A model generated the notes under the pieces. That model was not told where the DNA came from, ran no database searches, and worked only from the letters and a program-made list of their open reading frames with translations. Positions 1-39,414 of a DNA stretch of 39,414 bases are shown one piece after another; the stretch's first letter is position 1, and the number at the start of each line of letters is the position of its first letter. Source of the DNA: Chloroflexota bacterium (GTDB lineage Bacteria; Chloroflexota; Anaerolineae; Aggregatilineales; Phototrophicaceae); contig RFIA01000209.1 of NCBI GenBank assembly GCA_003695675.1, positions 1 through 39,414 on the forward strand, given 5' to 3'. The translations under genes were made by a program, and so were the position numbers.

Positions 1-229
1 CAATATAGGGAAAAATCGAGAAAGGGATAACTACAGTATACTATAAAAGTGATGTGAATAGAATGGGCACACCTAGCATCTTTACAAGAAATTTGCAAGA
101 AATTTAGATAATTTACACAATTTCACCGCTTCGTATCAACAAGCTGTGCAGACACAAAAATGCGCCCTCTGCGACGAGAAAGCGCATAATGAAACATTTG
201 TGCTGTTTTGTCAATGGTGCGATGTGATT
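1..229. other. window edge, no gene seen
   Basis: I see no supported gene here. The stretch is AT-rich and has a short direct repeat (CAAGAAATTT twice, near 85-105). It also holds the putative terminator of proS, listed separately. Confidence 0.5.
156..187 (-). terminator. intrinsic terminator of proS
   Basis: Read on the minus strand, ATGCGC (187-182) pairs with GCGCAT (165-160), and an inner CTC/GAG pair extends the stem. A run of T follows directly (160-156). It lies about 45 bases beyond the proS stop codon, as expected for a factor-independent terminator. Confidence 0.55.
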
Positions 230-1669
230 TTAGTAAGCTTTCGCGAACAAGGCGCGTTCTTTCGCTGTGCCTTTGCACACGATACATGGGCCTTCACCCG
301 CGTCTTGTTCAAGTGGGAAGCAACGCGACACCGCCTGATTGTCTTCTTGGATTTTCTTTTCGCATTCGGCATCGCCACAAAACCATGTATATGCCCACGA
401 GTCGGCTACGATTTCGCGGAAGCGGTTGTAGTCGCCCTCAACTTCGTGAATGTTGGCATCGCGGAATTGAGTCGCTTGTTCGAGCATATTGTCGTGAATG
501 TCGCCGAGCAAGGTTTTCACAGCTTCGACGATCCCATCTTGCGAGACGAATTGTTTGCCCGCTTTGCCGGGCATATCGCGCCGGGCTAGGACGACGGTGT
601 TGTTCGCGACATCTTTCGGGCCGATCTCGATACGCACGGGGACACCCCGCATTTCCCAATCGTTGAATTTGAAACCAGGTCGTTCATCACGAGTATCGAC
701 ATGCAGGCGGATACCGGCGTCAAGAAGGGCAGCTTGCAAACGCGAGACCGCTTCCATAACAACGCGCTCGCCGTCTTCATCGCGATAAATCGGCACCATC
801 ACAACCTGAATCGGCGCCAAACGCGGTGGCAGTCGCAAGCCGGTGTCGTCGCCGTGTGCCATCACCACCGCGCCGACAAAGCGCGTGCTCAACCCCCACG
901 AAGTCGTCCAACAAATTTGTTGCTCATTGTTGACATCGAGATATTTAATGTCGAAGGCCGTCGCGAAATTTTGCCCCAGATTGTGGCTCGTGCCAGACTG
1001 CAATGCTTTTTTGTCGCCCATCATCGCTTCGATTGTGTAACTGCGCAGCGCACCGGCAAATTTTTCCTGCTCGCTTTTGCGCCCTTTGATGACCGGGATA
1101 GCCGCGTCGTTGATGGCCATATCGGCATAAACATCGAGCATTTGCAATGTCTCGGCTTCGGCATCGTCGTGTGTGGCGTGCGCGGTGTGCCCCTCTTGCC
1201 ACAGGAATTCCGCCGTGCGCAAGAACGGACGAGTACGCAATTCCCAACGTACCACATTCGACCATTGATTGATAAGCAGCGGCAGGTCACGATACGATTG
1301 AATCCATTGCGCGAATGCTTCGCCGATAATCGTCTCCGATGTCGGGCGGACAATGAGCGGCTCTTCGAGTTCTTTACCCCCGGCGATGGTGACGACGGCG
1401 AGTTCGGGGCTGAAGCCTTCGACATGTTGCGCCTCGCGTTTGATATAGCTTTCGGGAATGAATAACGGGAAGTACGCATTGCGATGGCCGGTGGCTTTGA
1501 AGCGCCGGTCAAGACCATTTTTAATCGCGTCCCACAATTCATAACCATACGGTTTGATAATGATACAACCGCGCACCGGCGATTGTGCCGCTAAGTCTGC
1601 CCGGTAGACGATTTCGTTATACCATTTTGAGAAGTCAACGCTCTGTGGTGTCACAGCCTGAGCAGCCAT
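230..1669 (-). CDS. proS: prolyl-tRNA synthetase (archaeal/eukaryotic-type)
   Basis: Class II aminoacyl-tRNA synthetase that charges tRNA-Pro with proline in the cytoplasm. At 479 residues it is the compact form without the editing insertion of the longer bacterial ProRS. Class II landmarks are visible: the motif 2 region (VRWELRTRPFLRTAEFLWQEGHT) follows the substrate-binding segment IVRPTSET, and GTSHNLGQNFA lies in the catalytic core. An anticodon-binding domain follows (IQVVMVPIYRDEDGE). The C-terminal zinc-type region has paired cysteines (CGDAEC and CIVC), and the protein ends in Tyr, as is usual in this subfamily. The ATG start has a GGAGAG ribosome site about 7 bases upstream. The gene stands alone behind a long structured leader, with its own terminator. 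Family assignment is firm. Confidence 0.97.
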   Translation of the reverse strand: MAAQAVTPQSVDFSKWYNEIVYRADLAAQSPVRGCIIIKPYGYELWDAIKNGLDRRFKATGHRNAYFPLFIPESYIKREAQHVEGFSPELAVVTIAGGKELEEPLIVRPTSETIIGEAFAQWIQSYRDLPLLINQWSNVVRWELRTRPFLRTAEFLWQEGHTAHATHDDAEAETLQMLDVYADMAINDAAIPVIKGRKSEQEKFAGALRSYTIEAMMGDKKALQSGTSHNLGQNFATAFDIKYLDVNNEQQICWTTSWGLSTRFVGAVVMAHGDDTGLRLPPRLAPIQVVMVPIYRDEDGERVVMEAVSRLQAALLDAGIRLHVDTRDERPGFKFNDWEMRGVPVRIEIGPKDVANNTVVLARRDMPGKAGKQFVSQDGIVEAVKTLLGDIHDNMLEQATQFRDANIHEVEGDYNRFREIVADSWAYTWFCGDAECEKKIQEDNQAVSRCFPLEQDAGEGPCIVCKGTAKERALFAKAY

Positions 1670-1718
1670 GAAGGTCTCTCCAATCTACGATAGAATGTGA
1701 TATTTCTTTGGTTGTATC

Positions 1719-1843
1719 TATTCACCTGTCCGTGACAGACAACATGTATGCCGTCCCTACATCGTTGTGGGAACCCGTAGGGACGCGCTACTGTGCGTCC
1801 ATTGCGGGTTCGGCAGGCAAAATCTCGTGAGGGTAGGTGAATA
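1719..1843. repeat. nested inverted-repeat element in the proS leader
   Basis: The outer arms are a perfect 9-bp inverted repeat, TATTCACCT (1719-1727) and AGGTGAATA (1835-1843). Inside, CGTCCCTAC (1752-1760) pairs perfectly with GTAGGGACG (1777-1785), and GGACGC (1781-1786) can instead pair with GCGTCC (1795-1800). The last two helices share bases and so exclude each other. The element lies in the presumed 5' untranslated region of proS. It could be a small palindromic mobile remnant or a regulatory leader. I do not recognise a known riboswitch. Confidence 0.5.
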
Positions 1844-1880
1844 ATGACTTTTGGTTGTTAGTTTACAACAGATGGCAGCC

Positions 1881-1889
1881 ATTATAGCA
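1881..1889 (-). promoter_or_regulatory. extended -10 promoter, proS
   Basis: The minus strand reads TGCTATAAT, a consensus extended -10, just past the stop of the upstream phosphotransferase gene. No good -35 is visible. It would give proS a leader of roughly 200 bases that contains the hairpins at 1719-1843. Confidence 0.5.
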
Positions 1890-1905
1890 CGGGGACGCAC
1901 AGAAT

Positions 1906-2994
1906 TTATAGCCAGCGTTCGGCGGCTTGTTGCACCGGTTCAATCCAGACCCGCCAGAAGCGTTCATGGATCGATGTGTAATTGTCGAGTGGCATGACGG
2001 CGAGTTTGCCGATCCAATTCATCGTGAACAGCCACATCAACGCATGATCCCACAGGTGCGTAAATGACTCGTCGTCCCAATTTGCGAGGGCGCATTGCTG
2101 CAATTCCTCTCGATAAAAAGCGATCATCGCTTCAACAGACAGCGCCGGGTCGGTATACAATTGCACCGTTTGGATGAAGCCGACAAAGTCTAAAATGCTC
2201 GGCCCAATTGATGCCAATTGCCAATCGAAGATGACCTGTCGGTTGTTGCTCATGCAACCGATATTACCCGGCCAGTAGTCGCCGTGCAGCAGCGTTTGTG
2301 TTTCATGGCGAAGTGGCGCGACAATGTCGTCGGCAGATTGTATCAGATGGCTGAACATTTGATACAAATCGACACGACTCAATGGCGTGAGATGATCGTT
2401 CATAATCAAGCGGTAGACGGCTTGCGCAGCAGCGATGGCCGTTGTTGTGTAATCAGCGCCGAGTGGCCGTGCCAACCAGCCATAAATATTGAAATGTTCG
2501 CTGCCGCCCCAAAAGCGGTCGTGTAACGTCACCAGATTCGTGATCGCGGTGTAGTAATTTTCTGCCTGCCATGCTTCCGGTGCGGGTAAGTCGGGCAGAT
2601 ATTCCATCACCAACCAACCATCATACGCATCGCCGAGAACCAATCTCGGCACTTCAATCGGTAGATGCGGTGTCAACCAACGATAGATGCCATACTCACG
2701 TTGCCCGACAGCCGAAAGCACACGCCCATTATTTGTCACTGGCGGTTCTTTGAGGATGAATGTCTCACTCGCGTCATCGCCGTCGATGGTCATCTCGATG
2801 ATGAGATGATGTAAGCGCGTGCCGGCTTCACCAAATGAGAGCGTCATATCAGTCGAGGCAAGATGTACGATGTGAATTTTCTCGAGGCGGAGTAGGCGAT
2901 CATGATAATATTGACGCAGCCCGGCCAGCAGTTGACTGTGCGAGAACGGCCATTCACTCGTCGTCTTGATGTTCGGTGTCCCACTTACGTCCAT
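1906..2994 (-). CDS. aminoglycoside/choline-kinase-like phosphotransferase (APH family)
   Basis: A protein-kinase-fold small-molecule phosphotransferase. The catalytic (Brenner) motif HGDYWPGN lies about two thirds along, followed by the metal-binding IFDWQ segment. An N-terminal nucleotide-binding Lys sits in FILKEPP, and a linker VMEYLPDL follows. The substrate is not readable: the family covers aminoglycoside, choline, homoserine and methylthioribose kinases and ecdysteroid-kinase-like proteins. Context gives no support for antibiotic resistance. I chose the ATG at 2994. An upstream start at 3036 would overlap the preceding mazG-like gene by 83 bases, against 41 bases for the chosen one. 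No clear ribosome site decides it, so translational coupling to the upstream gene is likely. Family is sure, function is not. Confidence 0.85.
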   Translation of the reverse strand: MDVSGTPNIKTTSEWPFSHSQLLAGLRQYYHDRLLRLEKIHIVHLASTDMTLSFGEAGTRLHHLIIEMTIDGDDASETFILKEPPVTNNGRVLSAVGQREYGIYRWLTPHLPIEVPRLVLGDAYDGWLVMEYLPDLPAPEAWQAENYYTAITNLVTLHDRFWGGSEHFNIYGWLARPLGADYTTTAIAAAQAVYRLIMNDHLTPLSRVDLYQMFSHLIQSADDIVAPLRHETQTLLHGDYWPGNIGCMSNNRQVIFDWQLASIGPSILDFVGFIQTVQLYTDPALSVEAMIAFYREELQQCALANWDDESFTHLWDHALMWLFTMNWIGKLAVMPLDNYTSIHERFWRVWIEPVQQAAERWL

Positions 2995-3301
2995 AATTGA
3001 TTTCGAGTTTGTCCAACACAGCTTGACCGAGATCAATATGATTGATGCTCGCCAGTTGTAGCAGATACAACATCACGTCGGCCAATTCGCTGGCGAGTGC
3101 TTCGCCGTTTGCTTGCTCCGACCATTGGAATAATTCGAGCACCTCACTCGCTTCGAGTACCAGCGAGATAGCGAGATTACGCGATGTTTGTGGGCGTGGG
3201 GAGTCGTCGCGATACCAGCCTTTGCTTTCGACGAATGCGTGCATGGCGGTCTCAAGATGTTTGAGTTCGCCGGTATGCTGCGGCTTAGTAGGCATTTTCA
3301 T
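2954..3301 (-). CDS. MazG-like nucleotide pyrophosphohydrolase
   Basis: A small all-alpha NTP pyrophosphatase of the MazG/dCTPase superfamily, expected to hydrolyse a (d)NTP to the monophosphate and pyrophosphate in the cytoplasm. The metal-binding acidic helices are visible: NLAISLVLEASEVLELFQW in the middle, then ELADVMLYLLQLA. At about 115 residues it is a single-domain member, like the short housecleaning dCTP pyrophosphatases, not the two-domain E. coli MazG. The ATG at 3301 is preferred over an in-frame TTG at 3316. ATG at 3295 is also possible. Its 5' end overlaps the 3' end of the sugar transferase gene and its 3' end overlaps the APH gene, so the three are probably co-transcribed. 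Exact substrate unknown. Confidence 0.88.
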   Translation of the reverse strand: MKMPTKPQHTGELKHLETAMHAFVESKGWYRDDSPRPQTSRNLAISLVLEASEVLELFQWSEQANGEALASELADVMLYLLQLASINHIDLGQAVLDKLEINYGRKWDTEHQDDE

Positions 3302-4757
3302 CGCGTCGCAACACAATGCGGATGATGGTGCGGATGATGATCTTGATGTCTAACCACAGCGACCAATTTTCGACATACCACAAATCATACGACGTGCGGT
3401 CGCTGATCGAGGTGTCGCCACGTAAGCCGTTGACTTGTGCCCATCCGGTCATGCCTGCTTTTTCGCGATGACGTTCCATATAACGCGGAATTTGATTGCG
3501 GAATTGGCGGACATACATCGGGCGTTCTGGTCGTGGCCCGACGAGACTCATGTGGCCGAGCAGAACATTGATTAACTGCGGCATCTCGTCCCAACTTGTG
3601 CGTCGTATGAAGCGCCCCACACGAGTCACACGCGGGTCGTCCTCAGTTGTCCAACCCGGCCCGGCGGCCTCAGCATCTTGCCGCATCGAGCGAAACTTTA
3701 TCATCGGGAAGGGCTTGCCATCGAGTCCCATGCGTTCTTGTGCATAGAAAACAGGCCCCTCAGATTCGAGTTTAATCAACAGCGCTGTCAACAACATCAA
3801 GGGCGAGAGGAATATCAGGCCAACGACTGCGCCGAACAAGTCCAAGCCACGTTTGAGGCTCAAGCGCCAACCGCGCAGGGCAATGTCGCGGACAGTCAGC
3901 AACGGTGTGCCGCCGAGATCGTCTACATTCAGGTCGCCCGCCATATATGCGAAGATGTCCGGGAAGACCTTGATGTCAACTTGCCCGCGTTGACACAATG
4001 TAATCAAATCGACCAGTTCACCACGATTCGATTCGGGTAGGGCGATGATAACCTGCTCGACCGCCAGCGCGTCAATCAGATGCGGAATATCTTGAAAGAC
4101 GCCGACAATCGGGATATTCAGCATGGTGCTGCCGCGTTTTTCATTGCCTTTGACCACACCGACCATGTTATAGCCGAGTTCAGGCCGGGAGCGAACTTTT
4201 TTGATGATGTCGCGGGCGATGTCCCCATTGCCGACGAGGAGCAGATTCACGTTGTCGATTCCTCTTGCACGCAGGCGTAAACGCAATACTTGATGCCATT
4301 CGCGCCACACAACCATCAACGTCATGCTGAAGACCCACACATAGAAAAACATGCCGCGTGGATAATCGACATCGAAGCTCGTGTTTTTGAAGAATAATTC
4401 CTGCATACCGCTCGCTAGAACCGCGCCAATTGTCACCGCGCTGATGACATCGCGCAGTTGGTCAAAGCGGCTGATGCCGCGCCGTTGATGATAAAGACGG
4501 GTCAAATAAAAGAGCGTGATAATCGTGGCGACGTGTAATAGCATCGTCGGGAGATAATCGATGAAGGGTGGGGGGTGCGCTGGAATAGCAAATAATGGCA
4601 AGACGCCACGCGCCCAATAACCCAGCGCAAAAGCGGCGACAAGCATAGCGATGTCTGCGGTAACGAGTATCGTTGCTAAGATGCGGTGGGCGTAGCGGCT
4701 GCTTTCTTGTGCTTTGCGTACCGTCAGCGTGTCGAGGGCTGGCGTATCTCCGGCCAC
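3285..4757 (-). CDS. polyprenyl-phosphate sugar-1-phosphate transferase (WcaJ-like)
   Basis: Membrane enzyme that starts exopolysaccharide or glycan assembly by moving a hexose-1-phosphate (glucose- or galactose-type) from a UDP-sugar to undecaprenyl phosphate. Four to five N-terminal membrane segments come first (from TILVTADIAMLVAAF onward). A Rossmann-like CoA_binding_3 domain follows (NLLLVGNGDIARDII). The C-terminal bacterial sugar transferase domain has the hallmark pieces KRGLDLFGAVVGLIFLSPLM, IKFRSMR, the DEMPQL segment, SLVGPRPE and MTGWAQVNGLRG. The frame stays open upstream to 4979, but the first ~74 codons lie inside the preceding glycosyltransferase gene and are acidic and low complexity. 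I therefore prefer the GTG at 4757, which gives 490 residues, close to the family norm. That start overlaps the upstream gene by 34 bases. Sugar specificity cannot be read. Confidence 0.92.
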   Translation of the reverse strand: MAGDTPALDTLTVRKAQESSRYAHRILATILVTADIAMLVAAFALGYWARGVLPLFAIPAHPPPFIDYLPTMLLHVATIITLFYLTRLYHQRRGISRFDQLRDVISAVTIGAVLASGMQELFFKNTSFDVDYPRGMFFYVWVFSMTLMVVWREWHQVLRLRLRARGIDNVNLLLVGNGDIARDIIKKVRSRPELGYNMVGVVKGNEKRGSTMLNIPIVGVFQDIPHLIDALAVEQVIIALPESNRGELVDLITLCQRGQVDIKVFPDIFAYMAGDLNVDDLGGTPLLTVRDIALRGWRLSLKRGLDLFGAVVGLIFLSPLMLLTALLIKLESEGPVFYAQERMGLDGKPFPMIKFRSMRQDAEAAGPGWTTEDDPRVTRVGRFIRRTSWDEMPQLINVLLGHMSLVGPRPERPMYVRQFRNQIPRYMERHREKAGMTGWAQVNGLRGDTSISDRTSYDLWYVENWSLWLDIKIIIRTIIRIVLRRDENAY

Positions 4758-5626
4758 AGACTGCGCCCGCCCTTGAGCATCAGGCCGAGCATCACCAGCA
4801 GATGAAGCCAAAGCGGGGTCGTCGTCCGATAATGTTTGCGGTAAAAGATCAGCATCGCCCGGTAAAACTCGAACTGAGCCTTCGGATTCTTCTGGCTCGC
4901 CGCTCTTTTGACGTGGCGTACCGTGACTTGCGGGTGATAGAACACCTTCCACCCCGCCTTCTTTATTCGATATGCCCAATCCAAATCCTCTCCATACATA
5001 AAAAATTTTTCATCCAGCAGTCCAACTTCCTCGATTGCTTCACGACGCACCTGCATATACGCCCCCACCACTGAATCGACTTCGATTTCGCGGTCGGGGT
5101 CGATATACGTCATATTATACCGCGCAAATCGCGAACTGTGGGGGAATAACTTCGCCAATCCCACGAAATGATAAAACGAAATAAGCGGCGATGGAAAGCT
5201 GCGGCGGCAGGCAAGATCAAGATTGCCATCCATTAACACGAGTTTTGGCCCGGCGATGCCGACTTCTGGCCGCGAATCCATGAATTGCGCCATATTATAG
5301 AGTGCATTCGACGGCACTTCGGTGTCTGGGTTGAGCAGCAAGGCATAGCGTGGGGCATCATCGGCGACATTACCCGCTTCGACAAACCCCAATGCGCGCA
5401 ATCCGAGATTATTGCCATAAGGATACCCCCCATTCGTCTCGCTGACAATCAATTGGACTCGTGGGAATTCCTCGCGAACCATATCGGGACTGCCATCGTC
5501 GGAGGCATTATCGACCACGACGACGCGAAATGTGAAGTCGCCTTCGCTCGCGAACACCGTTCGCAAGCATTCGCGCAGCAAATCGCGTGTATTCCAATTG
5601 AGAATCACGATGCCAAGATCGAGCAT
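4724..5626 (-). CDS. glycosyltransferase family 2 (rhamnosyltransferase-like)
   Basis: A GT-A fold glycosyltransferase that transfers a sugar from a nucleotide sugar to a growing surface glycan. The start LGIVILNWNTRDLL and VVVVDNASDDGSPDMV are the classic nucleotide-binding opening of GT2. LLNPDTEVP is the DXD-like metal site. GLLDEKFFMYGEDLDWAYR is the acceptor-side motif with the catalytic ED, typical of the WbbL/RfbN-like subgroup. At 300 residues it is a normal length, with a C-terminal amphipathic segment. It sits between a membrane glycosyltransferase and the polyprenyl-phosphate sugar transferase, which supports a role in an exported polysaccharide or glycan. Donor and acceptor are unknown. 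Confidence 0.92.
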   Translation of the reverse strand: MLDLGIVILNWNTRDLLRECLRTVFASEGDFTFRVVVVDNASDDGSPDMVREEFPRVQLIVSETNGGYPYGNNLGLRALGFVEAGNVADDAPRYALLLNPDTEVPSNALYNMAQFMDSRPEVGIAGPKLVLMDGNLDLACRRSFPSPLISFYHFVGLAKLFPHSSRFARYNMTYIDPDREIEVDSVVGAYMQVRREAIEEVGLLDEKFFMYGEDLDWAYRIKKAGWKVFYHPQVTVRHVKRAASQKNPKAQFEFYRAMLIFYRKHYRTTTPLWLHLLVMLGLMLKGGRSLWPEIRQPSTR

Positions 5627-5683
5627 TCACGCCTACCTCCAACGCAAATTAATTTTACCACAAGACATCTAGCCTAGCATGAC

Positions 5684-7381
5684 CTATCGGACTGCCGCGC
5701 AGCTTGCCGCATTTGTGCAGTAAATGATGAGACCGGGATTGTGATAATAACTTGCCGTGTGCAGCATGTCGTCATTGCCGCGCCATTGCGGGCGGTCGAT
5801 GCGGGCGACTTCGATGAGATTCTGACGCAGTAAATCGAGATGCGCCTGCAATTCATCGCGATAACTTTGTGGGACAATCTCGTCGGCACGGAAGTTATTG
5901 ATGTACCACGCATCGGATAAAATCACATAATCGACCTGCATTTCACGCAATTCGTCTAGAGTGATGAGGTCACTGGCGACTGTTTGTGTCCATTGATAAT
6001 CGGCGGGATCGAGCGGTACGTTATACGGCCCACTCAATTGAATGCGCGACCCGGCGGGCAAATGTTGGTAGACCCATTCCTGTGCGATTTGCCGTGTGTC
6101 TCGTGTTGCCAGTTGACGCACAAATTGCAACGACATCATCAATGGCATCACAATGACGATCAGCACGAGTCCGGCAGATGCGAGTCGCCGGATGACAGCG
6201 AAATTCGGTACGTGGTCGTCAAACCATGCGGCGCCTATCCCAGCTAACAAGGTGAAGATTGGCGTAATCGGCAGCAACAATTGGTCGGCATCAATCGGGC
6301 GGGCGGTGCGCAAGACGAACAAGCTGTAGGGAAGGGCGTAAAGCAACAACATGATGGTGTACAACGTCAGCGAATTGTGACACAGCCACGTGTCGCTTTG
6401 ATGCGGGCGTTTGTGCCACGCTGCATATAATGCCAGCAGCACCATCATCGCCGCTGGGATTCCGATGCCATATAAAATCAGATAACGATATTCAAAGAAC
6501 ATGCCCATCGATGTTGTGAAGCGGCTGTTGTCCCCGCCGACATATTCGCCGAGAATGTAATTGAAATCGTGGATGACGGCTTGGGTGTCGAAGATGATGT
6601 GTGGTGTTGTGATGACGAATGTGATGGGGAATAACGCCCATCCCGCCAATACAGTGGTCAACATCTGCCGCGTGCGATGACGATAGAGCAAGACGAGACC
6701 GGCGAGGAAGACGACAATCGAAACGGCTGACGCATTGTACCGGTTGCCGGTTGCGAGACCCGCGGCGATGCCAGCCAACAAAAACCACACCCGCCGATGG
6801 CGCACTTGTCGCAGGCTCGCGAAACTCGCCCACACACACACTGCCACGAATCCGGCGGCGAGGCTGCTTGTCGTGGCGTAATGCGCGTGTTGTACGAGTG
6901 GGAACGCGACCGTCGTCAATAAACCGGCGACCAACGCGGCGTATCGGTCGCGCATACGTAACGCGGTCGCATAGACGGCAGCGACAGCGAACATCCCACC
7001 GAGTGCTGAATACGTCCGCCCGATGATGAAGAAACGAAATGGTGTTTGACTCCGCCCACTGACGCCCTCCCAATTGGCGGTGGTCAAGCCGTCGCCGCTG
7101 TCCGTCAGCAAATATGTGAAGAAATTGAGGTTGATGAGAAACGATGGATTGATGAAGAATTCGGGATTGTATTTGCCGGTCAGCAGCATCTTGAGTGGAC
7201 GATGGACGAAGACATGTTCGTCGGGATGCAGAGGTGTATTTTCCGGCAGGAGGTTGTTGGCGAGCATCGTTTGCGCGAATCGGCTGTCGGGTTGACCGAA
7301 TGCGATGCCGGTCAAGCGCAGGCCTGCCGCGAACAACAGCATCGCGACAACGAAGACCCAATCAACACCGCGCAGCTTCAT
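5684..7381 (-). CDS. multi-membrane-spanning glycosyltransferase (ArnT/PMT-like, GT39/GT83 superfamily)
   Basis: An integral membrane glycosyltransferase that should use a lipid-phosphate-linked sugar donor on the outer face of the membrane. The first helix is followed by a long loop with HPDE (residues 52-55), the acidic catalytic signature of this superfamily. Some ten hydrophobic segments follow, then a soluble C-terminal domain of about 170 residues. HYATTSSLAAGF resembles the family block that often reads HYATTD, so an aspartate common in relatives is Ser here. Its ATG overlaps the murE stop in an ATGA arrangement, so the two genes are translationally coupled. Protein, lipid or polysaccharide as acceptor cannot be told from sequence. 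Confidence 0.85.
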   Translation of the reverse strand: MKLRGVDWVFVVAMLLFAAGLRLTGIAFGQPDSRFAQTMLANNLLPENTPLHPDEHVFVHRPLKMLLTGKYNPEFFINPSFLINLNFFTYLLTDSGDGLTTANWEGVSGRSQTPFRFFIIGRTYSALGGMFAVAAVYATALRMRDRYAALVAGLLTTVAFPLVQHAHYATTSSLAAGFVAVCVWASFASLRQVRHRRVWFLLAGIAAGLATGNRYNASAVSIVVFLAGLVLLYRHRTRQMLTTVLAGWALFPITFVITTPHIIFDTQAVIHDFNYILGEYVGGDNSRFTTSMGMFFEYRYLILYGIGIPAAMMVLLALYAAWHKRPHQSDTWLCHNSLTLYTIMLLLYALPYSLFVLRTARPIDADQLLLPITPIFTLLAGIGAAWFDDHVPNFAVIRRLASAGLVLIVIVMPLMMSLQFVRQLATRDTRQIAQEWVYQHLPAGSRIQLSGPYNVPLDPADYQWTQTVASDLITLDELREMQVDYVILSDAWYINNFRADEIVPQSYRDELQAHLDLLRQNLIEVARIDRPQWRGNDDMLHTASYYHNPGLIIYCTNAASCAAVR

Positions 7382-8931
7382 GCGTTATATTTCTCATCAG
7401 CAGTTGGCAAGGTGCGCAACGGTTCACCGCGCAACGCAGCCCGCATCGCGTCGCGGTCGTCCCACGGGTATTCGGTTGTGCCGAAGCACATGCTCTGTTC
7501 GTGTCCTTTGCCACATGCCATGACGATATCACCTGCTTGCGCCATCTGGCACGCCGTATAAATCGCCGCGCCTCTGTCCGGCACGCAGAGGAATGTCTCG
7601 CCTTCGACGCCGCCTTTTGCGATACAACCGGCGGCCATTTCTCGCAAAATGTTGCCGAGCGATTCAGTACGCGGGTCTTCGGCGGTCAGTATCGTGAAGT
7701 CCGCCAATTGTGCCGAGACTTCCGCCATCAAACGGCGTTTTTCGCGGTCTCGCAACCCAGCGCTGCCGAAGACAGCGATGAGCCGTTTGCCTTCCGGCAG
7801 CATCTCGCGCCCGGTTTCGAGCGCCCGTTTGAGCGCATTCGGTGTATGCGCGAAGTCCACGATTGCAGTGAAGTCTTGCCCTTCGTCGATGCGTTGCATT
7901 CTGCCGGAGATGGTTTCGACTTGTGCCAACCCGCGCCGAATCGTATCCATCGGAACATTGAGGCGATGGGCGGTGGCAATCGCAGCGAGTGCATTCAAGA
8001 TATTGAATTTGCCGGGCAGTTGCATCTCGAATGTGCCCTGTTCATCGATCTCAAAATATGTTCTCGACGGCAAATGCTGCCTGTTGGTGGCGCGATAATC
8101 AGCCGGATTGTCGATACCGTAACGCACGACCACATCAGCCGTTATCGCCGCGAAGTAATCCGCCGACGGGTCATCGGCGTTGATGATGGCGATTTTTGCT
8201 TGATCGCCCTTGCGTCGACTCGCGCTCAACATGCGAAACATGCGTGCTTTGGCATCGCGGTAGGCTTCCCACGTGCCGTGATAATCGAGATGTTCGTGTG
8301 TCACATTCGTCAACACAGCGACATCAATATCGACGCCGTTGAGCCGCCCTTGTGCGAGTCCATGACTCGTCATTTCGAGGATGCAGTGCGTCATCCCTTG
8401 AGCGACGAGTCGTGCAAGCAACGCTTGCACCATCGGTGCGCTAGGCGATGTGACGTGCAAGCCGGTCGAGAGTATCTCGTCGCCGAGTTCGGCGGCGATT
8501 GTGCTAATCAGGCCTGTCCGATTGTCGGTCGCACCCTGCATGATGTGATGCAAAATGTGACTCGTCGTCGTTTTGCCGTCGGTGCCCGTCACGCCGATGA
8601 GCGTCAAATGACGCGACGGAAAGTCGTGATAGGCCGCCGCGAGATACCCGACTGCCTGTTGCGCATCGGCAACGCGGACATACGGCACGGGCAACTCGGT
8701 CAAATCGCGTTGCCCGACGACAGCCGCCGCGCCACGTTCAATCGCTTTTGCGATGAAGTCGTGCCCATCCACGCTGAGTCCAGGACGTGCCACATAAACG
8801 CCGCCGGGCTGCACATCCGCATCGGACTCGACGACCGGCGCGGTGATAGCCACATCATCGGTGATGCTGATGACATCCTTCAAGGTGGTGATGAGTTCGG
8901 AAAGTTGTTTGCGCGGCACACGCACCCTCAC
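7378..8931 (-). CDS. murE: UDP-N-acetylmuramoyl-tripeptide synthetase (diamino-acid ligase)
   Basis: Cytoplasmic ATP-dependent ligase that adds the third, diamino residue to UDP-MurNAc-L-Ala-D-Glu during peptidoglycan precursor synthesis. The P-loop GVTGTDGKTTT is at 113-123. The carbamylated-lysine segment DAKARMF has Lys228. The Mur central and C-terminal domains follow (IVDFAHTPNALKRAL, IAVFGSAGLRDREKR). The position that reads DNPR in meso-diaminopimelate enzymes reads EDPR here (418-421). Arg is kept but the preceding Asn is Asp, so the amino acid may be diaminopimelate, lysine or ornithine. The start read here is GTG at 8931. In-frame GTGs at 8925 and 8919 are alternatives. Length of 517 is normal. 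It heads the envelope glycosyltransferase block. Confidence 0.95.
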   Translation of the reverse strand: MRVRVPRKQLSELITTLKDVISITDDVAITAPVVESDADVQPGGVYVARPGLSVDGHDFIAKAIERGAAAVVGQRDLTELPVPYVRVADAQQAVGYLAAAYHDFPSRHLTLIGVTGTDGKTTTSHILHHIMQGATDNRTGLISTIAAELGDEILSTGLHVTSPSAPMVQALLARLVAQGMTHCILEMTSHGLAQGRLNGVDIDVAVLTNVTHEHLDYHGTWEAYRDAKARMFRMLSASRRKGDQAKIAIINADDPSADYFAAITADVVVRYGIDNPADYRATNRQHLPSRTYFEIDEQGTFEMQLPGKFNILNALAAIATAHRLNVPMDTIRRGLAQVETISGRMQRIDEGQDFTAIVDFAHTPNALKRALETGREMLPEGKRLIAVFGSAGLRDREKRRLMAEVSAQLADFTILTAEDPRTESLGNILREMAAGCIAKGGVEGETFLCVPDRGAAIYTACQMAQAGDIVMACGKGHEQSMCFGTTEYPWDDRDAMRAALRGEPLRTLPTADEKYNA

Positions 8932-8981
8932 GATTTGCTATCTGAAACGGCGCTGAGTGTACAAAAAAGAGGGAAATAAAA

Positions 8982-9011
8982 GTAGGGGCGACTCGCTGAG
9001 TCGTCCCCCAC
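8982..9011 (-). terminator. hairpin after the atp operon (terminator and dispersed palindrome)
   Basis: GTAGGGGCGACTC (8982-8994) and GAGTCGTCCCCCAC (8998-9011) form a nearly perfect hairpin with a GCT loop and one bulge. On the minus strand it is followed by a T-rich tract (below 8982). It lies 28 bases past the stop of atpF, so it can terminate the atp operon. The same kind of sequence recurs at 11899-11924. Confidence 0.5.
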
Positions 9012-9039
9012 AAGATCGGCTGTGATGATGTTGTCGTGC

Positions 9040-9750
9040 TTAATTCAGACTCGCTGCCATTTCGCTCAGGCCACTGCGGACGCTGCCATCGATGACGCGG
9101 TCTTGACCGCGCACGACGAGGCCGCCGAGAATGCTCGGGTCAACGATGAAGGTAACTTCGTCGGCGCCAAGCTGCTTGCGTACCTGATCTTTCTCTTTGT
9201 CATCAAGTGGCATCGCGCTGACGACTTCAACCTTGCCAGACATACCTTTGGCGGCTGCCGGGACTTTGCTGAAGAATTCGGAAACCAGCGCTTGTTGGCG
9301 TTTGCTGTCGATTTCGGTGTTGATGAGTTGACGTGCCATCGCGACCGAAATTTGCGCGACTTGACCGCGCAAGCCAGCGAGTTGCTGCTCAAGTTGTTGG
9401 CTTGCTTCGGCGCGAGCATCGGCGCGGAGCTTGTCGGCGTCCGCTCGGGCTTCGGCTTCGATTTGTGCGGCGACCTCTTCGCCGCGCGAACGAGCATCGT
9501 CGATGATTTTCGCAGCTTCGGCACGCGCCTCGCGCAAGATGTTGTCGCGTTCGGCCTCGGCATTTTTCCGGGCTGATTCGGCCGCGGCGGCATCTTCGAG
9601 ACCCTGTGCGATGCGTTCACGACGTTCGCGCAGCGCTTTGGCAAGCGGGTCATAAATGAAGCGGCTCAGCAATGTGTAAATCACGATGAATGCAATGATT
9701 TGAATCGCCAGATAACCGCCATTAATACCCAGACTTTCAAGTGGACTCAT
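9040..9750 (-). CDS. atpF: ATP synthase F0 subunit b fused to the C-terminal domain of delta
   Basis: Peripheral-stalk subunit of the F1F0 ATP synthase. Residues ~10-35 form the single membrane helix (GGYLAIQIIAFIVIYTLLSRF). Residues ~36-165 are the long charged coiled coil rich in Ala, Glu, Arg and Asp. From ~172 to 236 the sequence changes to the C-terminal domain of subunit delta (OSCP): EVVSAMPL, FIVDPSILGGLVVRGQDRVI and DGSVRSGLSEMA match that family closely. The six-helix N-terminal domain of delta, which binds alpha in other bacteria, is not present, and no separate atpH is in the window. Usual b is about 160 residues, so the extra ~70 are the delta part. It follows atpE closely. Identity as b is sure, and the delta match is strong by motif. 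Confidence 0.93.
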   Translation of the reverse strand: MSPLESLGINGGYLAIQIIAFIVIYTLLSRFIYDPLAKALRERRERIAQGLEDAAAAESARKNAEAERDNILREARAEAAKIIDDARSRGEEVAAQIEAEARADADKLRADARAEASQQLEQQLAGLRGQVAQISVAMARQLINTEIDSKRQQALVSEFFSKVPAAAKGMSGKVEVVSAMPLDDKEKDQVRKQLGADEVTFIVDPSILGGLVVRGQDRVIDGSVRSGLSEMAASLN

Positions 9751-9782
9751 AGGTCATCCCCTCTTGCTATCTCTGATGGCGA

Positions 9783-10022
9783 TTAAAGGACGAACAGAAT
9801 GATGAGCGACACCACGAGCGCGTAAATCGCGACCGCTTCAGCGAACGCCACACCAAGAATCATGTTCGTTTGGATGGTGGGGGTGAAGTCGGGGTTACGC
9901 CCCATCGCTTGCACCGCGCCACCAACTGCTAGGCCGATTCCAACACCACCACCAGCAGCACCAATCATGGCGAGACCGGCTCCGATTGCTTTACCCAGTG
10001 TGATAAGGGCTTCTGATTCCAT
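9783..10022 (-). CDS. atpE: ATP synthase F0 subunit c
   Basis: The c-ring proteolipid, a two-helix hairpin of 79 residues in the membrane. Helix 1 has the glycine repeat (GAAGGGVGIGLAVGGA), the cytoplasmic loop is the usual RNP turn, and helix 2 carries the ion-carrying Glu in GVAFAEAVAIYALVV. The residues around that Glu are hydrophobic, without the Gln in helix 1 and the Ser or Thr after the Glu that mark sodium rings. This indicates proton coupling. Start ATG at 10022 has an AGGAATGAG-type ribosome site. It is the third gene of the operon, with atpB upstream and atpF downstream. Confidence 0.97.
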   Translation of the reverse strand: MESEALITLGKAIGAGLAMIGAAGGGVGIGLAVGGAVQAMGRNPDFTPTIQTNMILGVAFAEAVAIYALVVSLIILFVL

Positions 10023-10121
10023 GTGTACTCATTCCTCCGAATGTAGATTGAACAGGTTTGTCATCAACTAAAACGTATCGTGGGGAGGTGCTTCGATGAG
10101 CCGGCCTCCCGAAAGTCAATA

Positions 10122-11456
10122 TTAATGTGCATGTGCATCGTCATGTTCGTCATGGTCGTGCGATTGTGTCGCCAGATTCATGAAGATTGCAGTGAGCAGG
10201 CCGAAGACGACAGCTTGAATGATCCCGACGAAGAATTCCAGAATGAAGAATGGCAACGGGAAAATGATCGGGAAGACGAAACTCGTCACGAACAGCAGAA
10301 TCGACCCGGCGAAAATGTTGCCGAGTAGACGGAACGAGAACGAGAGCAGCTTCGCGAATTCGCCGACCAATTCAAGCAAGCCGACGGCCACATCGATACC
10401 GCCGAGTGGCGACGTAAAAATGGTCTTGAAGTTGAAGAATTTGCCGAGATACCCGATACCAAGCGCGCGGAAGCCAATCGCCTGTGTCCAGACGACGGCG
10501 ATGATAGCCAGCGCAATCGTCAGATTCAAATCGGTTGATGGGACACGAACGTAGGGCAAGACGACCCACGGCACATTCGGGTCACCCGCGGCGACGGCGT
10601 GAATCGGGATGTGTACCTCTTCTTCGGCGTGTTCTGCTTCGCCTGCGACGGCTTCTTCTGCACTTTCGGCAGACTCTTCGCCTTCAGGGGCGGCTTCTTC
10701 GCTTTCGGCAGCGCCTTGTTCCTCGTCGTGTGCTGCTTCGTCGCCATGATCGTCAGCACCTTCAAAGAGCACAGGCGGTGGCAGCTCCACACCTGTACCC
10801 GTCACACAACCTCTGTCGGCGCGGGCTTGTTGTTCTTCGGGCGTCAACTCGGTGGCGGCTTCGGGGCTAATCCATTCGCATTTGCCGTTGAGGTGGAAGA
10901 CGCCGGATAAAATCTCAATCGTTTCAAAGCCGTCCGTCAGTTCTTCACCGATGACTTCGCCGGTTTCTTCGTCTACAATTTCTTCGTAATGCGGTTCGAG
11001 GAAGCCGATGCTGTCGACACTTGGGATGAGTTCGAGCCAGTTGCTGAGCAACACGATGAGAAAGATCGTCATAAAGACTTTGAATATTTCGTGCTGATAC
11101 GGTCCGGCAGCAATACCCCCAATGAAATTGTACAGCCCTTCAAAAGCCATCTCGAACAAATTATAAAACCCACCGCGTGGTACTTCGTCGCCACTGCTTG
11201 GCCTGCGTGTCGCGACATAAATCGTCAACAAGCCGATGATGACCCACACAATAATCGATCCCATCATCGTGTTGGTCATTGGCAGACCGGTGTCCGGCAT
11301 TGAGAGTACACCGAAGAGCTTCCATCCTTCTGGGTAAACCTCGCCGGGCAGTTGAACGACAGGTACAACAGGCGGCGCAATCAAGAAGACTGCGATACTC
11401 GCAATCAACATGAGGAGCGCAATATAGCGCCGTTTACCTTTCCAATTTATTCCCAC
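10122..11456 (-). CDS. atpB: ATP synthase F0 subunit a with a large acidic loop
   Basis: Membrane stator subunit that forms the proton half-channels against the c-ring. The essential arginine is Arg376 in SFRLLGNIFAG. SNWLELIP (138-145) and RVPSTDLNLTIALA (304-317) mark the helices before and after the first hairpin. At 444 residues it is much longer than the usual 240-300. The excess is one loop of about 150 residues (146-298) between those markers, which by homology with E. coli faces outside the cytoplasm. That loop has two Cys (193 and 217) and a low-complexity stretch of mainly Glu and Ala (about 233-280). The C-terminus is rich in His and Asp. Start is GTG with a strong AGGAGGAGGAT site that overlaps the end of atpZ. 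Identity sure. Confidence 0.97.
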   Translation of the reverse strand: MGINWKGKRRYIALLMLIASIAVFLIAPPVVPVVQLPGEVYPEGWKLFGVLSMPDTGLPMTNTMMGSIIVWVIIGLLTIYVATRRPSSGDEVPRGGFYNLFEMAFEGLYNFIGGIAAGPYQHEIFKVFMTIFLIVLLSNWLELIPSVDSIGFLEPHYEEIVDEETGEVIGEELTDGFETIEILSGVFHLNGKCEWISPEAATELTPEEQQARADRGCVTGTGVELPPPVLFEGADDHGDEAAHDEEQGAAESEEAAPEGEESAESAEEAVAGEAEHAEEEVHIPIHAVAAGDPNVPWVVLPYVRVPSTDLNLTIALAIIAVVWTQAIGFRALGIGYLGKFFNFKTIFTSPLGGIDVAVGLLELVGEFAKLLSFSFRLLGNIFAGSILLFVTSFVFPIIFPLPFFILEFFVGIIQAVVFGLLTAIFMNLATQSHDHDEHDDAHAH

Positions 11457-11719
11457 TGATTATCCTCCTCCTTTGGCGGTGCAGGATTCTGGAAACGTTT
11501 CGCATGATAAGTGGTATAACGATAAATCACCCACAGGCTGACCGGGATGCTGCCCAGCAACAACACCAGCAACCCGAATGGTTTTGTTCCTAAAATGGTA
11601 TCGACCGCGAGGCCAACTACCAGAGCGCCACCCGCAACCAGCGTCAACAAGCATCCGATTTGCGCCATCGCGCGGATGGCAAGGAGATATAATGCTGACG
11701 GGTCTTTATCGGAATTCAT
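11447..11719 (-). CDS. atpZ: AtpZ/AtpI-like ATP synthase accessory membrane protein
   Basis: A 90-residue protein with two hydrophobic helices (about 17-37 and 44-64) and a charged C-terminal tail. It has the glycine-rich first helix and the short turn of the AtpZ family, linked in other bacteria to assembly of the c-ring or to magnesium/calcium handling. It is the first gene of the F0 operon, the usual place for atpI/atpZ, and its stop overlaps the atpB start by 10 bases. Its own sequence similarity is modest because the family is short and variable. Position raises the confidence. Confidence 0.8.
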   Translation of the reverse strand: MNSDKDPSALYLLAIRAMAQIGCLLTLVAGGALVVGLAVDTILGTKPFGLLVLLLGSIPVSLWVIYRYTTYHAKRFQNPAPPKEEDNQWE

Positions 11720-11785
11720 CTATTTTCAATGCTTGCGAGATGGCCTCAAATTTTATTTGCGCATTTTGGCACAAACTAGCTGCGG

Positions 11786-11794
11786 ATTGTATCA
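11786..11794 (-). promoter_or_regulatory. extended -10 promoter, atp operon
   Basis: The minus strand reads TGATACAAT, an extended -10, 67 bases upstream of the atpZ start. A weak -35 candidate (TAGCAA) lies 17 bases further upstream. Confidence 0.45.
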
Positions 11795-11898
11795 TAACCG
11801 GTGTTTGATTGCTACAACGATTTTTGAACATTCGTCGTCAAATATAAGGGCGGTGTTATTTTCGCGCACAATTTTGATGAACGAGTGCAAGCCGTGTT

Positions 11899-11924
11899 GT
11901 AGGGGTGACCTGCTAGGTCGCGCC
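11899..11924. repeat. dispersed palindrome GTAGGGGTGACC-GCT family
   Basis: GTAGGGGTGACCT, a GCT loop and AGGTCGCGCC form an imperfect hairpin with the same opening and loop as the element at 8982-9011. It lies in the 334-base gap between nuoN and atpZ. That gap otherwise holds only the nuo terminator and the atp promoter. Confidence 0.45.
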
Positions 11925-11993
11925 GACGGTAAATTGCTGCCCGCCTTCCCCGAAATATTTTGTGCAAAATTTCACAAATAACTTGGCTATATT

Positions 11994-12041
11994 AAAACAC
12001 GGGGCTGTTGGATTGACATTAGAATCTGACACCCCCGTGTT
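11994..12041 (-). terminator. intrinsic terminator of the nuo operon
   Basis: On the minus strand AACACGGGG (12041-12033) is followed, after a 28-base loop, by its complement CCCCGTGTT (12004-11996), running straight into TTTT. It starts 13 bases past the nuoN stop. Confidence 0.65.
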
Positions 12042-12053
12042 GTTATGCTCACA

Positions 12054-13559
12054 CTATGTGAACAGCCCCATTGCGCCGCGTGCTGCCCAATCGTAGACGG
12101 TCTGTGCGCCGACTGTGCCGAGTACGATGACAATCAAGCTCGTCGCCCACAGCACCCACACATATTGCCGCCCGACGGGAATCGGTTTGTCTTCGTCTTC
12201 GCTGCGGTCAACATACATGACTTTAATCACGACCAGATAATAATACAAGGCGACAATCGCATTCAGCACACCGACGACAGCCAACCACGTCAGCCCAGAA
12301 CGAACGGCAGCATTGAAGACGAAGAATTTGCCGAAGAAACCGGCAGTCGGCGGGATACCCGCCAACGACAACAAGGCAATCGTCATTGCCAGCGCCAGCC
12401 ACGGGCTACGACGATTGAGTCCGGCGAGGTCGGCAATCGTTTCGCTGCCAGTTGCTTCGCTGAACAAGATGACGACGGTGAAGGCGGCGAGATTTGTGAA
12501 CGTGTACATGAACATGTAGAACCCAACCGACGCGATGCTGAGTTCTTGCGACTGAATCGCAGCGACACCGATGAGGGTGTAACCGGCTTGCGCAATCGAT
12601 GAGTAGGCCAGCAGACGTTTGATGTTCTTTTGCGACAAGGCGAGGACATTGCCAAGCGTCATCGACAGCACGGCGAAAACTGCCATCAATTGGATCCAGA
12701 AATTTTGCAGACTTTCGCCGCTCAGCGCCAACGTCTCCGGGTAGACGGCGACGAAGAAACGCACCAACAACGCGAAACTCGCGGCTTTACTCGCCACGCT
12801 GACGTAACCAGTCACGGGTGTCGGCGCCCCTTCGTAAACATCCGGCGTCCAGAAGTGGAAGGGTACAGCGCTGACTTTGAAGCCAAAGCCGACGACGACC
12901 AATACCATCGATGCCAGCACCGGTACGAGATTATTCGCGAAAGCATCGCTGCCCATGAAGGCGGCCAGTTGATAGATATTCGTCTGCCCGGTGAAACCGT
13001 AGAGCAGGCTGAGGCCGTAGAGCATGATGGCCGACGCGAACGAACCGAACAGGAAATATTTTATCCCGCTTTCAGCGGAGCGTGTGTCGTCGCGTTTGAA
13101 GGCGGCGAGAATATAGAGCGGGATCGAAGTTGTCTCCAACGCGACGAAGACCATGACGAGGTCTGCCGATGCGCTCATCAAACTCATGCCGAGTGTCGCC
13201 ACAATGATGACGATGTAAAATTCGCCACGTCGCCCAACACCGCGCACACCTGAAGCCATCAACGCCGTGATACCGCCTGCTAGCAAGATCATCACGCGGA
13301 AGACCTGTGCCAGCACATCGTATCGTATCATGCCGCCCCAATAGAGGCCTTCCGGTATTGTCGAGTTGGCATCGCCCGGCGCGAAGATAAGCGGCAAGGC
13401 AGCCAGCGCAATCATCCCGAAACCGGCGATGTAGGGCACAGCAGCACGCTCCACCTCTCGGCGGGCGACACTGAATGCCAGCACAATCAGCAAGAGTATC
13501 GTCAGGCCGATTTCCGGCGCGACGGATAGATAACTCGCGAGGGTGTCAAATTCGGACAT
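12054..13559 (-). CDS. nuoN: NADH-quinone oxidoreductase subunit N
   Basis: One of the antiporter-like proton-pumping subunits of complex I, in the membrane arm next to the quinone end. About 14 hydrophobic helices fill its 501 residues. The conserved proton-path residues are visible: the Lys in SQKNIKRLLAYSSIAQAGYTLIG, a Lys in the loop GFGFKVSAVPFHFWTPDVYEGAPTPV, and the Glu in VFVALETTSIPLYILAAF. It is the last gene of the operon, 2 bases downstream of the second nuoM, and is followed by a terminator. Typical length and composition. Confidence 0.96.
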   Translation of the reverse strand: MSEFDTLASYLSVAPEIGLTILLLIVLAFSVARREVERAAVPYIAGFGMIALAALPLIFAPGDANSTIPEGLYWGGMIRYDVLAQVFRVMILLAGGITALMASGVRGVGRRGEFYIVIIVATLGMSLMSASADLVMVFVALETTSIPLYILAAFKRDDTRSAESGIKYFLFGSFASAIMLYGLSLLYGFTGQTNIYQLAAFMGSDAFANNLVPVLASMVLVVVGFGFKVSAVPFHFWTPDVYEGAPTPVTGYVSVASKAASFALLVRFFVAVYPETLALSGESLQNFWIQLMAVFAVLSMTLGNVLALSQKNIKRLLAYSSIAQAGYTLIGVAAIQSQELSIASVGFYMFMYTFTNLAAFTVVILFSEATGSETIADLAGLNRRSPWLALAMTIALLSLAGIPPTAGFFGKFFVFNAAVRSGLTWLAVVGVLNAIVALYYYLVVIKVMYVDRSEDEDKPIPVGRQYVWVLWATSLIVIVLGTVGAQTVYDWAARGAMGLFT

Positions 13560-13561
13560 CG

Positions 13562-15274
13562 CTACGAGCCTCCCATCATAGCTAATACAGGGCCAAGCCC
13601 CAGCTCAATCATCGGTGACATGAGCGTAGGCCATACGCCGAGAATAATTAACGGTGCGCCGAGCAATATCAAAACGGCGCGGTCAACTACGGCAATATCA
13701 CCGACTTCAGGATAAAGTTTTCGGTTGAATTCGCCGAAGAACACCTGCCCGGTCACCCGCAGCACATAGGCCGCCGTGATGACGATGCCAAGCGCGGCCA
13801 AGATCACAATGACCGAATAATAATTCGTCAAGGCAAAATTGCCGATGCTGAGCGATATGCGTTCAGACGCATTCCACATGCCGACGAAAATCGGGAATTC
13901 GGCGATGAAACCGCTGAAGCCGGGCATCCCCATACTCGTCAAACCGCCGATGATGAAGGCCACACCGACCCACGGCATCTGCCTGATGAAACCGCCGAGA
14001 CTTGGAATATCGCGGGTGTGCGCCCGGTCATAAACCATGCCAACACAACCGAAGAACAGCGCCGTCATCGCGCCATGACTGAACATTTGCAAACCCGCGC
14101 CGGTCATCCCGGTCAAGTTCATCGTGGCGAAGCCCATGCTGACCAATCCCATGTGGCTGACCGACGAGAATCCAATCACGTACTTAAAGTCACGCTGTCT
14201 GAAGGCGATGAATGCCCCATAGACGACATTGATGAGCGTCAAGAAGACAATCCATGGCAGATGCGTCTGTGCGCCCTCCGGCAATAATTGCACGCCGACG
14301 CGCAGCGCGGCATAAGCGCCGAGCTTCATCAACACACCGGCGTGAATCATCGAAACGGCAGTCGGCGCGGCGACATGACCGTCGGGACTCCAATTATGGA
14401 AGGGGAAGACACCGGCCAGCACGCCAAAACCGAGAAAGACAAATGGGAACCACAAGCGTGCAATCGTCAACCCTTCAAGGCCGAGTACCGGCAAATTAAA
14501 TGCTCCGGCTTCGGCGGCGACCATGATGTGTGTCATGTCGAAGCTGAGGTTCGTCGAGCCTGCGGGCAGTGTGCCGTTGTCGATTGCCATTTGCAAGACT
14601 TGCGGATTTTCGGCGAAGAAATCACCGGCGGTGAAGTACATCACCAACACGCCCACCAACGCAATCACAGAACCGACGAGAATATATAGGGTGAGCTTCA
14701 TCGCCGCGTATTCGCGCGTTTCGACCCATCCCCACCCCGCAATCAGTAAGTACATCGGGAAGATGGCGAGTTCGTAGAAGAAGAACAAGGTGAACAAGTC
14801 TATCGCGATGAAGACGCCATAGACACCGGCGACAAGCAGCAAGAAGAACGCCATAAATTCGCGAGTACGGTCGTTGATTTGCCACGAGATGAGCACACCG
14901 GCCACGGCGACCATCCCAGTCAACAAAATCATCGGCGCGTTCAAGCCGTCCGCCCCGACATGATAACTGATACCGAGACTCTCAATCCAGGTGATGCGTT
15001 CTTGAAAGGCGAGGCCTTCTTCAAACATCTGCGACGCGACGAGTTCACCACCATCGCCATTGAGTGTATCTTGCATCTCGCCGACCGTGTCGAGTTCGCC
15101 ACGATAACCGAAGTACACACCGAGCGAAAGCGCTAACACAATCACCGCCGACGTCAGCGCGATGCCGCGAATCAAGTCTTTCTTCTCGCCATTGATGAAC
15201 AGAATGAGCACCCCGGCCACAATCGGGACGAAGACGATGGCGCTCAGTATGGGAAACGGAAATGATCCTACCAT
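13562..15274 (-). CDS. nuoM: NADH-quinone oxidoreductase subunit M, second copy
   Basis: A second NuoM-type antiporter-like subunit. Helix markers are present: FFFYELAIFPMYLLIAGWG with the catalytic Glu, FHNWSPDGHVAAPTAVSMIHAGVLMKLG with the Lys at its end, and FRQRDFKYVIGFSSVSHMGL with the next Lys. SMGMPGFSGFIAEF is the C-terminal signature. At 570 residues it is longer than the first copy, mainly through an extracellular-type insertion rich in acidic residues near 55-95. It is clearly diverged from its neighbour at 15288-16883, so this is an old duplication and not a recent one. The pumping residues look intact, so both copies are likely functional. Confidence 0.93.
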   Translation of the reverse strand: MVGSFPFPILSAIVFVPIVAGVLILFINGEKKDLIRGIALTSAVIVLALSLGVYFGYRGELDTVGEMQDTLNGDGGELVASQMFEEGLAFQERITWIESLGISYHVGADGLNAPMILLTGMVAVAGVLISWQINDRTREFMAFFLLLVAGVYGVFIAIDLFTLFFFYELAIFPMYLLIAGWGWVETREYAAMKLTLYILVGSVIALVGVLVMYFTAGDFFAENPQVLQMAIDNGTLPAGSTNLSFDMTHIMVAAEAGAFNLPVLGLEGLTIARLWFPFVFLGFGVLAGVFPFHNWSPDGHVAAPTAVSMIHAGVLMKLGAYAALRVGVQLLPEGAQTHLPWIVFLTLINVVYGAFIAFRQRDFKYVIGFSSVSHMGLVSMGFATMNLTGMTGAGLQMFSHGAMTALFFGCVGMVYDRAHTRDIPSLGGFIRQMPWVGVAFIIGGLTSMGMPGFSGFIAEFPIFVGMWNASERISLSIGNFALTNYYSVIVILAALGIVITAAYVLRVTGQVFFGEFNRKLYPEVGDIAVVDRAVLILLGAPLIILGVWPTLMSPMIELGLGPVLAMMGGS

Positions 15275-15287
15275 AAGTTAATCTACC

Positions 15288-16883
15288 CTAACCGCCTAAA
15301 ATAAGCGTCACGGAATTGTTTATCACGGGTAAAATCCAATTCGGCGCAACACCGGTCACCAGCATCAACACCATTAATGGGGCGATGGCGACCAGTTCGC
15401 GCATTTCGATTTCGAGATTGTAATCGCGCCATTTCATATTGAACGGCCCGTGCAGCGTGGCTTTGATGCCCTTCAAGATATAACCACCGGTGAACAACAG
15501 GCCGAGCATCGAAATCAGCGTCAACCATGTGAAGACCGGCCACGACCCGCGCACGACGAGAAATTCGCCGACGAAACCGTTGAGACCGGGCAAGCCGAGA
15601 CTCGCCATGCTCGTGAAGATGAAGATACCGCCGTAAATCGGCGCCTTGACCCAAAAGCCACCGTACTCGCGCATGTCACGGGTGTGCGTTTTGTGATAGA
15701 TACCCCCGGCGAGCAAGAACATCCCGGCTGAGCTAAGGCCGTGATTGAACATTTGCAAGACCGCGCCGTTGGTCGCGATGATGGCGTCTTGCGCGTCAAC
15801 GCCGTCGAGACCGGCGTGTTGTTTGCCATACGCCAACGCTGTCACCGCGAGTCCCATCACCACGAAACCCATGTGATTGACGGAACTATAGGCGACGAGG
15901 CGCTTGATGTCCCACTGCCCGAAAGCCGCGAAGGCTCCCATCACGATGCCGAGCATTGCGAGAAAGGCGAAGATACCCGCCGGGTTGGTCGTCATCAAAC
16001 CGAAGACGTTGATGTCGGCCACCCACACTTCGGGGAAGAGCGGGATAACAAGCCGTAAGAAGCCATACGCGCCGAGCTTGAGCATGGCGCCGGCCAGCAG
16101 CATCGACCCGGCTGTCGGCGCTTCGCCGTGTGCGTCCGGCAGCCATGTATGAAACGGCCAAACCGGGACTTTAATCGCGAAGGCGACGAAGAAGGCGACG
16201 AATGTGAGGGCTTTCACCGTGCCGATGTCTGCACCGAGAAAAGTTTCGCCTTCAAGCGATGTCCATATCCGCAGCAGCTCGGGAATGTCGAATGTCCCGG
16301 CTGCGAAGCCGACAAGCTGCACGCCCAGCAAAAAGCCGAGCGAACCACCGAGCGAATAAATCATGAATTTCGTCGAGGCGTATTTGCGATCCGGCCCGCC
16401 CCATTGATTGATGAGGAAATACATCGGCACGAGGCTGAGTTCCCAAAACAGGAAGAAAATCATCAGATCGAGCGCGAGGAACACGCCGAGTAACCCCGTC
16501 TCAAAGAGCAGGATGAGCGCCATGTGTGCTGCCACGCGGTCGTCATGCTCAAAGCTGACGAGAATCGAAAGCGGCGTCAGGATACCCGTCAGCAAGACGA
16601 GTGTTGCGCTGATGCCGTCGATGCCCAAATGCCACGATGCGCCCAACAAGGGGAACCAATCGACTTTGACGATCTGTTGAAAACCGGAGACTTCGCGATT
16701 GTATCCGAAGAATACAACGACCGCGACGGTGCCAATGACGATTGAAAAGGCCAGTGCAAGCCACCGGGCGATGAAATCACGTGCGCGGCCTTCGGTGAAT
16801 TGCGGTACGACCATCACAATTGCCCCAGCTACCGCCGGTGCGATGACGAGAAATGTGAGTACGTTGATACCAAAAACTGTCAT
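15288..16883 (-). CDS. nuoM: NADH-quinone oxidoreductase subunit M, first copy
   Basis: Antiporter-like proton-pumping subunit of complex I with 531 residues and about 14 membrane helices. It has FFLFWELSLVPMYFLINQWGG with the key Glu, FHTWLPDAHGEAPTAGSMLLAGAMLKLGAYGF with the conserved Lys, and GQWDIKRLVAYSSVNHMGFVVMG with the second Lys. Its C-terminal half carries ASLGLPGLNGFVGEF. This copy is closer to the standard NuoM pattern than the one downstream. A GGGGAG ribosome site lies 9 bases before the ATG. It lies between nuoL and the second nuoM, with a 13-base gap to the latter. Confidence 0.95.
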   Translation of the reverse strand: MTVFGINVLTFLVIAPAVAGAIVMVVPQFTEGRARDFIARWLALAFSIVIGTVAVVVFFGYNREVSGFQQIVKVDWFPLLGASWHLGIDGISATLVLLTGILTPLSILVSFEHDDRVAAHMALILLFETGLLGVFLALDLMIFFLFWELSLVPMYFLINQWGGPDRKYASTKFMIYSLGGSLGFLLGVQLVGFAAGTFDIPELLRIWTSLEGETFLGADIGTVKALTFVAFFVAFAIKVPVWPFHTWLPDAHGEAPTAGSMLLAGAMLKLGAYGFLRLVIPLFPEVWVADINVFGLMTTNPAGIFAFLAMLGIVMGAFAAFGQWDIKRLVAYSSVNHMGFVVMGLAVTALAYGKQHAGLDGVDAQDAIIATNGAVLQMFNHGLSSAGMFLLAGGIYHKTHTRDMREYGGFWVKAPIYGGIFIFTSMASLGLPGLNGFVGEFLVVRGSWPVFTWLTLISMLGLLFTGGYILKGIKATLHGPFNMKWRDYNLEIEMRELVAIAPLMVLMLVTGVAPNWILPVINNSVTLILGG

Positions 16884-16900
16884 TTATAAATTGCTCCCCT

Positions 16901-19381
16901 CTAACCGGCTGCGCTGACCGTCAGTATCCCGGTCGAGAAGGCGAATACCAATCCGATTAAAATCGCTGCCGCCATGATAATGAGCAGATATTGCTGAATG
17001 CGTCCGCTCTGTACACGGCGGAACCACGCGCTGAATGCCGCAATAAGATGCGGGATGCCATCGCCAACGCCGTCGATCAGCCAAGTATTGAGCACTTTGA
17101 GCAAATCGCCGATGAAGGTGAAGATAGCGGCAATCGTATGCAAGATACCGTCTATCAAACCCTTATCAATCCACTCATTGACGACGACCTCAGAGAACCA
17201 ACGTATCGGGCGGACGAATGCCCAATCATAAGCCTCGTCGATGTAATATTTGTTCTTGAGGACATTGTGCAACGGCCTGCCGAGAAAACCGATGAGCGGG
17301 TCTTCTTGACCGGTTTCGAGTGGGTTGCGCCAGTAGACCGCCCAGCCAACGAACAACCCGCCGAGCGCCACGGCGAATGAGAACAGAACGGGCACGACAT
17401 TGAATGGGATGACCGGCGGCTCTTGCGCTGCGATCAATGTCGGCGAGATGAAGTGATGGAACCAATTCGATTTCAAATCGCCATGACCGCCCGCTTCTTC
17501 GGCATGGGCGTCTTCTTCGCCCGTTGCTGCCGTTTCTTCAGTGCTAGCCGCTTCTTCTTCGCCACCGAATCCCGCGCCGCCTTCAGCCGCTTCATCAACA
17601 ACATGTACTTCCTCAACCGGGAAGACATCTGCAAAGACGGGGCCGAAAACGGGAAAGTCGGTCGGCACGCCGACGAAACCTGCCGTCAGCGCGAAGAATG
17701 CCAGAATGACGAGCGGCAGTTGCATCGAAATGGCGATTGAACCGGTCAGGCTGGCGTGTTCTGCTTCTTCGGTGCGCGGCTCACCGGCGAATGTGAGCGC
17801 GAGTTGCCGCATCGTGTAGAAGGCCGTCAAGAACGCGGCGGCCACAAGCGTGATGAAAACGAAGGTGTGTGGCCCGAAACCTTCTGTGAGACCAAGCCAC
17901 GCTTCGGCGAGAATTTCATCTTTCGACCAGAAGCCCGCCGTCAACAACGGGAAGCCGGCCAACGACAACCCACCGATGAGGAACGGCCAGAATGTCCACG
18001 GGATTTTTTTACTCAAACCGCCCATGTTCATCATATCTTGCGGGTCGAAGTGGGCGTGTTCGTCGTGTTCAGCGTGATGCTCGTCGTCATGATGGTGGTC
18101 GTGATGTTCGTGAACATGATGCTCGCCATGTTCCATCGCGTGGATGACCGCGCCCGACGACATGAACAACAAGGCTTTGAAGAACGCATGAGTAATCAGA
18201 TGAAAGGCGGCGGCCACATACGCGCCGATGCCGAGCGCCGCGACCATGAAGCCGAGTTGTGAAATCGTCGAGTAGGCCAGCACACGCTTGACGTCATCTT
18301 GCGCGACGGCGATTGTCGCCGCGAATAACGCGGTGAATCCGCCGATGATTGCCATGAAAATGAGCGGTGTGCTGATGGCGAATTCTGCGCCGTGCCCGTG
18401 TAAGTTGCTCCCGGCTTCAAACAATGGAAACATGCGGATGAGCATGTACACACCGGCGGAAACCATCGCCGCCGCGTGAATCATCGCGCTGACGGGCGTC
18501 GGGCCTTCCATCGCGTCCGGCAGCCAGACGTGCAATGGGAATTGCGCCGATTTACCGACGGTGCCGATAATCAGCAAAATACTCATCAGGGCTGCCGCGC
18601 TCAAACTGCCACCGAGAATAATCGCCGGTTGATTAGCGAGTTCTTCGAGCAGATGCGAGTCCCGCAAAATGGTGCGGAAGCTGAGCGTGCCGGTTTCGGC
18701 ATACAGATAGGCGATGCCGAGCAGCATCAACACATCCGCGACGCGGGTGGTCGTGAAGGCTTTGACGGCGGCGTCGTAGGCGCTTTTCTTCTCGAACCAG
18801 AAGCCGATGAGCAGATACGAACACAAGCCCATAATCTCCCAACCGACGAACAGCAGTAAGAGATTATCGGCGACGACAAGCGTCAGCATCGCCCCGGCGA
18901 AGAGCGAGATATAGGCGAAGAAGCGCGATTTGCGCGGGTCGCCCGCCGAATACCCCGCCGAGTAGATGAAAATCATGGTGACGGCGAACGGCACCATCAT
19001 CAGCATAACTGTCGTCAACGGGTCAACCATAACGCCCATACGTAAAGCCGTTGCGCCGGTCGCGAGCCAGTCGAGGCCGCTTTCAAAGACGTGTTCGCCG
19101 AAGCCCTCTTCGCCCAATGCCCGAACGATGGTGATGAGGCTGAGCACCCACGCAATCATCACGCCGAGCCAACCGACCGCGACGCTGAGCACGATGCTGC
19201 TTGGCGTCACTTCGGGGACGGGCATCCCATCATAATCAGGATAATTGGGGTTGCCGGGCGCGCGCCGTGCCAAACGCCCACGATTTGTCGCCAAGATGAT
19301 GATGAAAAATGCCAGCAATGGGCCGACGGGTATCAACCATGGCAACAGATTGGGATCATTGATAAATTCGTTTAAAGACAT
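16901..19381 (-). CDS. nuoL: NADH-quinone oxidoreductase subunit L with His-rich and acidic insertions
   Basis: Distal antiporter-like subunit of complex I, with the long lateral helix at its C-terminus. Proton-path residues: Glu182 in FVGWEIMGLCSYLL, Lys277 in GTVGKSAQFPLHVWLPDAMEGPTP, Lys365 in QDDVKRVLAYSTISQLGF, and Lys402 in AFFKALLFMSSG. At 826 residues it is much longer than the E. coli form (about 610). Additions include a His-rich segment (about 414-445), an acidic, Glu/Ala/Gly-rich loop (about 590-635), and an extended C-terminal region (after 700, LKNKYYIDEAYDW onward). A clear GGAGG ribosome site precedes the ATG. It follows nuoK and precedes two nuoM genes. Identity is sure and the role of the insertions is unknown. 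Confidence 0.95.
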   Translation of the reverse strand: MSLNEFINDPNLLPWLIPVGPLLAFFIIILATNRGRLARRAPGNPNYPDYDGMPVPEVTPSSIVLSVAVGWLGVMIAWVLSLITIVRALGEEGFGEHVFESGLDWLATGATALRMGVMVDPLTTVMLMMVPFAVTMIFIYSAGYSAGDPRKSRFFAYISLFAGAMLTLVVADNLLLLFVGWEIMGLCSYLLIGFWFEKKSAYDAAVKAFTTTRVADVLMLLGIAYLYAETGTLSFRTILRDSHLLEELANQPAIILGGSLSAAALMSILLIIGTVGKSAQFPLHVWLPDAMEGPTPVSAMIHAAAMVSAGVYMLIRMFPLFEAGSNLHGHGAEFAISTPLIFMAIIGGFTALFAATIAVAQDDVKRVLAYSTISQLGFMVAALGIGAYVAAAFHLITHAFFKALLFMSSGAVIHAMEHGEHHVHEHHDHHHDDEHHAEHDEHAHFDPQDMMNMGGLSKKIPWTFWPFLIGGLSLAGFPLLTAGFWSKDEILAEAWLGLTEGFGPHTFVFITLVAAAFLTAFYTMRQLALTFAGEPRTEEAEHASLTGSIAISMQLPLVILAFFALTAGFVGVPTDFPVFGPVFADVFPVEEVHVVDEAAEGGAGFGGEEEAASTEETAATGEEDAHAEEAGGHGDLKSNWFHHFISPTLIAAQEPPVIPFNVVPVLFSFAVALGGLFVGWAVYWRNPLETGQEDPLIGFLGRPLHNVLKNKYYIDEAYDWAFVRPIRWFSEVVVNEWIDKGLIDGILHTIAAIFTFIGDLLKVLNTWLIDGVGDGIPHLIAAFSAWFRRVQSGRIQQYLLIIMAAAILIGLVFAFSTGILTVSAAG

Positions 19382-19399
19382 ATTTTATGATCCTCCGCT

Positions 19400-19720
19400 T
19401 TACCACTTCAGCAGGTCAACTTCTTCAGCGATGACCGAACGCTTGCTGCGGTAAACCGAGATGATAATCGCCAGACCGACGGCCACTTCAGCCGCCGCAA
19501 CGACAAAGACAAAAACCGTGAATACTTGCCCGAACATATTCTCGCTGCCCCCATCCGGGCGGACGAAACGCCAGAAGGCGACCAGATTGATATTGACGGC
19601 GTTGAGCATCAACTCGACACCCATCAATATCGCAATCGCATTGCGTCGGGCCAGTACACCAAAAGCGCCGATGCTAAACAGCGCCGCCGCTAACACCAAA
19701 TAAACCCACAAAGATACCAT
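19400..19720 (-). CDS. nuoK: NADH-quinone oxidoreductase subunit K
   Basis: Three-helix membrane subunit of complex I, 106 residues, usual length. The two buried glutamates of the proton axis are visible in GVELMLNAVNINLVAF and AAAEVAVGLAIIISVY. It sits between nuoJ and nuoL with a 3-base gap to nuoJ, in standard order. Confidence 0.97.
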   Translation of the reverse strand: MVSLWVYLVLAAALFSIGAFGVLARRNAIAILMGVELMLNAVNINLVAFWRFVRPDGGSENMFGQVFTVFVFVVAAAEVAVGLAIIISVYRSKRSVIAEEVDLLKW

Positions 19721-19723
19721 CGC

Positions 19724-20257
19724 TCAATCCCTACTTTCATCATCGCGGGCGATTGCAATCGCCCCGACCATCGCCGCTGTCAACAATACTGAGGCGACTT
19801 CAAACGGCAGGACGAATTGTTCTTTGTCCACTAATGCGATGCCGAGATCGCGCGTTGTCATGAAAATCGGTTGCGCTTCCGCGGCGACAGCGCCATTCGG
19901 CCCCCATACCGGCAAGATAACCCCGACCAGCAAGACGACGAAGCCGCCAATGACGACAACCGCCGCCAGCCCACCTTGCCGATTGAAACGCTCCGGCAGG
20001 TGCGTCATACCGCGTGTGAGCATGACACCGAAGATGATGAGGATGGCAATCGCGCCGATGTAGACGAGCACTTGTATCGCTGCCAAGAACGGCGCTGCCA
20101 GCAGAATGAATATCCCGGCGACACCGAACAAACTGACGATGAGGTACAGCGCCGCGTGAATCAGGTTACGCGTCGTCACGACGCCGATGCCGCCCGCGAG
20201 AGTCAGCACGCCGAAAATGGCAAATGTGATTGTTTCAAATGTGATTTCAATATTCAT
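19724..20257 (-). CDS. nuoJ: NADH-quinone oxidoreductase subunit J
   Basis: Five-helix membrane subunit of complex I, 177 residues. The first helix and the typical GVVTTRNLIHAALYLIVSLFGVAGIFILLAAPFLAAIQVLVYIGAIAILIIFGVML block, containing the conserved Tyr and the pi-bulge helix, identify it. The C-terminal part is shorter and variable as usual. The gene lies between nuoH and nuoK. In the common order nuoI sits between H and J, and here it is missing. Confidence 0.96.
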   Translation of the reverse strand: MNIEITFETITFAIFGVLTLAGGIGVVTTRNLIHAALYLIVSLFGVAGIFILLAAPFLAAIQVLVYIGAIAILIIFGVMLTRGMTHLPERFNRQGGLAAVVVIGGFVVLLVGVILPVWGPNGAVAAEAQPIFMTTRDLGIALVDKEQFVLPFEVASVLLTAAMVGAIAIARDDESRD

Positions 20258-20266
20258 GACACGACC

Positions 20267-21526
20267 TTAATCCGCGACAGCCGCAGCCGCGACTTCTTCA
20301 TCATGATGTGGGTGATGCTCCACATCTTCATCCACAGCAGCAGCCATCTCATTTGCCAAGCGTTGTTCGCGCCCCAGACCGCGCAGATACACGAGCACAC
20401 CACCGATTATCGCGAGGTTGCCGAGCAGCAAAATAAACGTCTGCGGCAGATTGGCGATGATGTTCGTGGTCTCGTCTGCTGCCGGTGTTAGGCCGAGTTC
20501 TTGGACAAGTTTGAATAAAAATGCGACGACGATGATATTGACCAGCGACAGCGGGACGAGAAACTTCCAATTGAACGACATCAATTGGTCGATGCGAACA
20601 CGCGGCAGGGTGCTGCGCATGTGCAGCGCCAGCAAATAAAGGATGGTTGACTTTATCGCCAGCCATAACCAACCCAACGCGGGGACTTCTTGCACACCCG
20701 GCCCCAACCAGCCACCGAAAAAGATGACCGCCGTCAAAATCGCAATCGTCAACACATGCAAAAATTCACCGGCCATGAAGAGACCGAACTTCATGCCAGA
20801 GTATTCGATGTTGAAACCGGCTACAATTTCGGACTCGGCTTCCAGCAGGTCAAACGGCGTGCGCCCGACTTCAGCAATGCTTGAGATGAAAAACAACAAG
20901 GCAGACAGGGGCAGCGAAATCGCAAACCACATCCCCGCTTGTGCATGGACTAGCCCTTGCATACTGAGCGTCCCGGCGATCATGACCGGCATCAGTGCCG
21001 CTAGAATATTCGGCACTTCGTAGCTGATGAGCTGCGCGACAACACGAAACGCACCGAGCAGGGCGTACTTGTTATTGCTCGACCACCCGCCAAGCATGAC
21101 CGCCAGCGCACCGACCGAGCCAACAGCGAAGAAATATAAAACACCGATGCTGAGGTCAACACCGATGTGTACTGGGCTGAAGGGGATTACCGCCCATATC
21201 AGAATGACGGACAACGCCGAAAGAATGGGCGCGATATTGTAGACGATACGGTCTGCCCCGGCGGGGGTGATGTCTTCTTTCGTAATCATCTTGACGGCAT
21301 CGGCAGCGGGTTGCAGCAAGCCAAACGGCCCGACTCGATTCGGCCCGACTCGGTCTTGGACACGCGCCGAATATTTGCGCTCAATCCACACGAGAATGAT
21401 AACGAGTGTGAGCGGCAACAACGTGACGATAAGCGTGCCCACCAGCGTTTCGAGAAAGCCCGCCAATCCGGGACCGATGCCAGCATCGATCAAACAGGCT
21501 GAGAGATCACTAATACAACCAACCAT
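20267..21526 (-). CDS. nuoH: NADH-quinone oxidoreductase subunit H
   Basis: The quinone-chamber membrane subunit of complex I, 419 residues with about eight helices. Diagnostic segments are ERKYSARVQDRVGPNRVGP and AEVGRTPFDLLEAESEIVAGFN with its charged E channel, then EYSGMKFGLFMAGEFLHV. The C-terminus carries an unusual tail after the last helix, rich in Ala, acidic residues and His (VEHHPHHDEE). The start codon is preceded by the perfect palindrome GAGGATTAATCCTC (21527-21540), whose far arm contains part of the GGAGGA ribosome site. The gene follows nuoA by about 32 bases. Confidence 0.96.
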   Translation of the reverse strand: MVGCISDLSACLIDAGIGPGLAGFLETLVGTLIVTLLPLTLVIILVWIERKYSARVQDRVGPNRVGPFGLLQPAADAVKMITKEDITPAGADRIVYNIAPILSALSVILIWAVIPFSPVHIGVDLSIGVLYFFAVGSVGALAVMLGGWSSNNKYALLGAFRVVAQLISYEVPNILAALMPVMIAGTLSMQGLVHAQAGMWFAISLPLSALLFFISSIAEVGRTPFDLLEAESEIVAGFNIEYSGMKFGLFMAGEFLHVLTIAILTAVIFFGGWLGPGVQEVPALGWLWLAIKSTILYLLALHMRSTLPRVRIDQLMSFNWKFLVPLSLVNIIVVAFLFKLVQELGLTPAADETTNIIANLPQTFILLLGNLAIIGGVLVYLRGLGREQRLANEMAAAVDEDVEHHPHHDEEVAAAAVAD

Positions 21527-21558
21527 GAGGATTAATCCTCCGACAGATTAAAGGCGAC

Positions 21559-21921
21559 TTATTTCCACACCAGCGCATCGGTCTTCCACGCATAATAGAG
21601 ACCGTCAGCCAGCAGGAAAATGAAAAGTAAACCGGCACCAAACGCAAAAAAGTCGAGACTGCTGTAAGCCAATGCCCAAGGGAACAACAGCACCATCTCG
21701 ACATCGAAGACCAGAAAGATCAGGCCGTAAATATAATATTGGACTTTGAACTGTACCCATGTGTCGCCAACGGTTTCGACACCGCATTCATACGTCGAGA
21801 CTTTGATGTCGTTTTTCTTGCGCGGGCGGACAAACCACGAGATTACCAACGGCAGCGTCGGGAAAATCCACCCGATTGCCATAAACAGCCCAACAAATCC
21901 CCATTCATTGACGAGATTCAT
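21559..21921 (-). CDS. nuoA: NADH-quinone oxidoreductase subunit A
   Basis: Small three-helix membrane subunit of complex I near the quinone site, 120 residues. VSTYECGVETVGDTWVQFKVQYYIYGLIFLVFDVEMVLLFPWA is the family core, with the conserved Cys in the flexible loop. I prefer the ATG at 21921. A TTG one codon upstream is also in frame. It is the first gene of the operon, preceded by a ~200-base leader with a candidate promoter at 22121-22129. No nuoB, C or D follows it, and nuoH comes next. Confidence 0.95.
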   Translation of the reverse strand: MNLVNEWGFVGLFMAIGWIFPTLPLVISWFVRPRKKNDIKVSTYECGVETVGDTWVQFKVQYYIYGLIFLVFDVEMVLLFPWALAYSSLDFFAFGAGLLFIFLLADGLYYAWKTDALVWK

Positions 21922-22120
21922 CAAAAAATCTCCTGAAAAGCTGACAATGCAAGATGCGGGGCGATATAAAGTTCACGCAGTAAAAGCAGGTCGTCTGTGT
22001 TTGCAAACGATTCGTGCCCCGTTTGTTTGTGACAAAGCGCACAGAGTATAACATCCTCGTGCAGTTCATGCAAAAGATAATCGTGCAAAATGGCTATGTG
22101 CTTTTTGTGAGATACTTCAC

Positions 22121-22129
22121 ATTCTAACA
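22121..22129 (-). promoter_or_regulatory. extended -10 promoter, nuo operon
   Basis: The minus strand reads TGTTAGAAT, an extended -10, about 200 bases before nuoA. The -35 is weak (a run of T about 17 bases upstream). Confidence 0.4.
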
Positions 22130-22190
22130 CAGCGTCGCGCGATAAAAAAGCATGAGAACATCCTGCGCGTTACACTTCGCTAACCGGGTC

Positions 22191-22219
22191 TTGCTTTTGA
22201 TCCCCCGATACGATACAAA
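22191..22219 (+). promoter_or_regulatory. promoter, first FemAB-like gene
   Basis: TTGCTT and TACAAA separated by exactly 17 bases, about 40 bases before the start codon. Confidence 0.4.
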
Positions 22220-22260
22220 GCGAATGGTCAAAAAAGATTCGACGTAAAGGCGCAATATTC

Positions 22261-23295
22261 ATGCACCGCATCATTGAACCTACTGCCGATGTGTGGGATA
22301 CATTCGTGCGCAATCACCCGCGTGGGCATGTCTTGCAATTGTCCGCATGGGGGGCGCTCAAAACGGCCTACGGATGGCAGTCGGCGCGGGTCGCGTTAGA
22401 GGAGGATGGCCGCATTCTCGGCGGCGCACAGATATTGTTCCGCCCGATGCCGTCATCATTACTCGGCACACTCGCCTATCTGCCGATGGGGCCTTACATT
22501 GTTTCCGCCAAACATGAGGACGCCGTGTGGGAAGTGATTCATCGGCGGGCGCGGCGTGGCAAAGCCAAATTCCTCAAATGGGAGCCGGGCATTTTTCATG
22601 ATGACGAAGAAACGCCGGACTTCAAAGCGCTCGGCTTTCGCAGTAGCCCACAGAGCATTCAACCGCCGCGCACGATATTGATCGATGTGCGTGGAGACGA
22701 CGAGATGATTATGGCGCGGATGAATCAGGGAACGCGCCGCAAAATCCGCAAGAGCTTGAAGAGCGGCATTCGGTATTATGAAGGCACGCAGGATGATGTC
22801 GCGATATTCACCGACATGATGCAGACGACCGGTTCGCGCAATCAATTCGGCGTCCACGAAGCCGGCTACTATGAACTCGCGTATCAGCTTTTCGTACCAC
22901 AGGGCGACGCGGTGCTCATCATGGCCGAACATGAGGGCGACCCACTCGCCGGTATCATGGTCTTCGGCGCCGGTAAGACGGCGTGGTATCTCTACGGCGC
23001 GTCGTCGAGTGTCAAACGCAATCTGATGGCGACTTATGGCGTGCAATGGCGAGCGATTGAGTGGGCGCGGTCGCGGGGCTATACGTATTACGATATGTGG
23101 GGCGTGCCGGACGAAGACCCCGCTTTTCTCGAAAAACATTTCCAAGAACGCAGCGATGGCTTGTGGGGAGTCTACGGCTTCAAGCGCGGGTGGGGCGGCG
23201 AGGTTGTGCGTTCTGCCGGGACGTGGGACAGAGTGTATGATATGCTGGTTTATGCGCCGTACTTCGCCGTGCGCAAATTGCTTGAGCAACGGTAA
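22261..23295 (+). CDS. FemAB-like peptidyltransferase (peptidoglycan bridge, first copy)
   Basis: A tandem-GNAT-fold enzyme of the FemAB/FemX superfamily. In known members it uses aminoacyl-tRNA to add amino acids to the side chain of the peptidoglycan precursor in the cytoplasm. RGHVLQLSAWGALKTAYGW is the N-terminal GNAT opening. NQGTRRKIRKSLKSGI is the basic segment of the family, and YDMWGVPDEDP with GVYGFKRGWGGEVVR forms the C-terminal signature. 344 residues is normal, and there is no coiled-coil insertion like that of FemA. The ATG start has an AAAGG site. A paralogue follows by 21 bases, so the two are co-transcribed. Which amino acid is added is not readable. Related enzymes with different acceptors exist. 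Confidence 0.85.
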   Translation: MHRIIEPTADVWDTFVRNHPRGHVLQLSAWGALKTAYGWQSARVALEEDGRILGGAQILFRPMPSSLLGTLAYLPMGPYIVSAKHEDAVWEVIHRRARRGKAKFLKWEPGIFHDDEETPDFKALGFRSSPQSIQPPRTILIDVRGDDEMIMARMNQGTRRKIRKSLKSGIRYYEGTQDDVAIFTDMMQTTGSRNQFGVHEAGYYELAYQLFVPQGDAVLIMAEHEGDPLAGIMVFGAGKTAWYLYGASSSVKRNLMATYGVQWRAIEWARSRGYTYYDMWGVPDEDPAFLEKHFQERSDGLWGVYGFKRGWGGEVVRSAGTWDRVYDMLVYAPYFAVRKLLEQR

Positions 23296-23316
23296 TCAAT
23301 TGACTAGGAAATATTT

Positions 23317-24402
23317 GTGCTCTCCATCGAACGTATCCAAGATAAAGATCAGTGGAATAACAGGCTGCGCACATTGCCGTATGCACACGTCTTGCAAACG
23401 TATGAATGGGGCGAATTCAAACGCATCACGACCGGATGGCAGCCGCAGCGTCTCGCCTTCAAACGTGGCGATACTGTCGTAGCGATGGCGTCTGTCGGTG
23501 TGCGCAGTGTCGGCCCGTTGAAAGTGATGTACATCGCCAAAGGCCCGGCGATGGATTATGCCGATGCCGAACTCGTCAACGAAGTGCTCGACAATTTGCA
23601 GCAGATGGCGCGGCGTGAACATGCGATATGGCTCAAGATTGATCCCGATGTTGTCGTGGCGACGGGTGTCCCGGGCGATGAAAACGACTCGCCGGACATG
23701 ACGGGCAACGCATTTTTGCAGGCACTGCGAGAACGCGGTTGGCGATTTTCTGGCGATCAAGTGCAATTCCGCAATACGATCACAATCGACCTCTCGCAAG
23801 ACGAAGACACGCTTCTTGCGCAAATGAGCGGCAACACCCGCCGCAAAGTTCGCATAGCCGGGCGTAAGGGTGTCGCTGTTCGTGATGGTACGATAGCCGA
23901 TTTACACATCCTCTATGATTTATATCGCATCACCGGGCAACGTGACGGTTTTATCATCCGCTCATTGTCGTATTATGAACAAGCGTGGCGGGCTTTTATC
24001 GAAGCCGGTCTCGCCCATGCCCTGATTGCTGAAGTCGATGGTCGAGCGATTGCGCACGTCATCCTGTTTCATTTCGGGCGTAAATGTTGGTATTTTTACG
24101 GCGCGTCGTCGAACGAAGAACGCCAACGTATGCCGAATTATTTGCTGCAATGGGAAGCGATGCGCTGGGCAAAATCGCGGGGCTACGCGGTGTATGATAT
24201 GTGGGGGGCGCCGGATGTGTTCGATGAGTCCGACGCGATGTGGGGCGTTTATCAATTCAAACGCGGTTTTCGTGGCACGGTGACGCGGTATATCGGCGCG
24301 TATGATTATTCGCCATCGACGATGCTTTATGCAGGATACACGAAATTGTGGCCGTATGCCCTCAATTTAATGAAACGACGTGCTGAATTGAAGTTTTTCT
24401 AA
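23317..24402 (+). CDS. FemAB-like peptidyltransferase (second copy)
   Basis: Paralogue of the gene just upstream and about the same length (361 residues). Shared landmarks are HVLQTYEWGEFKRITTGW near the N-terminus, GNTRRKVRIAGRKG in the middle, and YDMWGAPD followed by GVYQFKRGFRGTVTRYIGAYDY at the end. The two differ in between, so they probably act at different positions of a bridge or with different aminoacyl-tRNAs, as in the FemA/FemB series. Translation starts at GTG with TAGGAA upstream. The presence of two such enzymes, plus murE in the same window, suggests an indirectly cross-linked peptidoglycan. Specificity is unknown. Confidence 0.85.
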   Translation: MLSIERIQDKDQWNNRLRTLPYAHVLQTYEWGEFKRITTGWQPQRLAFKRGDTVVAMASVGVRSVGPLKVMYIAKGPAMDYADAELVNEVLDNLQQMARREHAIWLKIDPDVVVATGVPGDENDSPDMTGNAFLQALRERGWRFSGDQVQFRNTITIDLSQDEDTLLAQMSGNTRRKVRIAGRKGVAVRDGTIADLHILYDLYRITGQRDGFIIRSLSYYEQAWRAFIEAGLAHALIAEVDGRAIAHVILFHFGRKCWYFYGASSNEERQRMPNYLLQWEAMRWAKSRGYAVYDMWGAPDVFDESDAMWGVYQFKRGFRGTVTRYIGAYDYSPSTMLYAGYTKLWPYALNLMKRRAELKFF

Positions 24403-24430
24403 CAACCTGCTTATTTTGCTGTGCTATAAT
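24403..24430 (+). promoter_or_regulatory. promoter, secA
   Basis: TG-C-TATAAT (24422-24430) is a consensus extended -10, with a weak -35 (ACAACC) 17 bases upstream. The secA ATG lies 52 bases downstream. Confidence 0.6.
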
Positions 24431-24482
24431 ATTTTGTCTGAAACGCAACATTAGGCAAATAACGAGCAAGAATCGAGGCGCA

Positions 24483-27254
24483 ATGTTCAAGAATATTGTC
24501 AAAAAAGTGGTTGGTGACCCGACAGAGCGAGCGCTCAATAAATATCGCGAGGTTGTCGAGGTCATCAACGCGCACGAGCCGGAGATGCAGGCGCTTAGCG
24601 ATGATGAACTCAAAGCCAAGACCGATGAGTTCAAGCAACGGCTCGAAGCAGGTGAAACATTAGATGATTTGCTGCCGGAGGCATTCGCTGTTGTTCGCGA
24701 AGCGTCGGTGCGCACGATTGGTCTGCGTCATTATGATGTCCAGATGATTGGCGGTATCGTTCTGCATCGGGGCATCATTGCGGAGATGAAAACCGGCGAA
24801 GGTAAAACGCTTGTCGCCACACTGCCGATTTATCTCAATGCGTTGACCGGGCGCGGTGTGCATCTCGTCACACCGAACGATTACCTCAGCAAAGTCGGTT
24901 TGCAAACGATGGGGCCGATTTATCATTTTCTCGGCTTGAGCGCCGCCGTGATTCAGAATGCTGCTGGTGATCCTGATTCGGGGTCGTTTATCTACAACCC
25001 TGATTATAATTCGGATGATGATCGTTACCAAAACCTCGAACCGATCACACGACGCGAGGCCTACCGCGCCGACATCACGTATGGGACGAACAACGAATTC
25101 GGCTTCGATTATCTGCGCGACAACATGGTCAGCTCAATTGACCAAATGGTACAGCGTGAATTGTATTACGCCATTGTCGATGAGGTGGACAATATCCTGA
25201 TTGACGAGGCCCGCACGCCGTTGATTATCTCCGGGCCGTCCGACCCGCCGTCGGAGTATTACAAAATTTTCGCACAAGTCGTCAAGCGGCTCAAACCGAG
25301 CAGCGAAGAAAGCGTTGACTTCGATGAACCGGACGGCGATTACGTCGTCGATATTAAAGATCGCGTCGTCTATCTCACCGAAGCTGGGATTGAAAAGGTC
25401 GAGAAAGCGGTCAACATCGAGCAACTCTATCATCCTGATAATGCCGAGATGGTGCCATATCTCGACAACTGTTTGCGGGCACAGACCTTGTTTGAACGCG
25501 ACCGCGATTATATCGTGCAAAATGGTCAGGTCATCATCGTCGATGAATTCACCGGGCGTTTGATGTATGGTCGTCGTTTTTCTGAGGGGTTGCATCAAGC
25601 GATTGAAGCCAAAGAAGGCGTTGAGATTCGCCGCGAGAATATGACGATGGCGACGATCACCTTTCAGAATTTCTTCCGCATGTATGACAAACTCGCTGGG
25701 ATGACTGGTACGGCGATGACCGAAGCCGAAGAATTCCACAAGATTTATGGCCTTGACGCTATTCCGATCCCGACGCATCGTCCGGTGATTCGTGTCGATC
25801 ATGAAGATTTGATTTTCATGAACGAACGAGCGAAATTCAACGCGGTTGTCGAAGAGATACGCAGGCGGCAGGCGAAAAAACAACCAGTGCTCGTCGGTAC
25901 GGTGTCGATTGAAACGTCGGAGCGTTTGAGTAAATTGCTCACACGTGCCGGTATCCAACATGAAGTGCTCAACGCCAAACAACACGAGCGCGAAGCCAAC
26001 ATCATCGCACAAGCGGGGCGACCGGGCGCGGTCACGATTGCGACCAACATGGCCGGTCGTGGTGTTGACATTTTGCTCGGCGGCAACCCCGAAGGTCTCG
26101 CTCGTGAAAAATTGCGCAAACAAGGGATTGAGATCACCGAAGCGACGCCGGAGCAGTGGCAGGCTGCGTTGGCCGAAGCCGAAGCCGAAACCGAACGCGA
26201 CAAGAAAATCGTGCTTGAAGCAGGGGGTCTTTTTGTGCTCGGCACCGAGCGCCACGAAGCGCGACGCATCGACAATCAGCTGCGCGGTCGTTCCGGGCGT
26301 CAGGGGGATCCCGGCGAATCGCGTTTCTTCCTCAGCCTTGAAGATGACTTGATGAAACGCTTTCAAGGCGACCGGGTGAAGAGCTTCATGTCGTGGGCCA
26401 ATATGCCGGAAGATGAACCGATTCAACACAGCATGATTAGCAAATCGATTGCACAGGCTCAGATTCGTGTCGAAGGATACAACTTCGACATTCGTAAGCG
26501 TGTCCTCGAATACGATGATGTCGTCAACCGGCAGCGCGAGGTGATTTATAAACAACGGCAAGAGGTGTTGAAAAAAGACAACCTACGCGAAGATTTGCTC
26601 AAGCATCTTGAAGAAGAAGTGTTGGCAGTCATCGAAGAGTTTGCCGTGGATGAAGATGATACGACGACATGGGATCTCGAGGCCTTGCACCGTCAACTGT
26701 TCAGCATCTATCCCGTCCCCGAAGATGTGACCCCGCAAACGATGGCTGGGATGAGCATCGATGAACTTGAAGAGGCCATTATCAAATCGATCCACACAGC
26801 GTATGACAAAAAGGCGGAAGAACTCGGCGAGATGATGCCGCAGGCGGAGCGTTTGGTGATGATCCGCGCTATCGATCAACATTGGCGGCAGCATTTGACG
26901 GATCTCGATGTGCTCCGCGAAGGGATCGGTTTGATGTCGGTTGCGCAGCGTGATCCGCTCGTTGAGTACAAGCGCGAAGCGTTTGCGATGTGGGAAGCCA
27001 TGCAGCAACAATTATGGTCGCAAGCCACCCGGCAAATTTTCCGCGTGCAGCAAAATACCGCGCCGCAACCGGCGAGTCGCCGCGCGTTGATGCGGACAAT
27101 GCGAGCCATCGGCGCGGGGTCAACCGCGACGACAAAACCACAGCCCGTCCGCAAAGATGCCAAGCATAAACTGGGCCGCAACGAACCTTGTTGGTGTGGC
27201 AGTGGCAAGAAATATAAACACTGCCATTGGAAGTCGGACAAAAAAGTAGGATAA
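24483..27254 (+). CDS. secA: preprotein translocase ATPase SecA
   Basis: Motor ATPase of the general secretion pathway that drives unfolded preproteins through SecYEG. Walker A is MKTGEGKTL near residue 105, and the DEAD-type box is IVDEVDNILIDEARTP. The preprotein cross-linking domain follows, then the second helicase domain with AGRGVDILLGG and HEARRIDNQLRGRSGRQGDPGESRF. The helical wing and scaffold domains come next. The C-terminus ends in a zinc-binding SEC-C motif, NEPCWCGSGKKYKHCH, which also binds SecB or ribosomes in relatives. 923 residues is usual. It has its own promoter and a strong terminator, so it is probably a single-gene unit. Confidence 0.98.
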   Translation: MFKNIVKKVVGDPTERALNKYREVVEVINAHEPEMQALSDDELKAKTDEFKQRLEAGETLDDLLPEAFAVVREASVRTIGLRHYDVQMIGGIVLHRGIIAEMKTGEGKTLVATLPIYLNALTGRGVHLVTPNDYLSKVGLQTMGPIYHFLGLSAAVIQNAAGDPDSGSFIYNPDYNSDDDRYQNLEPITRREAYRADITYGTNNEFGFDYLRDNMVSSIDQMVQRELYYAIVDEVDNILIDEARTPLIISGPSDPPSEYYKIFAQVVKRLKPSSEESVDFDEPDGDYVVDIKDRVVYLTEAGIEKVEKAVNIEQLYHPDNAEMVPYLDNCLRAQTLFERDRDYIVQNGQVIIVDEFTGRLMYGRRFSEGLHQAIEAKEGVEIRRENMTMATITFQNFFRMYDKLAGMTGTAMTEAEEFHKIYGLDAIPIPTHRPVIRVDHEDLIFMNERAKFNAVVEEIRRRQAKKQPVLVGTVSIETSERLSKLLTRAGIQHEVLNAKQHEREANIIAQAGRPGAVTIATNMAGRGVDILLGGNPEGLAREKLRKQGIEITEATPEQWQAALAEAEAETERDKKIVLEAGGLFVLGTERHEARRIDNQLRGRSGRQGDPGESRFFLSLEDDLMKRFQGDRVKSFMSWANMPEDEPIQHSMISKSIAQAQIRVEGYNFDIRKRVLEYDDVVNRQREVIYKQRQEVLKKDNLREDLLKHLEEEVLAVIEEFAVDEDDTTTWDLEALHRQLFSIYPVPEDVTPQTMAGMSIDELEEAIIKSIHTAYDKKAEELGEMMPQAERLVMIRAIDQHWRQHLTDLDVLREGIGLMSVAQRDPLVEYKREAFAMWEAMQQQLWSQATRQIFRVQQNTAPQPASRRALMRTMRAIGAGSTATTKPQPVRKDAKHKLGRNEPCWCGSGKKYKHCHWKSDKKVG

Positions 27255-27279
27255 CAGCGACAATGTCATATTAAAATCA

Positions 27280-27307
27280 GGCCGGATTTTGTCTTCCGGC
27301 CTTTTTT
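27280..27307 (+). terminator. intrinsic terminator of secA
   Basis: GGCCGGA (27280-27286) pairs perfectly with TCCGGCC (27295-27301) across an 8-base loop, followed by six T. It begins 26 bases after the secA stop. Confidence 0.85.
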
Positions 27308-27315
27308 GCTATAAT
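27288..27315 (+). promoter_or_regulatory. promoter, winged-helix gene
   Basis: TG-C-TATAAT (27307-27315) is an extended -10 that overlaps the T-run of the secA terminator. TTTGTC at 27288 could serve as -35 with a 16-base spacer. The gene start is about 95 bases downstream. Confidence 0.55.
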
Positions 27316-27409
27316 GGTGTTGATTGTTACCCCTTTGTAATATGCGTTCATGGAAATTTGACAACCTCTAATTTTGCCCGTAACAATCATACAAACGAGG
27401 ATGCGATCA

Positions 27410-27781
27410 ATGACACAATCAAATTTCACTGCTGGCGAAGGCTACGAAATTGATCCCAAAGTGTTGGACTTCTTGCGGCATAGGGTCAATACTTTCGTGA
27501 AGTGGGATTTGATACGGTTTTTTCATGACAACCCCTACGTCGCCGAAACGGTCGAGAATATCGCCCGGTACATCGGGCGGGACGCGCGGCGGATTGAGCA
27601 TGAGATCGCCGAGCTTGTGAACAAGGGAGTTTTAGAAGCGAAATCTGTAACAGGGGTGACGATTTATCGACTGGTAGATGATGACGATATGCGTCAATTG
27701 ATCGAGCAATTTGTTGATGCCTGCCACGACCGTAATTTTCGCGTCGAGGCGATTAATCAGATTATTCGTCGTGTTCAGTAG
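27410..27781 (+). CDS. winged-helix DNA-binding protein, unknown target
   Basis: I do not recognise a named family. The 123-residue protein is soluble. Its centre (LIRFFHDNPYVAETVENIARYIGRDARRIEHEIAELVNKGVLEAKSVTGVTIYRLV) has the helix-helix-recognition helix-wing pattern of a winged helix-turn-helix. The C-terminal helix (DMRQLIEQFVDACHDRNFRVEAINQIIRRVQ) could dimerise. I placed the start at the ATG at 27410, which has a GAGGAT ribosome site. An upstream in-frame start at 27374 lacks one. It heads a small unit with two three-helix membrane proteins and may regulate them or something they sense. Function is inferred from fold only. Confidence 0.75.
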   Translation: MTQSNFTAGEGYEIDPKVLDFLRHRVNTFVKWDLIRFFHDNPYVAETVENIARYIGRDARRIEHEIAELVNKGVLEAKSVTGVTIYRLVDDDDMRQLIEQFVDACHDRNFRVEAINQIIRRVQ

Positions 27782-27796
27782 GTTGATGTCCGCCCC

Positions 27797-28096
27797 GTGA
27801 CTATATCTGTAACCCTCAATCAATTTCTGACCCTCTATACGTGGTTCGTAGCGACAATCTTGTTATTTTTTTTGATTCTTATTGCGCGGTACTATCAGCG
27901 ATTCGCAGGCGAACGCACATATTTTCGCTGGTTCATCGTGCCGATTGTGTTGTTCACCGGCGCGGCGGTGCGCTATGCAAGTATTGATCGTATTGCTGGG
28001 GATAGTGTAGGGGACATACTGATTGCGGTCAGTGGCTTGTTTGTGGGGGTTGGCGCTGTGTATTTGTATCGGGTGATGACAGTCGGACGTGAATAA
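27797..28096 (+). CDS. small membrane protein, unknown
   Basis: 99 residues with three predicted membrane helices (about 9-27, 44-60 and 74-93) and short charged loops (ARYYQRFAGERTYFR, YASIDRIAGD). No motif I recognise. It starts with GTG 15 bases after the winged-helix stop. No strong ribosome site is visible, which suggests coupling. The next gene is another three-helix protein of similar size. The low sequence complexity of such small membrane proteins limits any inference beyond topology. Confidence 0.6.
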   Translation: MTISVTLNQFLTLYTWFVATILLFFLILIARYYQRFAGERTYFRWFIVPIVLFTGAAVRYASIDRIAGDSVGDILIAVSGLFVGVGAVYLYRVMTVGRE

Positions 28097-28107
28097 GGGG
28101 CGTGATT

Positions 28108-28425
28108 GTGACGAATGTGTTGGCGCTATTTTGGCCTGTCGGTTTGTTGATATTGTTGTTGGCGATGGCGTTTTTAAGCAAGCGGATGGGAGAAGCGAAC
28201 AACACGCCGGGTTATTATCGCCTCGCTTATCTTGGGGCGCTTTTGATTGGCTTGAGTATCGCGGCCCGCATCATGAATATCGGCGAAGATCAAGCGACAC
28301 TCGACACCTTGCAACAGAATACACTTTGGTTGATTTTGTACAATGGATTGCCTGCAATTGCGCTTACATTGGGGTTAATTGCCGGTTGGCGTTATTGGAG
28401 TTGGTTGTTGGCTGAGCGAGATTGA
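28108..28425 (+). CDS. small membrane protein, unknown
   Basis: About 105 residues with three predicted membrane helices (about 5-23, 40-57 and 74-98). The middle loop is charged (GEDQATLDTLQQNT), and an aromatic tail WRYWSWLLAERD closes the protein. I chose the GTG at 28108 because AAGGGG lies 7 bases upstream. The GTG at 28102 would overlap that site. It follows its neighbour closely and appears to end the unit, since a new promoter lies at 28451. I see no recognised family. Confidence 0.6.
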   Translation: MTNVLALFWPVGLLILLLAMAFLSKRMGEANNTPGYYRLAYLGALLIGLSIAARIMNIGEDQATLDTLQQNTLWLILYNGLPAIALTLGLIAGWRYWSWLLAERD

Positions 28426-28450
28426 TTTGCGGATTTCGGATTTAACGCTA

Positions 28451-28459
28451 TGCTATAAG
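28451..28459 (+). promoter_or_regulatory. extended -10 promoter, adenosine-deaminase gene
   Basis: TGCTATAAG, an extended -10 with one mismatch from consensus, about 35 bases before the start codon. Confidence 0.4.
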
Positions 28460-28494
28460 AAGCAGACAAGACAGATCATTCAGGGGTGAATTTC

Positions 28495-29535
28495 TTGTCC
28501 GACAATCACCTATACGAGTCCGTTGCTGCGCTGCCCAAAATCGACCTGCATCGTCATCTTGAAGGTTCGATTCGTGTTGAAACACTGATTGAAGTGGCTC
28601 GTCTTTATCAAATTGACCTGCCCGAGTCCGACGTTGAGACATTACGACCGCATGTGCAAATTGTCAAAGGTGACCCGCGCACATGGCGAGAATTTCTCGG
28701 CAAGTTTCGTGTCTTACGGCGCTTCTTTCAATCTCCCGAAGTCATCAAACATATCACACGCGAAGTCGTCATTGACGCCGCAGACGACAACGTCAAATAT
28801 CTTGAACTGCGCTTTACACCACACGCACTCAGTCGGCATATCGATTGTACCTATTATGATGTCGTGTCGTGGGTTTGCGAAACAGTACGCGCTGTCGAAG
28901 CCACCCACGATATTCAAGTCGGGCTTATCTTGTCGATGAATCGCCACGAAGAATTACAAATCGGCGAAGAAATTTTGCGCACCGCGTTGGAATTTCATGA
29001 TTGTGGCATCGCCGGGCTTGACCTCGCCGGGCAAGAACCGGGCTATCCTGCCGAGCCGTTTCGCAAGGTTTTCCTCAAGGCCAAAGAAGCCAATCTCGGC
29101 GTGACGATTCATGCCGGGGAGTGGGCGGGGCCAGAGAATGTGCGGCGTGCGGTTGAACATCTCGGCGCAGACCGTATCGGGCATGGTGTGCGCAGCGCCG
29201 ACGATCCCGATTTGATTGAATTTTTGATTGAGCGCGGTGTTTTGCTCGAAATCTGCCCGACGAGCAATATCCAAAGCGGCGTCGTTTCTGAAATGAGTCG
29301 CCATCCTCTCGTGGAGTTGTTTAAGCACAATGTGCGCACTACCATCAATACCGACGACCCGGCTATTTCAAATATCACCTTGACCGATGAAATCGTCCAC
29401 GTGGTTGAGAACACCACATTGACGGTTGAAGACATCAAACAGCAAATATTGACGGCGGCAGCGGGCGCGTTCCTCCCGGAGGATGAACGTGCTGCCCTCG
29501 TCAACCGCTTTGAAACATTACTCGCCTCTTCTTAA
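28495..29535 (+). CDS. add: adenosine deaminase family hydrolase
   Basis: A zinc amidohydrolase that deaminates adenosine, or a related adenine compound, in purine salvage. The metal-binding DLHRHLEGSIR (HxH) comes near the N-terminus, DLAGQEPGYP in the middle, then TIHAGEWAGPENV with the zinc His. LGADRIGHGVRS, LEICPTSNIQSG and TINTDDPAIS supply the other catalytic residues. 346-349 residues is normal. I favour TTG at 28495, which has AGGGG 8 bases upstream. GTG at 28486 would sit on top of that site. Relatives with the same motifs act on adenine or aminodeoxyfutalosine, so the exact substrate is not certain. Next gene follows by 11 bases. Confidence 0.9.
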   Translation: MSDNHLYESVAALPKIDLHRHLEGSIRVETLIEVARLYQIDLPESDVETLRPHVQIVKGDPRTWREFLGKFRVLRRFFQSPEVIKHITREVVIDAADDNVKYLELRFTPHALSRHIDCTYYDVVSWVCETVRAVEATHDIQVGLILSMNRHEELQIGEEILRTALEFHDCGIAGLDLAGQEPGYPAEPFRKVFLKAKEANLGVTIHAGEWAGPENVRRAVEHLGADRIGHGVRSADDPDLIEFLIERGVLLEICPTSNIQSGVVSEMSRHPLVELFKHNVRTTINTDDPAISNITLTDEIVHVVENTTLTVEDIKQQILTAAAGAFLPEDERAALVNRFETLLASS

Positions 29536-29546
29536 GAAAGGTTCCC

Positions 29547-30407
29547 GTGTTACAAATTGGCGATATTCGTATCCATTTAATCAACGATGGCGACCATCGT
29601 GTTGATCCCGGCGGCGCGTTCGGGCTTGTGCCGCGTGTGTTGTGGTCGCGCTATTTCACGCCCGATGAAAATCATCTGATTCCGATGGTGTTGAATTGCT
29701 TGCTCGTGCAAACCGGAGACCGAACCATGCTCATCGATACCGGTTATGGCACAAAACTTTCGCAGAAGCAGCGAGGCTTTTTGCATCTCTCCCGCCCGAA
29801 TGGCGGACTCGTCGAGGGGCTTGCCCGTTTGAATCTTGCGCCGGGAGACATCGACCTCGTGATTGACACGCATCTACACGGCGACCATTGCGCGGGCAAT
29901 ACCTATTATGATGAAGGCGGGAATCTTGTGGCGACCTTCCCAAATGCTGAGTATGTCGTGCAACGTCGCGAATATGATGATGCCATACATCCGAATGAAC
30001 GCACCCGCGCCACTTATCTCGCCGAGAATTTCCAGCCACTTGTCGAAAGCGGGCAGATGCGTCTGCTCAATGGCGACGAAGAAGTCGCGCCGGGTGTGCG
30101 CGTGGTCGTCACGCCGGGTCACACACCGGGTCATTCGAGTGTCGTCTTCGAGAGCAATGGCGAATACGGCATCTTCTTGTGCGACATGGCGAGTTATGCC
30201 GTGCATTTTGAGCGGCTCGGTTGGATGACGGCTTATGATGTTGAACCACTCGTTACGTTGGAGACGAAGCGCAAATGGCAGCAGTGGGTGCTTGAGCACA
30301 ACGCGATTGTCCTCTTCCCGCACGATGCCTTTCGCCCGGCAGGGCGCTTACAGCAGCATGATGATGGCCGGCTTCAAGTCGTTTCGCTTGATGAGGCGTT
30401 TGTTTAA
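29547..30407 (+). CDS. metallo-beta-lactamase-fold hydrolase
   Basis: A binuclear zinc hydrolase. DTHLHGDHCAG (107-117) is the HxHxDH motif, GHTPGHSSVVFE supplies the next His, and FLCDMASY supplies the bridging Asp. The final metal His is likely in LFPHDAF. An N-terminal beta-rich part (LQIGDIRIHLINDGDHRVD) resembles the quorum-quenching lactonase and YtnP-like subgroup. 286 residues is usual. Starts with GTG after a GAAAGG site, 11 bases behind the deaminase gene, so the two are likely co-transcribed. The substrate (lactone, thioester or other) cannot be read. Confidence 0.88.
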   Translation: MLQIGDIRIHLINDGDHRVDPGGAFGLVPRVLWSRYFTPDENHLIPMVLNCLLVQTGDRTMLIDTGYGTKLSQKQRGFLHLSRPNGGLVEGLARLNLAPGDIDLVIDTHLHGDHCAGNTYYDEGGNLVATFPNAEYVVQRREYDDAIHPNERTRATYLAENFQPLVESGQMRLLNGDEEVAPGVRVVVTPGHTPGHSSVVFESNGEYGIFLCDMASYAVHFERLGWMTAYDVEPLVTLETKRKWQQWVLEHNAIVLFPHDAFRPAGRLQQHDDGRLQVVSLDEAFV

Positions 30408-30416
30408 TGTGGGCGC

Positions 30417-31544
30417 CTAATGATGGCGTTCTTGCCACTCCTGAATCGTCTGCGACAAGAAGGCACGAATGGTATCATCTTCAATATCGCCGACCGCATC
30501 ATAGAATGTCGTCCCGACTTGAATGGTGACGCCGCCATCTTGCGCGGGGATGATGTGTAAGTTGAGGTTATTGAATTCCGGCGTGTGGCGCAATTTGTGT
30601 TGCAGATATTCTTCGATAGCTTGTGCGATGTTGAGTTCCGGCACTGGTTTGATGTCAGTTTTCTTCGGACGCCCGCGCAGCGAAAATCCACTCTGTAACG
30701 GTCGGTCAAATTCATCGTAGTCTGGCAGGTCGCCGGGCATCCGCCCATCGGGTAGCGGCGGCGGTACATGTTGTGGTGTCGCGGGCGGCGCATCGTCAAC
30801 CGCGTCGCGTAAGTCGTCAATTTGCTGCTGCGGTGGTTGTTCAGCATGTTGTTGCAGGCGTGACCGAATCCCCCCCGTGCGTTGTTGTTGTGGCGGCGCT
30901 GCCGGGGCAGCCGATTGCTCAGGCGCTTTGCCGCCCGGTCGGTTGACAATTTGCGCCAATTCTTTCATCACTTTCATGAAGCGTTTTTTCGCTTCGGGGT
31001 CGTCGGCCAATCCACGATAGATGTGGTCGCCAATTTGCACCATCAAGTCGCCATCGACGACATCGCGCATAATCGTCAAAACTTCGACAGCTTCTGTCGT
31101 GTTACCATCGACGAGTTGGACATGAAATGTGCCCCGACGCGGGGTTGGTGACGATGCAGTCATTGCACGCATCTCCTGATTATCAACATGATTGGTTTGC
31201 TTATATCCGGGACTGCCCGCCGGTGACGCTGTTGTTGTGTCCGGCACATCGTCCGGCAACGCGAACGATTCGGCGGGGTCATCATAAACAGGTGTTTCCA
31301 CAAGCAGTTCGAGGTCGGGCATATCGTTGTTGTCAAAATTCGAGACAACAGACGATTGCACGATGTCTTGTGAATGTGTCGGATTATTTTCTGCGGGGGG
31401 CATGGACTGCGACGGTGCAGCCCGTCGGTTACGGCGGATAATGATATACGACAGCACGCCGATCAGTAGAAAAATAGAACCACACAGCCATATAAATAAG
31501 GCTATTGGAACCTGTCCTACAAAATCGGTGAATTCAGTGCCCAT
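30417..31544 (-). CDS. membrane-anchored protein with a duplicated small domain, unknown
   Basis: I do not recognise a family. The 375-residue protein has one N-terminal membrane helix (about 13-36) followed by RRNRR, so the bulk is probably cytoplasmic. A long low-complexity, acidic and proline/glutamine-rich linker separates two short similar modules. Module 1 (about 140-200) contains DLMVQIGDHIYRGLADDPEAKKRFM. Module 2 (about 328-373) contains GVTIQVGTTFYDAVGDIEDD. Both share Q-I/V-G, an aromatic, an acidic turn and a final amphipathic helix. It lies 68 bases downstream of mutM and may be co-transcribed with it. It converges with the hydrolase gene with only 9 bases between. Confidence 0.7.
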   Translation of the reverse strand: MGTEFTDFVGQVPIALFIWLCGSIFLLIGVLSYIIIRRNRRAAPSQSMPPAENNPTHSQDIVQSSVVSNFDNNDMPDLELLVETPVYDDPAESFALPDDVPDTTTASPAGSPGYKQTNHVDNQEMRAMTASSPTPRRGTFHVQLVDGNTTEAVEVLTIMRDVVDGDLMVQIGDHIYRGLADDPEAKKRFMKVMKELAQIVNRPGGKAPEQSAAPAAPPQQQRTGGIRSRLQQHAEQPPQQQIDDLRDAVDDAPPATPQHVPPPLPDGRMPGDLPDYDEFDRPLQSGFSLRGRPKKTDIKPVPELNIAQAIEEYLQHKLRHTPEFNNLNLHIIPAQDGGVTIQVGTTFYDAVGDIEDDTIRAFLSQTIQEWQERHH

Positions 31545-31612
31545 CGTTTATATGTTCATATACATGTACACGGCTAAGAATAACTTGCACACTGCCCGGC
31601 GTTCTGCATCTA

Positions 31613-32431
31613 TCACGCGGGTTGACAGTGGGGGCAAAAATGCGTCCCCCGTTGCCCGACCCGAATCTTCTCAATCATCGTCCCACATACGAGACAGGGT
31701 TGCCCTTCGCGCCCGTAAACATGAAAGTGATGCTGCGAGTCGCCTTGTGTGCCGTCCGGCTTGCGATACCAATTGATAGTCGCCCCTTCATATTCAATCC
31801 CGTTGTACAAAACCGTGCGAATAGCTTCATACAATGTAGCGATTTCGTCATCGCTCAGTGCATCGGCGCGTTTTTGCGGGTGTATCTTGGCTAGGTGCAG
31901 CGCTTCGTCGGCATAAATATTCCCAACACCGGCGATGAATGCTTGGTCAAGCAATAACGACTTGATGACTCTTTTGCGTCCATTGATGCGTTCTCTGAAG
32001 ACACCGAGTGTAAAAGCGTCATCGAGTGGTTCAGGGCCGAGTTTTGCGGTGAAGGCGTCGATGTCGTCGGTCAAATAAACCCGCCCGAATTTGCGAGCCT
32101 CAGAGAAGCGCAACTGCCTGTCGCCACTGAGCAATAAATACAAGTGCAGCCATTTGTCCGCGTCGAATGTTTCCCTGAGTTGCGCCACATACAAACGACC
32201 GGTCATGCGCAGATGTACGACCAGTATATCATGAGTGAGCTGAATCAGAATGTATTTTGCCCGGCGATTGACGGCTTCAATGCGTTGTCCTTGCAACCGC
32301 ACACCGAATTCATACGGGTCGATGCCTTCGATGATCTTCGGCCAATCCGTCCACACGCCTTGCACAATGCGCCCGATGAGCGGTTCTCGTAGGCCGCGCA
32401 CTACCGTCTCAACTTCAGGTAATTCCGGCAT
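31613..32431 (-). CDS. mutM: formamidopyrimidine-DNA glycosylase
   Basis: Base-excision repair enzyme that removes oxidised purines such as 8-oxoguanine and cleaves the abasic site. The N-terminus PELPEVETVVRGL carries the catalytic Pro and Glu. The helix-two-turn-helix region includes LLLDQAFIAGVGNIYADEALHLAKIHP. The C-terminal zinc finger has CLVCG and CPHCQ. Length of 272 is standard. The initiator Met leaves Pro as the catalytic residue. The start lies next to an AT-rich intergenic region with a strong palindrome at 32514-32535. The downstream gene is the unknown membrane protein. Confidence 0.97.
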   Translation of the reverse strand: MPELPEVETVVRGLREPLIGRIVQGVWTDWPKIIEGIDPYEFGVRLQGQRIEAVNRRAKYILIQLTHDILVVHLRMTGRLYVAQLRETFDADKWLHLYLLLSGDRQLRFSEARKFGRVYLTDDIDAFTAKLGPEPLDDAFTLGVFRERINGRKRVIKSLLLDQAFIAGVGNIYADEALHLAKIHPQKRADALSDDEIATLYEAIRTVLYNGIEYEGATINWYRKPDGTQGDSQHHFHVYGREGQPCLVCGTMIEKIRVGQRGTHFCPHCQPA

Positions 32432-32504
32432 AAGTTCATTTTAATGCAAGTTGAAGCGAAAAGGATGATGAGTTCGTTAGGAAATTGTTGTAATGTGTTG
32501 TCAG

Positions 32505-32535
32505 AAAAAATCAATCGCTATGTAATTATAGCGAT
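32505..32535 (-). terminator. hairpin with T-run, terminator or mutM operator
   Basis: ATCGCTAT (32514-32521) and ATAGCGAT (32528-32535) are a perfect 8-bp inverted repeat with a 6-base loop. On the minus strand a run of six T (32510-32505) follows. The minus strand of the same palindrome also reads TATAAT (32530-32525), about 95 bases before mutM. It can therefore be a terminator of upstream minus-strand transcription or a promoter/operator of mutM. Confidence 0.45.
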
Positions 32536-32823
32536 GTGATGGGGCGCGACAGCGAAATGCGGCAAAGCTCGAATATCATGATGCGATGAAATCAGGGCGC
32601 TGTCGACGAATGGGCACAATGCTCGGATTAGATGATGATAACAATGTCAGGGCGCGTCGATGTTATGCTGCGATGCTCGGCTATAATGAGTACGTTGATG
32701 TAAGGGCACAACCATGTAATGCGTCAATGCTCGATTAGTGTACAGTGTGTGTTGATGTAATGTGTACAACGATGTAGTGCGATCATGCTCAACGCTCAAT
32801 GAGAGTGTGATGTAACTGTGTAT
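32513..32823. repeat. degenerate 54-bp tandem repeat array
   Basis: The word GCTC recurs at 32567, 32621, 32675, 32729, 32787 and 32824, that is at spacings of 54, 54, 54, 58 and 37. Units share GCTCG at the start, (C/A)AGGGC in the middle and ATGC....AAT at the end. Between the units at 32621 and 32675 I count 34 of 54 identical bases. A partial, more diverged unit begins at 32513. No neighbouring gene explains it. Confidence 0.7.
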
Positions 32824-32841
32824 GCTCTTAACATAAATCCA

Positions 32842-32900
32842 GTTTGCTTGGCAAACAATTAAGAAATTGATACACGCACGCGATGTTACAACATTGTAAC
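32842..32900. repeat. two short palindromes, operator-like
   Basis: GTTTGC-TTG-GCAAAC (32842-32856) and GTTACAA-CA-TTGTAAC (32885-32900) are perfect inverted repeats 28 bases apart, upstream of the small ORF at 33053. They look like protein-binding sites, but no cognate regulator is identified. Confidence 0.4.
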
Positions 32901-33052
32901 GAATTTATGAATTATTTGTGAAGAATCGTTCTGTGCCCGTTCGCATATTGAACGCACACGGTGGAACGCAACGATTCCCACCTATTTTCGTATAGGTTTT
33001 TAGCCGCAGTTTTGGACGTAAACGAACAGTAGCAACAATATAGGATAAGTGA

Positions 33053-33247
33053 ATGAATACCCTTATTGATTCGATTGAATATTATTTTCAACAGGCCGTG
33101 CGTTGTTGTTTGGCTTGTGCTTGCATCTTGCCAACTGACGATGCCTATGATGAGAAACCCAAGCGCAAACCTAAGCGAACAGAGGATGATACATATCACG
33201 ACCCTGTTCGCTTGAGGGAATTGTTAGACGCTGACGACCAGAGCTAA
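33053..33247 (+). CDS. small hypothetical protein (64 residues)
   Basis: Possible gene. The N-terminal half is hydrophobic and cysteine-containing (YYFQQAVRCCLACACILP). The C-terminal half is strongly charged and basic then acidic (DEKPKRKPKRTEDD). AGGATAAGTGA precedes the ATG, a plausible ribosome site. It is not clearly related to any neighbour and lies convergent with the helix-hairpin-helix gene. Coding status is uncertain because of its length. Confidence 0.4.
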   Translation: MNTLIDSIEYYFQQAVRCCLACACILPTDDAYDEKPKRKPKRTEDDTYHDPVRLRELLDADDQS

Positions 33248-33270
33248 AACAAACACAAAGCGAAAACGAT

Positions 33271-34362
33271 CTAATCGAAAGTCACCAATCCATCCAATTG
33301 GTCGATCAAATTTTGGCCGATGCCATTGACCGCCGTCAGCGACTCGAGATCGCTAAAACGACCGTGTTCTTCGCGATGGGCGATGATACGTTTGGCAAGC
33401 GCTGGGCCGATTCCCGGCAAGGTCGTCAACGCATCGGCGTTGGCGGTGTTGACATTGATGGTCGGCTGTGAGGGTTGTTCAAGCACCGCGGACTCGGTCG
33501 GGGCTTCGCTTTCTTCGCTCTCAGCAGCTTCGGGCTGCGAGAAAATCGCTTGTCGGTCTGGGGTGGTTTCTTTGCTCGCGATTTCTTCCGGCGCTTCGAC
33601 CGCAATCGTGGCGGTATCATCGCCAAGAAAGCGCGTGCTATTGTCTTCCGAAATGTTATTTTCAATCGTCGCGCTGTGGCTCAATGGATCGAATGCTTCC
33701 GGCGGCGGCATCATATCGTCGGCGGTTTGTGATGTGCGACCGGCAATATTGCCAACCCGGGTTGTCGCGTCGCCGACGATACGACTGAGAGACTGCCAAG
33801 CATCTTTGAAGCCTTGATTGACTTGATTGCCCGCATCATCGAGCAGACTGCCGATGCGACTACCTGTTTTGCTGAGCGTTTGTTTGAGTCCGCGACTACT
33901 TGTGTCAAATGTCTGCTGCCACGCAGCGACATCCTGCGATGAGATCGGTGGGCCGTCTGTTCTTGACTTCACCGTGTCGTACCAAACAATTTGCAAATAG
34001 GCGCGTATCCGCTTCAACCATGATTGTGATTCGACCGCTTCATCGAAGCCCGTCTTCAAGAGCCGCCCAATGATAAGCGCGACAACCATGACGACGGCAT
34101 ATACGAGCAGCAAGCCATCGCGGATGAGCAGAACGAGAACAACAATCGGCCATGTCATCGTGATAGCTAAGCTGCGGACATGCCACTTTTGCGCTGTGAA
34201 TTCTGCCAAAAGCGGGATGCCAAAATCGTTGACGAGATCAACGATCAATTGTTCCAATTGATAGACGATGTAATATAAAATTGTGCCTAGCATCATGTAA
34301 AATTGGACGAGAATCGTACCAAATTTACGCGATGTTGTGGGGGGTGTGCCGGGTTGTTCCAT
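33271..34362 (-). CDS. membrane protein with C-terminal ComEA-like helix-hairpin-helix domain
   Basis: The C-terminal ~65 residues (INVNTANADALTTLPGIGPALAKRIIAHREEHGRFSDLESLTAVNGIGQNLI) are a clear double helix-hairpin-helix DNA-binding unit of the ComEA type. The N-terminal ~150 residues are membrane-associated, with hydrophobic helices at about 10-40 and 60-95. The ~150-residue linker is polar and rich in Ser, Ala, Glu and Gln. ComEA itself is a short protein with one N-terminal anchor, so this is a different architecture. It may hold DNA at the membrane. I set the start at the ATG at 34362, with AGAGGTG 8 bases upstream. The in-frame start at 34380 overlaps that site. Function unknown. Confidence 0.75.
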   Translation of the reverse strand: MEQPGTPPTTSRKFGTILVQFYMMLGTILYYIVYQLEQLIVDLVNDFGIPLLAEFTAQKWHVRSLAITMTWPIVVLVLLIRDGLLLVYAVVMVVALIIGRLLKTGFDEAVESQSWLKRIRAYLQIVWYDTVKSRTDGPPISSQDVAAWQQTFDTSSRGLKQTLSKTGSRIGSLLDDAGNQVNQGFKDAWQSLSRIVGDATTRVGNIAGRTSQTADDMMPPPEAFDPLSHSATIENNISEDNSTRFLGDDTATIAVEAPEEIASKETTPDRQAIFSQPEAAESEESEAPTESAVLEQPSQPTINVNTANADALTTLPGIGPALAKRIIAHREEHGRFSDLESLTAVNGIGQNLIDQLDGLVTFD

Positions 34363-34398
34363 GACTGCAACACCTCTCATTTCTTAAGATTTTCTTCT

Positions 34399-34427
34399 AT
34401 TGTATGCGTTCCGATGTCAGTGGTCAA
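34399..34427 (-). promoter_or_regulatory. promoter, helix-hairpin-helix gene
   Basis: The minus strand reads TTGACC (34427-34422), a 17-base spacer and TACAAT (34404-34399), a near-consensus sigma-70-type promoter 36 bases before the gene start. Confidence 0.6.
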
Positions 34428-34461
34428 ATCTGAAACTGTGCCCTGCAACGTCTCGCAGAGA

Positions 34462-34470
34462 TGATATAAT
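34462..34470 (+). promoter_or_regulatory. extended -10 promoter, dnaE
   Basis: TGATATAAT, an extended -10, 53 bases upstream of dnaE. It is divergent from the promoter at 34399-34427, about 35 bases apart. Confidence 0.55.
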
Positions 34471-34523
34471 GGGTGTGTTGTTGTTCATCTGTTCGAGAAT
34501 CCACGGGCAATTGAATTGAATTT

Positions 34524-37500
34524 ATGAGTGATAAATCGTTTGTGCATTTGCACGTCCACACCGAATATTCGTTGTTGGACGGCTTGAGTCGCATCCCGAA
34601 ATTGGTCAAACGGGCGAAAGCGTTGGAGATGCCCGCGTTGGCAATTACCGATCATGGGACGATGTTCGGTGTGATTGACTTCTACCGCGCGTGTAAAGCC
34701 GAAGGCATCAAACCGATCATTGGCGTCGAGGCCTATCTCGCGCCGCGTGGTATGGAAGATCGAGACCCGAATTTTGACAAACGACCTTATCACATGCTGC
34801 TTCTCGCCCGCAATCAAACCGGGTATCGCAATCTGCTCAAGTTGTCGAGCGAAGCGCAGCTCAAGGGATATTATTATCGCCCGCGTGTTGACCGTGACTT
34901 TCTCGCCGCACACGCCGAAGGGTTGATCGCGACGAGTGGTTGTCTCGCGGCACAGATTCCCTCAATGGTGATGGAAGGCCGCGACGACAAAGCGCGAGAG
35001 CTTGTCGGCTGGTATGTCGATGTGTTCGGCGAAGAAAATTTCTTCCTCGAATTGCAGCAACACGACATTCCCGAACTCGAAACCGTCAATCAATGGCTCG
35101 TTGACTATCGCAAATCGCACCACACCAATGTGCAGTTGTTGGCGACGAATGATGTCCATTATGTGTTGCAGAGCGATGCCGACGCGCACGATACGCTGTT
35201 GTGCATTCAAACCGGCGCCTTGAAGTCCGAGACGAATCGCTTGGCGATGTCCGACCCGTCGTATTATCTCACGTCGCAAGACGAGATGTGGAGCTACTTC
35301 CACGAAGTGCCGGAGGCGATGCACAACACGCTCAAAATCGCCGAGATGTGCGACGTGAATCTCGAATCGAAAGAATATCATCTGCCGGTGTTCCCGGTGC
35401 CGCAAGGTTATGATGCCGCATCGTATTTGCGCCATTTGTGTGAGAAGGGCTTGCGGTGGCGCTTCGGCGACCGCGCTGATGATGCTGAGATTCGCCAACG
35501 GCTCGACCACGAACTCAATATTATTCACACGATGGGTTTTGACACCTATTTCTTGATCGTGTGGGATTTATGTGAATACGCTCGCAAGTCCGATATATGG
35601 TGGAATGTGCGCGGGTCGGGCGCGGGCAGTCTCGCGGCCTACAGTCTCGGTATCACGAATATCGACCCACTCAAGAATAATCTGATTTTTGAGCGCTTCC
35701 TCAATCCCGGTCGTGTCAGTATGCCGGACATCGACCTCGATTACCCGGATGACCAACGCGAGCAAATGATTGCGTATACGGCGCGGAAGTATGGCGAGGA
35801 CAAAGTCGCGGCGATTATCACATTTGGGACGATGGGGGCGAAGGCGGCTGTCCGCGATGTCGGGCGGGCGTTGGATGTCGAACTCAGCAAAGTCAATCGC
35901 GCCGCGAGTCTGATCCCGACTGAGGCCAAGCAAAAGCCCGTCATGACGTATGTCGAAAGCAATCCTGAATTGCACGCGATGTATAAACAGGATGACCAAA
36001 TTAGACAGATTGTGGACACGGCCAAAGAATTGCAAGGGGTCAGTCGGCACGCTTCGACTCATGCGGCGGGTGTCATCGTCGCCGACAAAGCGCTGACGGA
36101 GTATCTCCCCTTGCATCGCTTGACGCGCGGCAACGATGCAGAAAGCGCCATCAAAGCCGTGACGCAATTCCCGATGGAAACTTGCGAGTCGATTGGTCTG
36201 CTCAAAATCGACTTCCTTGGCCTCTCAACGCTGACGATTATGCGCAAGGCGTGCGAACTCATCGAACGGCATCACGGCATTCGCTTCAACATGGGTAATA
36301 TTCCCTATCGTCATGATGATTTGACCGACCCGGATGAGCTTCGCAAGCTCGACGAAACATTTGCGCTCATCGGGCGTGGCGAGACGGTCGGCGTGTTTCA
36401 GGTCGAAAGCACGGGGATGCAACAGATGCTACGCGGGATGCGTCCGAAACAATTTGAGAACATCGTCGCCGCGATTTCGCTGTACCGTCCCGGCCCGATG
36501 GAATATATCCCGTTGTATAACCGGCGTTTGCACGGCGAGGAAGAGGTGGTTTATAAACATGATGGTTTGATACCTATTCTCGAAGAGACATACGGCATTA
36601 TTATATATCAAGAGCAAATAATGCAAATCGCTAGACAGTTGTTTGGCTATGAATTGGGTGAAGGCGATTTGATGCGGAAAGCTGTCTCGAAGAAACGTGA
36701 AAAGGATTTGCTCAAACACAAAGCCATATTCAAAGAACGTGGTCCTGAGCACGGCGTTGATGTTGAATCCGCAGAGAAAATATTTAACGACATAGAGTTT
36801 TTTGCTAATTACGGATTTAATAAGGCGCACGCATCTGACTACGCCGTCATCACGGTGCAGACGGCCTACCTCAAGACACACTATCCGCATGAGTATATGG
36901 CGGCTTTGCTGACGGTGCATCGCGATGATGTCGCCAAGGTGGCGACTTTTCTCGAAGAAGCCAACCGCTTGAATATCCCGATTTTGCCACCCGACGCGAA
37001 TCACAGTATGCTTGACTTTGATATTCAACAGCTTGATGATGGGCGGCGCGGGATTCGATTTGGCTTGGCGGCGATTAAAAACGCCGGTGTCGCGCCTTTG
37101 ATGCACATCATCGAGAAGCGCGAGGAAGGTGGCCCCTTCACGAGCCTGACGGATTTTTGCCAACGGGTCGATTTGCGCGTTGTGCAAAAGCGGGCGCTAG
37201 AGAGTCTCATCAAAGTCGGGGCGTTGCGGGCGCTCGGCAATCGGGTGCAATTGTTGAGCGCGCTCGACCGGATGATTAAGTTCAGCGCCGAATATCATCA
37301 TGCGCAAGAAGTCGGGCAGATGAGTTTGTTCGGCGAAGCTGAGGAAGTCGGCGATGAAATTTTGCAAAACCTCCCGGAAACGGACGATGTGAATGAACGC
37401 ACGCAGCTCGGCTGGGAGAAGGAATTGCTCGGTATTTACGTGACCGATCATCCGTTAGACGCGGCGATGCGCACTATGCCGCCGATTGACGGTCTCGTGA

Positions 37501-38393
37501 AATCGTATCAACTCAAAGATGAGAGCGAAATTTGGCACGACCGTCAAGTCAAGATGTTGGGCTTAATCAACAGCGTTCGTTCCTTCCCAACCCGCAATGA
37601 CGAATGGATGGGCGTGCTTCAGTTTGAAGATCGCGTGGGTTCGATTGAGGTCGTGCTCTTCCCGCGCACATGGCGGCGCTACAAAGACAAGATTGTTGAA
37701 GACACCATCGTGATGGTCAAAGGCAAGGCCGATGCGTCTCGCGGCGATATGCAAATCATCTGTGAAGAAGTCGTCACCGATTTGGCCGTTTTGCAGGCCG
37801 ATTCCGCTGTAGCGTTTGAAGAGGAGCCGCCACCTGCGTGGACGGACGACGATGAGCCACCGCCGTGGGTGTATGAAGAAGCCTTCTACGATGAAGAAAC
37901 CGGCGAGGTCATACAAGGAGATGCGACGTCACAAGCCGCTGAAGAGACGAACGGAATCGCACCCGCGACGCAAGGCGCCGTTGCCGAGCCGACCCCGGCG
38001 GTTGAACCGTCACCCGTGCCGACAACTGCATCGCCTGCGACAACAGCTAGCGATGTGCATTGGCTTGATGATGACGGTGACGCGGCGCTCCCGGAGCAAT
38101 ATCCTTATGATGACGAGACCGAGCACACGACAGAACCGTGCTGGTTGATGGTCTATTTTCAACGCTCAGGTGATGACGAGCGCGACCGACGTCGTCTGCG
38201 CAAGCTGCACGGCATTTTGACATCCTATCCGGGCAAAGATCGTTTTGCCATCGTCGTTGAAGGGCAAGACAAACCGTCATTGAAGGTGGATTTTCCCAAC
38301 CATCGCACCTCGTATTGCGAAGCACTGCTCCACGATTTGAACAGTGTGATCGGGATGCAAAATGTCGAAGTGCATCCGATGACGACATCCTGA
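34524..38393 (+). CDS. dnaE: DNA polymerase III subunit alpha
   Basis: Replicative polymerase. An N-terminal PHP domain begins FVHLHVHTEYSLLDG and keeps ITDHGTMFG, GVEAYLAP, SGCLAAQ and TNDVHY, so it may retain metal-dependent proofreading. The polymerase palm has RGSGAGSLAAYSLG and the catalytic PDIDLDYPDDQRE (around 400-412). KHDGLIPILEETYGIIIYQEQIMQI, YGFNKAHASDYAV and the helix-hairpin-helix region follow. An OB-fold (about 1005-1080) precedes a low-complexity acidic, proline- and alanine-rich linker (about 1093-1205). A C-terminal domain (CWLMVYFQRSG onward) probably binds the clamp loader. Total 1289 residues, at the long end of the family because of the linker. A ~300-base segment inside the gene (36541-36840) has unusual base composition; see the finding. 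Confidence 0.98.
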   Translation: MSDKSFVHLHVHTEYSLLDGLSRIPKLVKRAKALEMPALAITDHGTMFGVIDFYRACKAEGIKPIIGVEAYLAPRGMEDRDPNFDKRPYHMLLLARNQTGYRNLLKLSSEAQLKGYYYRPRVDRDFLAAHAEGLIATSGCLAAQIPSMVMEGRDDKARELVGWYVDVFGEENFFLELQQHDIPELETVNQWLVDYRKSHHTNVQLLATNDVHYVLQSDADAHDTLLCIQTGALKSETNRLAMSDPSYYLTSQDEMWSYFHEVPEAMHNTLKIAEMCDVNLESKEYHLPVFPVPQGYDAASYLRHLCEKGLRWRFGDRADDAEIRQRLDHELNIIHTMGFDTYFLIVWDLCEYARKSDIWWNVRGSGAGSLAAYSLGITNIDPLKNNLIFERFLNPGRVSMPDIDLDYPDDQREQMIAYTARKYGEDKVAAIITFGTMGAKAAVRDVGRALDVELSKVNRAASLIPTEAKQKPVMTYVESNPELHAMYKQDDQIRQIVDTAKELQGVSRHASTHAAGVIVADKALTEYLPLHRLTRGNDAESAIKAVTQFPMETCESIGLLKIDFLGLSTLTIMRKACELIERHHGIRFNMGNIPYRHDDLTDPDELRKLDETFALIGRGETVGVFQVESTGMQQMLRGMRPKQFENIVAAISLYRPGPMEYIPLYNRRLHGEEEVVYKHDGLIPILEETYGIIIYQEQIMQIARQLFGYELGEGDLMRKAVSKKREKDLLKHKAIFKERGPEHGVDVESAEKIFNDIEFFANYGFNKAHASDYAVITVQTAYLKTHYPHEYMAALLTVHRDDVAKVATFLEEANRLNIPILPPDANHSMLDFDIQQLDDGRRGIRFGLAAIKNAGVAPLMHIIEKREEGGPFTSLTDFCQRVDLRVVQKRALESLIKVGALRALGNRVQLLSALDRMIKFSAEYHHAQEVGQMSLFGEAEEVGDEILQNLPETDDVNERTQLGWEKELLGIYVTDHPLDAAMRTMPPIDGLVKSYQLKDESEIWHDRQVKMLGLINSVRSFPTRNDEWMGVLQFEDRVGSIEVVLFPRTWRRYKDKIVEDTIVMVKGKADASRGDMQIICEEVVTDLAVLQADSAVAFEEEPPPAWTDDDEPPPWVYEEAFYDEETGEVIQGDATSQAAEETNGIAPATQGAVAEPTPAVEPSPVPTTASPATTASDVHWLDDDGDAALPEQYPYDDETEHTTEPCWLMVYFQRSGDDERDRRRLRKLHGILTSYPGKDRFAIVVEGQDKPSLKVDFPNHRTSYCEALLHDLNSVIGMQNVEVHPMTTS
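36541..36840 (+). other. AT-rich mosaic patch within dnaE
   Basis: By hand count 118 of 300 bases are G or C (39%), against 36 of 60 just before and 34 of 60 just after. Codons such as ATA, AGA, TTT and TTA that are rare in the rest of the gene cluster here. The protein sequence of the patch remains fully conserved and in frame. Confidence 0.75.
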
Positions 38394-38464
38394 AATTTGA
38401 ATCCGCCCGCAAGTGAATACAATCTACGTTTTGGTAATGTATTGGTAGATGAAGGAAACGAATC

Positions 38465-39414
38465 ATGAAACGAGTTGCTGTCATGACGAGTGGTGGCGAT
38501 GCGCCGGGGATGAATGCGGCGATTCGTGCTGTTGTGCGCACGGCATTAGACCACGATGTCGAAGTTTATGGTATCCGGCAAGCGTATGAAGGTTTGCTGG
38601 CCGGTGATATGCACCTGCTGACGAGTTTTGAGGTCAGTGGTGTCTTGCAGCGCGGCGGCACGATTTTGCAAACGGCACGCAGCGACGAATTCAAAACGGA
38701 TGCTGGTCAACAAAAAGCCTTGCGCAATCTGAATAAGCGCGGCATCGAGGGCTTGATTGTCATCGGCGGCGATGGCAGTATGCGCGGGGCACAGGCGTTG
38801 AACGAACTCGGCTTCCCGGTGATTGGTGTGCCGGGCAGCATCGACAACGACATCTATGGCACCGATATGTCGATTGGAGTCGATACCGCGCTCAACACCA
38901 TCCTCGATGCGCTTGACCGCCTGCGCGACACCGCGACATCGCACACACGCGCTTTTTTAATCGAGGTGATGGGGCGCAATTGCGGCTATCTCGCTTTGAT
39001 GGGGGGCATTCTCGGCGGTGCCGAAATCATCGTCACGCCTGAGAAAGAAGTGTCGATGGAAGAAGTTGCCGCAGCGCTTCAGGACGCTTATGTGCGCGGC
39101 AAAACACACGCGATTGCGGTTGTCGCCGAGGGCGCCAGCTTCAAATGTACCGATCTCGCGTCGTATCTCGAAGGGCGGCATCACGGCTTCGAGATTCGTC
39201 TCACGATTCTCGGTCACATTCAGCGTGGCGGTAGGCCGACGGCATTCGACCGCTTGCTGGCGACGCGCATGGGCGTGTACGCATTAGAAGCCTTGTGCGC
39301 TGGTGAAAGGGGGGTTATGGTCGCGCTTGCTGAGCGCAGCATTAAGACACTACCGCTAGAAGAAGTCATCTCGCAGACACGGACGATTAACGAGAATTAT
39401 TATCGCCTCGCTCG
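38465..39414 (+). CDS. pfkA: ATP-dependent 6-phosphofructokinase (partial)
   Basis: Committed step of glycolysis: phosphorylates fructose 6-phosphate with ATP. Runs off the window end after 316 codons, close to the full length of the family (about 320 or more). The N-terminus VAVMTSGGDAPGMNAAIRAVVR is the nucleotide-binding opening. GGDGS and PGSIDNDIYGTD carry the catalytic Asp residues, MGRNCGYLALMGG follows, and LGHIQRGG is the substrate loop. Gly after the GGD, with Gly preceding SIDND, indicates ATP rather than pyrophosphate as donor. Start ATG is preceded by AAGGAA. It follows dnaE after 71 bases without a strong terminator. Confidence 0.96.
   Translation, partial: MKRVAVMTSGGDAPGMNAAIRAVVRTALDHDVEVYGIRQAYEGLLAGDMHLLTSFEVSGVLQRGGTILQTARSDEFKTDAGQQKALRNLNKRGIEGLIVIGGDGSMRGAQALNELGFPVIGVPGSIDNDIYGTDMSIGVDTALNTILDALDRLRDTATSHTRAFLIEVMGRNCGYLALMGGILGGAEIIVTPEKEVSMEEVAAALQDAYVRGKTHAIAVVAEGASFKCTDLASYLEGRHHGFEIRLTILGHIQRGGRPTAFDRLLATRMGVYALEALCAGERGVMVALAERSIKTLPLEEVISQTRTINENYYRLA

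Follow-up and report, generated by a model that had tools for sequence, protein, structure and literature searches.

In an Anaerolineae bacterium, subunit b of the F-type ATP synthase continues directly into the C-terminal domain of subunit delta, and the N-terminal domain of delta (NTD) is, as far as a sensitive profile search can see, not encoded anywhere in the genome. This domain is viewed as what anchors the peripheral stalk to F1, and since 2025 also as the element that sets the number of stalks to one per enzyme. The fused protein is a variant of the F-type peripheral stalk, in which a b/delta-C homodimer quite likely grips subunit alpha directly, in the manner of FliH, as the stator arm of the organism's sole F-type ATP synthase.

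Gene and Protein Architecture

The fused gene lies in a stretch of 39,414 nucleotides (the window, meaning the whole stretch analyzed), where the genes for subunit c, subunit a, and a weakly matching AtpI-like protein are found upstream of it in the same direction. The relevant features are as follows.

9040–9750, minus strand: atpF-type gene of 236 aa, encoding F0 subunit b joined to the C-terminal domain of delta (Pfam, alignment, model)
9262–9750, minus strand: subunit b part, residues 1–163, with a membrane helix at about 11–33, a long coiled-coil helix to 143, and a C-terminal capping helix at 149–161 (PF00430; alignment with Bacillus PS3 b; AlphaFold model)
9241–9261, minus strand: short linker, residues 164–170, in place of the delta NTD of about 105 aa (alignment, model, superposition)
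9043–9240, minus strand: delta/OSCP C-terminal domain, residues 171–236 (PF00213; superposition on solved delta C-domains)
9783–10022, minus strand: F0 subunit c, 79 aa (PF00137, E 4.8e-18)
10122–11456, minus strand: F0 subunit a, 444 aa, with a Glu/Ala-rich insert (PF00119; 9itj_T)
11447–11719, minus strand: small membrane protein resembling AtpI, first of the F0 genes (weak PF09527, E 0.0024, below cut-off)

The protein contains a Pfam match to ATP-synt_B (PF00430) at residues 14–143 (E 3.5e-25, 89.1 bits against a cut-off of 28) and one to OSCP/delta (PF00213) at residues 137–235, covering profile positions 67–172 (E 2.1e-14, 54.4 bits against a cut-off of 22.3). The believable start of delta is near residue 171; the PF00213 alignment before this point runs over the C-terminal helices of b itself. 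The b part can be aligned with Bacillus PS3 b up to residue 160 of the latter's 168 and ends at residue 163. The seven residues between the b part and the delta match therefore leave no room for an NTD of about 105 residues.

A structure model predicted from an alignment of 45 sequences (mean pLDDT 86) shows a single long helix (residues 11–143), a second helix (149–161), and a beta-alpha-beta-beta-beta-alpha domain (173–235). The six-helix N-terminal domain of delta is absent from this model. The C-terminal domain superimposes on residues 105–174 of E. coli delta (Z 9.5, 1.6 Å, 65 residues) and on residues 86–154 of Chloroflexus delta (Z 9.8, 1.9 Å); across E. coli, Chloroflexus, and other deltas the deviation is 1.4–2 Å over about 65 residues. 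An earlier note on this DNA had described the product as a b subunit with the C-domain but without the N-domain of delta. The two Pfam matches, the predicted fold, and the superposition all bear out this description.

Among solved structures, the best match to subunit a is the a chain of the Chloroflexus enzyme (9itj_T, E 6.4e-43; runner-up 3.3e-14). The Glu/Ala-rich insert of subunit a (10122–11456, minus strand) comprises about 100 aa and sits between conserved parts. Among the b genes of this family in other genomes, the fused b proteins of L149, L151, L157, L159, and L165 carry a signal-like hydrophobic N-terminal extension ahead of the usual membrane helix.

Search for the N-Terminal Domain of Delta

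The source genome (4.70 Mb in 421 contigs, 92% complete) contains a single match each to OSCP and ATP-synt_B, and both are the fused gene. Relaxing the whole Pfam OSCP model to E ≤ 1 revealed no further delta in this genome, so the absence of a separate atpH, as previously noted, holds genome-wide. An NTD-only profile built from 19 full deltas of Anaerolineae recovered all 20 full-delta genomes of this class outside the building set (E ≤ 7e-17), as well as seven of seven from other Chloroflexota classes (E ≤ 1e-7). The same profile found no credible match in any of 47 reduced-delta genomes (the source genome and 46 relatives); the best E value was 0.026, inside a frame of 959 aa. Since several of these 47 genomes are single contigs, the absence of the NTD does not stem from missing sequence. 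Within the reach of this profile, the NTD is lost and not encoded elsewhere. The earlier note had offered two alternatives, a minimal peripheral stalk or an NTD encoded at another site. These searches support the former and lend no support to the latter.

Next to the F1 or F0 genes of the reduced-delta genomes, we found no conserved extra gene beyond the known subunits, the AtpI-like gene, and unrelated neighbors. A residual NTD in some fused proteins, suggested by OSCP alignments reaching back to profile positions 12–70, was dismissed, as the alignment merely enters the coiled coil. The genomes G011, G036, G095, and G339 give no OSCP/delta match even at E ≤ 1, though they are 89–99% complete.

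Distribution and Order of Events

An OSCP match occurs in 359 of 396 Anaerolineae genomes. About 145 of the 359 score as full-length delta (E ≤ 1.7e-23), and in about 214 the best match has an E value of 6.5e-21 or weaker; this split was counted from listed rows, and the 214 may include a few fragments or N-ATPase b proteins. In 80 genomes examined in more detail, most of them with weaker matches, the alignments were limited to about profile positions 98/104–172, in frames mostly of 235–300 aa (b fusions) and some short ones. Standalone NTD-less deltas directly after b are spread over several families and measure 81 aa (L112), 84 aa (L086, L124, and L120), 118 aa (L103), and 120 aa (L105). Those at L112, L086, L103, and L105 are Pfam-confirmed C-domain genes located next to b or between b and alpha. 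An apparently short delta at L077 was counted as full, because this genome has frameshifts at that position. Judged from these matches, the reduced delta is a clade trait of Anaerolineae that spans much of the class. Public records likewise place the fused gene in Anaerolineae, with contigs named Anaerolinea, Thermanaerothrix, Leptolinea, Brevefilum, Promineifilum, and Thermoflexus.

In the rest of the phylum nearly all sampled genomes keep a full delta. The exceptions are family f68, with frames of about 160–207 aa that match from about profile position 37–65, and family f77, with a protein of 125 aa covering profile positions 70–172; by the extent of these alignments, both deltas, which belong to another class, represent a milder reduction of the NTD. 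No clear b-delta fusion was found outside Anaerolineae among the sampled Chloroflexota genomes.

In a tree of alpha and beta, reduced deltas appear in several places. The fused genomes form one large clade (support 98), which includes one unfused reduced genome, plus the outlier family f49. In a tree of b and the delta C-domain, the fused proteins all group together (99) and branch from among the separate b/delta pairs, and the N-ATPase b proteins form a clade of their own (98) apart from them. These topologies make it probable that the NTD disappeared on more than one occasion. The F0 tree implies one origin of the fusion and the F1 tree sets f49 elsewhere with modest support, which makes the count one or two. 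The fusion thus probably arose once or twice, independently of the N-ATPases, with exact numbers that hang on weakly supported branches. Standalone NTD-less genes show that the NTD can be lost without fusion, and since families related to the fused ones keep such a delta of 81–120 aa beside b, NTD loss could have preceded fusion.

A Possible Mechanism for the Reduced Stalk

In the enzyme of PS3, the N-terminal region of one alpha touches the C-terminal region of delta, and those of the other two touch the NTD in the central hollow (PMC12229609). Four positions of the alpha N-terminal helix (−21, −17, −13, and −10 before a conserved Gly) are hydrophobic in 24 of 24 full-delta genomes, and equally so in 25 of 25 fused and 7 of 7 standalone-reduced genomes, where the helix also keeps its length. 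The N-type alpha helix is less regular, with position −13 hydrophobic in 50%. The retention of both length and hydrophobic face suggests that alpha still has a partner, and the simplest candidate, as far as sequence conservation can tell, is the C-domain of delta.

We therefore favor a stalk in which the stator arm of the only F-type ATP synthase would be made from a single gene. Subunit b would pair with itself, like bacterial b, so that each stalk would end in two delta C-domains instead of one. The single b gene also points to a homodimer, which the count of two C-domains per stalk assumes. One C-domain would hold the N-terminal helix of an alpha directly, resembling ordinary enzymes in which the delta C-domain already takes one of the three alphas. 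The second may hold another alpha helix or the F1 crown, like the C-domains of the FliH dimer on FliI: in FliH2, one C-domain binds FliI helix 2–21, and a basic patch is bound by the second (PMC9114704). Such a stalk would do without the NTD, whose usual place is the central hollow of F1, where it brings together the two remaining alpha helices. An engineered PS3 enzyme without the NTD, in which the C-domain was fused to alpha, still makes ATP (PMC12229609). Since this precedent tied the C-domain to alpha covalently, a C-domain that is not so fused may bind F1 weakly. The alpha helix could also be conserved for another reason.

The number of such stalks per enzyme could be higher than one. The NTD, placed on the threefold axis, reportedly limits F1 to one stalk; deletion of this domain from PS3 combined with the C-domain–alpha fusion yielded enzymes with two and up to three stalks and raised H+/ATP from 3.0 to 5.8, and the authors of that study predict natural multi-stalk cases (PMC12229609). 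By analogy, one F1 might be surrounded by two or three b/delta-C dimers, every one paired with a separate a subunit, and use more protons per ATP, which we consider a tentative reading. In the 9itj series of structures from Chloroflexus aurantiacus, each entry contains two a (36 chains in 18 entries), four b (72 in 18), and two delta (12 in 6), and the delta chain 9itk_W is modeled over 70 residues only, namely, the C-domain. A structure study from 2025 is said to describe this enzyme as two-stalk. Together with the reported role of the NTD, these copy numbers make several stalks per enzyme a testable possibility. Subunit a of the window is closest to this two-a enzyme, but such closeness reflects the shared phylum. 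Furthermore, the Chloroflexus delta (157 aa) keeps much of its NTD, so that the link between NTD loss and stalk number is not strict, and each natural stalk would bear two C-domains, unlike the engineered enzyme. It is rather unlikely that a large natural clade that has lost the stator-limiting domain carries two or three stalks, with as many a subunits, per F1 and makes ATP at lower proton-motive force, spending more protons on each ATP.

Alternative Explanations

The role of the NTD could instead be supplied by a highly diverged protein without detectable similarity or by an extension of another subunit. One candidate for such an extension exists. The F1 genes of the source genome occupy a locus separate from F0, split across two contigs, in the order proC-like gene, alpha, gamma, beta, and epsilon, with gamma spanning the contig break. 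This gamma has a C-terminal tail of about 100–140 aa with a helix-hairpin-helix domain (HHH_5, E 4.6e-10; L008:2-1042, contig C112), which also occurs in the relatives L071, L087, L088, L063, and L069. We read the tail directly in six genomes of the source family, frame length suggests two more, and it is absent from all full-delta genomes surveyed. In L072, the long gamma frame proved to be an upstream extension and not a tail. The tail should emerge near the apex of F1, where the delta NTD would sit. Nevertheless, it was rejected as a substitute, as it is confined to part of the source family and most reduced-delta genomes lack it. Near residue 308 of alpha, many fused-b genomes (e.g., L073, L078, and L104) carry an insert of about 50 aa; this insert is internal and also occurs in the full-delta genome L190, and is therefore not a compensating domain. 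Given that the NTD profile detects every control and none of the 47 reduced-delta genomes, and that no additional gene is conserved beside the F1 or F0 genes, we judge a hidden replacement of the NTD to be unlikely.

Acquisition of an N-ATPase b by horizontal transfer would explain the equal domain layout, the lack of a separate delta (PMC5706428), and a weak match to TIGR03321. This origin is very improbable, since the N-ATPase models are missed by wide margins (b 58.7 bits against a cut-off of 224.7, c 43.3 against 130.85, and a 49.9 against 302.1), the fused b clade stands apart from the N-type clade, and alpha and beta also fall outside the N clade. In the N-type arrangement a single operon carries beta, a, c, b, alpha, and gamma; here, F0 and F1 occupy separate loci with another gene order. 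Finally, the fragmented assembly with gamma across a contig break might raise suspicion of an assembly error, a missed stop, or a decaying pseudogene, but the fusion aligns in 44 relatives that span many families and include closed single-contig genomes, and it recurs in public records of many Anaerolineae, which makes such an artifact scarcely conceivable; conservation over 45 sequences excludes a coincidental match as well as an overlooked stop codon.

Comparison with Known Systems

Mycobacterial b-delta (AtpFH; 7jg5 chain d) likewise unites b and delta on one chain. This protein of about 445 aa includes the whole delta with its NTD, as the earlier note correctly stated, and is accompanied by a separate short b, whereas the protein described here is 236 aa long, lacks the NTD, and comes from a genome with only one b gene. 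The mycobacterial-type model NF009961 gives 68.5 bits against an equivalog cut-off of 328. The earlier interpretation, which is supported in part, left out two precedents, N-ATPase b and FliH, and, made from this DNA alone, could not cover the spread of the trait through the class, the unfused NTD-less genes, or the retained alpha helix.

N-ATPase b (TIGR03321, alternate F1F0 ATPase) shares the layout of a long b with a delta-C-like end and no separate delta, but belongs to another operon and a separate clade, and the fused gene stays far below the family cut-offs. The N-ATPase is reported to accompany a main ATP synthase as a second enzyme (PMC5706428), whereas the fused-b enzyme is the only one in its organism. 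Although N-ATPases have been called always additional, the N-ATPase-like operons L100, L101, and L102 (genomes G053, G017, and G082) apparently encode the sole F-type enzyme there, with one gamma match per genome.

FliH/SctL shares a b-like coiled coil followed by a delta-C-like domain, and the FliH dimer holds the N-terminal helix of its ATPase (PMC9114704). Superposition of FliH (5b0o) on the C-terminal part of our model gives Z 6.7 over 81 residues. Unlike the fused b, FliH lacks a membrane helix and works with a homohexamer, and the family model PF02108 scores 21.6 bits against a cut-off of 24.1. By analogy, the fused b probably works most like FliH, on the basis of the conserved alpha helix pattern. 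The FliH layout has been proposed as ancestral. N-ATPase b and FliH are convergent or distant relatives of the fused b, which forms a separate family and lacks tested defining features of FliH, N-ATPase b, and mycobacterial b-delta alike. In the open-licence papers searched, we found no description of an NTD-less b-delta-C stalk.

In the engineered PS3 enzyme, delta is likewise cut to its C-domain and attached to another subunit (PMC12229609). There the partner is alpha, an arrangement for which Acidaminococcus fermentans is a natural candidate (PMC12229609); in Anaerolineae the partner is b, or the C-domain is free in related families. The F1Fo enzyme of Chloroflexus aurantiacus (9itj series) comes from the same phylum and has related a, b, and delta subunits, but unlike the fused gene its delta, shortened to 157 aa, is a separate gene with part of the NTD. 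One phylum thus holds a natural series that runs from full delta through shortened delta and free C-domain to a C-domain joined to b, and cultured genera are among its lineages. This series, in which an F-type stalk was reduced to the FliH layout independently of the N-ATPases, allows the role of the NTD to be tested directly in nature, both as an anchor and as the domain that limits an enzyme to one arm.

Follow-up and report, generated by a model that had tools for sequence, protein, structure and literature searches.

The mutM–dnaE spacer and the array

The window analysed here, a stretch of 39,414 nucleotides from the genome of a Chloroflexota bacterium, carries about five to six degenerate 54-bp units arranged head to tail in the spacer between mutM and a small ORF of 64 amino acids (Table 1). 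The word GCTC marks the units at positions 32567, 32621, 32675, 32729 and 32787, which bears out the spacing of 54, 54, 54 and 58 bases described in an earlier inspection of the letters by themselves (the sequence-only reading). The consensus of five units is GCTCG..Tat.AtGa.ta..t..ATGtaaGGGc.CgaCgAtGtAaTGCg.CaAT, with capitals for bases found in at least four of the five, and within the unit the blocks GCTCG, GATGTAAGGGC and ATGTAATGCG are separated by other bases. The edge element listed in Table 1 might be a weak terminator-like hairpin or a palindrome; it does not exceed chance, with one found and 0.9 expected from shuffles.

Table 1. Features of the spacer between mutM and dnaE, with positions in the window
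Feature	Position	Strand	Remarks
mutM, formamidopyrimidine-DNA glycosylase	31613–32431	−	Pfam PF01149, PF06831, PF06827
Tandem array	32513–32827		
Unit 0	32513–32566		Most degenerate unit; overlaps the 8-bp palindrome; match to repeat profile R1 with E 4e-6
Possible hairpin or palindrome, array edge facing mutM	32514–32535	−	8-bp stem and 6-nt loop, then TGATTTTTT
Unit 1	32567–32620		54 bp
Unit 2	32621–32674		54 bp
Unit 3	32675–32728		54 bp
Unit 4	32729–32786		58 bp, with inserted bases
Partial unit 5	32787–32827		Lacks the middle part of the repeat
64-aa ORF	33053–33247	+	Flanks the array; no convincing relatives
369-aa protein	33271–34380	−	HHH_3 (helix-hairpin-helix, ComEA-like) C-terminus

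In many relatives a hydrolase-like gene is followed by a gene for a 375-aa protein, by mutM and, on the opposite strand, by dnaE. In at least 17 of them mutM is directly divergent from dnaE, at a distance that is mostly 79–541 bp and in a few cases up to about 1.2 kb. The divergent mutM/dnaE pair (31613–38393 in the window), two DNA-maintenance genes conserved in many Anaerolineae relatives, is here split by about 2.1 kb, with dnaE starting at 34524. The additional DNA contains the array, the 64-aa ORF and the 369-aa HHH_3 protein, for which no full-length relative was found among the 36 relatives searched. As the spacers of the relatives are short by comparison, the array is part of a lineage-specific expansion of the spacer. 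The 64-aa ORF, which may or may not be a real gene, encodes several cysteines and a KPKRKPKR stretch; it has weak partial matches in two relatives and no match to a Pfam or PHROGs family.

Periodicity and similarity of the units

When positions 32513–32835 are compared with themselves at a shift of 54, the identity is 0.431, while 1000 dinucleotide shuffles of the region averaged 0.257 (sd 0.028) and did not exceed 0.364 at this shift, and the best value reached by a shuffle over any period from 9 to 129 was 0.40. The shuffle test that the sequence-only reading had called for thus places the periodicity above all of the shuffles and not at chance level, and the array consists of head-to-tail copies of one unit. 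By autocorrelation against shuffles, the 54-bp signal is the strongest periodicity in the whole window. Tandem Repeats Finder did not report the array, which is to be expected because the units are so diverged, and degenerate tandem arrays missed by this program can be detected through autocorrelation. A 112-bp periodicity near 27950 was also looked at more closely and yielded no repeat family.

Similarity between adjacent units drops steadily towards mutM, from 42/54 in the last pair (counted without the bases inserted in the 58-bp unit) through 34/54 and 28/54 to 18/54 in the pair nearest to mutM, the latter three values being ungapped. The value of 34/54, between the units at 32621 and 32675, is the one that had been reported for two units at the outset. 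Units further apart are less similar than neighbouring ones, and in a gapped alignment the partial unit 5 agrees with unit 3 at 33 of 37 aligned positions and with unit 4 at 32 of 36. Such a gradient would be expected if units had been added step by step at one end and had then decayed. A CRISPR array was considered and rejected, as the similarity is distributed over the 54-bp unit and weakens from unit to unit; near-identical repeats with unique spacers were not found. Despite an ungapped divergence of the units of 37–67%, the spacing is exactly 54 three times in a row, and some parts of the unit agree slightly better than others (permutation p about 0.035–0.04, post hoc); the fixed spacing and the uneven agreement could both reflect some constraint on the array.

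Coding capacity and RNA structure

The sequence-only reading had offered two interpretations of the repeat, a decaying gene for a repeat protein or a structured non-coding array. The first would make the array the remnant of a gene whose protein had an 18-residue repeat, which is consistent with a unit length divisible by three, with a plus-strand frame that is open from 32529 to 32735, and with mismatches between units that are somewhat commoner at third codon positions (14, 12 and 20 at the three positions). This last excess, 20/35 differences at third positions in the plus frame against 26/72 elsewhere, is weak and concerns one of three frames. The frame does stay open over about four units up to the stop at 32736, as had been stated, but its length is what chance would provide: an open stretch of 68 codons was reached in 77% of first-order simulated sequences, and the length of the 50-aa ORF was matched in 36% of shuffles. 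The codon log-odds of this ORF are −0.24 per codon, compared with 0.34 (sd 0.15) for genes in the window, while off-frame sequence scores −0.66 (sd 0.27). Another 50-aa ORF of equal length lies on the opposite strand, and neither of the two has a Pfam or PHROGs match. With all six frames read, the array contains no open frame with codon usage beyond chance, and the frame for which an 18-residue pattern had been claimed is, by BLOSUM scores, the one that repeats least well of the six. The array is therefore very unlikely indeed to be a decayed protein gene: the open frame is of chance length, its codons are not used as in a coding sequence, and the searches for a related protein gave nothing.

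Read as a structured regulatory RNA composed of repeated modules, the second interpretation agrees with the position of the array between genes, its repetition and its lack of a coding signal, but the fold of neither strand is more stable than those of its shuffled versions (z of +0.46 and +1.35) and no Rfam family matches, either at the gathering threshold or at E values of up to 1. Of a structured non-coding array, the non-coding part thus holds and the structured part is not borne out, and we regard an RNA of this type as very unlikely.

Occurrence in the genome and in relatives

A profile, R1, was built from the five fuller units and searched against the 4.7-Mb genome. By construction it recovers its own five units, at E 1e-10 to 7e-6, and beyond these just one weak match (E 0.04, at C274:33972), from which it follows that the array is real and present as a single copy. 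The weak match, around which no array was found, was taken as chance, and short blastn matches within the same genome, among them an exact one of 20 bp at C150:4161, were likewise treated as probable chance hits. The genome search for more 54-bp units that the sequence-only reading had proposed thus gave no further unit beyond the one weak profile match. A sample of about 229 kb of the same genome, including the window, showed no other equally strong non-coding long-period array among the matches listed, a weak negative because four short masked contigs filled most of that list.

By blastn, the array is absent from 97 genomes of the same family and 24 further genomes of the same order, all of them family- and order-level relatives and none of the same genus. 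The closest relative has a MutM with 67% identity, and the nearest named ones, Anaerolineae/Chloroflexi metagenome genomes, reach up to 64%. DNA homologous to the array was found neither in its own genome nor in 60 relatives, phages and plasmids gave no blastn match, and an exact motif scan of viral contigs gave none either. A search of the literature turned up no account of such an array in Chloroflexota.

Possible binding sites

A further explanation is that the units are direct-repeat sites, iteron-like or in the manner of an operator array, for a DNA-binding protein that controls mutM and/or the small plus-strand ORF. Two GATGTAA-like sites with a spacing of about 17 bp would be available in each unit, with GATGTAA itself at 32697, 32754 and 32809 and ATGTAATG at 32714 and 32755, and mutM and the 64-aa ORF both have the array in the spacer upstream of them. 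Words of the ATGTAA type occur on one strand and on the other strand of the region not at all. Together with the uneven conservation and the retained 54-bp phase, this strand specificity would be compatible with the units serving as direct-repeat binding sites. Against this, the unevenness of conservation is marginal, the candidate sites degrade towards mutM, the genome holds no other copy, the matching spacers of relatives have no such array and no replication-initiator gene was seen adjoining it. Iterons at plasmid origins are likewise direct repeats in register, but they are usually about 17–22 bp long, well conserved and found next to AT-rich DNA and a rep gene, whereas the array has a degraded 54-bp unit on a chromosome, with mutM, the 64-aa ORF and the HHH_3 protein as its neighbours. 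A binding-site array is on this evidence unlikely. A more specific version, in which a lineage-specific array of phased putative protein-binding sites coordinates mutM with its neighbours and enough constraint acts to keep the 54-bp phase despite drift of the sequence, is distinctly improbable. If the array does bind a regulator, the lineage would have in it a control region of its own for a DNA-repair gene; otherwise the array matters little beyond annotation.

Origin of the array

The array is probably an old and decaying non-coding minisatellite that is specific to its lineage. Several rounds of tandem duplication, probably through replication slippage or unequal recombination, would have multiplied a piece of about 54 bp in the spacer that separates mutM from its divergent neighbour, and divergence of the copies would have followed. 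Copying was presumably stepwise, which would explain why neighbouring units are the most alike, and the units nearest to mutM would be the oldest or the least homogenised and those near 32730–32830 the youngest. No product would be made from such an array, which would have no function. Bacterial intergenic minisatellites, known as VNTR or MLVA loci, share several traits with it: they lie in spacers, consist of tandem units some tens of base pairs long, are lineage-specific and show the greatest similarity between adjacent units. Typical MLVA loci have nearly identical units in variable number, in contrast to the 33–79% identity of adjacent units here.

Among the other relatives examined, no comparable array was found upstream of mutM, with the exception of an unrelated and fresh minisatellite in a member of the same taxonomic family (G031). 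There, ten copies of an 18-bp unit with 93% matches lie directly upstream of mutM at a contig end (L032:2330–2511). This repeat resembles the array in being tandem and upstream of mutM and differs from it in unit length, in the similarity of its copies and in its sequence. It demonstrates that tandem repeats can arise upstream of mutM, and the mutM upstream spacer in these Chloroflexota can thus gain them. Part of the 18-bp unit recurs elsewhere in the same genome (G031:C13:51721). Two other relatives have repetitive DNA upstream of mutM: in one (G022, L018), two 33-bp copies (94%) are located 134 to 68 bases upstream, and in the other (G030, L025), a repetitive coding region that looks rich in Thr and Pro, with periods of 12–36 bp, extends from about 430 to 160 bases upstream.
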